A DNA stretch of 48,904 bases, from NCBI GenBank assembly GCA_945873305.1, contig CAMCCX010000010.1, positions 1 to 48,904 on the forward strand, written 5' to 3'. The translations under genes were made by a program, and so were the position numbers. Under the pieces are notes generated by a model. That model saw only the letters and a list, made by a program, of their open reading frames with translations, ran no database searches and had not been told where the DNA came from. This DNA comes from Akkermansia muciniphila (lineage in GTDB: Bacteria > Verrucomicrobiota > Verrucomicrobiia > Verrucomicrobiales > Akkermansiaceae). Of the stretch, positions 1 to 48,904 are shown piece after piece (the first letter of the stretch is position 1; each line of letters opens with the position of its first letter).

Positions 1-54
1 GTGTCCCTGTCTGTTCGTTCATGGTGTTGGTTGGTTTGAATTCAATTCCAAACA

Positions 55-74
55 GGCGATGTCGGAACATCGCC
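55..74 (-). terminator. Hairpin downstream of the pseudopilin gene
   Basis: The eight-base arms GGCGATGT and ACATCGCC are perfectly complementary around a four-base loop. The hairpin lies 23 bases beyond the stop codon of the minus-strand pseudopilin gene. No U-run follows on that strand, so it may be an RNA-stabilising hairpin or a factor-assisted terminator. The rest of positions 1-97 shows no gene. Confidence 0.4.
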
Positions 75-97
75 CGATCAACCAGCACCAATCCATT

Positions 98-385
98 TTA
101 ACGTTTTAACGGAAAAAAATCCGCTTCCTTGTCTCCGTCGCCGAAGCCATAAAGATTCGCATAGCTGCGGACGCCTTTCTGGACGGATTGGATGTGAATG
201 ATGCAAATCGCCCGGTCCGAACCGCGCTTCCATGCCCGCGCTCCAATGAATAGGACGCCGATCAACGACAGGAGGACGAGGATGACAACTGTTATCTCTA
301 GCAAAGTTATGCCAGGCATGCCGTTCAACCCGGGGGGACGGGAGGAAACGGATCGATTCGGGAATTTCCCCTTGGGAGAGTACAT
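98..385 (-). CDS. Short type II/IV pseudopilin (prepilin N-terminal motif protein)
   Basis: The protein carries a class III signal: a basic leader ending in Pro-Gly, then ITLLE with Glu at mature position +5, followed by a roughly 20-residue hydrophobic helix. This is the hallmark of pilins processed by prepilin peptidase and assembled by type II secretion or type IV pilus machines. After the helix comes a segment that resembles the N-terminal body of verrucomicrobial pseudopilins. The mature part is only about 70 residues, shorter than usual for pseudopilins, so it could be a minor pilin or a C-terminally shortened copy. The start is uncertain: the ATG at 385 gives a 22-residue leader, but in-frame ATGs at 436 and 319 are possible. 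No other secretion gene is adjacent. Confidence 0.65.
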   Translation of the reverse strand: MYSPKGKFPNRSVSSRPPGLNGMPGITLLEITVVILVLLSLIGVLFIGARAWKRGSDRAICIIHIQSVQKGVRSYANLYGFGDGDKEADFFPLKR

Positions 386-515
386 GATCAAGTGGAGTGA
401 GGTATTCAATAAATATGTGATTTTTGATGAAAACAACTATTTTTTCAAAAAAATGATCTCAAAACCGACGGGGTAGGCCGGAAATCGCGCGAATTTTTAA
501 ATTCAGATCATTCCA

Positions 516-2477
516 TCAACGATCCGTGTTGCCGCCCAGGCTTTCAATTTTGGCCTGATATTGCGAATAAAGCGTCTGTAGTTCGCCGGCTGCGGAGTTG
601 GATTTTGCGAGACGTTGCAAAGCAGTCTTGTTGAGAAATTCCCGGCCGCGGTTGTCCGAGGCGAACAAGTCGATTTCCACGATGATCCGCGGCCCGATCT
701 CGGTTAGGACAACCGGGTAGAGAGGATAAATCGCTTTGCCATCCTGAGCGGATTTCACGCCCACCGCCGTCCATGTCTTGCCCTGATAGCTTTCAATGAT
801 GGCGGGCTTTTTCTTGCCGCGACGAGAGCCAATGATTTCGTAACCCAGATTCTGAAGGACGGTCGAACCGCTCAGCGGGTCACTCAATCGGGCGACGAGA
901 CGAAGCGCGGCCTCGACATCTCCGCGGCGGGTGGCGTCGAGCCACGCTTCCACGGTCTGTTGCGCCTCGTCCCTGGTCGGAGCCGGAATGGCGTGGATTT
1001 CCTCCAAAACCGGACAGCGGCCCCACAGTGACCGCTGCCATTGATCCGGCCAACGTGCGCACTCCGAGTCCACCCAGTCTTGAAATTTCGTTTGAGTGGC
1101 GCTGGCAGGCACCGGGTTCCAAAGCCAGCCAGTCGGGGATTTTTCGAAATAGAGCGCTCGCGCATCCAAGCGGTCGGGCTCGCGGGCCGAGAACCATTGG
1201 AAAATCGCCACCGCCGTCGATCCGTCCGCGTGGAATGAGAGCGGCATGGCGTGATGGACGGCCGCGGGATCGTGGAGGGTCCACCAAGTTTGAGCGGCCT
1301 GAATGCATGCTTTCCGAGCGGTTTCGGGGCTTTGATCGAGTTTGGAACTCGCGAGCAGAGCAGGGAAATTTCCGTTCCGCAGCACGTCGAGCAACTTTTC
1401 CCGGGCGAGTTCCGCCGTGGCTTGGGGTTCCGCGGGATGACTGGCAGTCCACTTCTTGGGAAACGCGTCGCGGAGATCCGAATCGAGACCGTCATCCGCT
1501 TCCTCGTCCGAATTTCCCTTTGCCTGCAAAAAACTGGCCGGCGGATCGATCTGCCAGAGGGAGCCGGGGTCTTTGGTGAGCTCGAAATGAATGATTTCAA
1601 TCCGGGGCGCGGCGGCCGCAGGATCGAGACAGGCGATGGAAATGAGGGCCTGACCGTCCTCCTCTTCGTGGTGGACAAGCACTCGCGCGACCTCCGGAGC
1701 GACGAGCAAACGCCAAGGTCGCGGCGCTTGCGAACCGGCGGTTAGGGCGAAATCCGCGGCTTTCAGGCGGGCCGGCCAGTCGTCGGGCAATTTCGCGGCC
1801 AAGCCCCCTAAAAACCCGAGCACTGACAGCAAATCCCCGCGCTCACAGGCTCCCATAAACCGCTCGCCGACCTCCTTTGAATTGAGGTTCCGCAATTCCT
1901 CGGCAGGCAAATTCGCCTCGATTTTCCGACGGATGCCGCTGATCGATTGCTCGCGGAGCCTTTCCAAATCGACTACCTGTTCGCGGAGCATCCAGTTTTC
2001 GAGCACTTCGAGACGGCTGCGGAGGGCGGCCGCGTAGCCGGCACCGGCGTTTTCAAACGAAGCGGGCAGGGGAGCCGCCGACCATTCCGCGCCGCGCTTC
2101 ACCAGCGCCACGGGAAACACCTGCAACCGACTCGGATCGAGACCGCCGACTTTCCGCACCAGCACGGCCGCGAAATTCTCATCCAACTTCACCGCGCCGA
2201 CTTCCAGCGGGTCGCAGCCCAAATCCCGCGCCATGCGGTCGAGGCGGCGGGCGATCTGGCGTTTTTTCTCATCGGCGGTTTGCGGCGAGAGCGCGGTGTC
2301 GCCGCCGGGGGTGAGATCGAGTTTCCGCTGCCGCACTTTTTCGAGGAAATCAATGGCGGTCTGGCCCGGATCGCTCGATGCGGCGTGCGCGGTCATGGCG
2401 ACGGCGAGCAAGACGAGGAGAAATTTCACTGCGGGAGTTTTACTCCATCCGCAGGCTGACGGAAACGAAGAATTCAT
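516..2477 (-). CDS. Exported protein of unknown function (653 aa)
   Basis: I do not recognise this family. The chosen start (ATG at 2477) gives an N-terminus with a lysine followed by the hydrophobic run FLLVLLAVAM and an Ala-His-Ala cleavage-type site, which is a Sec signal peptide. An open frame continues upstream to 2801 but overlaps the preceding gene, so the internal start is preferred. The mature protein is rich in Ala, Leu, Arg and Trp, has no transmembrane segment and no obvious catalytic motif, and is predicted to be periplasmic. It contains loosely similar stretches of helix followed by strand, such as the WxxDPPASF-like and WLWNPVPAS segments, which suggests two or three related modules. 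It starts 12 bases after the stop of the DUF457-like gene and probably shares its transcript. Confidence 0.6.
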   Translation of the reverse strand: MNSSFPSACGWSKTPAVKFLLVLLAVAMTAHAASSDPGQTAIDFLEKVRQRKLDLTPGGDTALSPQTADEKKRQIARRLDRMARDLGCDPLEVGAVKLDENFAAVLVRKVGGLDPSRLQVFPVALVKRGAEWSAAPLPASFENAGAGYAAALRSRLEVLENWMLREQVVDLERLREQSISGIRRKIEANLPAEELRNLNSKEVGERFMGACERGDLLSVLGFLGGLAAKLPDDWPARLKAADFALTAGSQAPRPWRLLVAPEVARVLVHHEEEDGQALISIACLDPAAAAPRIEIIHFELTKDPGSLWQIDPPASFLQAKGNSDEEADDGLDSDLRDAFPKKWTASHPAEPQATAELAREKLLDVLRNGNFPALLASSKLDQSPETARKACIQAAQTWWTLHDPAAVHHAMPLSFHADGSTAVAIFQWFSAREPDRLDARALYFEKSPTGWLWNPVPASATQTKFQDWVDSECARWPDQWQRSLWGRCPVLEEIHAIPAPTRDEAQQTVEAWLDATRRGDVEAALRLVARLSDPLSGSTVLQNLGYEIIGSRRGKKKPAIIESYQGKTWTAVGVKSAQDGKAIYPLYPVVLTEIGPRIIVEIDLFASDNRGREFLNKTALQRLAKSNSAAGELQTLYSQYQAKIESLGGNTDR

Positions 2478-2488
2478 TCTACCGGCGG

Positions 2489-3625
2489 CTATTCGTCCAC
2501 TCCCAGGAATTCCGGCAAGCTGCCTGTCACTCCCGCCAGACGAGGATTCGCCTCCCAAGACCCCCGATTTCCAAAAATCCTCGCGCCCATCCGCGGCAAG
2601 TAATCGCCGCCGTAGCCGCCTTCCTGCGAGATTTGCCGCAAGGGATCGCCTTTCTCCGTCTTCCGGATGACCCAGGAAAACGCGAGCCGGCTGTCCACCA
2701 TGTCCTTCTTGCTGCCCCAGATCCGGCTCTCCGGGAACCGCAAATCGCCGAGCCACGCGCCTTGCGCATTCGGCCGGGCGAGCCACCAACCGTCGGTCCA
2801 TTTCGCGAGCGACTGGGTGGCGGGAATTTCCGCCACGGCGGCGAGCGCGTCCTTGCCTTTGGGGTAAATCGTCCAGCGCACCGGCGTTTCCGGCAGTTCG
2901 AAAATCGTCCGATATCCCACCCGGAACTCATCACCGGAATCCACCACCGCGCGCCAGAGGAGGATATCATACGGCGTGGGCGACTCCATCCGGCGCTCGT
3001 ATTTCACCCCGCGCCGCGCCAGATCCGCCTCGAATCCGGCCGACGCCACGAATTTCATTCCGATGGCAATTAGCGCGTATCCCGCGCTCAGTCCGAGTCC
3101 CCGCAAACACAATTTCCTCCGCTTCGAAGTCGCCACCACCTTCTTTCCGCGCGGCTTTTTTTGCGGTTCTTCCGGCAGAAACGCCATCCACAGCGCCGCC
3201 GCCACCAGCGGTCCGGCCAACAGCAAATCGCCGGGCGGCAGGCTTTCAAACGCCACCCGCTTTCCAACCAACGGCCACAACACCGCCGCGCCGGCCACCG
3301 TGAGGCATTCCGCCAGCACATGCGCCCCCCACACCGCAGCCACCAATCCGCCCGCTTGCGGCTTCGTGATTTTTTCCTTCCTCCAAATTTTCGCCAAACC
3401 GTGAGCCAGCCCATAAGCCGCGGCTCCCATCACCACCAACGAATGGCTCGCCCCTTGGTGCCACACCAACTTCCCCGCCGTGTCCAGAAACGGGAAAACC
3501 ACCACATCCAACTCCGGCAAAATCCCAAGCAGCGCCCCCCAAGCCAGCGCCCGCTTTCCCAGCCGCTTGCCCATTATCAGCTCTCCGATCAATGCGCCCA
3601 GCGCTGCCTGCGTGATCCAATTCAC
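2489..3625 (-). CDS. DUF457/YdjM-like membrane-bound metal-dependent hydrolase
   Basis: The N-terminal half has four or five hydrophobic helices carrying the metal-binding pattern of the YdjM/DUF457 family: an acidic Pro-Glu-Leu-Asp motif at a helix end, a Trp-His-Gln-Gly-Ala-Ser-His motif, and a His-x-x-x-Glu further on. Members are inner-membrane proteins, some linked to lipid or LPS metabolism; the substrate here cannot be inferred. The C-terminal half (about 190 residues, rich in Trp and Arg) is a soluble extension. The start is set at a GTG (3623-3625) that opens directly into the first family motif; the longer frame to 3847 would run into the divergent thioredoxin gene. The exported protein gene follows 12 bases after the stop. 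Confidence 0.7.
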   Translation of the reverse strand: MNWITQAALGALIGELIMGKRLGKRALAWGALLGILPELDVVVFPFLDTAGKLVWHQGASHSLVVMGAAAYGLAHGLAKIWRKEKITKPQAGGLVAAVWGAHVLAECLTVAGAAVLWPLVGKRVAFESLPPGDLLLAGPLVAAALWMAFLPEEPQKKPRGKKVVATSKRRKLCLRGLGLSAGYALIAIGMKFVASAGFEADLARRGVKYERRMESPTPYDILLWRAVVDSGDEFRVGYRTIFELPETPVRWTIYPKGKDALAAVAEIPATQSLAKWTDGWWLARPNAQGAWLGDLRFPESRIWGSKKDMVDSRLAFSWVIRKTEKGDPLRQISQEGGYGGDYLPRMGARIFGNRGSWEANPRLAGVTGSLPEFLGVDE

Positions 3626-3794
3626 CTCGCGACGATGCCCGGAAATCCCGGTTCGGAAATCCCAAATCTCGATTTCTTCTCCCGAAACCCGCGCCACACC
3701 CGACGGCGACGTTTCATTTCCGAAATAATTGCAAAAACACCGGGGCCTGCTTCGCTCCCCCCGTCTCCACGGGCATTCCCGGACCTCCCACATT

Positions 3795-4775
3795 ATGAAA
3801 ATCAAACACATCCTCGCGGCCGCCTGCGCCGCCTCCCTCGGCTTCACTTCCGCCCTCGCCGGCGGCGAAGGGTGGTCTCATGATTTCGCAGCCGCCAAAA
3901 AACAGGCAGCCGACGAGAAAAAAGACCTGCTCATCGACTTCACCGGCTCCGACTGGTGCAGCTGGTGCATCGAGCTCAATAAGGAGGTTTTCAGCCAAGA
4001 CGCCTTCAAAACCGGCGTCAAAGACAAGTTCGTTCTGGTGGAACTCGATTACCCGCGGAAACCCGAAAACGTCGCCAAGCTTTCAGACGAAACCAAGGCG
4101 CAGAACCAAGAACTCCAGGAAAAATATGCCATCGAAGGCTTCCCCACGATTCTGCTCTGCGACGCCGACGGCAAGCCTTTCGCCAAGACCTGCTACAAGC
4201 CCGGCGGTCCTGAAAAATACGTCGCCCACCTCGACGAGCTCCGCGCCAGGAAGGATGTCCGTGACAAATCCTTCGCCGAAGCCGCCAAGTCCGAGGGACC
4301 GGCCAAAGCCAAAGCCCTGATCGCCGCTCTCGAAGCCATGGAACTCGAAGACGCCGCCGTCGCGAGTTTCTATCCGGACGTGACCGATCAGATCAAGGCC
4401 GCCGACCCGAAGGACGAGACCGGCTACGGCAAGAAGCTCGCCGAGAAGGCCAAATTCGCAAAATTCGAGACCGAGCTCAATGGCTTTGCCGCCAAGCAGG
4501 ACATGGAGGGCGCGCTCGCCTTCGTCGAAAAGTCGGTTGCCTCCGGTGAATTTGAAGCCGAGAGCAAGCAGCAGATGATCGCCACCAAAGCGATGATCCT
4601 CGCTCGCATGGAGAAATTCGACGAAGCCATGAAAGCGGTCGATGAAGCCAAAGCCGCCGCGCCGGAAAGCGAGATCGCAGGCCAGATGGACGGCTTCAAG
4701 GCCCAGCTTGAGAAAGCCAAAGCCCAAGCGGGCGCGAAGGTTGAGGAAAAGCCTGCGGAAGAGCCCAAAAAATAA
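3795..4775 (+). CDS. Exported thioredoxin-fold protein with a CSWC active site
   Basis: The gene encodes 326 residues starting with a clear Sec signal peptide (Met-Lys-Ile-Lys, hydrophobic core, cleavage near Leu-Ala-Gly). A thioredoxin-like domain follows, with the active site Trp-Cys-Ser-Trp-Cys at residues 54-58 and the cis-proline region Phe-Pro-Thr near residue 117. The dipeptide between the cysteines is unlike the CGPC of cytosolic thioredoxin and resembles Thioredoxin_7/YyaL-type periplasmic proteins, which reduce or isomerise disulfides in exported proteins. From about residue 170 on, the protein is charged helix rich in Ala, Glu and Lys, plausibly a TPR-like or coiled-coil tail. It is divergent from the DUF457-like gene across 169 bases and ends just before a strong terminator. 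Confidence 0.82.
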   Translation: MKIKHILAAACAASLGFTSALAGGEGWSHDFAAAKKQAADEKKDLLIDFTGSDWCSWCIELNKEVFSQDAFKTGVKDKFVLVELDYPRKPENVAKLSDETKAQNQELQEKYAIEGFPTILLCDADGKPFAKTCYKPGGPEKYVAHLDELRARKDVRDKSFAEAAKSEGPAKAKALIAALEAMELEDAAVASFYPDVTDQIKAADPKDETGYGKKLAEKAKFAKFETELNGFAAKQDMEGALAFVEKSVASGEFEAESKQQMIATKAMILARMEKFDEAMKAVDEAKAAAPESEIAGQMDGFKAQLEKAKAQAGAKVEEKPAEEPKK

Positions 4776-4797
4776 ATTTCCCCGCCGTTTTTGTTTC

Positions 4798-4830
4798 AAA
4801 CGCCGTCCGGTCATGCCGGACGGCGTTTTT
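4798..4830 (+). terminator. Rho-independent terminator of the thioredoxin gene
   Basis: A perfect ten-base-pair GC-rich stem (CGCCGTCCGG with CCGGACGGCG) closes a five-base loop. It is preceded by an A-run and followed by five T residues. It lies 22 bases after the stop codon of the thioredoxin-like gene and separates it from ilvD. Confidence 0.93.
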
Positions 4831-4891
4831 GATTTCAATCATTCGCCATGTCTTGACGCGGCCCCATCATTGGCAAGATGCTCCGCCCGCG

Positions 4892-6588
<1,697 letters not shown>

Positions 6589-6592
<4 letters not shown>

Positions 6593-7251
6593 GCAGCCCC
6601 TATCAATGTCAGTCCTGCGGAGCCGCGATCGCCCTCGCGGACGTGAACGTCGCCAATGATATCGCGCTCTGCCGGGCCTGTGGGAAAACGATGCCGTTCT
6701 CCGAAATCGCGCCGATCCCCGGCTCGGAAAACGTCGATCTGGCACACCCTCCCAAGGGCGTGCGCATCGAGGAAAGCCCGATCCATGGGAGGTCCATCAC
6801 CTATCGTAAAATCCCGCTGGTGGTGCTGTTCCTCATTCCGTTCACCGCGGCCTGGTCGGGATTTTCGATGTATGGCATCTACGGATCACAGCTCAAGAAA
6901 GGCGAATTTGATCTGGCCTCAAGCCTCTTCGGCCTGCCGTTTCTCATCGGCACGGTGTTCCTCGTTTCCTTCATCCTCTTCTGCCTTTTCGGCCGTTGGC
7001 GGATCGGTTACTCGGGTGGAGTTCTCGCCGCTTCCATGCAGGTCGGCCCCATCGGATGGACGCGGCGGCTGGTCTGCGACAAAAGCGCGAGGGTCAGCAT
7101 CCGCCCCGCCAAATGGCAGAAAAACAACGTGCCCCAAAACCTCATCCAGGTGGAATGCCAGGGCAACACCCTGAAATTCGGCTCGCCCATTCCGGACGAG
7201 GCGAAAGCCTTCATCGCCGAAGCCATCCGCCGCACGATAGGCAACAGTTGA
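6589..7251 (+). CDS. Membrane protein with N-terminal zinc ribbon
   Basis: The 220-residue protein opens with two CxxC pairs (Cys7/Cys10 and Cys28/Cys31), the layout of a small zinc ribbon. A linker and two hydrophobic segments follow (about residues 77-97 and 112-134), then a soluble C-terminal domain of about 80 residues that could be a DUF3592- or PH-like fold; no catalytic motif is visible. Its ATG overlaps the ilvD stop by four bases, so it is probably translationally coupled to ilvD, although nothing in the sequence connects it to branched-chain amino acid synthesis. The function is unknown. Confidence 0.75.
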
Positions 7252-7252
7252 A

Positions 7253-7618
7253 ATGCCAGCCTGCCATCTCAAACCGGACGATAAGAAAGCCTTCATCGGC
7301 AAGGTCGGAAGCGACCTCGTGCGGACGCACGGCAAGCAGCACTACTACAAGCCTAACGACATCCGCCGCTCCGCGGACCGCTGCGGCTATCCGGTGGACA
7401 TCCATTGCTGGGCCTACTGCATTTTCTCATCGCCGGAGGATTTCAAGGCCCTCCACGATGCCGCCGGGGAAATTTGCGATTACGCCGCCATGAAGGCGGA
7501 GGTTCTGGCAGATCTCGCCGCTGGCGCGTCGTTTTCCGTCTTCGATTTGGACCTGTCGTGGCTGGAGTGGCCGGACATCGACCTGTCCTCGATCTTCGAT
7601 GGGTTTGATCTCTTCTGA
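7253..7618 (+). CDS. Small conserved-looking protein of unknown function (121 aa)
   Basis: This cytosolic protein begins one base after the stop of the zinc-ribbon membrane protein and overlaps the next gene by one base, so it sits in a tightly coupled operon. It contains a His-Tyr-Tyr-Lys-Pro motif, an Asp-Ile-His-Cys-Trp-Ala segment and several Cys and His residues, and its last 30 residues are strongly acidic and rich in Asp, Leu, Phe and Trp. The pattern resembles small uncharacterised bacterial proteins with a CWA motif, possibly DUF6559, but I cannot confirm that without a search. There is no signal peptide or transmembrane segment. Confidence 0.65.
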   Translation: MPACHLKPDDKKAFIGKVGSDLVRTHGKQHYYKPNDIRRSADRCGYPVDIHCWAYCIFSSPEDFKALHDAAGEICDYAAMKAEVLADLAAGASFSVFDLDLSWLEWPDIDLSSIFDGFDLF

Positions 7619-7866
7619 TGACCATGTCGCAACCTTCTTCCCATCCTAACGATCCCCTGCACGGCGTCACCTTGGAAACAGTGCTGCGGGCGGTGGTGGA
7701 CCGCCACGGCTGGGAACGGATGGCGGATCAAATCCCGATCCGTTGCTTCATGTTCGACCCGACGATCAAATCCAGCCTGACGTTTCTGCGGAAAAATCCG
7801 TGGGCGCGCAAAAAGCTGGAGGATTGGTATGTCTATGACGCCCTCCGGGACCGTTCGACGTCCTGA
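7618..7866 (+). CDS. VF530-family DNA-binding protein (DUF2132)
   Basis: The 82-residue protein matches the VF530/DUF2132 family almost from end to end. It has an Asp-Pro-Leu-His-Gly-Val-Thr-Leu-Glu opening, a central Arg-His-Gly-Trp-Glu, a Phe-Asp-Pro-Thr-Ile-Lys-Ser-Ser stretch and the closing Phe-Leu-Arg-Lys-x-Pro-Trp-Ala-Arg. VF530 of Vibrio fischeri has a solved structure and is annotated as DNA-binding; its cellular role is unsettled. The start codon shares one base with the preceding stop (TGATG). It is the last gene of the ilvD transcription unit and converges on metG with an eight-base gap. Confidence 0.88.
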   Translation: MTMSQPSSHPNDPLHGVTLETVLRAVVDRHGWERMADQIPIRCFMFDPTIKSSLTFLRKNPWARKKLEDWYVYDALRDRSTS

Positions 7867-7874
7867 AGAAGCGC

Positions 7875-9446
7875 TCAAGCCTCGACCTCGGCGACGATGC
7901 GCGGGAAGACGGGGCTTGGTTTTTCGATGACGTGGCCGTCCGGTAGCAGACCCCAGTGGAGGTCCGTTAGCTTGAATGCAGTGAGCGCGGGCAGATTGAG
8001 TTGGCCGGCGAGTTTCGCGGCGGCGTCCGGCAGGATGGGGGAGAGCAGCACGGTGGCGTGGGCGACGCTTTCGGCCAGATGATAGAGGACGGTGGCGAGG
8101 CGCTCCTTGTTTTCCGGGTTCTTGTTGAGCTCCCACGGCTTCATCCGCTCGGCATATTGGTTGCAGTGGACAATGTGGCGGCTGAGCGCTTCGAGGCCCT
8201 TTGAAACGTCGAACTCATCCATCGCGGTTTGATAGGCGGCGATGGATTCCGTCAGTGAGCTTTGCAGCGCGGTATCGTCCTCGGTGAGCGGGCCGCCGAG
8301 CTGGAGCACGCCGCCGGTGAAACGCTGGCTCATGTTGAGCGCGCGGTTGCAGAGGTTGCCGAGTTCGTTGGCGAGCTCGGTGTTGAAGAGCATGATCAGC
8401 CGGTTCATGTCGAAGTCCGAATCCTTGCCGGTGACGATGTCGCGGACGAGATAGTAGCGGACGGCCTCGACGCCGAACTTGTCGGCAAGCTCGTTAGGAT
8501 CGACGACGTTGCCGGTGGACTTGGCCATTTTTTCGCCGCGGATGTTCCACCAGCCGTGGACGAGGAGGCGCGGCATCTGCGCGTCCGTGAATCCCATGGC
8601 GTGGAGCATGCAGAGCCAGTAAATGCCGTGGGCGGGGATCAGGATGTCCTTGCCGATGATGTGGACCGGGCGGCTGTCCGCGGGCCAGAGCTTGGCGAAA
8701 TCCGGCAGACCCGCGTCCGGCGCGGCCTGATAGCCGGCGAACGAGATGTAGTTGATGAGCGCGTCGAACCAGACGTAAGTGACGAAATTCTCGTCGAAGG
8801 GAAACTCGATGCCCCATTGCAGGCGTTCCTTCGGGCGGGAGATGCACAGGTCGATGCCGGAGTTTTTCTCCAGCGCGTTGAGCAGCTCGGCCTTGCGGAA
8901 GGCGGGGATGATGACCTCCGGGTTGCTCTCGATGAAATCCTTGAGCCAGTCGGTGTGGTCGCTGAGTTTGAAATACCAGTTCTCCTCCTCGATCTCGACG
9001 ACCTCGCCCCACTCGGGACCGAAGTTTCCGGCCTCGTCGCGGTCGCGCTCCTGGAGGAACTGCTCCTGGCGGACCGAGTAAAATCCGGCGTGGGCTTTCT
9101 TGTAGAGTTGGCCCTGTTCCTTGAGTTCGCTGAGAATGGCGCGGACGCAGGCCTTGTGGCGCTCGTCGATGGTCTCGGCCCAGCCGTCGTATTTCACGTC
9201 GAGTTTTTCCCAGAGCGAGGAGAATTTGCGGGTCGTGCGCTTGACGAACTCCTCGGGGGAAATCCCTTCTTTTTCCGCTGTCTGTTGGACTTTCTGTCCG
9301 TGCTGGTCCACTCCGGTCAGGAAAAACACCTCGTCGCCACGGAGCCGACGGTAGCGGGCGATCACGTCGGCGAGGACCTTTTCATAGGCGTGGCCGATGT
9401 GCGGTGATCCGTTGGTGTAGTCGATGGCGGTGGTGAGGTAGAACAT
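7875..9446 (-). CDS. metG: Methionyl-tRNA synthetase
   Basis: MetG charges initiator and elongator tRNA(Met) with methionine. The class I motifs are present: Pro-His-Ile-Gly-His at residues 15-19 and Lys-Met-Ala-Lys-Ser (KMSKS loop) in the second half. At 523 residues it is the short form without the C-terminal tRNA-binding domain. The connective-peptide knuckle after Phe-Tyr-Ser-Val lacks the usual cysteines, so this is a zinc-free type. The start at 9446 gives the family N-terminus Met-Phe-Tyr-Leu-Thr-Thr-Ala; the open frame reaching 9629 only adds repeat-derived sequence. No T-box or SAM-type leader is visible upstream. Confidence 0.96.
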   Translation of the reverse strand: MFYLTTAIDYTNGSPHIGHAYEKVLADVIARYRRLRGDEVFFLTGVDQHGQKVQQTAEKEGISPEEFVKRTTRKFSSLWEKLDVKYDGWAETIDERHKACVRAILSELKEQGQLYKKAHAGFYSVRQEQFLQERDRDEAGNFGPEWGEVVEIEEENWYFKLSDHTDWLKDFIESNPEVIIPAFRKAELLNALEKNSGIDLCISRPKERLQWGIEFPFDENFVTYVWFDALINYISFAGYQAAPDAGLPDFAKLWPADSRPVHIIGKDILIPAHGIYWLCMLHAMGFTDAQMPRLLVHGWWNIRGEKMAKSTGNVVDPNELADKFGVEAVRYYLVRDIVTGKDSDFDMNRLIMLFNTELANELGNLCNRALNMSQRFTGGVLQLGGPLTEDDTALQSSLTESIAAYQTAMDEFDVSKGLEALSRHIVHCNQYAERMKPWELNKNPENKERLATVLYHLAESVAHATVLLSPILPDAAAKLAGQLNLPALTAFKLTDLHWGLLPDGHVIEKPSPVFPRIVAEVEA

Positions 9447-9530
9447 GGAGTGAGTGATGAGAGATAGCTCGCGAGGGCAGGGAAACATGAACCTTGGCGC
9501 TGATGCAAGAGTTGGAAAAACAATAGGGGG

Positions 9531-9628
9531 AGCGGACGTCTCGTCCACTTGACCGATGGGAAGGTGATGGGGAAGAGCTTCGCGCCGCGCTTTCAAGTCG
9601 CATCGGCTTCGCGGACGAGACGTCCGCA
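9531..9628. repeat. REP/BIME-like pair of inverted palindromes
   Basis: A 15-base word, GCGGACGTCTCGTCC at 9532-9546, recurs as its exact reverse complement at 9613-9627. Each copy is itself a small hairpin: GCGGACG-AGA-CGTCCGC at 9611-9627 is perfect, and the copy at 9532-9548 has one mismatch near its base. Two facing palindromes about 65 bases apart are the layout of REP doublets (BIMEs) or a small MITE. The element fills most of the gap between the metG start and the TPR gene. No further copy was seen in this window. Confidence 0.7.
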
Positions 9629-9632
9629 CTCT

Positions 9633-9965
9633 TTATTTCACGACCTTTCCGCCGAGCGAGAGGATGCGGGCGTTGCCTTTGGCGGCTTCGGCCTCGGGGA
9701 TGTTGCCGTCGCGGACATACATCTGGGAGAGGCTGGTCCAAGCGAGCAGGTCGTTGGGCTGGAGGGTGACGGATTGGAGCCCACAACCGATGGCTTCCTT
9801 GACGTGGCCGGTTTTCAGAAGGGCCATGCCGAGGGCGTGCCAGCCGTCGAAAAACCCGGGATCGAGCGCGACGCAGTTTCGATAGAGGCCGATGGCTTCG
9901 TCGAACTCACCGACGGCGAGGTGGCCGTTAGCCTCGTCGAAGAGGTCCTGGATGTCTTCGGGCAT
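9633..9965 (-). CDS. Small tetratricopeptide-repeat protein
   Basis: The 110-residue protein is made of about three TPR units, with recognisable Trp-x-x-Leu-Gly-x-x-x-x-x-x-Gly and Ala-x-x-x-Ala-x-x-Leu-x-Pro patterns. It starts with an amphipathic acidic helix. There is no signal peptide, so it is presumably a cytosolic scaffold; no partner can be named. The ATG at 9965 is chosen because the longer frame up to 10331 overlaps the PpiD-like gene. It follows that gene by 37 bases on the same strand and is probably co-transcribed. Confidence 0.8.
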   Translation of the reverse strand: MPEDIQDLFDEANGHLAVGEFDEAIGLYRNCVALDPGFFDGWHALGMALLKTGHVKEAIGCGLQSVTLQPNDLLAWTSLSQMYVRDGNIPEAEAAKGNARILSLGGKVVK

Positions 9966-10002
9966 GGAAGATAGGCGCGGCGACCGGTGATCGCCGCCAC
10001 GG

Positions 10003-11664
10003 TCACTTTTTGTAGAGCTGCTCGACCTTGGCGGCCTCGGTGCGGGCGGTGATCCAGGAGGTGAAGGCGACGGTCTCGTTTTCGTTAGTCCGGGAGGCGA
10101 CCTCGCTGTCGATGCGGGCGGCGGCGTTGGGTTCCTTGACGACCTCGCGCTTGGCGACATGGAGGATGAAGGCGCGGTCCGCTTCAGTAATGACTTCGGC
10201 GATGGTGCCGGGATCGACGTTGCGGGCGGATTCAAACAGGTTGGCGGGCTCGCTGGCTCCGTCCGGCTTGTAGGTGCTGGTGATGGCGGAAAACGCCTTC
10301 GTCTCGGTGATTCCGGCATCCTTGGCGGCATCGGCGAAAGATTTTCCGGCGGCCAGCGAGGTTTGGATCTTGGTGACGGCTTCGTTGGCCGCGGCCTTCA
10401 TGGCCTCGGCGGCCTTTTCGGAAATGTATTGGGCGCGGGCGTCGGCGCGGGCTTCCTCATAGGTCTTCGGCCGGGATTTCTCCTCGCCGTCGATACGGGC
10501 GACGATCCATTGGTTTTCACCGACGGCGATGGCCTCGGAGATTTTAGAGAACGGATCGGAGGTTTCCTTGATGAGGAAAAGTTGATCGACCGCTTTCCCG
10601 CCGCGGGAGGAGCGGAGAGTCACATCGAGATCTTTTGGAGACGCGCTGCGGGGGAAGAGTTCGGTGGTTTTGACTTCCCAGCCGTTAGCCTTGGCGAGTT
10701 CCTCGAAGCCGGCACCTTTTTGCTCTTCGAGCTTGAAGAGGAAATCATCGACGAGCGCGTCGGTTTCGAGCTGCTTCTTGCGGCGTGCTTCGGCGAGCTC
10801 GGCGGCGCGTTTTGCTTTCTCCTCTTCCTTTTTCTTGGCGGCGGCCTTTTTCACTTCGTCACTGGCAGTGGCGTCGGCGATGGATTCGGGGGCTTCGTCG
10901 GCCTTGACTTCCTCCGGCAGGGTCGGCGTGGCGACGATGTAGCTGAACTTGCGGCGTGGCTCGGTGGTGAACGAGTCGGAGATGGTCTCCCAGTATTTTT
11001 TGATCTCTTCCTCGGTCGGTTGGCTTTTCTCTTCGAACGGAGTGACATCCAGCTTGGCGACGTGGCCGGTGATCTGTTGGTTTTCCAGGGCGAGGTTCTT
11101 GGCGAGCGCGTCGCGGTCCGGGCTGAGTCCGGAGCCGATGATGGCGTTGATTTTCTTGGAGGCGAGCACGTCGGAAGCGAGCTCGCGCAGGTCTTTTTCG
11201 GTCATGCCGAGGCGGCCCATGCCTTTTTCGATGAAATTCCGGTAAGTCTCCGGATTGAATTTCTGATCAGGTCCGGCGAAGACGCGGAGGGTTTTCAGAT
11301 AGGCGGAAATTTCCTCTTCGCCTGGATAGACGCCGAATTCTTCCTTCGCCTGGCGGAGAATCATCCGGCCGACGAAGAATTTCTCCGCGGCGTCGTCCTG
11401 GCTGGTCGCACCGGTGGAGAGGCCCATGAGGAATTGATAGAGCCCGAAGTCGCCGGAGCGGGCGAGGTTGGAAGTGAGCTCGAATGAGCCGGTGCCGAGG
11501 CTGCGGAATTCCTTGTCGTTGTAGGTGCGCCCGGCGATTTTCAGAATCGGTTGGCCTCCGCCCATGTTCCGGACGGAACTCGAATCGAGGAAGAAGAAGC
11601 TGATGAACAGGATCACGAAGACCACGATCATCAGGCCGGTGTATTTGCGGATATTCTCAATCAT
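10003..11664 (-). CDS. PpiD/SurA_N-like membrane-anchored periplasmic chaperone
   Basis: The 553-residue protein has a single N-terminal anchor (about residues 10-28) preceded by a short basic cytoplasmic end, and a large periplasmic part, the topology of PpiD. Residues 30-240 resemble the SurA N-terminal chaperone domain, with a conserved Glu-Glu-x-x-x-x-Tyr-Leu-Lys pattern. A highly charged Lys/Glu/Ala stretch (about 255-305) follows, then a segment where PpiD carries its parvulin domain. I cannot find the typical parvulin His and Phe motifs there, so isomerase activity is doubtful. The likely role is assisting folding of newly secreted proteins at the inner membrane. The TPR gene follows on the same strand. 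Confidence 0.78.
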   Translation of the reverse strand: MIENIRKYTGLMIVVFVILFISFFFLDSSSVRNMGGGQPILKIAGRTYNDKEFRSLGTGSFELTSNLARSGDFGLYQFLMGLSTGATSQDDAAEKFFVGRMILRQAKEEFGVYPGEEEISAYLKTLRVFAGPDQKFNPETYRNFIEKGMGRLGMTEKDLRELASDVLASKKINAIIGSGLSPDRDALAKNLALENQQITGHVAKLDVTPFEEKSQPTEEEIKKYWETISDSFTTEPRRKFSYIVATPTLPEEVKADEAPESIADATASDEVKKAAAKKKEEEKAKRAAELAEARRKKQLETDALVDDFLFKLEEQKGAGFEELAKANGWEVKTTELFPRSASPKDLDVTLRSSRGGKAVDQLFLIKETSDPFSKISEAIAVGENQWIVARIDGEEKSRPKTYEEARADARAQYISEKAAEAMKAAANEAVTKIQTSLAAGKSFADAAKDAGITETKAFSAITSTYKPDGASEPANLFESARNVDPGTIAEVITEADRAFILHVAKREVVKEPNAAARIDSEVASRTNENETVAFTSWITARTEAAKVEQLYKK

Positions 11665-11876
11665 GAAATGGTAGGGCTTGCCGTTGCAGATGGCGCGGGG
11701 AGTAAAGAGGGTGATTCCGGCTGCTTCAATGGTAATTCACTGCCGGGGCGGTGAGTCTCTCCATCAAGTCCGCGGTCTCAAGGCGAATTTTCGACTCATT
11801 TCAGCAAGGCTCCGGCGAAATCCGCTGAGAATCCGGCTTGCCCGTTCGTGGAAATGAAGGTTCCTTGGCGGACTTT

Positions 11877-13742
11877 ATGAACTTTCGCTGGTTGAACGCG
11901 CTGCTTTGGGGGAATTCGGTGGCACTGTCGTGGATGTGGGGGCTGGGGCTCTTTTTCAGCGTGCAGATGACTTTCATGTTCGGATTGCAGGGCTTGCTGA
12001 TGTTCGCGATCCCCAACGCGCTCGGGCTGATGCTGTTCGGTTTCCTGACGCACCGCGTGGCGGAGAGTCACAGCGGCGGGCAGGAATCGCTGGCGATTTT
12101 CTTCGACAAGTTTTCCCGGCCGTTCCGGCTGATCCTCTACATCTATCAAATCGTGGCGCTGACCCTGACGGTTTTCGCGCTGGTGAACTATCTGTTCATT
12201 CCGCTCAAGCTGGCGACCGGGCCGCTGCTGGGGATTTATTTGTGCCTGATCGTCTTCGTGATCCTGGCGGCCGGTTGTTTGTTCGGGGAGGAGTTCGGGA
12301 TTCAGAAAATCAAGCTCAGCCACGCGATGCTCGGCGGCCTGCTGGTGGGCTGCGTGGCGGTGATTCTGATCGGCCTGGACCCGCTGGTGCCGGCGCCGTT
12401 CGCGTGGACCTCGCCGTTCCAGGACGAATGGCGCGGGGCGCGGTTCTTCGGCTACGCGATTCCCCTGGTGATCGGGTTGTTAGTCGGGCCGTGGCTCGAC
12501 CTCCAGCACTGGCAGCGGGCGATCCAGATCCACCGCGAGAAGACCTCGATCCGCGCGAGTTACTTTTTCGGCGGGTCGATCTTTTTCCTGATGCTGCTCT
12601 TCCACGGCTGTCTGGCGCTGTGGGTGATGACCGAGCACGGCGGGCAGTTCGCCGTGTCGAAACTGGACGGCTTCAAATACGCCCACGACCTGGTGACCCA
12701 GTATTTCCACCAGAATTACAAGACCCTCGGCGGCGTGATGGCGCTGGCGTATTTCTCGTTCCTCGCCATCTGCGCGCTCACCACCTTGGACAGCGGCTAC
12801 ATCGCGCTGAAGTGGTTCCTCGGGAAAAACGTCGAGAAGAGCGAGAACATGCTGATTTCGCTCATCCCCAAGCAAATCCTCGGCTCTCCGATTCCGACGT
12901 TCCTGCTAGTCGGGCTGATCACGCTCGGCAGCCTTCTCGCGGGATTGGAACTGGAGTATTTCATGGTGTTCTATGCCTCGTTTTTCGTCGGCTACGCCGC
13001 GCTGGCCATCGCCCGCTGCTTCGTGCCGAACTCGCAGCAACCGCTGCCGCAGATCCGGATGTTCTCGATGGCGAGCATGTCGCTGGCGATTTTCGCATTC
13101 GGCTATTTGAAGAGCGACACCGCACTGCTGGTGCTCGGCTCGATCCTGCCTCTTGCCTACGTGATGTGGCTGGTTTTCAACGCCGACCTGTTACGCGTCG
13201 TGACCGAGCGGGCGGGCGAGGTGATCGAGGCGGCCGCGGAGATTCCCGCGCTCAAGGCCATCGCGAAAACGGTGCACGTGGCGGCCGCGTCCGACGTGGT
13301 GGCTCCCCACGACCATCATGCGCTGGGCGGGCATTTCGAGGGGAAATGGTTCGTTTATTCGATGATCGCGACCTATCAGGACACCAATTCCGTCGGCAAT
13401 GTTTACTTCGGGATGTATGGCTTGTTCGTCGGGAAAACCCGCGAGCTGTTTTTCAATGTGGCGATGCCGGACTTCGATTTGAAGACCACCAAATTCTACA
13501 TCCTCACGCGTTCCTTCGAGCACAAGTTCGTGCGCGAGGCCCGCGAGTTCGACACCATCACGGTGAAAATCAAGGTGGCGGATTTCAACCGCAAGTTCTG
13601 CACGCTGGAGCACCAGATTTTCGGTTCGAACAACGAGTTGCTAGGAAAGGGCAAGCAAAGCCTGCTGTTCGTCGCGTCCAAGGACTACGCGCTGCTGGAC
13701 ATTCCGTCCGAGGTTTACACCGCGTTCATGAAATACACTTGA
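11877..13742 (+). CDS. SSS-like transporter fused to a hotdog thioesterase domain
   Basis: Residues 1 to about 450 form 12-13 hydrophobic helices with features of sodium:solute symporters and the APC superfamily: a Leu-Asp-Leu-Gln-His-Trp-Gln-Arg loop and a Thr-Thr-Leu-Asp-Ser-Gly segment in a helix break. After a helical linker, residues about 488-621 are a soluble domain with the 4HBT (hotdog) thioesterase pattern: Thr-Tyr-Gln-Asp-Thr-Asn followed by Gly-Asn-Val-Tyr-Phe, and later strands of the fold. 4HBT enzymes hydrolyse acyl-CoA or acyl-ACP thioesters. The substrate of either half is unknown. The ATG at 11877 is preferred over a TTG at 11838. The gene converges on nadD with a four-base gap. 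Confidence 0.75.
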   Translation: MNFRWLNALLWGNSVALSWMWGLGLFFSVQMTFMFGLQGLLMFAIPNALGLMLFGFLTHRVAESHSGGQESLAIFFDKFSRPFRLILYIYQIVALTLTVFALVNYLFIPLKLATGPLLGIYLCLIVFVILAAGCLFGEEFGIQKIKLSHAMLGGLLVGCVAVILIGLDPLVPAPFAWTSPFQDEWRGARFFGYAIPLVIGLLVGPWLDLQHWQRAIQIHREKTSIRASYFFGGSIFFLMLLFHGCLALWVMTEHGGQFAVSKLDGFKYAHDLVTQYFHQNYKTLGGVMALAYFSFLAICALTTLDSGYIALKWFLGKNVEKSENMLISLIPKQILGSPIPTFLLVGLITLGSLLAGLELEYFMVFYASFFVGYAALAIARCFVPNSQQPLPQIRMFSMASMSLAIFAFGYLKSDTALLVLGSILPLAYVMWLVFNADLLRVVTERAGEVIEAAAEIPALKAIAKTVHVAAASDVVAPHDHHALGGHFEGKWFVYSMIATYQDTNSVGNVYFGMYGLFVGKTRELFFNVAMPDFDLKTTKFYILTRSFEHKFVREAREFDTITVKIKVADFNRKFCTLEHQIFGSNNELLGKGKQSLLFVASKDYALLDIPSEVYTAFMKYT

Positions 13743-13746
13743 TGGC

Positions 13747-14325
13747 TCAAGGGTGGTAGAGACCTTTCGCGGCGATCCACTCCGCCACCTTGGGATCCAG
13801 CCATGGATGGGTGGTTTCCCCGTTTGAAACCGACTCGCGGATGGCGGTGGCGGAGGCGGGATGGCCGCCGGCGATGACGTGCAACCGGCAACCGGCGCGC
13901 GGTTGCGGCGTTTCGCCGCGGGCGAGGACGATGAACTCGACGAGCGCTGCGAGCCGTTCCGGATCTTTCCAACGGGGGAGCGCGCTCCATTGGTCGAAGC
14001 CCATGATCCAGAAAAGCCGGGCTTCCGGGAAGCGTCCGGCCATTGCCTCGGCGGTCTGATAGGAATAGGACGGACCCGGCTGATGGAGTTCGAAATCATC
14101 GACGACCGCCCACGGAAGACCGGTGGTGGCGAGTCGCAGCATTTCGCAGCGGTCCTCGCCGCTGGCAGGCGTGCTGTCGGTCTTGTGCGGGGACATCCGG
14201 CAGGGTAGGAAGCGGACTTCGTCGAGTCTCAGCGCATCCTGCGCCAGCGTCGCCAGCTGGATGTGGCCTAGATGGACGGGATCAAAAGTGCCGCCGAACA
14301 GGGCGATTTTTCTCGGCTCGGGCAT
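13747..14325 (-). CDS. nadD: Nicotinate-nucleotide adenylyltransferase
   Basis: NadD joins nicotinate mononucleotide and ATP to form deamido-NAD in NAD synthesis. The nucleotidyltransferase signature Gly-Gly-Thr-Phe-Asp-Pro-Val-His-x-Gly-His lies at residues 10-20, with the family Pro-His-Lys motif near residue 47. The C-terminal Ser-Ala-Thr-Ala-Ile-Arg corresponds to the IS(S)T-x-IR motif. The length of 192 residues is typical. It is divergent from the J-domain gene across 69 bases. Confidence 0.95.
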   Translation of the reverse strand: MPEPRKIALFGGTFDPVHLGHIQLATLAQDALRLDEVRFLPCRMSPHKTDSTPASGEDRCEMLRLATTGLPWAVVDDFELHQPGPSYSYQTAEAMAGRFPEARLFWIMGFDQWSALPRWKDPERLAALVEFIVLARGETPQPRAGCRLHVIAGGHPASATAIRESVSNGETTHPWLDPKVAEWIAAKGLYHP

Positions 14326-14394
14326 TGCTGCCTGACGCTAGGAGGAATCGCCGCGCGATTCAAGCGTCGCCGCGCTTTACCGCAGGCGGGAAAC

Positions 14395-14961
14395 ATGGGC
14401 AGTTTCCCACCCGTGACCGATGCTTTTCAAATCCTGGGAATGGAACCGAAGTTGGTTCTATCCGACGACGCGGTGCGCGAGGCTTTCCGCGAAGCGGGCA
14501 AGCGGGCGCATCCGGACGCTGGCGGCGGAGATGGCGAGTTCGCAGCGCTGCGTGAGGCCTTCGCGGTGGTTTCCAGCCCGTCGCGGCGGCTCAGGCATTG
14601 GCTGGAGCTACGCGGCACGCCGGGCGAAGTCCGCGGCAGCATCGACAACTCGCTGATGGATTTGTTCTCCGAAGTCGGATCGGTGACACAGCTGGCGGAG
14701 TCGGTGATCCGCAAGCGCGACGAAGCGAAGTCCGCGCTGGTCCGTGCGATGTTGGAAGGGGAAACCCAAGTCTGCCGCGAGGCCGTGGAACGCGCGATTT
14801 CCCAAGTGGAAACAACGATCAGCCGTGAGTGCGCGATGTTTCCGGAATTGGAAAATTCCGCGGACCTTGAAGTGGAAGCCGCCGCGAAAATCGCCAGAAA
14901 CCTGGCGTTCCTCGAAAAGTGGCGGGCCGGTCTGCGCGCTTGTTTCGGCCGCCTGGTCTAG
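14395..14961 (+). CDS. J-domain protein, HscB-like in size
   Basis: The 188-residue protein begins with a J domain (about residues 8-75) carrying the His-Pro-Asp triad at 39-41 that stimulates DnaK-type ATPases. The remaining 110 residues are helical and charged and contain no zinc-finger or Gly/Phe region, so it is not a classical DnaJ. The overall size and layout resemble HscB, which delivers Fe-S scaffold to HscA, and a cysteine desulfurase lies two genes downstream. No HscA, IscU or ferredoxin is nearby, so the HscB link is only a suggestion. The start at 14395 is preferred because the longer frame would overlap nadD. Confidence 0.72.
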   Translation: MGSFPPVTDAFQILGMEPKLVLSDDAVREAFREAGKRAHPDAGGGDGEFAALREAFAVVSSPSRRLRHWLELRGTPGEVRGSIDNSLMDLFSEVGSVTQLAESVIRKRDEAKSALVRAMLEGETQVCREAVERAISQVETTISRECAMFPELENSADLEVEAAAKIARNLAFLEKWRAGLRACFGRLV

Positions 14962-15107
14962 CGAAGAGGCTCAAGCAGAACGCCACGAATCTGGCTTGAT
15001 TTGTTAAGATCTGCGAAATAATTTCCGGGACTTCATTCCGCATTTTGAAAAAGCGCCGTCCCAAGTCCTCTGCCAAGCGTCCGTTGAAAAATCAGCGGCG
15101 GACGCGG

Positions 15108-15977
15108 ATGTCCTTTGCGGAAGTCCTCAGCTCAGCGAACCGGCGGGCTCACGAGCAGGCAAACCGCCGCGGCGGAAACCGCGGCAAGAAGTTTGTCTGG
15201 GCGGCGGTCGCGGAGGCCGAGTTCGACGACGAGATGGAGTCCTCCGAGTGGCTGAAGCGGCTCATGCGCTGGAGTCTGGCCCTGATGCTTTTGCCGCTTT
15301 GCTGGGTGACGAGCTGGACGTTTCTATCGAGATTCTCACAGGCCGCGGTGAATCAGGATTTCTGGAAAACGTCGGAATTCTGGTATTTCGCGACGGGCGC
15401 GCTGGTGATGGTCGGCTGGTTTTGGTCGGGCTTGTTGCAGTCGTTTTTCCTGTATCTTTACGTGCTCGGCCACGAGCTGACGCATGCGCTGTTCGTGGTG
15501 CTTTATCGCGGGAAAGTGACGGATTTCCACGTCAGCACGAGCGGCGGCTACATCACGACGAACAAGACGAATTTGATCATCGCGCTGTCGCCTTATTTCG
15601 TGCCGTTCTGGTCGGTGGTGTGCGCGCTGCTCTACGCGGTGGTGCGGCATTTCGCGGGACTCTCACAGGAATGGGACCGTTTGCTTTACGCGGTGATGGG
15701 CATCACTTGGACATTCCACATGGTTTGGACCCTGTGGATGATCCCGCGCGACCAGCCGGATTTGAAGGAAAACGGCACCTTCCTCTCGCTGGTGGTGATC
15801 TATCTGGCAAACCTGTTGGTGCTCACGGGGTTGCTTTGCGTGGCCGGGGACTCGCCATGGCAGAGCACCCGGGAATTCGCGATGGAATGGCTGCGTCATG
15901 CGGCCACCTGGGGCGACATGTTGCTGCGGCGGACGAATGAGGCGATCGCCGCTTTCCGCGCGGCGGGCCGGTTTTGA
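15108..15977 (+). CDS. M50-like membrane metallopeptidase
   Basis: The 289-residue protein has about six hydrophobic segments and a zinc-binding His-Glu-Leu-Thr-His motif at residues 122-126 inside the third, as in site-2-protease-type (M50) intramembrane peptidases. The second M50 motif (Asn-x-x-Pro...Asp-Gly) is not visible; a Leu-Ser-Pro-Tyr-Phe-Val-Pro segment may take its place, as in M50B-like families. The N-terminal 45 residues are hydrophilic and basic. An in-frame TTG at 15045 would add 21 very basic residues; the ATG is chosen, but either is possible. The substrate is unknown. The gene precedes the cysteine desulfurase by 53 bases. Confidence 0.72.
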   Translation: MSFAEVLSSANRRAHEQANRRGGNRGKKFVWAAVAEAEFDDEMESSEWLKRLMRWSLALMLLPLCWVTSWTFLSRFSQAAVNQDFWKTSEFWYFATGALVMVGWFWSGLLQSFFLYLYVLGHELTHALFVVLYRGKVTDFHVSTSGGYITTNKTNLIIALSPYFVPFWSVVCALLYAVVRHFAGLSQEWDRLLYAVMGITWTFHMVWTLWMIPRDQPDLKENGTFLSLVVIYLANLLVLTGLLCVAGDSPWQSTREFAMEWLRHAATWGDMLLRRTNEAIAAFRAAGRF

Positions 15978-16030
15978 GGATGGCGGTTTTCCGGGTTGAT
16001 ATCGGGAAGGCGCGGAAGGATGCTGCGGCC

Positions 16031-17194
16031 ATGATTTACCTCGACGCCAATGCGACCACACCGCTTCCGCCCGAGGTGTTGGAGGCGATGTTGCCGTGGT
16101 TGCGGGACGGGTTTGCGAATCCCTCGGGCAGCTATGCCGCGGCCAAGCTGGGGCGGCGGGCGATCGATCAAGCTCGCGCGCAGGTGGCGGAATTGATCGG
16201 CGCGGAGCCTGCGGAAATTGTCTTCACCGGCGGTGGCACGGAGAGCGTGAACACCGCGCTTCACTCGCTGGACCGCTTGGCGGGGCAGGGGACGGCGGTG
16301 ATTTCCGCCATCGAGCACAGCGCGGTGTTGCGCTTCGTGGAAGATCTAACTCGAGATCAGGTTCGGGTGCCTGTGGACTCCGGCGGACGTCTGGAGATGG
16401 CGGCGTTCGCGCGTGCTTTGGAGGGTGCCGCGTTTGTCTCGCTGATGGCCGCTAACAACGAAACCGGCGTCATCCAACCGCTGCGCGAAGCCGCAGCGTT
16501 GGCCCGCGAGCGGGGAGTGCCGGTGCATTCCGACGCGGTCCAGGCGGCGGGGAAAACCCCGCTGAACGTGCGGGATCTGGGCGTGGATTTACTTTCCATC
16601 TCGGCGCATAAATTTCACGGCCCCAAGGGCGTGGGCGCGCTTTATGTGCGCGAGGGCTTGCGCTTCACGCCGCTTCTTCGCGGCGGCGGACAGGAGGCGG
16701 GGCGGCGCAGCGGCACCGAGAACACGGCGGGCATCGTGGGCATGGGAGCTGCCGCGGCATGGATGTCGAGGACTTCGAAGAACCCGGTGGATGCGATGCG
16801 CGATGCGTTCGAGGCCAAGGTGCTGGCGGAAATCCCCGGGGTCACCGTCAATGGCGACCTCGCCCACCGGCTTCCTAACACCAGCCACCTTTCCTTCGGG
16901 CAATGCGATGCGGCGGGCTTGCTGATCCTTCTCGATGAGGCGGGAGTCGCTTGCTCCGCGGGGTCGGCCTGCATGACCGGCAAGCAGCGCCCTTCCCATG
17001 TGCAACTCGCGATGGGCATTCCCGAGGCGCTGGCGAAAAGCAGTCTGCGGATCAGTTTCTCCCGGCTTAACACCATGGAGGAAACGGTGGCCGCGGCCGA
17101 CGTGTTGAGAAAATCCGTGGAAAAACTGCGGCGGGTGCAGGGAGCCGGCGTGGGGCCGGTGGTGGTCTATACACCCCGCTTCAACGCATGTTAG
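16031..17194 (+). CDS. Cysteine desulfurase (NifS/IscS family)
   Basis: This PLP enzyme removes sulfur from cysteine and passes it on as a persulfide for Fe-S clusters, tRNA thiolation and cofactors. The 387-residue protein begins with the family motif Ile-Tyr-Leu-Asp-Ala-Asn-Ala-Thr-Thr. The PLP-binding lysine is Lys194 in Ser-Ala-His-Lys-Phe-His-Gly-Pro-Lys-Gly, and the sulfur-accepting cysteine is Cys314 in Ser-Ala-Gly-Ser-Ala-Cys. The ATG at 16031 is chosen because an upstream frame to 15974 overlaps the M50 gene. It stands without iscU, iscA or suf genes, so its dedicated partner is not apparent. Its last four bases overlap the end of the convergent kinase gene. Confidence 0.93.
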   Translation: MIYLDANATTPLPPEVLEAMLPWLRDGFANPSGSYAAAKLGRRAIDQARAQVAELIGAEPAEIVFTGGGTESVNTALHSLDRLAGQGTAVISAIEHSAVLRFVEDLTRDQVRVPVDSGGRLEMAAFARALEGAAFVSLMAANNETGVIQPLREAAALARERGVPVHSDAVQAAGKTPLNVRDLGVDLLSISAHKFHGPKGVGALYVREGLRFTPLLRGGGQEAGRRSGTENTAGIVGMGAAAAWMSRTSKNPVDAMRDAFEAKVLAEIPGVTVNGDLAHRLPNTSHLSFGQCDAAGLLILLDEAGVACSAGSACMTGKQRPSHVQLAMGIPEALAKSSLRISFSRLNTMEETVAAADVLRKSVEKLRRVQGAGVGPVVVYTPRFNAC

Positions 17195-19080
17195 CGCCCG
17201 GCGGCTTGCAAGCGGAGCAGCGGCTCGCGAGCTTTTTTGTCGGAGGTGGCCTCCAGCGATTTTGCGACCAGTTTCACCAAGTCGCCGCGCTGGTTGCTTT
17301 TCTTGAGGATGGCGGTGGCGGCGTCTTCGGCGGCCGTCCGGAGCTCGGCGTTGGGACTGAACTGGACGACGGTTAGCAAGGACTCGAACTGCGCGTCGCC
17401 CGCGGTGGTGCGGATGATTTGCATCGCGGCGACAGCGGAGCGGACGTCCGGCGTGGTGCGCGCGAATTCCAGTAGGCCCGGAGCCATTGAGCTGTTCCCG
17501 CGTTTGGCGAGCACTTGGAGAATCATCGTCTCGCGGACTTCGGGGAGGATTTGTGTGGTGGTGGTGATAAAATCGGTTAGGGTCGCGTCGATGTCGCTGC
17601 CGTCACTGGCTTTTGCCAGTGCGAGAACCTTGAAGATGTTCTTCTGCTTTTCTTCGGTATCGGCATTGGCAGCCGCATCGAGAAAGTGGTTGAGCTCCGC
17701 GCCGCTCATCGGGATTTCGGTGGTCCCGTCCGTTGCCGCTTCGACGAGCATGACCTCGTAGCGTTGGCTGGCCTTGCTCTGTTTGATCCTGTTGGAAAGG
17801 ATGAAACCGAGAACTGCAATGAAGAGGAGAGAAGCCACCGCAATGGTGATTTTCAGGCCTTTGCCGGAGCTTTTCGGCGTGTGGCTGGGGACGTATGGTC
17901 TGGCAGGAAGAGCGTGCTGGGCGGACGTCGGCGTCGGTGGAAGGACGTCGGGAATTTCGTGAGAGGACGTGTAAATGCTCGGTTTGGAGCCCTCCGGCGG
18001 CAGCAACGGCTGGGGCGCGGTGATGACCTGAGGCGGCTCGGGGGCCGGCTCGGGCTCGGATTCGGGCTCGGGCTCGACGGGGGCGGGCTCTTGGACGGGC
18101 GGGACATAGCCGGGAGGCGCCATCCGCGGATCGGTGACGACTCGTTTGGTGGGAGCGGCCGGCTGGGCTTCGGCGGCGGGAGGCGCCATGCGGGGACGCG
18201 GGCCAGCTGGGACCGCGGGCTTGGCGGTCCCAAGGCTCATCGTGGGATGGGGATTCTTGTCGTTTTTTAAAAACACCAGAAGCGCGTCTCTCGCCGATTC
18301 GGGGCGGTCTTCGGGCATCCGGTTGATGAGCCACATGATCCAATCACAGGTCCAAAGCGGGATATCCGAGCGTATATCCTGAAGCGGAATGACCCGGTGA
18401 TGGAGGTGGGCAACCATCACGTCCTGGCCGGTCTCCCCATTGAACGGATACTTGCCGGTTAGCGCCTGATAGTAAACGCAGCCCATCGCGTAAAGGTCCG
18501 AGCGGGCATCGAGAGGCACCCGCTCGAACTGCTCGGGTGCCATGAAAAAGATCGAACCGAACACCGCTTCGATTTCCTGCAAGTCCTCCAGCGACTGGGC
18601 TTGGGTCAAGGTGGCCAAGCCGAAATCCACGATTTTCATCTGGAATTTCCCCGACGGGAGCCAGGTGAGCATCAAGTTAGATGGCTTGATGTCGCTGTGG
18701 ATCAGTCCGAGTTCTTGCGCGGCGATGAGGGCTTCCAGCGTCTGGAGGGCGAGCTCGCGGAAGTCGGGCCAGGTGAGCGGGGCTCGTTCGATGAGCTCGT
18801 CGAGGGTTTTTCCGCTGATCAATTCCATCACCACGTAAGGACCGTCTTCGTCCGCGCCGACGTCATAAACGGTGACGATGTTAGGGTGCTGGAGCGAGGC
18901 GAGCGCGCCGGCCTCCTTGATCAGCTGGCGGGTGGATTCCTCCTGCAGTCCGGTATCTCCGGTGGCCACGGAAATCCGCTTGATCGCCACTTCGCGATTC
19001 ATCCGGGTGTCGTAACCCCGGTAAACCGCACCCAGTCCTCCCTGGCCGATTTTCCCGCGGATTTCGTAGCGATCTTCCAT
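17191..19080 (-). CDS. Membrane Ser/Thr protein kinase
   Basis: The 629-residue protein has an N-terminal Hanks-type kinase domain (about residues 5-270): glycine loop Gly-Gln-Gly-Gly-Leu-Gly, Lys34 in Ala-Ile-Lys, catalytic loop His-Ser-Asp-Ile-Lys-Pro-Ser-Asn at 128-135, Asp-Phe-Gly at 152-154, and Ala-Pro-Glu. The His-Ser-Asp in place of His-Arg-Asp makes it a non-RD kinase. A long Pro/Glu/Ala-rich linker follows, then one transmembrane helix near residue 425 and a helical extracytoplasmic domain of about 190 residues that may form HEAT-like repeats. The signal sensed and the substrates are unknown. The start at 19080 opens with Met-Glu-Asp-Arg-Tyr-Glu-Ile, typical of these kinases. Confidence 0.9.
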   Translation of the reverse strand: MEDRYEIRGKIGQGGLGAVYRGYDTRMNREVAIKRISVATGDTGLQEESTRQLIKEAGALASLQHPNIVTVYDVGADEDGPYVVMELISGKTLDELIERAPLTWPDFRELALQTLEALIAAQELGLIHSDIKPSNLMLTWLPSGKFQMKIVDFGLATLTQAQSLEDLQEIEAVFGSIFFMAPEQFERVPLDARSDLYAMGCVYYQALTGKYPFNGETGQDVMVAHLHHRVIPLQDIRSDIPLWTCDWIMWLINRMPEDRPESARDALLVFLKNDKNPHPTMSLGTAKPAVPAGPRPRMAPPAAEAQPAAPTKRVVTDPRMAPPGYVPPVQEPAPVEPEPESEPEPAPEPPQVITAPQPLLPPEGSKPSIYTSSHEIPDVLPPTPTSAQHALPARPYVPSHTPKSSGKGLKITIAVASLLFIAVLGFILSNRIKQSKASQRYEVMLVEAATDGTTEIPMSGAELNHFLDAAANADTEEKQKNIFKVLALAKASDGSDIDATLTDFITTTTQILPEVRETMILQVLAKRGNSSMAPGLLEFARTTPDVRSAVAAMQIIRTTAGDAQFESLLTVVQFSPNAELRTAAEDAATAILKKSNQRGDLVKLVAKSLEATSDKKAREPLLRLQAAGR

Positions 19081-19142
19081 GATTTCGTCGTGCTTCAAAA
19101 TGTAGAGTGATGGCCCGCGCCGCAACTACCAAAAACCCTGCG

Positions 19143-20066
19143 TCACGAAGCGGCGCGCTCGAGGCGTTCCCTCCGATACAAAGTCGGGGAGGTTCCGACG
19201 ATGCGGACGAAGCTCCGGTTGAATTGTGAAAGCGACTGGTAGCCGACGAGAAACGCGATTTCCGAGATCCGCGCCTCGGGTTTGAGGAGCTCGCGCTTTG
19301 CCCAGTCGATCCGGCAGCGGTTGACGTAATCGGTCAGCGTCAGGCCGGCGGAGTCTTTGAAAAGCCGGCAGAAGTGCGATTCGCTGAGCCCCGCCTGACG
19401 GGCGACCTGGCCGAGCGGCAAGGGCTGGTCGAGGTTTTCGTGGATGAATTTGCGCGCCTTGGCGATGGCGGCGGGTTCGCTCCCGTCCTCGATGATGGTG
19501 AGGGAATCCGCGTGTTCACTGAGTTGTTCGCCGAAGCTTTGAAGCAGAGTGACCATGCTTTGGTAGCGCTGCGGCTCGACGAAGCGAGTGTGCATGTAGG
19601 CGGTTTTGAGGCTAGTGCGGGCCTTTTGGTTGAGCGTCTTGCGGCCGATCGCGCCAAGCAGGACGTCGAATTCTTCTACGGTCGGAGTCTGGCTGAAGAC
19701 TTGGCCGGTTTTCAAAAAGCCGATCACCGAGGCCCCCATTTTTATGGGCACGGCGGTCTCGCAAAGGCCGGCGAAACAATGGCAGGTGGTCGGTCCGTTG
19801 ACTTCCGCCTCCTCCATCAGGCGGCGGTTGGTTTCCAGGCAGGCTCCGCAGGCGCTGTTGCAAAGATTCAGAGCTTCGCAAAACGGACTCCGGTTGACCG
19901 CTTGGTCGTCGAGGCACCATTTTTCCGGATCCGCGGAAACCAGCCGCAACGGGAGTCCCGTCGCCGTTCGGAACGCGTCCTGATAAATCTTGAATCGCTC
20001 GGAGCTGGCGATCCTTTGCAGCAAGGTGATTTCGAACTCCTGGTGGGCTGAATTGTTGGCTGGCAT
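19143..20066 (-). CDS. AraC-family regulator with a PocR-type sensor domain
   Basis: Residues about 12-170 match the PocR ligand-binding domain. They include a cysteine-rich segment (Cys63, Cys69, Cys73, Cys76, then Cys95, Cys97 and Cys102) of the kind proposed to sense small hydrocarbon derivatives or redox state. Residues about 205-303 form the double helix-turn-helix of AraC/XylS regulators, ending in the usual Gly-Tyr-x-Ser-x-Ser-x-Phe-Asn-Arg-x-Phe pattern. The 307-residue length is normal. It lies between the kinase gene and the copper ATPase gene on the same strand, but with spacers of 62 and 50 bases it may be transcribed separately. The target genes are not evident. Confidence 0.9.
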   Translation of the reverse strand: MPANNSAHQEFEITLLQRIASSERFKIYQDAFRTATGLPLRLVSADPEKWCLDDQAVNRSPFCEALNLCNSACGACLETNRRLMEEAEVNGPTTCHCFAGLCETAVPIKMGASVIGFLKTGQVFSQTPTVEEFDVLLGAIGRKTLNQKARTSLKTAYMHTRFVEPQRYQSMVTLLQSFGEQLSEHADSLTIIEDGSEPAAIAKARKFIHENLDQPLPLGQVARQAGLSESHFCRLFKDSAGLTLTDYVNRCRIDWAKRELLKPEARISEIAFLVGYQSLSQFNRSFVRIVGTSPTLYRRERLERAAS

Positions 20067-20116
20067 GAACTCGTTTAAGGAAATCTAGCCAAGGCTAGGA
20101 AGGATTTCCCAAGAGT

Positions 20117-22474
20117 TCAACCTTTGTTCCTGCGAGAATCCCGGGAAATTGTGGCGATGATCAAGATCGACACGATCGAGCTCATCGGCATCAGCACCGC
20201 GGCGAGCAACGGGCTCATTTTCCCGGCGCTGGAAAACGCCACAGTCGTCAGATTGTAAAGGAGCGCGAAACCGAAGGCGGTCCGCACCGCATTCGCCCGC
20301 GCGGCGGCGGTGTCCAGCAGGCGGGGGAGGAATTCCAGCCCCGCGCCGAGCGTGTAAAAGTCCGCTTTCGACTCCAGCAAACTCCGGTCCACCACCGGCG
20401 TGCCGGTGACGAACGAGGCGTCGAAGGCCAGCGAGTCATTCGCGCCGTCGCCGAGATAAAGCGTGTCCTGGCGGTCCATTTCCTTCACCGCGGCCGCCTT
20501 TTCTTCCGGGGAAAGCCCGCCGTGCGCCTGGCTTTCCGGCAGACCGAGTGCCCGCAGCATCGTCGCCACCTTCTGCGGGTGGTCGCCGGAAAGGAGATGC
20601 AGCGAGAGCCCGCGCCGCTCCAGTCGCCGCAGCGTGGCGACGGCCCCGGGCCTCAGCGATTCGCGGAAATGAAACGCCGCCACGAGCTCGCCGTTCCGGC
20701 GCAATTCGCTCCCCGCCGTCTCGGCCGCTGCCGCCACCGGACCATCGCCCGACCAACCGGCTTTGCCCAGCGACCAACCGCCATTCATGGAAACTCCGAG
20801 CCCGGGAAATTCTTGGGTTTCCGGCATTTCTGCCGTCGCCAGCAGCTTTTGGCCGCGCGTGCCCAGCGCTTCGAGCAGCGAACGCGCGATCGGATGAAGC
20901 GAGCCGTGCGTCATCCGCGCCAGGGCGAGCGCCGCATTGTCATCCAGCGCCGCGACGGTTTCCGGATTTTCCAAAACCGGCCGCTCCAAGGTCAGCGTCC
21001 CGGTTTTATCGAAAATCACCCGCCGCACCCGCCTCAAGCGCGACCACAAAGTCGCCGTTCTGGTGAAAACCCCGAGCCGCTCCATCGCCGCGGCCGCCAG
21101 ATCGTCTGCCAGCGGGATCGCCACGCCCAGCGCGCACGGGCAGGAGACCACGAACACCGAAATCATCGCCTGCACGCCCGTCAGCCAATCGCCGCGCCGC
21201 CCCCAGAAAACCAGCGCCGCCACACCCGCCACCAGCACGATGCTCAGATAGACCCGCAATAATTTATCCAAACCCGGCGTCCCGCGCTCGCCGCCCGCCG
21301 GTGCTGTGAGCTTCGCGATCAGCGAGTCCTCCCAGCGCTCGCTCGCCTCCACGGCCGCCGGAGTCCGGCTCAGCAAAATCGCGCCTGCGGGCAATCTCGC
21401 CCCCGCCGAATACCTCACCGGGTCCGCCTCGCCGTGAATCCATTCCAGCGAGAAATCCGCCTCGCCCGCCGCCAGCAACCCGCTCACCGGCAGCGCCTGG
21501 CCCGGTCCTAGCAGGAATTTCAGCCCCGGGGAGATCTCCGTCCGTCCCACCGGCGCGCCCTCGCCATCTGCCCGCGGCACCGCTTCCGGCACCGGTTGTT
21601 GGCGCACCAGTCGCCGCCGGTTCCGCTCCACCGCAGCCGTTTGCAGATACCGCCCGGCCAGCATCAGGAACACGAAGATCGACACGAAATCAAAATACAT
21701 TAGCCCCTCTTTCTCCAGCGCCCAGCCCGCGATCGATCCCGCATACGCCGCCACCAGGCCCAGCGCGATCGGCAGGTCGATGTGCAGCGAGCCCGCCCGC
21801 AGCGCCCGCCACGCCCGGTCCATGAAATACCCGCCGCCGACTAACATCGACAAGGTCGCCGACAGAAACGCGATCAACTTGAACAACTCCGCGAACTCGA
21901 AATCCGCCGGCATTCCCAGATAGACCGGTACCGAGAAACCCATCGTGTTGAGCGCGAAAGCCCCGCAAAGCCCCATCCTCGCCGCCAGCCGCCGCCGCTC
22001 GTGATCGCCGCTCACCGCGCCCGCCGGAGCCGCCACGTAACCGAACTGACAGAGCTCGCGCAAGAACGGCTCCAGCTCGCATTTGCCCGGCATCCATTCC
22101 AGATAGAGCCGCCCGCTCGACGGGCTCGCCGCCGCGCGGATGCTGCCCGCGTGCCGCGCGAAAAGTTTCTCCACCAGCCACACGCAGCCGACGCAGGAAA
22201 TCCCTTCTAACGCCAGATCCAGCCGCGCGCCGTCGCCCGCCGCCGCCGCCTTTTCCTCCGCCTCCAGCACCTTCGCCGCCAGCCAGGAAAAATCGTGCTC
22301 CTCGAACGGCCGGCTCCGCACCGGAGCCACCGCCAGCCCTTGCTTCAAATCGTAAAACTGCTCGAAGCCGTTTTCGGAAATCAAGTCCGCCACAAACTCA
22401 CAGCCCTTGCAGCAAAAGCGCGTCGCCGCGCTCTTCGCCAGGTATTCCGTTCCACAATGTTCGCAGCTCGCCAT
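20117..22474 (-). CDS. ccoI: CcoI/FixI-type copper-transporting P1B ATPase
   Basis: The 785-residue protein starts with a cysteine-rich domain (Cys4, Cys7, Cys21, Cys22, Cys25) typical of FixI/CcoI. A heavy-metal-associated domain follows with Gly-Ile-Ser-Cys-Val-Gly-Cys at 91-97, then eight membrane helices with the Cys-Pro-Cys translocation motif near residue 443. The phosphorylation site Asp-Lys-Thr-Gly-Thr, the His-Pro motif and the Gly-Asp-Gly-Ala-Asn-Asp hinge are present. The actuator loop reads His-Gly-Glu-Ala rather than Thr-Gly-Glu-Ser. CcoI proteins export Cu(I) to load the CuB site of cbb3 oxidases. No ccoN, O, P, G or S gene is in the window, so the assignment rests on domain layout. 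Confidence 0.87.
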   Translation of the reverse strand: MASCEHCGTEYLAKSAATRFCCKGCEFVADLISENGFEQFYDLKQGLAVAPVRSRPFEEHDFSWLAAKVLEAEEKAAAAGDGARLDLALEGISCVGCVWLVEKLFARHAGSIRAAASPSSGRLYLEWMPGKCELEPFLRELCQFGYVAAPAGAVSGDHERRRLAARMGLCGAFALNTMGFSVPVYLGMPADFEFAELFKLIAFLSATLSMLVGGGYFMDRAWRALRAGSLHIDLPIALGLVAAYAGSIAGWALEKEGLMYFDFVSIFVFLMLAGRYLQTAAVERNRRRLVRQQPVPEAVPRADGEGAPVGRTEISPGLKFLLGPGQALPVSGLLAAGEADFSLEWIHGEADPVRYSAGARLPAGAILLSRTPAAVEASERWEDSLIAKLTAPAGGERGTPGLDKLLRVYLSIVLVAGVAALVFWGRRGDWLTGVQAMISVFVVSCPCALGVAIPLADDLAAAAMERLGVFTRTATLWSRLRRVRRVIFDKTGTLTLERPVLENPETVAALDDNAALALARMTHGSLHPIARSLLEALGTRGQKLLATAEMPETQEFPGLGVSMNGGWSLGKAGWSGDGPVAAAAETAGSELRRNGELVAAFHFRESLRPGAVATLRRLERRGLSLHLLSGDHPQKVATMLRALGLPESQAHGGLSPEEKAAAVKEMDRQDTLYLGDGANDSLAFDASFVTGTPVVDRSLLESKADFYTLGAGLEFLPRLLDTAAARANAVRTAFGFALLYNLTTVAFSSAGKMSPLLAAVLMPMSSIVSILIIATISRDSRRNKG

Positions 22475-22543
22475 CCGCGCGGAGTCTCAGGCCGCCCGCC
22501 CGCCGTTGCCAAGCATGACCTCTCACAAACCATGCGGCTTTTC

Positions 22544-23725
22544 TCAAAGCTTCTTCGCCCGCGACAGCAATTCCTCGGTCGCGTCCACCCGTTCCCACGC
22601 GAATTCCGGACGACCGAAGTGCCCGTAACACGCGGTGTTCCGGAACACGGGCTCCCGCAGTTTCAGGTGGTCGATCATCCCTCCCGGCGTGAGCGGGAAG
22701 ACCTTCCTCACCAACTTTGTTAGCGAGACGTCCGGAAGCTTTCCAGTCCCCGCGGTGCTCACCATCACCGAAACCGGGTCCACCAAGCCGATGCAATAGC
22801 CGAGCTGCAACAGGCACTCGTCCGCCAGTCCGGCGGCCACGATGTTCTTCGCGATATATCGGCTCATGTAGCCCGCCGTGCGATCCACCTTCGTGCCGTC
22901 CTTGCCGCTGAACGAGCCGCCGCCGTGGGGAGCCCAGCCGCCGTAGGTGTCCGCGACGATCTTGCGCCCGGTTAGGCCGGTGTCGCCCTGTGGTCCGCTG
23001 ACTTGGAATTTTCCGGCACCGTTGATCGTGATCTTGGTCTTCCCGTCCAGCAGGTGGCCGAGCGCCGGATGGACGACCTTCGAAATAATTTCCTGTTTTG
23101 CCTCCTCGCAGGTGAATTTCCCATCGGCCGTGGTCGCGGCGGCGGTGTGCGAGGCGGCGATGACCACTTGGTCCACGCGCACCGCCCGGCCGCCGCGGTA
23201 TTCCACGGTCACCTGGGTTTTGCCGTCGGGACCGAGATAGGGGAGCAATTTTTGTTTGCGGACTTCCGCGAGTTTACGCGCCAGTCGGTGGGCGAGCTGG
23301 ATCGGCACGGGCATCAATTCCTCCGTCTGGTTGCACGCGTAGCCGAACATGAGCCCTTGGTCGCCCGCGCCGATTTCCCCGCTCTCACGCACGACCCCGC
23401 GACTGATGTCCGGCGACTGGCCGTGAATCGACCGCAAGATCGCCGCGGTGTTCACATCGAAGCCGAATTCCGGCGAGTTGTAGCCAATCCCGTTGCCCAC
23501 CTCGCGCACCAGTTGACTCACGTCGAAAAGCCCGCTGCCGCTGATCTCGCCGCCGACGATCAACATCCCCATCGTCACGTAGCACTCGCACGCCACGCGC
23601 GCCAACGGATCATGACGCAGGCATTCGTCGAGAACTGCGTCCGAGATCTGGTCGCAGAATTTGTCGGGATGCCCTTCCGTCACCGATTCGGAGGTGAAAA
23701 ACATGTTCTCGGGATACATCGGCAT
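22544..23725 (-). CDS. metK: S-adenosylmethionine synthase
   Basis: MetK makes S-adenosylmethionine from methionine and ATP. All family signatures are visible: Glu-Gly-His-Pro-Asp-Lys near the N-terminus, Gly-Ala-Gly-Asp-Gln-Gly in the first third, and Gly-Gly-Gly-Ser-Phe-Ser-Gly-Lys-Asp in the second half. At 393 residues the length is normal. It is divergent from dnaB across 113 bases. That gap shows no recognisable SAM riboswitch, so control by SAM is not evident from sequence. Confidence 0.97.
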   Translation of the reverse strand: MPMYPENMFFTSESVTEGHPDKFCDQISDAVLDECLRHDPLARVACECYVTMGMLIVGGEISGSGLFDVSQLVREVGNGIGYNSPEFGFDVNTAAILRSIHGQSPDISRGVVRESGEIGAGDQGLMFGYACNQTEELMPVPIQLAHRLARKLAEVRKQKLLPYLGPDGKTQVTVEYRGGRAVRVDQVVIAASHTAAATTADGKFTCEEAKQEIISKVVHPALGHLLDGKTKITINGAGKFQVSGPQGDTGLTGRKIVADTYGGWAPHGGGSFSGKDGTKVDRTAGYMSRYIAKNIVAAGLADECLLQLGYCIGLVDPVSVMVSTAGTGKLPDVSLTKLVRKVFPLTPGGMIDHLKLREPVFRNTACYGHFGRPEFAWERVDATEELLSRAKKL

Positions 23726-23838
23726 GGTGGTGCAAGATAATCCAATTTTGGGAAATCGCCGGGGTTGTTGACAATCGTTTCACAAGCACGCTGGAAGATT
23801 GCCATCCGTGCCGGAGCGTTTCATCGTCCCGCCCGCTC

Positions 23839-25281
23839 ATGGCAGTCGAAACCAAACCCGCACCCTCTTTCCGCAAAACCGCAGAACTCCAACAAGGAGC
23901 GACGGCGGTGGAAGACGTCACCCGCGCCCTGCCGCACGCGCTCGGGCCGGAGAAGAGTTTGCTGTCCTCGATGTTGCAGGACCCGCAGGAATACATCGGC
24001 GTGGCCATCGAGGAAAAGCTCACGCAGGACCATTTCTATCTGCCGTCGCACTCGACCTTGTTCGGGTTTCTCATCGAGCTGTTCGAGGCGGGAAACGAAG
24101 TCGAGCTCGTCTCGCTGGTGCAGCGCCTGTTGGACCGCGGGCTTCTCGACCGCGTCGGCGGGCCGTCCTCGCTGACGGATCTTTACACCTACGCGCCGAG
24201 TCCGGGGCATTTCCGCCACCATCTCCAGCACGTGAAGGACAAGTTCGTCCTGCGCTCGATCATCCAGAATTCCAACGAGGCCATCGCCCAGGCTTATGAC
24301 GCGCCGGACGAGGTCGCCGCGCTGCTAGACTCGGTGGAGGCCAAGGTGCTCGCCATCCGCGAAGGCTCGGAAACGAACAAGGCGCCCACCATCAAGCAGT
24401 CGGTCAACGAGGTCATCGAGCAGTTCCAAGCCTTGCTCGCCGGTGAGAAAGGCGCGCAGGGGATTTCCACCGGATTCGAGGAGCTCGACCGGATGTGCAG
24501 CGGCCTGAAGCCGGGGGAAATGTTCGTCGTCGCCGCCCGTCCATCGATGGGGAAAACCTCGTTCATGATGAACATGGTCGAGCACATCTGCATGGATCAG
24601 CAAAAGTCGTCGATGGTGTTTTCCTGCGAAATGAGCGCCTTCCAGCTGGTGCAGCGCTTGGTTTTCTCGCGCTCGAAATTCGCCATGAGCCAACTTTCCC
24701 GCGGCTACACGCCGACCAAGGGCGACCTCCAGCGGATCCAGCGGGCCGCGGTCGAAACGTCCGCGGCCAAGCTTTTCATCGACGACACGCCGGGCATTTC
24801 CATCAACGAACTCCGCGCCAAAGCCCGCCGCAAAAAGCGCGACGAGGACATCCAGTTCATCGCCATCGACTATCTCCAGCTGATGAAATCCCGCACCAAG
24901 CAGGCGGAAAGCTCGCGCGAGCGGGAAATCGCCGAAATTTCCGCCGGCATCAAGGGCCTCGCCAAAGAGCTCGGCATCCCGATCTGCATCCTCGCCCAGC
25001 TCAACCGGGGCCCGGAAAGCCGCGCCGGCAAAAGCCTCGGCGTGCCGCGGATGTCCGACCTCCGGGAATCCGGCTCCATCGAGCAGGACGCCGACATGGT
25101 CGGCCTGCTCTATCGGACCGCCTACTACGCGGAAAACGACGAGGAACGCGAAGCGGAAGCGGGCAAGGCCGAGCTGGTGTTAGCCAAAAACCGGAACGGC
25201 GAGACCGGCAGCATCCCGCTCACCTTCATCGCCGACCTGATGCGCTTCGAGACCGGCCCGCCGGCGCGGGAAGCGGAGTAA
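23839..25281 (+). CDS. dnaB: Replicative DNA helicase DnaB
   Basis: DnaB is the hexameric helicase that opens DNA at the replication fork. The N-terminal domain (about residues 30-130) interacts with primase. The RecA-like motor has its Walker A motif Ala-Arg-Pro-Ser-Met-Gly-Lys-Thr around residue 234-240 and a Walker B-type Ile-Asp-Tyr-Leu-Gln-Leu. The arginine-finger region near Asp-Leu-Arg-Glu-Ser-Gly is intact and there is no intein. The length of 480 residues is usual. A TTGACA box at 23768-23773 could be its -35 element, with no clear -10. Confidence 0.97.
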   Translation: MAVETKPAPSFRKTAELQQGATAVEDVTRALPHALGPEKSLLSSMLQDPQEYIGVAIEEKLTQDHFYLPSHSTLFGFLIELFEAGNEVELVSLVQRLLDRGLLDRVGGPSSLTDLYTYAPSPGHFRHHLQHVKDKFVLRSIIQNSNEAIAQAYDAPDEVAALLDSVEAKVLAIREGSETNKAPTIKQSVNEVIEQFQALLAGEKGAQGISTGFEELDRMCSGLKPGEMFVVAARPSMGKTSFMMNMVEHICMDQQKSSMVFSCEMSAFQLVQRLVFSRSKFAMSQLSRGYTPTKGDLQRIQRAAVETSAAKLFIDDTPGISINELRAKARRKKRDEDIQFIAIDYLQLMKSRTKQAESSREREIAEISAGIKGLAKELGIPICILAQLNRGPESRAGKSLGVPRMSDLRESGSIEQDADMVGLLYRTAYYAENDEEREAEAGKAELVLAKNRNGETGSIPLTFIADLMRFETGPPAREAE

Positions 25282-25293
25282 CCGCGGTTTTTT
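25273..25293 (+). terminator. Possible weak terminator after dnaB
   Basis: A short GCGG-AGTAA-CCGC hairpin that includes the dnaB stop codon is followed after two bases by six T residues. The stem is only four base pairs, so termination here would be inefficient at best. Confidence 0.3.
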
Positions 25294-25331
25294 CATTCTC
25301 TCTCACACCAATCATCTAAAATTCCATCCCC

Positions 25332-25613
25332 ATGCCTCCTCCTCAAAAAGGCTACAAAGTCATCAATCACCGAGACGTCCAATACCGCTGGATCATGCAA
25401 AACCGCCGGGGAACAAACGAGTTGGTGATCGAGGCCAGCGCGCCGGTCAACGGCCAGGTTCTGACCGCCGAGCTGCCGAAGGTCGTCAGTTACGAGATGG
25501 TCACGGCGGCGATTGATTTCGGCAACGCGAACGGCTGGAAACCGAACGATTCGGGGCCGGTGTTCCGCTGCAAATGGGCGCGCAAGGCGTTCGTCATCGA
25601 GGAGGCGGGATGA
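25332..25613 (+). CDS. Small protein of unknown function (93 aa)
   Basis: I do not recognise this family. The protein is soluble and basic, with a Tyr-Arg-Trp motif near the N-terminus and a closing Cys-Lys-Trp-Ala-Arg-Lys-Ala-Phe. There is no signal peptide. It starts 50 bases after dnaB on the same strand. A real gene is supported by the clean start, the lack of overlap and a composition in line with its neighbours. Confidence 0.6.
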   Translation: MPPPQKGYKVINHRDVQYRWIMQNRRGTNELVIEASAPVNGQVLTAELPKVVSYEMVTAAIDFGNANGWKPNDSGPVFRCKWARKAFVIEEAG

Positions 25614-25721
25614 ACGGCCGGCTCGGGATCCGTTTAAGATCTCCGGCTGCGCCATCGTTTTTGCTTTATCCCGGCGGTCCCTTGCCGCCATCATCCTTGG
25701 ACCTAACCACCAACTGCCACC

Positions 25722-26765
25722 ATGTCACGCCCCGTCACACTCTTCACCGGCCAATGGGCCGACCTTCCGCTCGAAAAACTCGCGCCGCTCGCCTATGAAA
25801 TGGGCTACGACGGACTGGAACTCGCCTGCTGGGGCGACCACTTCGACGTGGACGCCGCCGCCACTAGCAAAAGCTATGTGAAGGAGCGCTGGGAGCTCCT
25901 CGCCGACCACGGCCTGACTTGCTACGCGATTTCCAACCACCTCGTCGGCCAGGCGGTTTGCGACCTCATCGACGAGCGGCACAAGGCGATTCTCGCACCG
26001 GATGTCTGGGGCGACGGCGATCCCGAAGGCGTCCGCAAGCGCGCCGCCAAGAAGATGATCACCACCGGCAAGGCCGCCCGCGCGTTTTTCAACGCCAAAC
26101 CGGACCGCAAGGGCAAGGACGAGTTCCCGGCCGTGGTCAACGGTTTCACCGGCTCCTCGATCTGGCACTCGCTCTACGCATTCCCGCCGACCTCGCAGGC
26201 GTATTATGAAAAGGGCTTCAAGGACTTCGCCAAGCGCTGGCTGCCGATCCTCGACGCTTACGACAAGCTCGATGTCAACTTCGCGCTCGAAGTCCATCCG
26301 ACGGAAATCGCCTTCGACATCGCCTCCGCCCAGCGCGCTCTGGCCGCTGTTGGAAATCACAAGCGCTTCGGATTCAACTACGACCCGTCCCATCTCGGCT
26401 ATCAGGGCGTGGACTACGTGAAATTCATCCGCGACCTCGGCAGCCGCATCTATCACGTCCACATGAAGGACGCTTGGTGGAACCACGGCGACGGCAGCGT
26501 CGGCGTGTTCGGCGGCCATACGGATTTCGGCGACTCGCGCCGTTTCTGGGACTTCCGCTCGCTGGGCCACGGCGACATCGAGTTCGAGGACATCATCGTC
26601 GCGCTCAACGACGTCGGCTACAAAGGTCCGCTCTCCGTCGAATGGGAAGACATCCGCATGGACCGCGTCCACGGCGGGGAAGAAGCCGCGGCTTTCGTCC
26701 GCAGCGTGGATTTCCCGACCAGTAAAATCGCGTTCGACGCGGCGTTCGACAAGTCCAACCACTGA
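25722..26765 (+). CDS. Sugar phosphate isomerase/epimerase-like TIM barrel
   Basis: The 347-residue protein belongs to the xylose-isomerase-like TIM barrel superfamily. Probable metal ligands occur in the expected order: Glu in Ala-Leu-Glu-Val-His, Asp and His in Asn-Tyr-Asp-Pro-Ser-His, His in Tyr-His-Val-His-Met-Lys-Asp, and Glu in Ser-Val-Glu-Trp-Glu-Asp. Such enzymes isomerise or epimerise sugars, inosose or related polyols; the substrate cannot be told from sequence. There is no signal peptide, so it is cytosolic. It converges on gltB with a 16-base gap and has 108 bases upstream without a clear promoter. Confidence 0.87.
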
Positions 26766-26781
26766 GATTTCCCGGTCGCCT

Positions 26782-29700
26782 TCACTTCGCGGCAAGCGGC
26801 GTGGAGGCGGCTTCGTGGAGCTCTTCCGCGGCTTCCAGTTCGGCGCGTTCCCTGGCGATGACGCGGACGAGCTTGCGGGCGGCTTCCTCCCAGTTCGCGA
26901 GCAGGGCCGCGGCTTGGACGCTGCCGGTGCGGTCGTGGTGGAGCTCGATGAGCGCCTTGACCTCGGCGATGTCTTGAGCGCGTTTGACCGGCAGGGCGAC
27001 AACCATCTCGGAGTTGACGCGGGAGAAAAACTTGCCGTCCACGTCATAAACGTAGGCGGTGCCGCCGGACATGCCGGCACCGAAGTTTTTGCCGGTTTTC
27101 CCAAGAATGACGACGCTGCCGTTGGTCATGTATTCGCAGCCGTGGTCGCCCACGCCTTCGACGACGGCGGTGGCGCCGGAATTTCTCACCGCGAAGCGCT
27201 CGCCCGCGCGGCCGGTGGCGAAGAGCTTGCCGCCGGTGGCGCCGTAAAGGCAGGTGTTGCCGCAAATCGTGTTGGTCGCAGCATCGAATTTCGCGTTTGC
27301 CGAGACTCGGATGACAATTTCGCCAGCGGCCATTCCCTTACCGACGTAGTCGTTCGCCTCGCCGATGAGTTCGAGCTTCACGCCGGAGACGAGGAAGCAG
27401 CCGAACGACTGGCCGGCGCTGCCGCGGCAGGTGATGTGGATCGAATTCGCGGACAGGCCGCGGTCGCCGTGGATTTCCGCGATGCGGCCGGAGAGCCGGG
27501 TGCCGATGTTGCGGTCGGTGTTGACGACGTCGTAGCTCAGTGCGACGGGAGGGCGGTCGGGCAAGAGTTTGATCGCGTCGAGGATTTCCGGGGGGACGGA
27601 TTTTTCGCCGTATTCGGGGGATTCCGGGGCTTGACGGTTGGAAACCGCCGCCATGAGGTCGTTGAGGATTTGAAGATCGAGCGCGGGCTTGGCGAGCCCG
27701 TCGTTGCGGTCTTTCGCGCAGATCCGTGAAATGGATTCCACGGGATTTCCCGAGTGGCTCGCGACGGTGGGCACGACGTCTTTGAGGAGGGCGCTGAGAT
27801 CGAGGGTATTCGCCTTCGGGTGATTTGGAATGTGGCGCTGCTGGAGAAATTCCGGGCGACCGATGACCTCGTCGAGCGAGCGGACACCGATACTGGCCAT
27901 GTGGCGGCGAGCCTCCTCGGCGACGGCGGTGAAATAATTGATGACCATTTCCGGCGTGCCCTTGAACTTGGCGCGGAATTTCGGATCGGTGGTGGCGATG
28001 CCGACCGGGCAGGTATTCAAATGGCACTTGCGGACGTAAACGCAGCCCATGGCGATCATCGCCGTGGTGCCGAAATTGAACTGTTCGGCTCCGAGGATCG
28101 CGGCGATCACGACATCGCGGCCGTTGCGGATGCCGCCGTCGGTGCGGAGGACGACGCGGTCGCGCAAGTTGTTGATGAGCAGGGTTTGCTGGGCTTCGGC
28201 GAGGCCGAGTTCCCATGGTGAGCCGGCATGTTTGGTGGATGAAAGCGGTGACGCTCCGGTTCCTCCGTCGTGGCCGGAAATAAGAATGTTGTCGGCCGAG
28301 GCTTTTGCGCAGCCGGCGGCGACGGTGCCGACGCCGGATTCCGCGACAAGCTTCACCGTGATCCGGGCGCGCGGGTTCACTTCCTTGAGGTCGTGGATGA
28401 GCTGGGCCAAGTCCTCGATCGAGTAAATATCGTGGTGGGGCGGGGGAGAAATCAGTTGCACGCCCGGTTGGGTGTTTCTCAAACGAGCGATCAAAGCGTT
28501 CACTTTGTGTCCAGGCAGCTGCCCGCCTTCGCCGGGCTTGGCTCCCTGCGCCATCTTGATTTCCAACTCACCGGCATTCACGAGGTAGTGAGCGGAAACG
28601 CCGAAACGCCCAGAAGCGACTTGCTTGATGTAAGAGCGCGCGAAATCGCCGTTCGGATACGGTTTGTAGCGCACCGGATCTTCACCTCCCTCGCCGGAAT
28701 CCGACTTGCCGCCAATGCGGTTCATCGCGATTGCCAGCGTCTCGTGCGCTTCCGGCGAAAGTGCTCCAAGCGACATCGCGGCCGTCGTGAATCGGCGGCG
28801 GATCGACTCCATCGGCTCGACTTCTTCCAGCGGGACCGGGCCGGTCAAGGATGGCACAAATGCAATCAAGTCTTTGATCGCTACGGGATTGGATTTCAAC
28901 GCGACACGCACATATTCCTCGTAATCCTCGGACTTGCCGGATTTGACGTAAGTGTGGAAATTCTTGATCACCTCGGTGGTGTAAACGTGGCGCTCGCCGG
29001 CCTTGCGGTAACGGTTGTAACCGGGGTCGCCGAGGTTCAGCGTCTCACCGCTTGGAACAACGGTTTCGAACGCGGCCTTGTGACGAATGATCGACTCCTC
29101 GGCAATTTCCATGAAGCCGACGCCGCCGATTTTTGAAGGAACTCCGGTGAAGGCGAAATCGACGACTTCATTGCCGACGCCGATCGCCTCGAAGGTCTGC
29201 GCACCTTGGTAGGAATTAAGGACCGAAATGCCCATTTTCGACATGATCTTGAGAATGCCTTTCTCCAGCGCTTTGCGGTAGTTGGTCATCGCTTTCTGAG
29301 CGGTGATTTCGCCGAGCTTGCCTTTGCCCGCATCGGCCGCGACGAGTTGGCGGACGGTGGCGTAGCCGAGGTAGGGGCAAATGGCGGTGGCTCCAAATCC
29401 AACGCAGCAGGCGATCTGGTGCACGTCCCGGATTTCGCCCGACTCGATGACGAGCGAGGCGCGCATGCGCTTGCGAATCCGGTTCAGGTGATGATGAACC
29501 GTGCCGATGGCCAGCAACATGGGGATTGGAACGCGCCCGGATGACGTGGCGCGGTCGGAAAGGATCAGGACATTGCGGTTTTGCTGAACGGCTGATTCCG
29601 CTTGGAGACACAGTTCGTCGAGACGGATCTTCATGCCGCCTGCTCCCGAGGAAACCTGCCAAGTGCAGTCGAGCACGAGGGCGGGGAAGCCCTGCTCGTC

Positions 29701-31455
29701 GAGGTCCTTGATTTTTTCCAACTGGTGTTCGAACAAAATCGCGCTGTCGAGGCTGACGGTGTTGCAATGCTCTGGCGTCTCCTCCAGGAGGTTCCGCTCA
29801 GCTCCGAGACTAGCCCCCAGCGACATCACCGCCCATTCGCGGATGGGATCAATGGGAGGATTGGTCACCTGGGCGAACAACTGTTTGAAATAAGTGTAGA
29901 GAAGCCGCGGATGCGTGGAAAGCACGGCCAGCGGGATGTCATCACCCATCGAAAAAACCGCTTCCTGAGCACCCTTGATCATTGGCGGGAAAACCATATC
30001 AATTTCCTCAAGTGAAATACCATGAGCGACTTGCTGACGCGAAAGATCGAGAGGCGAGAAGTCGATTTCCGGCACGTGAGCGGCGGGGGACACGAACTTG
30101 CGGAGTTCCACGCGGTTTTCATCGATCCAGCGGCGGTAAGGCTTTTGCTGGGCAAGCTCCTCCTTGATCTGGCGATCATATTTAAAAACCCCGGTCGCCG
30201 TATTGGCGGAAATCATCTGTCCAGGGCCGAGGCGGCCTTTGCGGATGATGGTCGCATCGTCGAAAATCACCGCGCCCGCTTCCGAGCCGATGTAGAGAAT
30301 CCCGTCGTCGGTGATTTTGTAGCGCGAAGGTCGCAAGCCGTTGCGGTCCAACGAAGCGCAGAGTTTCGTACCATCGGTGAAAACCAACCCAGCCGGACCA
30401 TCCCACGGCTCGGAGAAGGAGCGGATGTATTGGTAAAAAGCCCGCAGTTCGTCGGAAATGTCCTCGTCATTGCGGTAAGCCGGCGGAACCAGCATGCACA
30501 TCGCGTGCTCCGGAGAGCGCCCCGAAAGAATGAGCAACTCCAACGCGTGATCCAGTGAGGCCGAGTCGGATTCACCGTGACGGATCAGGTTTTTCACCAG
30601 CTCGATGTCGTCGCCCCAGACCGGTGATGCGAAAAACTCTTCGCGCGAGGTCATCCAGTTGCGGTTGCCCTCGACCGTGTTGATCTCGCCGTTGTGGCAC
30701 ATCATCCGGAACGGCTGACCGAGCGGCCAAGCCGGAAAAGTATTGGTGGAGAAGCGCTGGTGATAAAGCGCGATGCCAACTTCGTAGTCCGGATCGCTGA
30801 AATCCAGGTAAAACGCCCGCAAGGCGGCCGGCATCGCGAGGGCCTTGTAGGAGATCAAACGACTGGAAAACGAAGGCATATAGAAATCGCGGATTTCCGC
30901 GGTCCGATGCTCGATCTCGCGTCGGCAGAGATAAAGTTGGCGCTCGAATGCGTCGGCATCCATCCCGGCGGGACGCTTCATGAGCAAGTGCTCGATCTGC
31001 GGTCGACTGGCCAACGCGATCTTCCCGAGAGCGTCCGCGTTCACCGGCACCTCGCGCCAACCGATACGGGAGATACCTCGCTTGTCAGTGACTTCGGCGG
31101 CGAGCGCTTTGATCATTTCCGTTGCCGAAGTGTTTCCGGCCGGAAAGAAGAATACCGCCACAGCTAGATCAGCCTCATTTTCAATGATATGACCCAGTTT
31201 TTCAGCAGATTTCTTAAAAAGCGGGTAGGGGATTTGAGTGAGCACTCCGGAACCGTCGCCGGTTTTCATGTCGGCATCCACCGCACCACGATGCGTCATG
31301 CAACAGACGGAGGTCAGCGCGTGATCCAGAATTTGATGAATGCGTTTGCCGTGCAAATGAGCAATCGCGCCCATGCCGCAATTGTCGTGTTCGTGAGAAA
31401 GTCGATGCAGGGAGCCAGGGACCAACGGGGTGCTTGAGTGGTAAAACGAGTTCAT
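26782..31455 (-). CDS. gltB: Glutamate synthase large subunit (GltB)
   Basis: GltB makes glutamate from glutamine and 2-oxoglutarate. The 1557-residue protein has a short propeptide, then Cys26 in Glu-His-Asp-Asn-Cys-Gly, the N-terminal nucleophile of the class II glutaminase domain. A central domain and the FMN-binding synthase barrel follow. The barrel carries the Cys-His-Leu-Asn-Thr-Cys-Pro-Val-Gly-Ile motif that holds the [3Fe-4S] cluster. The C-terminal right-handed beta-helix with repeated Gly-x-x-x-Gly turns is present. The protein is full length with no frameshift. The small subunit gltD is not adjacent, so it must lie elsewhere or be replaced by another electron donor. Confidence 0.97.
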   Translation of the reverse strand: MNSFYHSSTPLVPGSLHRLSHEHDNCGMGAIAHLHGKRIHQILDHALTSVCCMTHRGAVDADMKTGDGSGVLTQIPYPLFKKSAEKLGHIIENEADLAVAVFFFPAGNTSATEMIKALAAEVTDKRGISRIGWREVPVNADALGKIALASRPQIEHLLMKRPAGMDADAFERQLYLCRREIEHRTAEIRDFYMPSFSSRLISYKALAMPAALRAFYLDFSDPDYEVGIALYHQRFSTNTFPAWPLGQPFRMMCHNGEINTVEGNRNWMTSREEFFASPVWGDDIELVKNLIRHGESDSASLDHALELLILSGRSPEHAMCMLVPPAYRNDEDISDELRAFYQYIRSFSEPWDGPAGLVFTDGTKLCASLDRNGLRPSRYKITDDGILYIGSEAGAVIFDDATIIRKGRLGPGQMISANTATGVFKYDRQIKEELAQQKPYRRWIDENRVELRKFVSPAAHVPEIDFSPLDLSRQQVAHGISLEEIDMVFPPMIKGAQEAVFSMGDDIPLAVLSTHPRLLYTYFKQLFAQVTNPPIDPIREWAVMSLGASLGAERNLLEETPEHCNTVSLDSAILFEHQLEKIKDLDEQGFPALVLDCTWQVSSGAGGMKIRLDELCLQAESAVQQNRNVLILSDRATSSGRVPIPMLLAIGTVHHHLNRIRKRMRASLVIESGEIRDVHQIACCVGFGATAICPYLGYATVRQLVAADAGKGKLGEITAQKAMTNYRKALEKGILKIMSKMGISVLNSYQGAQTFEAIGVGNEVVDFAFTGVPSKIGGVGFMEIAEESIIRHKAAFETVVPSGETLNLGDPGYNRYRKAGERHVYTTEVIKNFHTYVKSGKSEDYEEYVRVALKSNPVAIKDLIAFVPSLTGPVPLEEVEPMESIRRRFTTAAMSLGALSPEAHETLAIAMNRIGGKSDSGEGGEDPVRYKPYPNGDFARSYIKQVASGRFGVSAHYLVNAGELEIKMAQGAKPGEGGQLPGHKVNALIARLRNTQPGVQLISPPPHHDIYSIEDLAQLIHDLKEVNPRARITVKLVAESGVGTVAAGCAKASADNILISGHDGGTGASPLSSTKHAGSPWELGLAEAQQTLLINNLRDRVVLRTDGGIRNGRDVVIAAILGAEQFNFGTTAMIAMGCVYVRKCHLNTCPVGIATTDPKFRAKFKGTPEMVINYFTAVAEEARRHMASIGVRSLDEVIGRPEFLQQRHIPNHPKANTLDLSALLKDVVPTVASHSGNPVESISRICAKDRNDGLAKPALDLQILNDLMAAVSNRQAPESPEYGEKSVPPEILDAIKLLPDRPPVALSYDVVNTDRNIGTRLSGRIAEIHGDRGLSANSIHITCRGSAGQSFGCFLVSGVKLELIGEANDYVGKGMAAGEIVIRVSANAKFDAATNTICGNTCLYGATGGKLFATGRAGERFAVRNSGATAVVEGVGDHGCEYMTNGSVVILGKTGKNFGAGMSGGTAYVYDVDGKFFSRVNSEMVVALPVKRAQDIAEVKALIELHHDRTGSVQAAALLANWEEAARKLVRVIARERAELEAAEELHEAASTPLAAK

Positions 31456-31520
31456 CAGAAGTTCAGGAAATCCAGACCCCGCGCTGGATAGCAGAACTTG
31501 TGCCTGCGGCGGCCGTCAAT

Positions 31521-32360
31521 TTACGCGTGTTCTTCAGGCGGCAAAAGGCCGCGATCCACCAAGAATCGATCCGCCGCAGCGACCGTCAGCTCGAAGTTCT
31601 TGTGGCTGACGTTGAAGTTGAAAAAGCTGTGATCCGCGCGGACGAAGTCCACCAATTCGCACGAATTGCCACGCCACCGCAGCCGGCGCCGGAATTTCTC
31701 CACTTCGTCGAACGGCGTGATCCGGTCGGATTTGCCGTGGAAGAAAAGCATCGGCGGAAGTTTCCGGCGGATGAGCTGGGTCGGGCTCAGGCGTTTGGCC
31801 GTCTTCGCGTCGGGAAATCGATCGGCAGCGGCCCCTTTGGAAGCCGTGTTGATCAGCGCGCTGAAAAGAATCCGCGCTTGGGGGAAACAAGCGAGACCAT
31901 CGACCGGAGGCAGGTTTTTCGGCTTGGGCAGAGTTGCAAGCAGCGCCAGATAAGCGCCGCCGCCGGCACCGCCAATGGTGATTTTGTCGGGATCGAGATT
32001 GAAAGTATCTGCATTGTGGCGCAACCAGCGGATCAGATCGCGGGCGTCTTCGATGGCTTCCAGCGGGCCGGTACCGTGTTTCGACGAGGTCCGGGTCTCG
32101 GCCGCCACCGAGACCGCGCCGCGGCTGGCGAAATGGAGGCAGTGGGGGACAAATTGCGTCGGAGTGGGGGAATCCCAGAAGCCGCCATGGAAGAAAACCA
32201 CGACAGGACGGGGCTCGGCCTTGGCTTTTTCAGGGAAAAAGAGGTGCGCCAGCACATCCCCTTGGGGCCGCTGCTCATAGATATAAGTCGCCGCATCCTT
32301 CAAAATCTCCCGATCGCGCGCCTCGCCAATCGGCGCCACTCTCTGCAAAATACTGCTCAT
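31521..32360 (-). CDS. Alpha/beta hydrolase lacking the usual nucleophile serine
   Basis: The 279-residue protein has the fold markers of HSL/BD-FAE-type esterases: an oxyanion motif Phe-Phe-His-Gly-Gly-Phe-Trp at 56-62, Asp212 in Gly-Lys-Ser-Asp-Arg-Ile-Thr-Pro, and His244 in Ala-Asp-His-Ser. The nucleophile elbow, normally Gly-x-Ser-x-Gly, reads Gly-Gly-Ala-Gly-Gly-Gly at 130-135, so the catalytic serine is missing in an otherwise intact frame. It may be a non-catalytic homologue or use another residue. No signal peptide is seen. It is divergent from the 32444 gene across 83 bases and lies 65 bases upstream of gltB on the same strand. Confidence 0.8.
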   Translation of the reverse strand: MSSILQRVAPIGEARDREILKDAATYIYEQRPQGDVLAHLFFPEKAKAEPRPVVVFFHGGFWDSPTPTQFVPHCLHFASRGAVSVAAETRTSSKHGTGPLEAIEDARDLIRWLRHNADTFNLDPDKITIGGAGGGAYLALLATLPKPKNLPPVDGLACFPQARILFSALINTASKGAAADRFPDAKTAKRLSPTQLIRRKLPPMLFFHGKSDRITPFDEVEKFRRRLRWRGNSCELVDFVRADHSFFNFNVSHKNFELTVAAADRFLVDRGLLPPEEHA

Positions 32361-32443
32361 AGCTCAATTCCGGCCGCACTCAATTGATTCGGCATGCGAT
32401 TTGTTTGTTGTGGGATGGGCTATCTTGTCCAATCGTTTCGCCG

Positions 32444-33322
32444 ATGAATCGATTGATTTTTGCGCTGCTGCTGATTTCCGCCACCCTAGCAGGTGGACAG
32501 GAAAACCTGCGTCCGACCCTTGAAACCACTTACAGCGCTTGGCGCGAATCGATGATTCGTCGTGACCCGGCGGCATGGCAACGGGTGACCGCCGAGCACC
32601 GGCGGGTGGAGGTCCGCAATCGGATTGTCTCCGAAAAACTGCCGTTTCCAGCCAAGGTTTTCGATCTCCCGGCTCCGCCGCCATCGATCGAAGGTCTCAA
32701 ATTTCTCGAAGTGAAAAAGAACGGAGCGACGGCAAAGGCGTCCTATTTCGGGAAAATCGACTTCGGCGTGGGCGGCGAGCCGACGGATAACTTGATCGTC
32801 CTTTCGTTCGTCCAAGGCAGCGGCGGCTGGCTCTACGACCGGGCGGATTTCGTCAATTTGGCCGCGCTTCCCGCAGTGCGAAAGGAATTGGCGCAGGGAG
32901 ATCTTAAGTATTTGAAGGAGACGCCGGAGGCTCAGCCCAACGGCCAGGTCCCGCCAACACCGATCGCCGCGCAGCAGGCCAAATACGTGGCCAAGGTTTA
33001 CGTTTTCAGTCCGGGTCGCGAGGTTCAGGTGCAGATCAACAAAATCAGCCGCCATCGGTTCGCGAACGCCAAGGAAGCCGAAGTCGTCATCGGCGGGGCA
33101 GTGGACGGTCCGAACGAGGTGCAATTCAGCGTGAAGAAGCTTGATGGCAGCACCGGCAAAGAGGTTATGACGATCCGCGTGTATCTGATGCCCGAGTTGG
33201 CCGGTGCGAAGCCGATCAAAGCCTTCGAATATCAAATCGCCGCCGGAGAAAAGCCGGAATCGGTGGCGACCAAGATGTTCAATGTCGACGCGGCGACCGT
33301 CGCAAAACTTGTCGGTGGCTAA
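32444..33322 (+). CDS. Exported protein of unknown function (292 aa)
   Basis: The chosen ATG at 32444 gives a clean signal peptide (Met-Asn-Arg, a hydrophobic Leu-rich core, and an Ala-Gly-Gly cleavage region). An in-frame ATG at 32384 would place 20 extra residues before it. The mature protein begins with an amphipathic Trp/Arg-rich helix, followed by alternating strands. No catalytic motif or known domain was recognised. The second half (about residues 180-290) has a beta-sandwich look. The predicted location is the periplasm. Confidence 0.65.
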   Translation: MNRLIFALLLISATLAGGQENLRPTLETTYSAWRESMIRRDPAAWQRVTAEHRRVEVRNRIVSEKLPFPAKVFDLPAPPPSIEGLKFLEVKKNGATAKASYFGKIDFGVGGEPTDNLIVLSFVQGSGGWLYDRADFVNLAALPAVRKELAQGDLKYLKETPEAQPNGQVPPTPIAAQQAKYVAKVYVFSPGREVQVQINKISRHRFANAKEAEVVIGGAVDGPNEVQFSVKKLDGSTGKEVMTIRVYLMPELAGAKPIKAFEYQIAAGEKPESVATKMFNVDAATVAKLVGG

Positions 33323-33465
33323 ATCGTGAATTCGGCGACCGGAAGGCCAGCGCAAGAACTCTTGACGCTGTGCAATGGGACCCCGGGATTTGTCGTGGCG
33401 AAGGCCATCCGCAACCGGTCGAACGATCAGCCGCGGGGTGGTCATCGGCTTTATTGAATTCCGCA

Positions 33466-33480
33466 TTACATATATTGTAA
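33466..33480. promoter_or_regulatory. Inverted repeat upstream of the WYL regulator gene
   Basis: TTACA and TGTAA form perfect five-base arms around TATAT in an unusually AT-rich stretch, 73 bases before the start of the WYL-domain regulator. The position suggests an operator for autoregulation; this is inference. The rest of the gap 33323-33553 shows no gene. Confidence 0.4.
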
Positions 33481-33553
33481 CAAGTGAAGTTTATTGGAAT
33501 TGTGATGCTTCAATGCTGGATGAAACCCTTCAAACCGGGTTGGATCGCCGCAG

Positions 33554-34585
33554 ATGAACCAGATTCAAGGCGACATTGCCGAACTGATGGCCGATACGAA
33601 CGATCGGATCGGTAAAACACGCCGCCCGCTTTTCCGGATTTACGAAATCCATGCGGCGATTCGCAGCGGCACCTATCCAAATTGCAACCAGCTCGCCAAG
33701 CAACTCGGCGTCCAGCGCAAAACCATCCAGCGCGATGTCACCTTCATGCGTGACGAACTCAAACTGCCGCTCGTTTATGAAGAAACGCTGCACGGTTATT
33801 ATTACGACACGGACGTCTCGGATTTCCCGATCTTTCAAACCACCTCTGAGGAGCTCGCCGGCCTGTTTCTGGCCCGCACCGCCTTGGAATCCGTCCGCGG
33901 CACCCCCTTGGCTGAAGTCATGCAAAAAGTCTTCGCCAAGCTCACCCGCGGGATGCTGGGGAAAATTCAGTTCGCCTGGAGTGATCTGGACGAGGCCTTT
34001 TCCCGCAAGACAATCGAGTCCAGTCCGCGCGATGTGAAACTCTTCGGTCAAATCGCAGATGCAGTTTTAAATCAACTTGTTACAACCTTTTATTATCGAA
34101 AACTGGGCGCGGATATATCTGAACTTCGGCGGGTCAATCCGCTGCATCTCGGCGAGGTTGATGGTGGCTGGTATTTGATTGCGCAAGATCTGGAGCGGAA
34201 CGCCCTGCGCACATTCGCACTACCCAGAATGACTCGTCTCAAGATCACGCAGAAAAGCTTCGAGCGTCCTCAAGGATTCGCTGGAAATGATCACTTGAAA
34301 CGATCGTTCGGCATCTGGAGTGTCGCAGGCGATTACTCCAGGCAACTGGTCCGAGTCGAGTTGAAGAATTACGCGGCCAGACTGGCTCAGGAACGCCGCT
34401 GGCATCCGACTCAGGAAATTTTCCCGCTCAACGCGAAGGCAACTCGAGTGGAAGTCCGGTTCGAAGTCGGGCGCCTCGAAGAGGTTTTGCGCTGGGTTCT
34501 GAGCTTTGGCAGCCAAGCTAAAGTCCTCGGTCCTCCGGAGTTGGTCAAAATTGTGCGGGCGGAAATCGAAGCGATGCGTGGCTGA
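33554..34585 (+). CDS. WYL-domain transcriptional regulator (YafY/DeoR-like)
   Basis: The 343-residue protein starts with an N-terminal helix-turn-helix (about residues 25-80; Gln-Leu-Ala-Lys-Gln-Leu-Gly-Val-Gln-Arg-Lys-Thr-Ile-Gln-Arg-Asp is the recognition region). A middle WYL domain carries the signature Gly-Gly-Trp-Tyr-Leu-Ile-Ala, and a C-terminal WCX-type extension follows. WYL regulators bind nucleic acids or nucleotide ligands, and many respond to DNA damage or phage; here no defence gene is adjacent. A palindrome upstream may be its own operator. The following S10 peptidase gene begins after 105 bases, so a shared transcript is possible but not shown. Confidence 0.9.
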   Translation: MNQIQGDIAELMADTNDRIGKTRRPLFRIYEIHAAIRSGTYPNCNQLAKQLGVQRKTIQRDVTFMRDELKLPLVYEETLHGYYYDTDVSDFPIFQTTSEELAGLFLARTALESVRGTPLAEVMQKVFAKLTRGMLGKIQFAWSDLDEAFSRKTIESSPRDVKLFGQIADAVLNQLVTTFYYRKLGADISELRRVNPLHLGEVDGGWYLIAQDLERNALRTFALPRMTRLKITQKSFERPQGFAGNDHLKRSFGIWSVAGDYSRQLVRVELKNYAARLAQERRWHPTQEIFPLNAKATRVEVRFEVGRLEEVLRWVLSFGSQAKVLGPPELVKIVRAEIEAMRG

Positions 34586-34690
34586 GTTTTCGCTAAATTT
34601 TCAGACGATTCAATTTCCCGTTGCCGTTTCACTCACGTGCCTTAAAGCCAAGATCCCCGACAAGAGCCTTACATCCAACGATTTCTACTG

Positions 34691-36205
34691 ATGCGCCGAT
34701 TCCTCACTCCTGTTTTCCTAAGCCTGCATTTAGTCGCCGCTGGTGCTCAGCCGGCCGAACAAACCGCGCCTCCGGGGGCCGAAGCCGCGAAGGACGCACC
34801 AGCGGCCAAAGTGATCGAGCCCGTCGTAAAAGAATCCATCGTTACCATTGACGGTAAAAAGGTTGCATACAAAGTCACGACTGGAAAATTATTCCTCAAA
34901 GAGGATGACGGCAAAGCCCGTGCATCGATTTTCCACGTCAGCTATGAGCGCACCGACACCAAGGATGCGTCCACTCGCCCGGTGATGTTCGCTTTCAATG
35001 GAGGCCCCGGATCTTCGGCGGTTTGGTTACACATCGGCGTGCTCGGTCCGAAGATCATCAAGCTCCCCGGTGACGGAACGCTCGCCCCGTTTCCTCCAGC
35101 CCGGGTGGTGGACAATCCACTGAGCATCCTCGATGTGTGTGATCTGGTGTTCATCGATCCGGTTTCGACGGGATACAGCCGCGCCGAAAAAGACGTGAAA
35201 CCCGGTGAATTCCACGGACTCGATGAGGACATCTCCTCGGTCGGAGATTTCATCCGCCGCTGGGTCAGCGAGCACGACCGCTGGTCATCGCCGAAATATC
35301 TTCTGGGCGAATCCTACGGCGGCATCCGGGCTGCGGGCCTTTCCAGCCATCTCCAATCCCGTTATGGAATGAGCATGAACGGCGTCGTCCTGCTGTCCTC
35401 GCTGCTCGACTTTTCCACGCTCCAGCCAGCTCAGGGCAACGACTTGGCGTATCAGGTCTTTTTGCCCTCGCTCACGGGCACGGCACGTTTCCATGGGAAA
35501 ATCCATGGAGATCGCGATGCGTTGGTCAAGGAAAGCACGGAATTCGCCTTCGGCGATTACGCCACGGCGTTGCTCAAGGGGAATGACCTCGATCAAACAG
35601 CCCGGACCGCCGTGGCTGACAAACTGGCCCGGCTGACAGGCATCGATGCCGCCATCTGGCTGGCGAACGATTTGCGACTCGACTCCACCGCGTTCCGCGC
35701 GGAACTGCTGCGCAAGGAAGGCAAAGTACTCGGTCGCTTCGATGCCCGCGTCGCGTGGGATGCCACCGACAAGGCCGCCGCACGCCCCGACTACGATCCA
35801 TCCTATTCCTTGGCCTACGGCGCGTTTTCCTCGGCGTTGCTCGACTACCTGGGGCGCGAACTCGGCTACAAAGAGGATCAGCCCTACGAAATTCTCACCG
35901 GAAAGGTCCAGCCATGGCGTTGGAATACCAATAACGAGGTGGTCAATGTCAGTGATCGTCTCGCCACCGCCATGAGGGACAATCCGCATCTCAGAGTGCT
36001 CCTGATGGGCGGTTACACCGACCTCGCGACTCCACCGGCAGGAACCGCCCACTCGGTCCGGCACATGCTCAACCTGCCCGTGAATGTCCGGAAAAACATC
36101 TCGACGACCCTCTACGACGGCGGCCACATGTTCTATCTGAATCCGCCGGACCTGATCAAATGCCGCGATGACATCGTCAGGTTCATCGAAGCCGGGAAAC
36201 CCTGA
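34691..36205 (+). CDS. Exported S10-family serine carboxypeptidase-like protein
   Basis: The 504-residue protein has a signal peptide and a Pro/Ala-rich spacer, then a peptidase S10 fold. The oxyanion motif Asn-Gly-Gly-Pro-Gly-Ser-Ser is followed by nucleophile Ser208 in Gly-Glu-Ser-Tyr-Gly-Gly, an Asp in Gly-Gly-Tyr-Thr-Asp-Leu-Ala-Thr-Pro, and the catalytic His in Tyr-Asp-Gly-Gly-His-Met. S10 enzymes cut C-terminal residues from peptides at acidic pH or act as acyltransferases. All triad residues are present, so it is probably active in the periplasm or outside the cell. DUF4870 protein coding starts five bases after its stop. Confidence 0.93.
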   Translation: MRRFLTPVFLSLHLVAAGAQPAEQTAPPGAEAAKDAPAAKVIEPVVKESIVTIDGKKVAYKVTTGKLFLKEDDGKARASIFHVSYERTDTKDASTRPVMFAFNGGPGSSAVWLHIGVLGPKIIKLPGDGTLAPFPPARVVDNPLSILDVCDLVFIDPVSTGYSRAEKDVKPGEFHGLDEDISSVGDFIRRWVSEHDRWSSPKYLLGESYGGIRAAGLSSHLQSRYGMSMNGVVLLSSLLDFSTLQPAQGNDLAYQVFLPSLTGTARFHGKIHGDRDALVKESTEFAFGDYATALLKGNDLDQTARTAVADKLARLTGIDAAIWLANDLRLDSTAFRAELLRKEGKVLGRFDARVAWDATDKAAARPDYDPSYSLAYGAFSSALLDYLGRELGYKEDQPYEILTGKVQPWRWNTNNEVVNVSDRLATAMRDNPHLRVLLMGGYTDLATPPAGTAHSVRHMLNLPVNVRKNISTTLYDGGHMFYLNPPDLIKCRDDIVRFIEAGKP

Positions 36206-36210
36206 TATCG

Positions 36211-36609
36211 ATGCACGCTCACTCGTCCGGCAACTCCCCTGCCCCGCCCCCGATTCCTGCCTATCAGCCGATTTCGGAAGAAGACAAATCCCTCGCCATG
36301 CTGTGCCATTTGCTGGGGATTTTCACGGGCTTCATCGGCCCCTTGATCTTGTGGCTGGTGAAAAAAGACAGCAGCGCTTTTGTCGGCCACCACGGTCGCG
36401 AGGCGCTTAATTTCCAAATCACCCTGATGTTGGTGATGCTCGGCCTCGGCTCGGTCACCGTCGTGCTGATGTTCGTTGTCGTCGGAATCTTTCTGGTTCC
36501 AGTGATGTTCGTCGTGCCGATCCTCGCGCTCGTGGCGGAAATCATCGCCGCCATCGCCACACAAAAGGGCGAATGGCATCGTTATCCATGCTGCATCCGC
36601 CTGGTGTGA
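36211..36609 (+). CDS. DUF4870 membrane protein
   Basis: The 132-residue protein matches DUF4870: a Pro-rich N-terminus, a Cys-His-Leu-Leu-Gly-Ile helix start, Gly-Pro-Leu-Ile-Leu-Trp-Leu-Val-Lys-Lys, then the highly typical Glu-Ala-Leu-Asn-Phe-Gln-Ile-Thr, and two more hydrophobic helices. The function of this family is unknown. It follows the S10 peptidase closely and is likely co-transcribed. The last dozen residues, containing two adjacent cysteines, differ from the usual end of the family. Confidence 0.85.
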   Translation: MHAHSSGNSPAPPPIPAYQPISEEDKSLAMLCHLLGIFTGFIGPLILWLVKKDSSAFVGHHGREALNFQITLMLVMLGLGSVTVVLMFVVVGIFLVPVMFVVPILALVAEIIAAIATQKGEWHRYPCCIRLV

Positions 36610-36610
36610 G

Positions 36611-37363
36611 TCAGTAAGTCGCGAATTTAGCCGCGGCCACCACCAGCACGGCGGCTAACACGCGCTGGAGCGCGGGAGTTCGCGCGCGCTTGCTGCCCCA
36701 TGAGGAGCCAAACCAAGCGCCGGCGAGGACCACCGGGAGAAGAAACCACGCAAGCTGCGGAATCGCCCCGCCTTTCGTGACAAAACCAGCGAGACCTGAG
36801 AGTGAATTGACGAAAATGAAGGCCGCGGAGATCGCCGCGGCGGGTTTCGCCGGGGTCCAACGAAAGAGGACAAGCAGTGGAGTTAGAAATATCCCGCCGC
36901 CAATCCCGATGAGGCCGGACAGAAATCCAATTGCAAGTCCCAGAATCAGGATTGCGGAAAGAGGCGGCTCGCGCAGACCCTGATCTTCCACATTCCTGTT
37001 GGATACGAGCCGCCACGCACCGAAGAGGAGAGCTGCGGCGAGAATGAGTTTGAAAACCGGATCCGGAGATTGCAACCACCCACCGATGAACGCCGCGGGC
37101 ACTGAGGCCGCCGCAAACAGCCAGAATAATCGAACCCGGAAATGACCTGCGCGGGCGAACGCGATGAAAGCCAGCAACGAGACGGCGATGTTTAGCACTA
37201 GCGCGATAGGTTTCATTTCCACAGGTGCCATCCCGATGAGACCCATCACGGCGAGATACCCCGACGCACCTCCATGACCGACCGATGCATACAAGGCGGC
37301 CGCGAAAAAAAACGCGAGGCCGAGTGCCAACGGTGAAGCGACAATTAGAAGATCAGATGACAT
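36611..37363 (-). CDS. TauE/SafE-family permease
   Basis: The 250-residue protein has about eight membrane helices in two repeats. The TauE/SafE signature appears twice: Gly-His-Gly-Gly-Ala-Ser-Gly in the first half and Gly-Ile-Gly-Gly-Gly-Ile-Phe-Leu-Thr-Pro in the second. Known members move sulfite, sulfoacetate or other organic anions across the inner membrane. It is the last gene of the minus-strand operon with the NrfD-like, Fe-S and cytochrome genes (18-base gap), so its substrate may be a product or ligand of that pathway; nitrite is one guess without support in sequence. It converges on DUF4870 with a one-base gap. Confidence 0.87.
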   Translation of the reverse strand: MSSDLLIVASPLALGLAFFFAAALYASVGHGGASGYLAVMGLIGMAPVEMKPIALVLNIAVSLLAFIAFARAGHFRVRLFWLFAAASVPAAFIGGWLQSPDPVFKLILAAALLFGAWRLVSNRNVEDQGLREPPLSAILILGLAIGFLSGLIGIGGGIFLTPLLVLFRWTPAKPAAAISAAFIFVNSLSGLAGFVTKGGAIPQLAWFLLPVVLAGAWFGSSWGSKRARTPALQRVLAAVLVVAAAKFATY

Positions 37364-37381
37364 GGATCGGCGCGCAAAAAA

Positions 37382-38653
37382 TCATTTCGCTCTGCGCCCC
37401 GACACATTGCCTGTGAAAACCGGAATGGCAACCTTCAGAAGCAAAGTATAAACGATCAGCCCCGCGGCCCAGATGCCGGCCATGATTTTCCACTCGGCAG
37501 CGCTCGGGATGTATTCGACCCACTCGTGCAAAGTCGATGGCACGAAACCAGGAATGATCAGACCCATCCCTTTTTCAATCCAGATTCCCACGAATGCGAG
37601 CACGCAAGCCACGTCGAGAACCTTGAGATGCTCGTGCACCTTGGGACGCATCAACAGCACGGCGGCGGTGACCATAAAGGCCAGCGAGACCCAGGTCCAC
37701 GGAACCAGCGCGTTCAGATCGCCATGACCGAAGAACAGATACCTTATGGCTGTGGAATGCGCGCCGCCGGTATAGAGAGCGGTGAAAACCTCCGAACCCA
37801 ACATGAGAAGGTCGATCAGAATGGTGATCCGCATGATCGCGACCAAGGTCTGGATCGAGCCCGGGCCGACCTTCATCTGGGTCATGCGGCGGATCAACTG
37901 CAGCACCACGATGATGAACGCAGGTCCGGCGACAAATGCGGAGGTGAGGAAACGCGGCGCCATTAACGCGGTATTCCAGAACGGGCGACCACCGAGCCCG
38001 CAGTAGAGGAACGCGGTCACCGTATGGATCGAAATCGCCCAAGCGATGCTCAGGAACACAAATGGCACATACCAGCGCCTGTCCGGAGTCTCCCCGAGGA
38101 AGCGTTTGTAGAGCATGTAACCGCAAATGTGAAGATTGAGTAACAGGTAGCCGTTCAGCACGATCACGTCCCAAGTGAGCATCGAGATCGGCCAATTAAA
38201 TTTCCCGATGAACGGCATCATGTGCCAGAAGCGATCGGGGCGGCCAAGGTCCGCGACGACGAACATCAGACACATCACGATCGAGGCGATGGCAAGCAAT
38301 TCGCCAATGATGACGGTGTCGTGCATGTCATTGTCGTGATAGATGTATGCGGGAATCACCATCATCACGCCCCCGGCGGCGAGGCCGACAAGAAAGGTGA
38401 AGTTCGCGATGTAGAGCCCCCATGATACATGGTCGGTCATCGCGGTGACGACCATTCCTTGCGCGACCTGCGTGGCCCAAGCGTGAGCACCGACGAGAAA
38501 AACGCAGCTCAAGACGAACATCCACACGTAAAACGTCCAGGTTCCCTCGGTCGCAAGCCGTAAGGCGAGGCGAAGGAATTTCAAATAACTCGTGGCGTGA
38601 AACTTCGCGTTGTGAGGATTTTCAGCTTTGGTAATCGTGGAATTCATGGGCAT
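37382..38653 (-). CDS. NrfD/PsrC-type membrane quinol dehydrogenase subunit
   Basis: The 423-residue protein has about ten membrane helices and family features of NrfD/PsrC/DsrP proteins, which oxidise quinol or reduce quinone and pass electrons to a partner ferredoxin. It includes a Gly-Arg-Pro-Asp-Arg-Phe-Trp motif after helix 3 and a Trp-Ala-Ile-Ser-Ile-His-Thr-Val-Thr-Ala-Phe stretch. It stands in an operon between a four-cluster Fe-S protein and a TauE/SafE permease, divergent from napDA. In known complexes the pair NrfC/NrfD serves a cytochrome or molybdoenzyme. Here NapA, whose napC is missing, is the likely acceptor. An ATG two codons downstream (38647) is also possible as the start. 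Confidence 0.92.
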   Translation of the reverse strand: MPMNSTITKAENPHNAKFHATSYLKFLRLALRLATEGTWTFYVWMFVLSCVFLVGAHAWATQVAQGMVVTAMTDHVSWGLYIANFTFLVGLAAGGVMMVIPAYIYHDNDMHDTVIIGELLAIASIVMCLMFVVADLGRPDRFWHMMPFIGKFNWPISMLTWDVIVLNGYLLLNLHICGYMLYKRFLGETPDRRWYVPFVFLSIAWAISIHTVTAFLYCGLGGRPFWNTALMAPRFLTSAFVAGPAFIIVVLQLIRRMTQMKVGPGSIQTLVAIMRITILIDLLMLGSEVFTALYTGGAHSTAIRYLFFGHGDLNALVPWTWVSLAFMVTAAVLLMRPKVHEHLKVLDVACVLAFVGIWIEKGMGLIIPGFVPSTLHEWVEYIPSAAEWKIMAGIWAAGLIVYTLLLKVAIPVFTGNVSGRRAK

Positions 38654-38659
38654 ACGGTG

Positions 38660-39631
38660 TCACTCGTCAAAGAAGTAGAAGAAGCTAGGGCGGGTTCCCA
38701 ATTCCTCCTTGAGGACGAAGACGCGCTTGTTATCGATGACCTTGCGGATTTCCGAATCGGGATCTAGCAAGTTGCCGAAAACGCGCGCGCCGGTCGGGCA
38801 GGCCTCGAGGCAGGCCGGCATTTTGCCCTCCCGCGTGCGGTGCAGGCAGAAGGTGCATTTCTCCATCACTCCCTGCGGTCGGATGCGATTGCTGAGGTAG
38901 GATTGTTTCGGGTTGATTTCCGCCTTGGGAATCACCGGCTTGGTCCAGTTGAAACGGCGGGCGTGGTAGGGACAAGCCGCCTCGCAGTAACGGCAGCCGA
39001 TGCACCAGTTATAGTCAACGACCACGATGCCGTCGTCCTCTTTCCAGGTAGCTTCCACCGGGCAGACATCGACGCAGGGCGGATTGTCGCACTGCTGGCA
39101 TTGCACCGGCATGTAGAACTTGTCCGGGTGCGGCACGGGATGGTCGTAATGGGCGTTGCCGTGCTCGATGTCCATCGAGCCCTTCTGCATTTCCAGGACG
39201 CGGATATAGCTGTTATTCGTCGCGCGGTCGTGGTTGTTTTCGTGGTGGCAGGCCTCGGCACAGCGTCGGCAGCCGATGCAGACGCTCAGATTGAGCGCGT
39301 AGCCGAATTTCACTCCCTTCTGCGGGCGGTGGTCGCTGATGGTGACATCCGCGCCGTAGTTCTTCTTCGCGTCCTGCTCCAGACGTTTCATCACGGCGGC
39401 GAGTTGCTCCTTGTCCAGCTCGCGGTAATGCTGCTGGAGGAACTCATCGACCGATAGATTCTCGCGGCTCCAGTTGACGATCGGCGAAATGGCCTTGGCG
39501 AAAGCGGCCGCGCCGAGGGTGACGCCCGCGGCTTTGAGCAGGTTGCGCCGGGTGGCATCGGCCTGGCCACCGGGATCCGAATGACATCCGCAACCGCTAC
39601 CGCAGCCGCCACTTGTTGGTTGGTTTTCCAT
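38660..39631 (-). CDS. Tat-exported 4Fe-4S electron-transfer protein (NrfC/DsrO-like)
   Basis: The 323-residue protein carries a twin-arginine signal (Arg28-Arg29, Thr-Arg-Arg-Asn-Leu-Leu-Lys) and four cysteine clusters of the dimeric ferredoxin family: Cys-Ile-Gly-Cys-Arg-Arg-Cys, Cys-Gln-Gln-Cys with Cys-Val-Asp-Val-Cys-Pro, Cys-Ile-Gly-Cys-Arg-Tyr-Cys, and Cys-Thr-Phe-Cys. It should bind four [4Fe-4S] clusters on the periplasmic side and take electrons from the NrfD-like protein. Before the arginine pair lies an unusual Cys-Gly-Ser-Gly-Cys-Gly-Cys leader, which would be removed with the signal. It starts 18 bases after the cytochrome gene and ends six bases before the NrfD-like gene. Confidence 0.93.
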   Translation of the reverse strand: MENQPTSGGCGSGCGCHSDPGGQADATRRNLLKAAGVTLGAAAFAKAISPIVNWSRENLSVDEFLQQHYRELDKEQLAAVMKRLEQDAKKNYGADVTISDHRPQKGVKFGYALNLSVCIGCRRCAEACHHENNHDRATNNSYIRVLEMQKGSMDIEHGNAHYDHPVPHPDKFYMPVQCQQCDNPPCVDVCPVEATWKEDDGIVVVDYNWCIGCRYCEAACPYHARRFNWTKPVIPKAEINPKQSYLSNRIRPQGVMEKCTFCLHRTREGKMPACLEACPTGARVFGNLLDPDSEIRKVIDNKRVFVLKEELGTRPSFFYFFDE

Positions 39632-39649
39632 GGGAATCTGAGTTGAGGA

Positions 39650-40306
39650 TCAGTGGGATTTCTCTCCGTCTGCCGATGGAATCGCCTCGCCGATGACCGG
39701 CTTGGGCGGAAACACCGGCATGACAAGTGGATACTTGGGATGGTGTGGATCGTGACAATCCGTGCAATGGTTCCGCTCGCGGGGTCCCTGCTTCAGGTCC
39801 CAGTGGCCGGTCATGCCACCGTGGCTGCCATTTTGATAGTCCCGGTATTGGGGGCCGTGGCACTGGGCGCAGAGTTGCATGCTTTCGGAGAAATCCAGCG
39901 GCCGCCCGTCGGCGCGTTTCAAGGTGTTATAATCCTCGTGATTGTGGCAGCTCAGGCAGGTTTGACCACCGTGCTGAGTCTTCAATCCCTGATGGAATTC
40001 CTTCAACGACTCACCGCTGTTGGCGTTGAAATTCGGGTCGCGGGTATCATGACACGTGGCGCACGCGACCATCACCGCTTGGCCGTGAGAGTCCTTTTTC
40101 CCCGTGTCCACCAACGCCACGCCGCCCGGTTTCCGGATCACTACAGGATGAGTGAAATCACCTGGCTTCTTGTCGGAAAATGCGCGTCCCGGCCGGTCGC
40201 GGTTCCGCTGCAACCATGGGATCGCCAAGGCTCCCATGAAAAAAACGGCGATTACGGCAATCACTCCGAAAAACATCCATCTTCCAAGTCGGGTTCCTGA
40301 TGTCAT
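39650..40306 (-). CDS. Membrane-anchored tetraheme cytochrome c
   Basis: The 218-residue protein has one N-terminal membrane helix (about residues 11-30) and four Cys-x-x-Cys-His haem sites at 82-86, 117-121, 146-150 and 181-185. It contains many extra His residues that could be distal ligands. It is the first gene of the minus-strand operon with the Fe-S and NrfD-like genes. Its role is probably to carry electrons in the periplasm between that quinol-oxidising pair and the NapB-like cytochrome (inference). It does not show the NapC/NirT layout, so it is not a simple NapC replacement by homology. It is divergent from napD. Confidence 0.9.
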   Translation of the reverse strand: MTSGTRLGRWMFFGVIAVIAVFFMGALAIPWLQRNRDRPGRAFSDKKPGDFTHPVVIRKPGGVALVDTGKKDSHGQAVMVACATCHDTRDPNFNANSGESLKEFHQGLKTQHGGQTCLSCHNHEDYNTLKRADGRPLDFSESMQLCAQCHGPQYRDYQNGSHGGMTGHWDLKQGPRERNHCTDCHDPHHPKYPLVMPVFPPKPVIGEAIPSADGEKSH

Positions 40307-40458
40307 GTTTTTTTTCGTTTTGCGCCCGGACCGGCGCTCTGCCGTTTCCTTGGCCGAGGTTTAAAAACAAGAGCCCGGCTATTCAAGAAAAAACATTCCG
40401 TTTTTACTTGAAACCGACATGCGAGTTGGCAGAAAAGACCACGAAAGGAACGCCAACA
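40307..40458. promoter_or_regulatory. Divergent promoter region between the cytochrome operon and napD
   Basis: This 152-base gap must hold promoters for both nap operons. It contains T-rich and A-rich runs near the cytochrome start, a ten-base word CGAGTTGGCA at 40422-40431 that recurs at 48165-48174 in front of the nrtA-like gene, and an AAGGAA ribosome-binding site at 40445-40450 for napD. No FNR-type TTGAT-N4-ATCAA site was found. Confidence 0.5.
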
Positions 40459-40716
40459 ATGCCTGTGAACGGACTTCTCCTCACTCTATCAAACAACGCC
40501 GAGTTGGCGGACACCGCGCGATCCACAATCGCCCGACGCCAGGAGGTTTCGTTAGGCGAAGCGAGCGGACATTGGCAACCCCTCGCCGTCGATACGCCCG
40601 ACGTGGGGGCATCTCACGATTTCCACGAATGGCTCGAAGCGCTTCCCGGCGTCGAGCAGGTCGATGTGATCTACGTCGGCTTTGACGAACCCTCTCCCAT
40701 CCCAACCGCGCCATGA
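40459..40716 (+). CDS. napD: NapD-like maturation chaperone of NapA
   Basis: The 85-residue protein has the NapD layout: an N-terminal strand (Val-Asn-Gly-Leu-Leu-Leu-Thr), a helix, a second strand and the closing Leu-Pro-Gly-Val-Glu-Gln-Val-Asp-Val-Ile-Tyr, as in the ferredoxin-like NapD fold. NapD binds the twin-arginine signal of NapA and holds back export until the cofactor is inserted. The ATG at 40459 is set by an AAGGAA site eight bases upstream; an open frame goes back to 40300. The stop overlaps the napA start by four bases (ATGA), consistent with coupling. Confidence 0.85.
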   Translation: MPVNGLLLTLSNNAELADTARSTIARRQEVSLGEASGHWQPLAVDTPDVGASHDFHEWLEALPGVEQVDVIYVGFDEPSPIPTAP

Positions 40717-43103
40717 ATCTCATCGAACGCCGCACCTTCCTCAAAACCTCCGCTCTCGCCGCCGCCAGCGCCGCCGCAGTCGCCCGGGCCCAGTCCCCCG
40801 CCTTGCCGACTGCGCCAGCGGATGGCATTAAATGGGACAAAGCCCCGTGCCGGTTTTGCGGCACCGGATGCCACGTCAAGGTCGGCGTGAAAGAAGGAAA
40901 AGTCGTCGCCATCGCCGGACATCCCGACGCCGCTGTCAACAAAGGCCTGCTTTGCGTGAAGGGCTATCACGTCGGCGGCATTCTTTACGGCAAGGATCGC
41001 CTCACCGACCCGATGCTCCGCCGAAACGGAGTCATGGAGAAAATTTCCTGGGAAGAAGCCATCGATATCGCCGCTCGGCGCATCATGAAGAACCCGCCGG
41101 GCTTCGGCTTCTACACCTCCGGCCAATCGACGATCCCGGAAGGTTACGCCGCCACCAAGTTCATGAAGGGCGGCCTCTCCAACAACCACACCGAGCCTAA
41201 CGCCCGCCTCTGCATGGCTTCCGCCGTCACCGGCTACATCTCGACTTACGGCGTGGACGAGCCCGCCGGTTGTTATGACGATCTCGACGCCTGCAACGTC
41301 CTTCTCATGTGGGGCAATAACATGGCGGAAATGCACCCGGTGCTGTTTTCCCGCATCCTCGACCGCCGGGAACGCGGGCAAAAAGTCACTATCATCGACC
41401 TAGGCACCCGCCGCACCCGCACTTCGGAGTTTGCCGATCACTACTTCGAATTCCGGCCGCAGACCGACCTCGCCATCGCCAACTGCATCGCCCAGCAGCT
41501 TGTCGAGCGCGGCGCATGGGATAAGAAATTCGTGGAAAACCATTGCGCCTTCCGCGCCGACGCTGACATCGCGAAACCCGACCTCATGGGTGTGGCGATT
41601 TCCTTCGACGAGTTCAAGAAACGGATCGCCGAATACACGCCGGAATACGTCAGCGGACTTTCCGGCCTGTCGGTGGAGCAACTGAGAATGTTAGGCGGCC
41701 TGTTCGCCGATCCGAACATCCGCATCACCTCCACCTGGTGCATGGGCATGAACCAGCACACCCGCGGCACGGCGATCAACCGGCTGGTGCACGGCATCCA
41801 CCTGCTCAGCGGCCACTTCGGCAAACCCGGCGACGCCCCCACCTCGCTAACAGGCCAGCCCTCCGCCTGCGGCACCGCCCGCGAGGTCGGCACGCTCTGC
41901 CACACGCTTCCCGGCGGACGGCTCGTCGCCAATGCAAAGCACCGCGAGCAGTGTGAGAAGTATTGGAACCTTCCCGCCAGCCGGATCAAGGACACCATCG
42001 GCTATCACACGGTGTTGTTGTTTGAGAAATTCTGCACGCCCAAGGACAAGGGCGGCGACATCGACACCATCATGGTCCAAGTGACCAACCCCGGCCAAAC
42101 GCTGCCAAACCTCAAGAAGCTCTACACCACGAAAACCGGACTCGAAGACAAGTTCCTCATTGTTTCCGATGTCTATCCGACCGCTTCCACCGAGATCGCG
42201 GACTTGGTTCTACCTGCCGCGATGTGGGTGGAAAAAAACGGTGCTTATGGAAATTCAGAACGCCGCACGCAGCAATGGTTCAAAATGGTCCAGCCGCCCG
42301 GCCAGGCGCGCGAGGACGTCTGGATGACCATCGCCATCGCCCGCCGGATGTTCGAACTCGGCCATCCCGGCATGAAGGACAAGGACGGCAAATTCATCTT
42401 CAGCTTCAAAGATGGCGCCGGCAATGAAGTGCCCGTCTGGGACTACGCCCATTTCCATGACATCAATGCCGACCGCGTGCTTTACGAGGAATACCGCCCG
42501 CTGACCCACATCAAACACAAGCACGTCGCGCCGTATGACGAGCTCGTCAAAGCCACTGGCCTGCGCTGGCCAGTCGTCGAGCAAGCGGACGGCTCCTATA
42601 AGGAAACGCGCTACCGCTTCGTCGAAGGCGAGGATCCATTCGTCGAAAAGGGCAAGGGCATCGATTTCTATCACTCCACCACCGAGAACGGCCGCGCCCA
42701 AATCTGGTTCTGCCCGTTTGAGCGCCATCCGGAGGAACCCGACACCGAATACCCGTTCTGGCTTTGCACCGGCCGTGTCGTCGAGCACTGGCACAGCGGC
42801 ACCATGACCATGCGCGTGCCCCAGCTCCGCGGAGCCATGCCCAACGCCTACTGCGAAGTTCACCCGGATGATGCCGCGGCTGCGGGCATCAGCAACGGCA
42901 GCGACATCATCGTCTCCACCCGCCGGGGGGAAATCACGCTAACCGCATGGATCAACGGCCGCGGCCGGCCACCGAAGGGATCCTTGTTCGTGCCGTTCTT
43001 CGACGAAAAGCGCCTGATCAACAACATCACTTTGGATGCCTACTGCCCGATCTCCAAGGAGCCGGATTACAAAAAGTGTGCCGCCCGGATTCGTAAAGCC
43101 TAA
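40713..43103 (+). CDS. napA: Periplasmic nitrate reductase catalytic subunit NapA
   Basis: NapA reduces nitrate to nitrite in the periplasm using a Mo-bis-MGD cofactor and one [4Fe-4S] cluster. The 796-residue protein begins with a Tat signal (Arg6-Arg7, Arg-Arg-Thr-Phe-Leu-Lys). The cluster cysteines are Cys46, Cys49, Cys53 and Cys81. The molybdenum ligand is Cys168 in Asn-Ala-Arg-Leu-Cys-Met-Ala-Ser, which argues against a selenocysteine-type formate dehydrogenase. The C-terminal half carries the NapA motifs Glu-His-Trp-His-Ser-Gly-Thr-Met-Thr and Val-Pro-Phe-Phe-Asp-Glu. It overlaps napD and is followed six bases later by the NapB-like gene. No napC, napG or napH is in the window. Confidence 0.96.
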   Translation: MNLIERRTFLKTSALAAASAAAVARAQSPALPTAPADGIKWDKAPCRFCGTGCHVKVGVKEGKVVAIAGHPDAAVNKGLLCVKGYHVGGILYGKDRLTDPMLRRNGVMEKISWEEAIDIAARRIMKNPPGFGFYTSGQSTIPEGYAATKFMKGGLSNNHTEPNARLCMASAVTGYISTYGVDEPAGCYDDLDACNVLLMWGNNMAEMHPVLFSRILDRRERGQKVTIIDLGTRRTRTSEFADHYFEFRPQTDLAIANCIAQQLVERGAWDKKFVENHCAFRADADIAKPDLMGVAISFDEFKKRIAEYTPEYVSGLSGLSVEQLRMLGGLFADPNIRITSTWCMGMNQHTRGTAINRLVHGIHLLSGHFGKPGDAPTSLTGQPSACGTAREVGTLCHTLPGGRLVANAKHREQCEKYWNLPASRIKDTIGYHTVLLFEKFCTPKDKGGDIDTIMVQVTNPGQTLPNLKKLYTTKTGLEDKFLIVSDVYPTASTEIADLVLPAAMWVEKNGAYGNSERRTQQWFKMVQPPGQAREDVWMTIAIARRMFELGHPGMKDKDGKFIFSFKDGAGNEVPVWDYAHFHDINADRVLYEEYRPLTHIKHKHVAPYDELVKATGLRWPVVEQADGSYKETRYRFVEGEDPFVEKGKGIDFYHSTTENGRAQIWFCPFERHPEEPDTEYPFWLCTGRVVEHWHSGTMTMRVPQLRGAMPNAYCEVHPDDAAAAGISNGSDIIVSTRRGEITLTAWINGRGRPPKGSLFVPFFDEKRLINNITLDAYCPISKEPDYKKCAARIRKA

Positions 43104-43109
43104 CTGACA

Positions 43110-43949
43110 ATGGACAGTCACGACATCGAAAGCTACTTCCGCCAGCACCGCAAGACGCTCGCGGTGGTATTCCTGATAGTTTGCATGTTGGCCGTTTCCG
43201 GTTTTTTCATGGGCATGCGCCAGACCGAGCGCCAGGTGACGCGCAACCGACTTCCGGCTGCCGGTAAACACGAGGTTTCCTCACAGGAGCAGGAAATCCC
43301 ATCCGCGCCCAAGTATAAGGAGATCAGCAATGCCGAGTGGCTCGCCAACCGCGACTGGAAATTCACTCTAGCGGACCTGCCGCGTGCGGTGGCCCCGTCA
43401 GCCGGCCAAACCGCCGCCACTCCTGCGGAAACCGCGACCGCCATCGAGCGCCGGAAATCACTCCGCGCCTATGACGGAGCGCCGCCCGTGATCCCCCACG
43501 CCATCGACACCCTCAAGGCATCCGCCTGTAACTCCTGTCACGGCGAAGACAGCAACCTCGTCATCGGCGGCAAGCGTCCCGCGGAAATCAGCCACCCGTG
43601 GATTACCAATTGCACTTCTTGCCACGTCCCTGCAGACGGCCTGCGGCAACTCACCGCCCCGGCGGAAACCAGGTTAGTCGTTGGAAATTCCTTTCTCGGA
43701 AAATCATCCGCCGGCCACGGCCCGCGGGCTTATGGCACCGCGCCGCCCACCATGCCGCACGCCGTTTGGATGCGCCAGAACTGCATGGCCTGCCACGGTC
43801 CGGGGCGGGAACAAGCCATCCGCACCTCCCACCCGGAGCGCCAGAACTGCCTCCAGTGCCACGCGCCTAACGCATTATTCGACAACCGGGAAACCTACCT
43901 CACCAATCCCAAGCCGCCCTTGGGTCCTCCGCTTCTCGAAAAGCAATGA
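43110..43949 (+). CDS. napB: Membrane-anchored tetraheme NapB-like cytochrome
   Basis: The 279-residue protein has one membrane helix (about 17-37). A NapB-like module follows with Ala-Tyr-Asp-Gly-Ala-Pro-Pro-Val-Ile-Pro-His, haem sites at 140-144 and 168-172, and the closing Val-Gly-Asn-Ser-Phe. Canonical NapB ends there with two haems. This protein continues with a second, similar module that has its own Ala-Pro-Pro-Thr-Met-Pro-His at 211-217 and haem sites at 225-229 and 247-251. It is therefore an anchored, partly duplicated NapB with four haems, expected to feed electrons to NapA. It overlaps the NapF-like gene by four bases. Confidence 0.9.
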   Translation: MDSHDIESYFRQHRKTLAVVFLIVCMLAVSGFFMGMRQTERQVTRNRLPAAGKHEVSSQEQEIPSAPKYKEISNAEWLANRDWKFTLADLPRAVAPSAGQTAATPAETATAIERRKSLRAYDGAPPVIPHAIDTLKASACNSCHGEDSNLVIGGKRPAEISHPWITNCTSCHVPADGLRQLTAPAETRLVVGNSFLGKSSAGHGPRAYGTAPPTMPHAVWMRQNCMACHGPGREQAIRTSHPERQNCLQCHAPNALFDNRETYLTNPKPPLGPPLLEKQ

Positions 43950-44308
43950 GCTCCATCAGTCGTCGCGATCTTTTCCGTTCCATGTTCGGACGCCGGGGGG
44001 CACCGGCACCGGCAGCGCCAGTTGTTCGGGAAGCTCCCGTCATCGAAGAGCCGCCTCCGCTGGCGCTCATTCTCGACCGTTTCTGCCTGGCCTATCAAGG
44101 CTCGTTCTGTTCGGTCTGTTCCGAGCGCTGCCCGGCGGGCGGAGCCATCACGGTCGAGCAAGGAAAGCCGCGCGTGAATCCGGATTTCTGCACCGGCTGC
44201 AAGATCTGCCACGACGTCTGCCCCGCTCCGAAAAACGCCGTTTTCCTGGTCTCCCGCAAACCCCGCCAAGGCATGGTCGTGCGCCCGACCGACCCCACTC
44301 CCACATGA
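43946..44308 (+). CDS. napF: NapF-like 4Fe-4S ferredoxin
   Basis: The 120-residue protein begins with Ser-Arg-Arg-Asp-Leu-Phe-Arg, as many NapF proteins do. It carries two cluster motifs: Cys47, Cys55, Cys58 and Cys62, then Cys82, Cys85, Cys88 and Cys92. NapF is a cytoplasmic iron-sulfur protein thought to help mature NapA before export; most NapF proteins have more clusters than this one. A Pro/Ala-rich linker separates the start from the clusters. It overlaps both neighbours by four bases, so it belongs to the nap operon. Confidence 0.8.
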   Translation: MSSISRRDLFRSMFGRRGAPAPAAPVVREAPVIEEPPPLALILDRFCLAYQGSFCSVCSERCPAGGAITVEQGKPRVNPDFCTGCKICHDVCPAPKNAVFLVSRKPRQGMVVRPTDPTPT

Positions 44309-44616
44309 GTCATCCCGCCCCTCTACCCGATCTCCATCAGGCTGAGCTCGACGAAGCCACGATCCGCCAGCTTTTCGATGATGTCCGTGACCACACCGAG
44401 CTCATGGAAGTCATCCCGAAGCACGCGGCCTCCGGCTATGTCCCGGAGATCGCCGCCATCACCCTCACGGAAGGACTCGGCCTCTTGTTAGCCGGCGGCG
44501 TCCGCGCGCTTCAGCTCCGCTACCGACACGACGGCACGGTCTGGTGGGACACGCTGATGCCCACGCCGCACGGCACCTTCCGGATCGTCCGCATTCAACA
44601 CGATTTCCCGGAATGA
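44305..44616 (+). CDS. Small nap-operon protein of unknown function (103 aa)
   Basis: I do not recognise this family. The start codon at 44305 overlaps the napF-like stop by four bases (ATGA), which fixes the start and ties the gene to the nap operon. The protein is acidic in its first 40 residues and predicted helical there. A Gly-Leu-Leu-Leu-Ala-Gly-Gly turn follows, then two strands with Leu-Arg-Tyr-Arg-His and Trp-Trp-Asp-Thr-Leu-Met. It has no signal peptide or metal motif, so a cytosolic accessory role in Nap assembly is one possibility. Confidence 0.6.
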   Translation: MSHPAPLPDLHQAELDEATIRQLFDDVRDHTELMEVIPKHAASGYVPEIAAITLTEGLGLLLAGGVRALQLRYRHDGTVWWDTLMPTPHGTFRIVRIQHDFPE

Positions 44617-44747
44617 CTCGCGCCAATGACCCGCGCTCATCCGCCGCGGAAACAAGCTTCATTCGAAAACTCATCGATTCCGGCATCATGGCCGGAATCG
44701 AGCTAAGTCCACACGGACACCAAGTCACCCCAACCAAAATACGATCC

Positions 44748-45995
44748 ATGAAAACAAACGCTGCAATACTCCTGCTGGCATCATCCCCCGTGCTCTGCGC
44801 GGGGACTCCCGAAGTGACTCCCGCGCCTGCGCCTGCCGGGCAATGGATCACCCCGACCATCGACATCCGCGCCCGTTATGAGTTCGGTGATACGGATGGC
44901 CTTGATCAATCCAACGCTTTCACATTCCGCGAGCGCCTCGGGCTAAAAACTAAGGCTTGGAACGGCTTCAGCGCCTTGGTGGAAGGAGAATTCTCGCAGG
45001 CCGCCGTGGATGACTACAATGGCGGTGCTCCCGGAGCGGACCCGTTCGATAAAGCGAACACGGGCATCTTCGATCCCGAGACCAACGAGCTCAATCAGGC
45101 GATTCTTCAATACGACGGCTTCGACACCGTCGCCAAAGTTGGCCGCCAACGCATCGTTTACGATAACGCGGCGTTCATCGGCAACGTCGGATGGAGACAA
45201 AACGAACAGACCTACGATGCGGTTTCGTTCTCCAACAAGTCCATCGACGGACTGACTTTCAGCTACGCCTATCTGAATCAAGTGAATCGGATCTTCGGCT
45301 CCGAAGCGGACGCGCCGCTCTCGTCCCCCACCACCAACGTCGAGGACATCGGAACCAGCAGCCATCTCTTCAACGCGTCATACACTGGCATCGAGGGGAT
45401 TACGCTCGGCGCTTACGCCTACGTGATGAACTTCGAAGATGTCGGCGCATGGGACAACAACACCTTCGGACTCAGCGCCAAGGGCAAGTTAGGCGGCCTC
45501 GCGCTCTATGGAGAACTCGCGTGGCAGGACAAGGCCGGGACGCTTGGCGAGGATGAGGCGCTTTACGCCCATGCCACGGCGACGAAAGCCTTCGGCCCGC
45601 AGGCCCTGACTCTCGGTCTCGAGCATCTCGACGCCGGCTTCAAAACCCCGCTCGCGACGGTCCACGCCTTCAACGGCTTCGCTGACGTCACCGACGCCGC
45701 CCGGATCTCCGGCGCGCACAACGGTCTCACGAATCTCTACCTCTCGCACACGGTGCCGATCTTCTGCGGCATCAAGTGGGTGAACGTCCTGCACGCTCTC
45801 GGAGACAACGGGATTTCGACCGGCTACGGCTGGGAATACGACTCCGTGTTGACCAAGAAGTTCGACGACAACTTCACCGCCATCGCCAAGGTCGCGTTCT
45901 TCGAATCCGAGGGGGACGACTACACGGCTAACGGCAAGAACGACAGTCTTCCAACCACCGCACGATTCTCGGTTGAGTTGAATTACACCTTCTGA
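44748..45995 (+). CDS. Outer-membrane beta-barrel porin
   Basis: The 415-residue protein has a signal peptide (Lys-Thr-Asn followed by a Leu-rich core and Cys-Ala-Gly cleavage region). The rest consists of alternating aromatic strands typical of porins, ending in Asn-Tyr-Thr-Phe with the terminal phenylalanine that outer-membrane proteins need for assembly. It resembles alginate-export-type or general porins; nothing in the sequence defines the solute. It lies 131 bases after the nap operon and is closed by a strong terminator, so it may be co-expressed with nap. Uptake of nitrate into the periplasm would be a fitting role, but this is only inference from location. Confidence 0.8.
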   Translation: MKTNAAILLLASSPVLCAGTPEVTPAPAPAGQWITPTIDIRARYEFGDTDGLDQSNAFTFRERLGLKTKAWNGFSALVEGEFSQAAVDDYNGGAPGADPFDKANTGIFDPETNELNQAILQYDGFDTVAKVGRQRIVYDNAAFIGNVGWRQNEQTYDAVSFSNKSIDGLTFSYAYLNQVNRIFGSEADAPLSSPTTNVEDIGTSSHLFNASYTGIEGITLGAYAYVMNFEDVGAWDNNTFGLSAKGKLGGLALYGELAWQDKAGTLGEDEALYAHATATKAFGPQALTLGLEHLDAGFKTPLATVHAFNGFADVTDAARISGAHNGLTNLYLSHTVPIFCGIKWVNVLHALGDNGISTGYGWEYDSVLTKKFDDNFTAIAKVAFFESEGDDYTANGKNDSLPTTARFSVELNYTF

Positions 45996-46023
45996 TAGTT
46001 GACGACAGGTTGCTGAAAAGATA

Positions 46024-46053
46024 GGGCGTTTCGGTCAAACGAAACGCCCTTTT
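46024..46053. terminator. Bidirectional-looking rho-independent terminator
   Basis: The ten-base arms GGGCGTTTCG and CGAAACGCCC are perfectly complementary around a six-base loop, followed by TTTT on the plus strand. The hairpin lies 29 bases after the porin stop and one base before the stop of the convergent LysR gene. It probably ends the porin transcript and may also serve the LysR gene. Confidence 0.9.
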
Positions 46054-46054
46054 C

Positions 46055-46975
46055 TCATTCTGTGAGAGTGGCAGGCATCGCGGCGAACGCCATTTCACAG
46101 AGGCCGATGAACGCCTCTTCGACCAAGCTCGGCTCTCGCTTCGGCGAGTGGAACACGCCCCATTCGCGTTCGATACCGGGCTCGTCGATGTTGACGACTT
46201 TCAAACTCCCGTCCGCGATCTCGCGTGCCGCCACCCAGGGTGCCACGATTCCCACACCGATGCCGAGCTTCGCCATTTCCTTGATGGCCTGCATATCTCC
46301 CAGCACCAGCGGTTTCCTCCCGCGACCGCCTTTTTGCTCCAGCCACTCCTCGATCAGGCGATGAGTCTCGGTCGCTTTGGCGTAGATGATGAACTGGTGG
46401 TCATGAATCGTGGAAATCACCGACGAGCTGTCGAGCGCCCACGGATGAAACGGCGAGACCACCAACGCCAGGCGATCCTTGAACATCGGACGATAGCCAT
46501 CCTCCCCTTTTCCCCGGGGCTTCAGACCGACTACCAGATCGAGATCCGCGCCGGCCAGTCGATCTAGCAACAGAGTCGTGTCGCCCGCTTCGATGACCGG
46601 TTCGCACCTCGGGAAACACTCGCGGAACTCGCGCAGGACTGAAGGAATTAGAAAATGACAAAGGCTGTGGGGCGCGCCGATCCGGATTCGCGTCTGTCCC
46701 CAGCGGCGCAGGCCATCCAGATCGCGGCTGGCTTGCTCCAGCTCGAAAATCACCCGTTTGCAGCGACTGAGAAGCAACTCGCCCTCGGCGGTGACCGCCA
46801 CTCTTTTACCGGTGCGGTCCAGCAAGCGGCAGGATAATTGCTCCTCGAGCGTTCTCAGCGAATGGCTCACGGCCGACTGCGTCACGAAGATCCGACGCGC
46901 GGCGAGCGTGAAGCTGCCCTCTTCCACCACCGCCACAAATGCCCTCAGTTGTCTTAAATCCGGAACCCAGTCCAT
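46055..46975 (-). CDS. LysR-family transcriptional regulator
   Basis: The 306-residue protein has an N-terminal winged helix-turn-helix (about residues 5-64: Ala-Arg-Arg-Ile-Phe-Val-Thr-Gln-Ser-Ala-Val-Ser-His-Ser) and a C-terminal two-lobe effector domain, the standard LysR layout. The ATG at 46975 matches the family N-terminus; an open frame goes back to 47050 across the putative binding sites. It is divergent from a nitrate-binding protein gene, the usual arrangement for a LysR activator such as NtcB/CbbR-like controllers of nitrate uptake genes. The gap holds several inverted repeats that could be its binding sites. Confidence 0.92.
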   Translation of the reverse strand: MDWVPDLRQLRAFVAVVEEGSFTLAARRIFVTQSAVSHSLRTLEEQLSCRLLDRTGKRVAVTAEGELLLSRCKRVIFELEQASRDLDGLRRWGQTRIRIGAPHSLCHFLIPSVLREFRECFPRCEPVIEAGDTTLLLDRLAGADLDLVVGLKPRGKGEDGYRPMFKDRLALVVSPFHPWALDSSSVISTIHDHQFIIYAKATETHRLIEEWLEQKGGRGRKPLVLGDMQAIKEMAKLGIGVGIVAPWVAAREIADGSLKVVNIDEPGIEREWGVFHSPKREPSLVEEAFIGLCEMAFAAMPATLTE

Positions 46976-46985
46976 AGATGAATGT

Positions 46986-46998
46986 CTTTCATTGAAAG
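46986..46998. promoter_or_regulatory. Palindrome in front of the LysR gene
   Basis: CTTTCA-T-TGAAAG is a perfect 13-base palindrome located 11 bases upstream of the LysR start. It could be an operator for negative autoregulation; no experiment supports this. Confidence 0.4.
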
Positions 46999-47003
46999 TC
47001 AGA

Positions 47004-47044
47004 GGGAAATTAGCAGCGCTTGTGCCAATTTCCCACCTTTGGCA
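47004..47044. promoter_or_regulatory. Overlapping dyads between LysR and NrtA/NasS-like genes
   Basis: Two interlocking inverted repeats lie here: GGGAAATT (47004-47011) with AATTTCCC (47027-47034), and TGCCAA (47023-47028) with TTGGCA (47039-47044). The second has a 22-base span, which suits LysR binding. The arm continues as TTGGCATTC, a nine-base word also present before the nrtA-like gene at 48169-48177. Confidence 0.5.
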
Positions 47045-47066
47045 TTCCACGCGCTTAGGCAGCAGC

Positions 47067-48110
47067 GTGAAGCATTATGACCAATCGCAAAAACCGGGTG
47101 TCCCACTTCGCTTGGGATTCGTTCCTCTCAGTGACTGCGCCCCGATCGCTGTCGCGATGGAGACGGGGATTTTCGCGCGTTACGGGTTGAACGTGGTGCT
47201 ATCGCGCGAGCTCGGCTGGACGAGTGTGCGAGATAAGATCTTTTACGGGGACTTGGACGCCGCCCAGTCGATCTCCGGGATCGCCTTCGCTCTCGGCATG
47301 GGCTTCAGCGAGCTGCGCTGCGAAGTCGCCGTGCCCTTGATACTCAACCTGCACGGCAATGCCATCACTCTATCAAATGATTTCCTGCCATCTGAAATCG
47401 GCAAGGGCGAGGGCCTGCCATCGTTCCTTACCCATCACTGGAAGCGGGACCGGCCTTTTACCCTGGCCGCCACCCATCGCTTTTCATCCCATCACATCCT
47501 TCTCCATCAGTGGTTGAAACGTTACGGGCTATCAGCCCCGACTGACGTGGAAATCATCTTCCTGCCGCCCCCGCTCATGCCGCGCCACCTCAAGGCCGGC
47601 CACATCGACGGCTACTGCGTCGGCGAGCCGTGGAATTCCGAGTCAGTTCTGGCTGGAACCGGCTGGTGCCCTGTTACTTCCTCGGATCTTTCCCATGGTC
47701 ACCCCGAGAAAGTGCTGCTGGTTTCCGGGAAACTCCTCCACGAGCGCAAGGACGAGTCGATCGCGTTGGTCGCCGCTCTGTTGGACGCCTGCCGGCTCTG
47801 CCAGGATCCAGCTTTCCGCAATGACATGATCTCGATCCTCGCGCTTAAGGATTATACCGGAGCTGCGGAGGATGTGCTGCGGAACAGTCTTGGCAGCCAG
47901 TTCAACACCGGAGCCGGCGTCACCAGCGCCTCCGTCTTTCATGTCTTTCACGGGGACTCGGTGAACCGGCCCACGGTGGAAAAGGCCTCATGGGTGCTCG
48001 CCGGACTCCGCAACGTCGGCATCCTGCCGGATGTCACTTGCGGGTCGCTGTCCCGCATCTATCGGGAGGATTTGTTTCGCACCGCCACGCAGTGTTCCCA
48101 AGGCGCATGA
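47067..48110 (+). CDS. NrtA/NasS-family nitrate-binding protein without signal peptide
   Basis: The 347-residue protein matches NrtA/CmpA-type binding proteins: Leu-Gly-Phe-Val-Pro-Leu-Ser-Asp-Cys-Ala-Pro near the start, a Gly-Ile-Phe-Ala-Arg-Tyr-Gly-Leu segment, Pro-Pro-Pro-Leu-Met, and the signature Gly-Tyr-Cys-Val-Gly-Glu-Pro-Trp-Asn. There is no signal peptide or lipobox, so it should be cytosolic, like NasS, which senses nitrate and controls NasT. The GTG at 47067 is preceded by an AGG seven bases upstream and is chosen because longer frames overlap the LysR gene. No nasT (ANTAR) gene is in the window. It precedes the broken nrtA-like gene by 105 bases. Confidence 0.85.
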   Translation: MKHYDQSQKPGVPLRLGFVPLSDCAPIAVAMETGIFARYGLNVVLSRELGWTSVRDKIFYGDLDAAQSISGIAFALGMGFSELRCEVAVPLILNLHGNAITLSNDFLPSEIGKGEGLPSFLTHHWKRDRPFTLAATHRFSSHHILLHQWLKRYGLSAPTDVEIIFLPPPLMPRHLKAGHIDGYCVGEPWNSESVLAGTGWCPVTSSDLSHGHPEKVLLVSGKLLHERKDESIALVAALLDACRLCQDPAFRNDMISILALKDYTGAAEDVLRNSLGSQFNTGAGVTSASVFHVFHGDSVNRPTVEKASWVLAGLRNVGILPDVTCGSLSRIYREDLFRTATQCSQGA

Positions 48111-48164
48111 GCAATCCTCATTCCCATGATGAACCCACATACCCGATGCGTTTTTCATAAAATC

Positions 48165-48190
48165 CGAGTTGGCATTCATGCCGCTATGAT
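48165..48190 (+). promoter_or_regulatory. Candidate activator-dependent promoter of the nrtA-like gene
   Basis: GGCAT-TC-ATGCC forms a palindrome (48171-48182) within TTGGCATTC, a word shared with the LysR/NasS-like gap. TATGAT at 48185-48190 is a good -10 match, 26 bases before the start codon, and there is no canonical -35. An activator bound over the -35 position, plausibly the LysR protein, would fit this layout. Confidence 0.45.
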
Positions 48191-48215
48191 GGCGAACGAC
48201 CCCACTCAAGCCACC

Positions 48216-48728
48216 ATGGAATCCACACCATCACTATCACGACGGAAGTTCATCTCCGTATCCACCAAGACCACTGCGCTCGGACTTCTTGCCTCGGGAC
48301 TTCCCGCCGGCTGGGTTGGAGCACAGACCGCCAGCGAGTCGCCCGAATCACCGAATGTCAACTTCGGCATCATCGCGCTAACGAACTGTTCGCCCATCGT
48401 CATCGCCCATGAAAAGGGGCTTTTCAAGAAATACGGCATCAACTCCACCGTCACCAAAGGCGCGAGCTGGGCCGCCATCCGCGACTCACTGTCCAATGGC
48501 GACATCCAGGCCACCCACATGCTCATCGGCATGCCCATCGCATCGACCATGGGCCTCGGCGGCGCACCCAAGAAGCCGATGATCATCCCTTGGTTGCTCA
48601 ATCGCAACGGCCAGTCGATCAGCCTAACCAACTCACTCAAGGGCAAAGTCGCCGCCGATCCCAAGGCACTCAAGCCGCTGGTGGATGCCGCCAAGGCCGC
48701 CGGCGCTCCCATGCCCTTCGCCATGACT
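48216..48728 (+). pseudogene. nrtA: nrtA-like nitrate-binding protein gene cut by an IS3 element
   Basis: The frame starts with a twin-arginine signal (Ser-Arg-Arg-Lys-Phe-Ile-Ser) and continues as an NrtA/CmpA-type periplasmic binding protein, with Pro-Ile-Val-Ile-Ala-His-Glu-Lys-Gly-Leu-Phe-Lys-Lys-Tyr-Gly and Lys-Gly-Ala-Ser-Trp-Ala-Ala-Ile-Arg-Asp. Homology stops at about residue 170 in Pro-Phe-Ala-Met-Thr, a point where family members go on for another 250-300 residues. From 48728 on the sequence is the end of an IS3-family element on the other strand. The reading frame stays open to the window end but no longer encodes NrtA. The remaining fragment could not form both lobes of the binding protein. 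ABC permease and ATPase genes, if present, lie beyond the window. Confidence 0.85.
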
Positions 48729-48904
48729 GATGTCGATCCGAAAACGCGGACAGTTAGAAGAGAGCTCTTGATTGAGTCTGTTGTTCGAATTCGGCTGGCG
48801 AGGGGTAACCTAGCGAACTGTGCCGGCGGCGCGGATTGTAGAAGGTTTCGATGTAGTCGAAAATCATCGAGCGGGCCTGTTGGCGGGTGGCGGGGATTTC
48901 GCGG
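48728..48904 (-). mobile_element. IS3-family insertion sequence (right end only)
   Basis: The element begins with TGATGTCGATCC at 48728, the TG end typical of IS3 elements. Its likely terminal inverted repeat runs to about 48753 and contains the ATCCGAAAACGCGGACAG word. The transposase is read on the minus strand, so the visible end is the right end. The left end and the target duplication are outside the window. Its insertion disrupts the nrtA-like gene. Confidence 0.85.
48754..48904 (-). CDS. IS3-family transposase OrfB, C-terminal part
   Basis: The last 49 codons of a transposase are visible, entering from the window edge and ending in TAA at 48754-48756. The segment has the closing part of the IS3-type rve integrase domain: Phe-Asp-Tyr-Ile-Glu-Thr-Phe-Tyr-Asn, then Arg-Arg-Arg-His-Ser-Ser-Leu-Gly-Tyr and Pro-Ala-Glu-Phe-Glu. 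The second and third catalytic residues of the DDE triad lie upstream or at the edge and cannot be fully checked. The frame is open without disruption in the part seen. Confidence 0.9.

Follow-up and report, generated by a model that had tools for sequence, protein, structure and literature searches.

Why is napA in this stretch of DNA followed by the gene of a NapB-like cytochrome that has four haem sites and a membrane helix, and what part would such a protein play in electron transfer to nitrate? The window, by which we mean the whole stretch of 48,904 nucleotides analysed here, encodes at 43110..43949 (+ strand) a protein of 279 amino acids, a tetrahaem, membrane-anchored cytochrome of the NapB family that we name NapB4. 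An earlier note on this DNA had taken it for an internally duplicated NapB that lengthens the electron wire to NapA and perhaps removes the need for NapC. The reading that we hold to be probable is that NapB4 is a duplicated, membrane-tethered NapB that regularly accompanies a NapA of a distinct clade and relays electrons to it from a module of DsrP, DsrO and a four-haem cytochrome.

The NapB4 gene and protein

The open reading frame (ORF) of NapB4 is uninterrupted, is separated by 6 nt from the stop of napA and shares an overlap with the ORF that follows, the gene of a small NapF-like ferredoxin (43946..44308, +). An N-terminal membrane helix (residues 14-46; 43149..43247, +) and four CxxCH sites, as listed in the earlier note, are both present in the 279-aa frame. 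A linker of about 70 residues lies between the helix and the haem modules, and the four CxxCH motifs begin at residues 140, 168, 225 and 247 (43527..43541, 43611..43625, 43782..43796 and 43848..43862, all +). They form two modules with two haem sites each, both of the pattern PPxxPH...CxxCH...HP...CxxCH. The first (residues 119-175; 43464..43634, +) reads RAYDGAPPVIPH...CNSCH...SHP...CTSCH, and the second (residues 206-254; 43725..43871, +) reads RAYGTAPPTMPH...CMACH...SHP...CLQCH. The PPTMPH claimed for the second half is there, ending with H217 and followed by the two further haem sites. A complete NapB pattern had been claimed for the first half; PPVIPH, ending with H130, and two haem sites were indeed found, but the pattern is not complete, since the loop between the haems is shorter and the VGNSF tail (191-195) is poorly kept. 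Of this tail, F-x-G alone is invariant in a 20-row alignment (A1), and in a 25-row alignment (A2) F-x-G is not invariant either.

The 25 homologues in alignment A2 share 25 invariant columns, more than expected by chance. Among these columns are the cysteines and the histidine of each of the four CxxCH motifs and four histidines outside them, giving a total of eight presumed haem-ligand histidines.

Whole NapB4 scores 44.8 bits against the Pfam NapB model (PF03892) and thus passes the cut-off of 25.1. Searched separately, the first module alone passes it with 29.9 bits, and the second falls short with 21.9 bits (E 2e-4). Whole NapB4 also lies above the cut-offs of three general multihaem models, though more narrowly: Cytochrom_c3_2 (32.2 bits, cut-off 25), Cytochrome_C7 (26.5, cut-off 24.8) and Paired_CXXCH_1 (21.3, cut-off 20.6). 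Against the NCBI equivalog for diheme NapB, NF008609, it reaches 17.7 bits, far from the cut-off of 230. When a profile of 20 relatives was searched against the PDB, three solved NapBs ranked first (3ml1, 1ogy and 1jni; E 7e-7 to 1e-5), with the multihaem UndA behind them (E 6e-4). Structure prediction with AlphaFold2 gave a pLDDT of 52 for full NapB4 with 20 sequences (A1), and a pLDDT of 61 with a pTM of 0.40 for the haem domain alone (alignment A3); the sole Foldseek match of this poor haem-domain model was the NapB 1ogy_B, which was not significant (E 0.35, probability 0.20, rmsd 15.6). NapB4 is a new variant of NapB and no canonical member, as it is neither diheme nor soluble. Our literature searches, from which most subscription papers were out of reach, found no earlier description of a tetrahaem NapB, and the phrase "Tetraheme NapB", in that spelling, was absent from the literature searched.

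Internal duplication

That NapB4 goes back to an internal duplication of NapB, as had been proposed, is well supported by profile comparisons of its modules. Module profiles were built from 74 distinct NapB4 relatives and from 19 distinct diheme NapBs, and two-haem windows cut from the neighbouring four-haem cytochrome served as controls. Excision of the modules by their PPxxPH and CxxCH motifs favours the comparison of half with half, whereas the Pfam result is independent of it; under this motif rule, one distinct relative (L102/L135, with PATIPH) was left out. In hhalign, the first half scores 107.7 against the second, and against diheme NapB the scores are 93.7 for the first half and 72.9 for the second. 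The halves are thus closer to each other than either is to diheme NapB, and all of these values are far above those of the control windows, which score 24.9-41.7 against the module profiles; since the hhalign probabilities of some controls exceed 90% (up to 96%), only the gap in score carries weight. Within single proteins, the alignment of the two halves was compared with shuffles in which the haem Cys and His stay in place; the median Z was 7.8, with 3.9 as the lowest value, and the observed score was reached by none of 7400 such shuffles.

In a tree of the modules, built on 55 columns from 57 of the 74 proteins, the first halves (support 93/89), the second halves (76/58) and the diheme NapBs (99/96) fall into separate groups. 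These three groups would fit one old duplication, the group of the second halves not being firmly supported. A histidine between the two CxxCH motifs is present in all 19 diheme NapBs and in each half of all 74 NapB4 proteins. The loop between the haems, counted from Cys to Cys, has a median length of 26 residues in the first half, 22 in the second and 40 in diheme NapB; that it is shorter in both modules suggests that duplication started from an already compact unit.

The second half could also be an unrelated diheme module of the class III or c7 type that became fused to NapB, its likeness to NapB arising from short, stereotyped multihaem motifs. The isolated second half indeed ties in Pfam (Cytochrome_C7 21.6 bits, NapB 21.9 bits), and the cut-offs of the c7 and c3 models are passed by whole NapB4. 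However, the NapB signature RAxxxAPPxxPH stands ahead of the first haem of the second half, and its profile scores with the first half and with diheme NapB exceed those with the control windows (32.5 and 41.7); the tree groups, including the weak second-half group, are consistent with one duplication. The earlier note had held that kinship with an unrelated cytochrome family would speak against duplication; by profile, the second half is closer to NapB, and we consider a fusion unlikely.

Membrane anchoring

Residues 14-46 have a mean hydropathy of 2.6, and the helix is the sole stretch of NapB4 that AlphaFold2 models with high confidence (pLDDT of 91, 96 and 85 for the 10-residue blocks of residues 11-40). 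Positive residues before the helix suggest that the N-terminus is cytoplasmic and that the haems are periplasmic. With this long hydrophobic helix, which presumably stays uncleaved, NapB4 does not fit the description of NapB as a soluble periplasmic protein. Among 75 distinct NapB4 proteins, a clear hydrophobic helix was found by threshold in 60, a lipobox was called in nine and six were weak. Three of the nine lipobox calls are probably spurious (long form, with the cysteine inside the helix), and lipoprotein-like N-termini of three of the six weak proteins (L098, L166 and L168) were missed by the pattern. Of the other weak ones, two (L018 and L090) have no N-terminal helix within the open frame read, and one (L109) is just under the threshold. 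Membrane attachment thus seems to be general among NapB4 proteins, and in some relatives, judging from the motif call, a lipid anchor probably replaces the helix.

Partnership with NapA

The gene upstream of NapB4 encodes the catalytic subunit NapA (40713..43103, +), a protein of 796 amino acids with a TAT-like signal that scores 883 bits, just under the NapA cut-off of 904. It is preceded by a NapD-like chaperone (40459..40716, +; start codon presumed), which reaches 13.2 bits against Pfam NapD (cut-off 28) and is supported by its position and its relatives. In 74 of the 75 distinct NapB4 cases, napA is encoded on the strand of NapB4 and either overlaps its gene or lies no more than 900 nt away; the sole exception, L018, starts at a contig end.

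In a NapA tree of 84 rows, a single branch (100% SH-aLRT) divides the 56 partners of tetrahaem NapB from the 28 of diheme NapB, so that one change explains the type of NapB. This is a quick tree with SH-aLRT values only; it leaves out L017 and L168, which are too short, and L170, which is a duplicate, and most of its sequences were obtained via NapB4 or NapB queries; only the search in the phylum of the window began from NapA. In the loci examined, a distinct clade of NapA has tetrahaem NapB as its regular partner.

The tyrosine of a Lys-Gly-Tyr that follows the last cluster cysteine of NapA, which we take to be Tyr58, was found in 55 of the 56 tetrahaem partners and in 27 of the 28 diheme partners; the pattern missed one. 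In a 2026 review, NapA Tyr58 is placed 7.5 Å from the proximal haem of NapB (PMC13223375). Either half of NapB4 may dock to NapA: the first is nearer to diheme NapB by profile score, and the second is more conserved, with a mean pairwise identity among relatives of 55% (47% for the first).

Distribution

A search of genome contigs gave 36 loci, 19 of which (L002-L020) are tetrahaem and, going by the titles of the records, belong to Verrucomicrobiota, Planctomycetota and Myxococcota. Altogether, 75 distinct relatives of NapB4 come from these three phyla and one more from Bacteroidota; related genomes do share the tetrahaem form, a point that the earlier note had proposed to check. In the loci examined, each of the 125 six-frame ORFs that score more than 80 bits against the NapB4 profile has exactly four CxxCH motifs, and diheme NapBs reach at most 42 bits. 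In the Planctomycetota sample, 38 of 294 genomes match at E 1e-25 or better and 51 at E 0.001 or better; for Myxococcota the figures are 38 and 57 of 188, part of the weaker matches being diheme NapBs. Both samples contain seeds of the query alignment (G399, G400, G401; G398). Phyla that carry NapB4 are common in soils, sediments and wastewater. No NapB4 match was found in the phage records searched.

In the phylum of the window, eight of 387 genomes match in the NapB4 search. Seven of them have a tetrahaem NapB, and the eighth match looks like NrfH and is followed by an NrfA-like gene. A NapA search of the same 387 genomes (E 1e-100 or better) returned exactly the seven NapB4 genomes. Since three other genomes of the genus of the window are without NapB4, the trait is patchy. 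In the genome of the window (95% complete), NapB4 is the sole match to the NapB family, and a search for NrfA (PF02335) gave no match. Akkermansiaceae are the closest relatives of this genome.

The Bacteroidota example is the cultured Flammeovirga kamogawensis, whose 640-kb plasmid carries the gene order napD-napA-napB4-four-haem protein-4Fe4S protein-dsrP (L207). In its annotation, NapB4 is a "cytochrome c3 family protein", NapA a "molybdopterin-dependent oxidoreductase" and the quinol subunit "sulfate reduction electron transfer complex DsrMKJOP subunit DsrP"; the chaperone NapD is the only mention of nitrate reductase in the cluster. With such annotations, nitrate respiration could be missed and sulfur metabolism wrongly inferred. 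The main text of PMC8653839, consulted on nitrate physiology because of this plasmid match, does not contain the word nitrate. The window has a similar case at 37382-38653 (-), where a protein passes the DsrP cut-off for sulfate reduction inside a nitrate-reductase cluster, and automatic annotation may mislead. PMC10945688 describes NapA and NapB transcripts that go up on nitrate in the planctomycete strain ZRK32.

NapC and the likely quinol modules

Divergent from napD, the window encodes a four-haem cytochrome whose N-terminus has a hydrophobic stretch (39650..40306, -), a DsrO-like iron-sulfur protein (38660..39631, -; 197.2 bits, just under the NCBI DsrO cut-off of 200) and a membrane quinol protein of the DsrP/NrfD type (37382..38653, -; 430 bits, NCBI DsrP cut-off 350). 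This divergent layout recurs in 15 of the 19 loci L002-L020. The exceptions are L020, with the three genes on the strand of napA, L015, where a contig end stands in place of DsrP, and the short contigs L017 and L018. A further set of 40 tetrahaem-NapB neighbourhoods (L135-L174) covers part of the strong matches, fragmentary ones (e.g. G538, G562, G757, G866 and G881) having been left out. DsrP is near 30 of these 40. In 29 it is joined by DsrO and the four-haem cytochrome; the thirtieth, L157, is truncated by the end of its contig. In eight others, all from Planctomycetota (L159-L166), a cytochrome b and an octahaem cytochrome (PF13447) are encoded upstream on the strand of napA; examples are L166:3656-6305 and L160:2795-5803. 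This pair may be a quinol module or may serve to reduce nitrite. Neither module was found in the stretches read of L167 and L168, save for one DsrO-like match in L168 (103 bits, other strand). Counting both types, a likely quinol module adjoins NapB4 in the window and in 38 of the 40 neighbourhoods.

Two further observations concern the surroundings. The NapF-like gene is followed by a conserved small ORF of 103 aa (44305..44616, +) that has no NCBIfam match and is kept beside many tetrahaem-NapB clusters in three phyla. Between the nap cluster and the end of the contig (46055-48902), a regulator of the LysR type is encoded along with two proteins that resemble substrate-binding proteins, one of which weakly matches the SsuA family.

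In none of the 40 neighbourhoods is there an ORF with NapC as best match at 40 bits or more, nor a NapH match above 100 bits; weak NapH matches (70 and 61 bits) lie away from nap in L157, and weak NapG matches in L149, L154 and L157. Diheme NapB was also seen beside DsrP and DsrO, in three clusters from Myxococcota (L121, L124 and L125), and beside DsrP at contig ends in L126 and L127; a DsrOP-like module is thus neither specific to tetrahaem NapB nor does it require it. NapH exceeds 200 bits in six of the ten diheme-NapB neighbourhoods (L121-L130). The three Myxococcota clusters have NapG, NapH and diheme NapB in addition to DsrP and DsrO, that is, two likely quinol modules side by side. A different four-haem protein that also looks internally doubled is encoded at L134:7795-8661 (-), next to DsrP/DsrO and a NapA-like gene; it starts like a lipoprotein, and at E 0.001 Pfam NapB does not match it.

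Strong NapC matches are also rare in genomes that carry NapB4, whose lack of napC the earlier note had proposed to check. In 60 entries for carrier genomes (7 + 19 + 34, at least one genome being entered twice) there is one strong NapC/NirT match, of 224 bits in G704 (Myxococcota), the next best being 52.5. The protein in question, G704:C175, lies at a contig end and on a different contig from the nap genes of G704, and the NapA and NapB models found nothing in the 8.4 kb around it. Matches to PF03264 in carrier genomes were considered as possible NapC: of ten scored with NCBIfam models, six pass the NrfH cut-off and, by eye, adjoin NrfA-like ORFs, and the remaining four are larger or weaker proteins that stay under every NCBIfam cut-off. 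A complete napC elsewhere together with a diheme NapB, named beforehand as counter-evidence, is not what the genome of the window holds: its sole NapC/NirT-domain match is a 498-aa protein with six CxxCH motifs on a different contig, which reaches 31 bits where the NapC/NirT model requires 311, and 62 bits where NrfH requires 134.

Could NapB4 then be the quinol dehydrogenase itself, a functional NapC and NapB in one chain? Its membrane helix and four haem sites are NapC-like features, and no NapC was seen in its clusters; this part of the supposition that NapC is not needed stood. The single helix argues against the rest, as do the score against NapC/NirT (PF03264; 9.6 bits, E 0.93, cut-off 24.1), the likely quinol module beside 38 of the 40 clusters, and the several relatives that, by the motif call, appear to be anchored as lipoproteins without a helix. 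We regard this reading as very improbable. Absence of NapC from a Nap system is already known and not itself new: the Nap of Wolinella is reported to work independently of NapC, and napC is missing from Bacillus azotoformans (both in PMC3475470).

A proposed electron path

We propose that a single ancestral compact diheme NapB was doubled into one tetrahaem chain, which would be tethered to the inner membrane via its N-terminal helix or, in some relatives, probably by a lipid. Quinol would be oxidised by the divergently encoded module of DsrP, DsrO and four-haem cytochrome. From gene order and known family roles, electrons may then run from quinol via DsrP, DsrO and the four-haem cytochrome to NapB4, cross its four presumably bis-histidine-ligated haems, enter NapA at the [4Fe-4S] cluster and finally reach the molybdenum site, where nitrate is reduced. 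Most likely, NapB4 serves NapA as a longer electron wire.

A more far-reaching idea, which is possible but on the doubtful side, is that these clusters are a separate and widespread type of periplasmic nitrate reductase, in which the doubled and tethered NapB plugs NapA into interchangeable quinol modules, either DsrP/DsrO or cytochrome b with an octahaem cytochrome. Membrane proteins of the NrfD type, such as DsrP, have been proposed to move protons. If this is true, energy might be conserved where quinol is oxidised when this Nap reduces nitrate, in contrast to the route via NapC. In addition, NapB4 offers a clean test of how a cytochrome wire grows by duplication of modules.

Comparison with known systems

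With canonical diheme NapB (PF03892; 1ogy, 3ml1, 1jni), NapB4 shares PPxIPH, two CxxCH motifs per module with an intervening histidine, and a gene adjacent to napA. In contrast to it, NapB4 has two modules with four haem sites per chain, a shorter loop between the haems (26/22 vs 40), a membrane anchor and a NapA of a different clade.

NapM of the napCMADGH clusters of Desulfovibrio and Caldithrix is also a tetrahaem cytochrome and a proposed donor of NapA in clusters without NapB (PMC5317091), and NapB4 could be this protein under another name. However, NapB4 lies above the cut-off of the NapB family and carries two NapB signatures, and the neighbourhoods read are without napC and NapH, whereas napC and napGH form the context of NapM. 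The two are set apart here by family score, signatures and gene context, and we judge their identity to be quite improbable.

The duplicated, tethered NapB that we prefer is accompanied in the window by neighbours that resemble DsrJOP of the DsrMKJOP complex of sulfate reduction, with a match to DsrP (430 vs 350) and nearly one to DsrO (197.2 vs 200). Unlike in DsrMKJOP, the DsrP/DsrO-like module adjoins napA, in the window and in those NapB4 loci where it was found. Four types of nap operon, napEDABC, napDAGHB, napCMADGH and napAGHBFLD, are given in the 2026 review, where the words "tetraheme" and "nrfD" do not occur in the main text (PMC13223375). They share the core of NapA and NapD with the NapB4 clusters; none of the four as listed includes a DsrP/DsrO module (PMC13223375), unlike the NapB4 clusters, which would add a further Nap type to these four.
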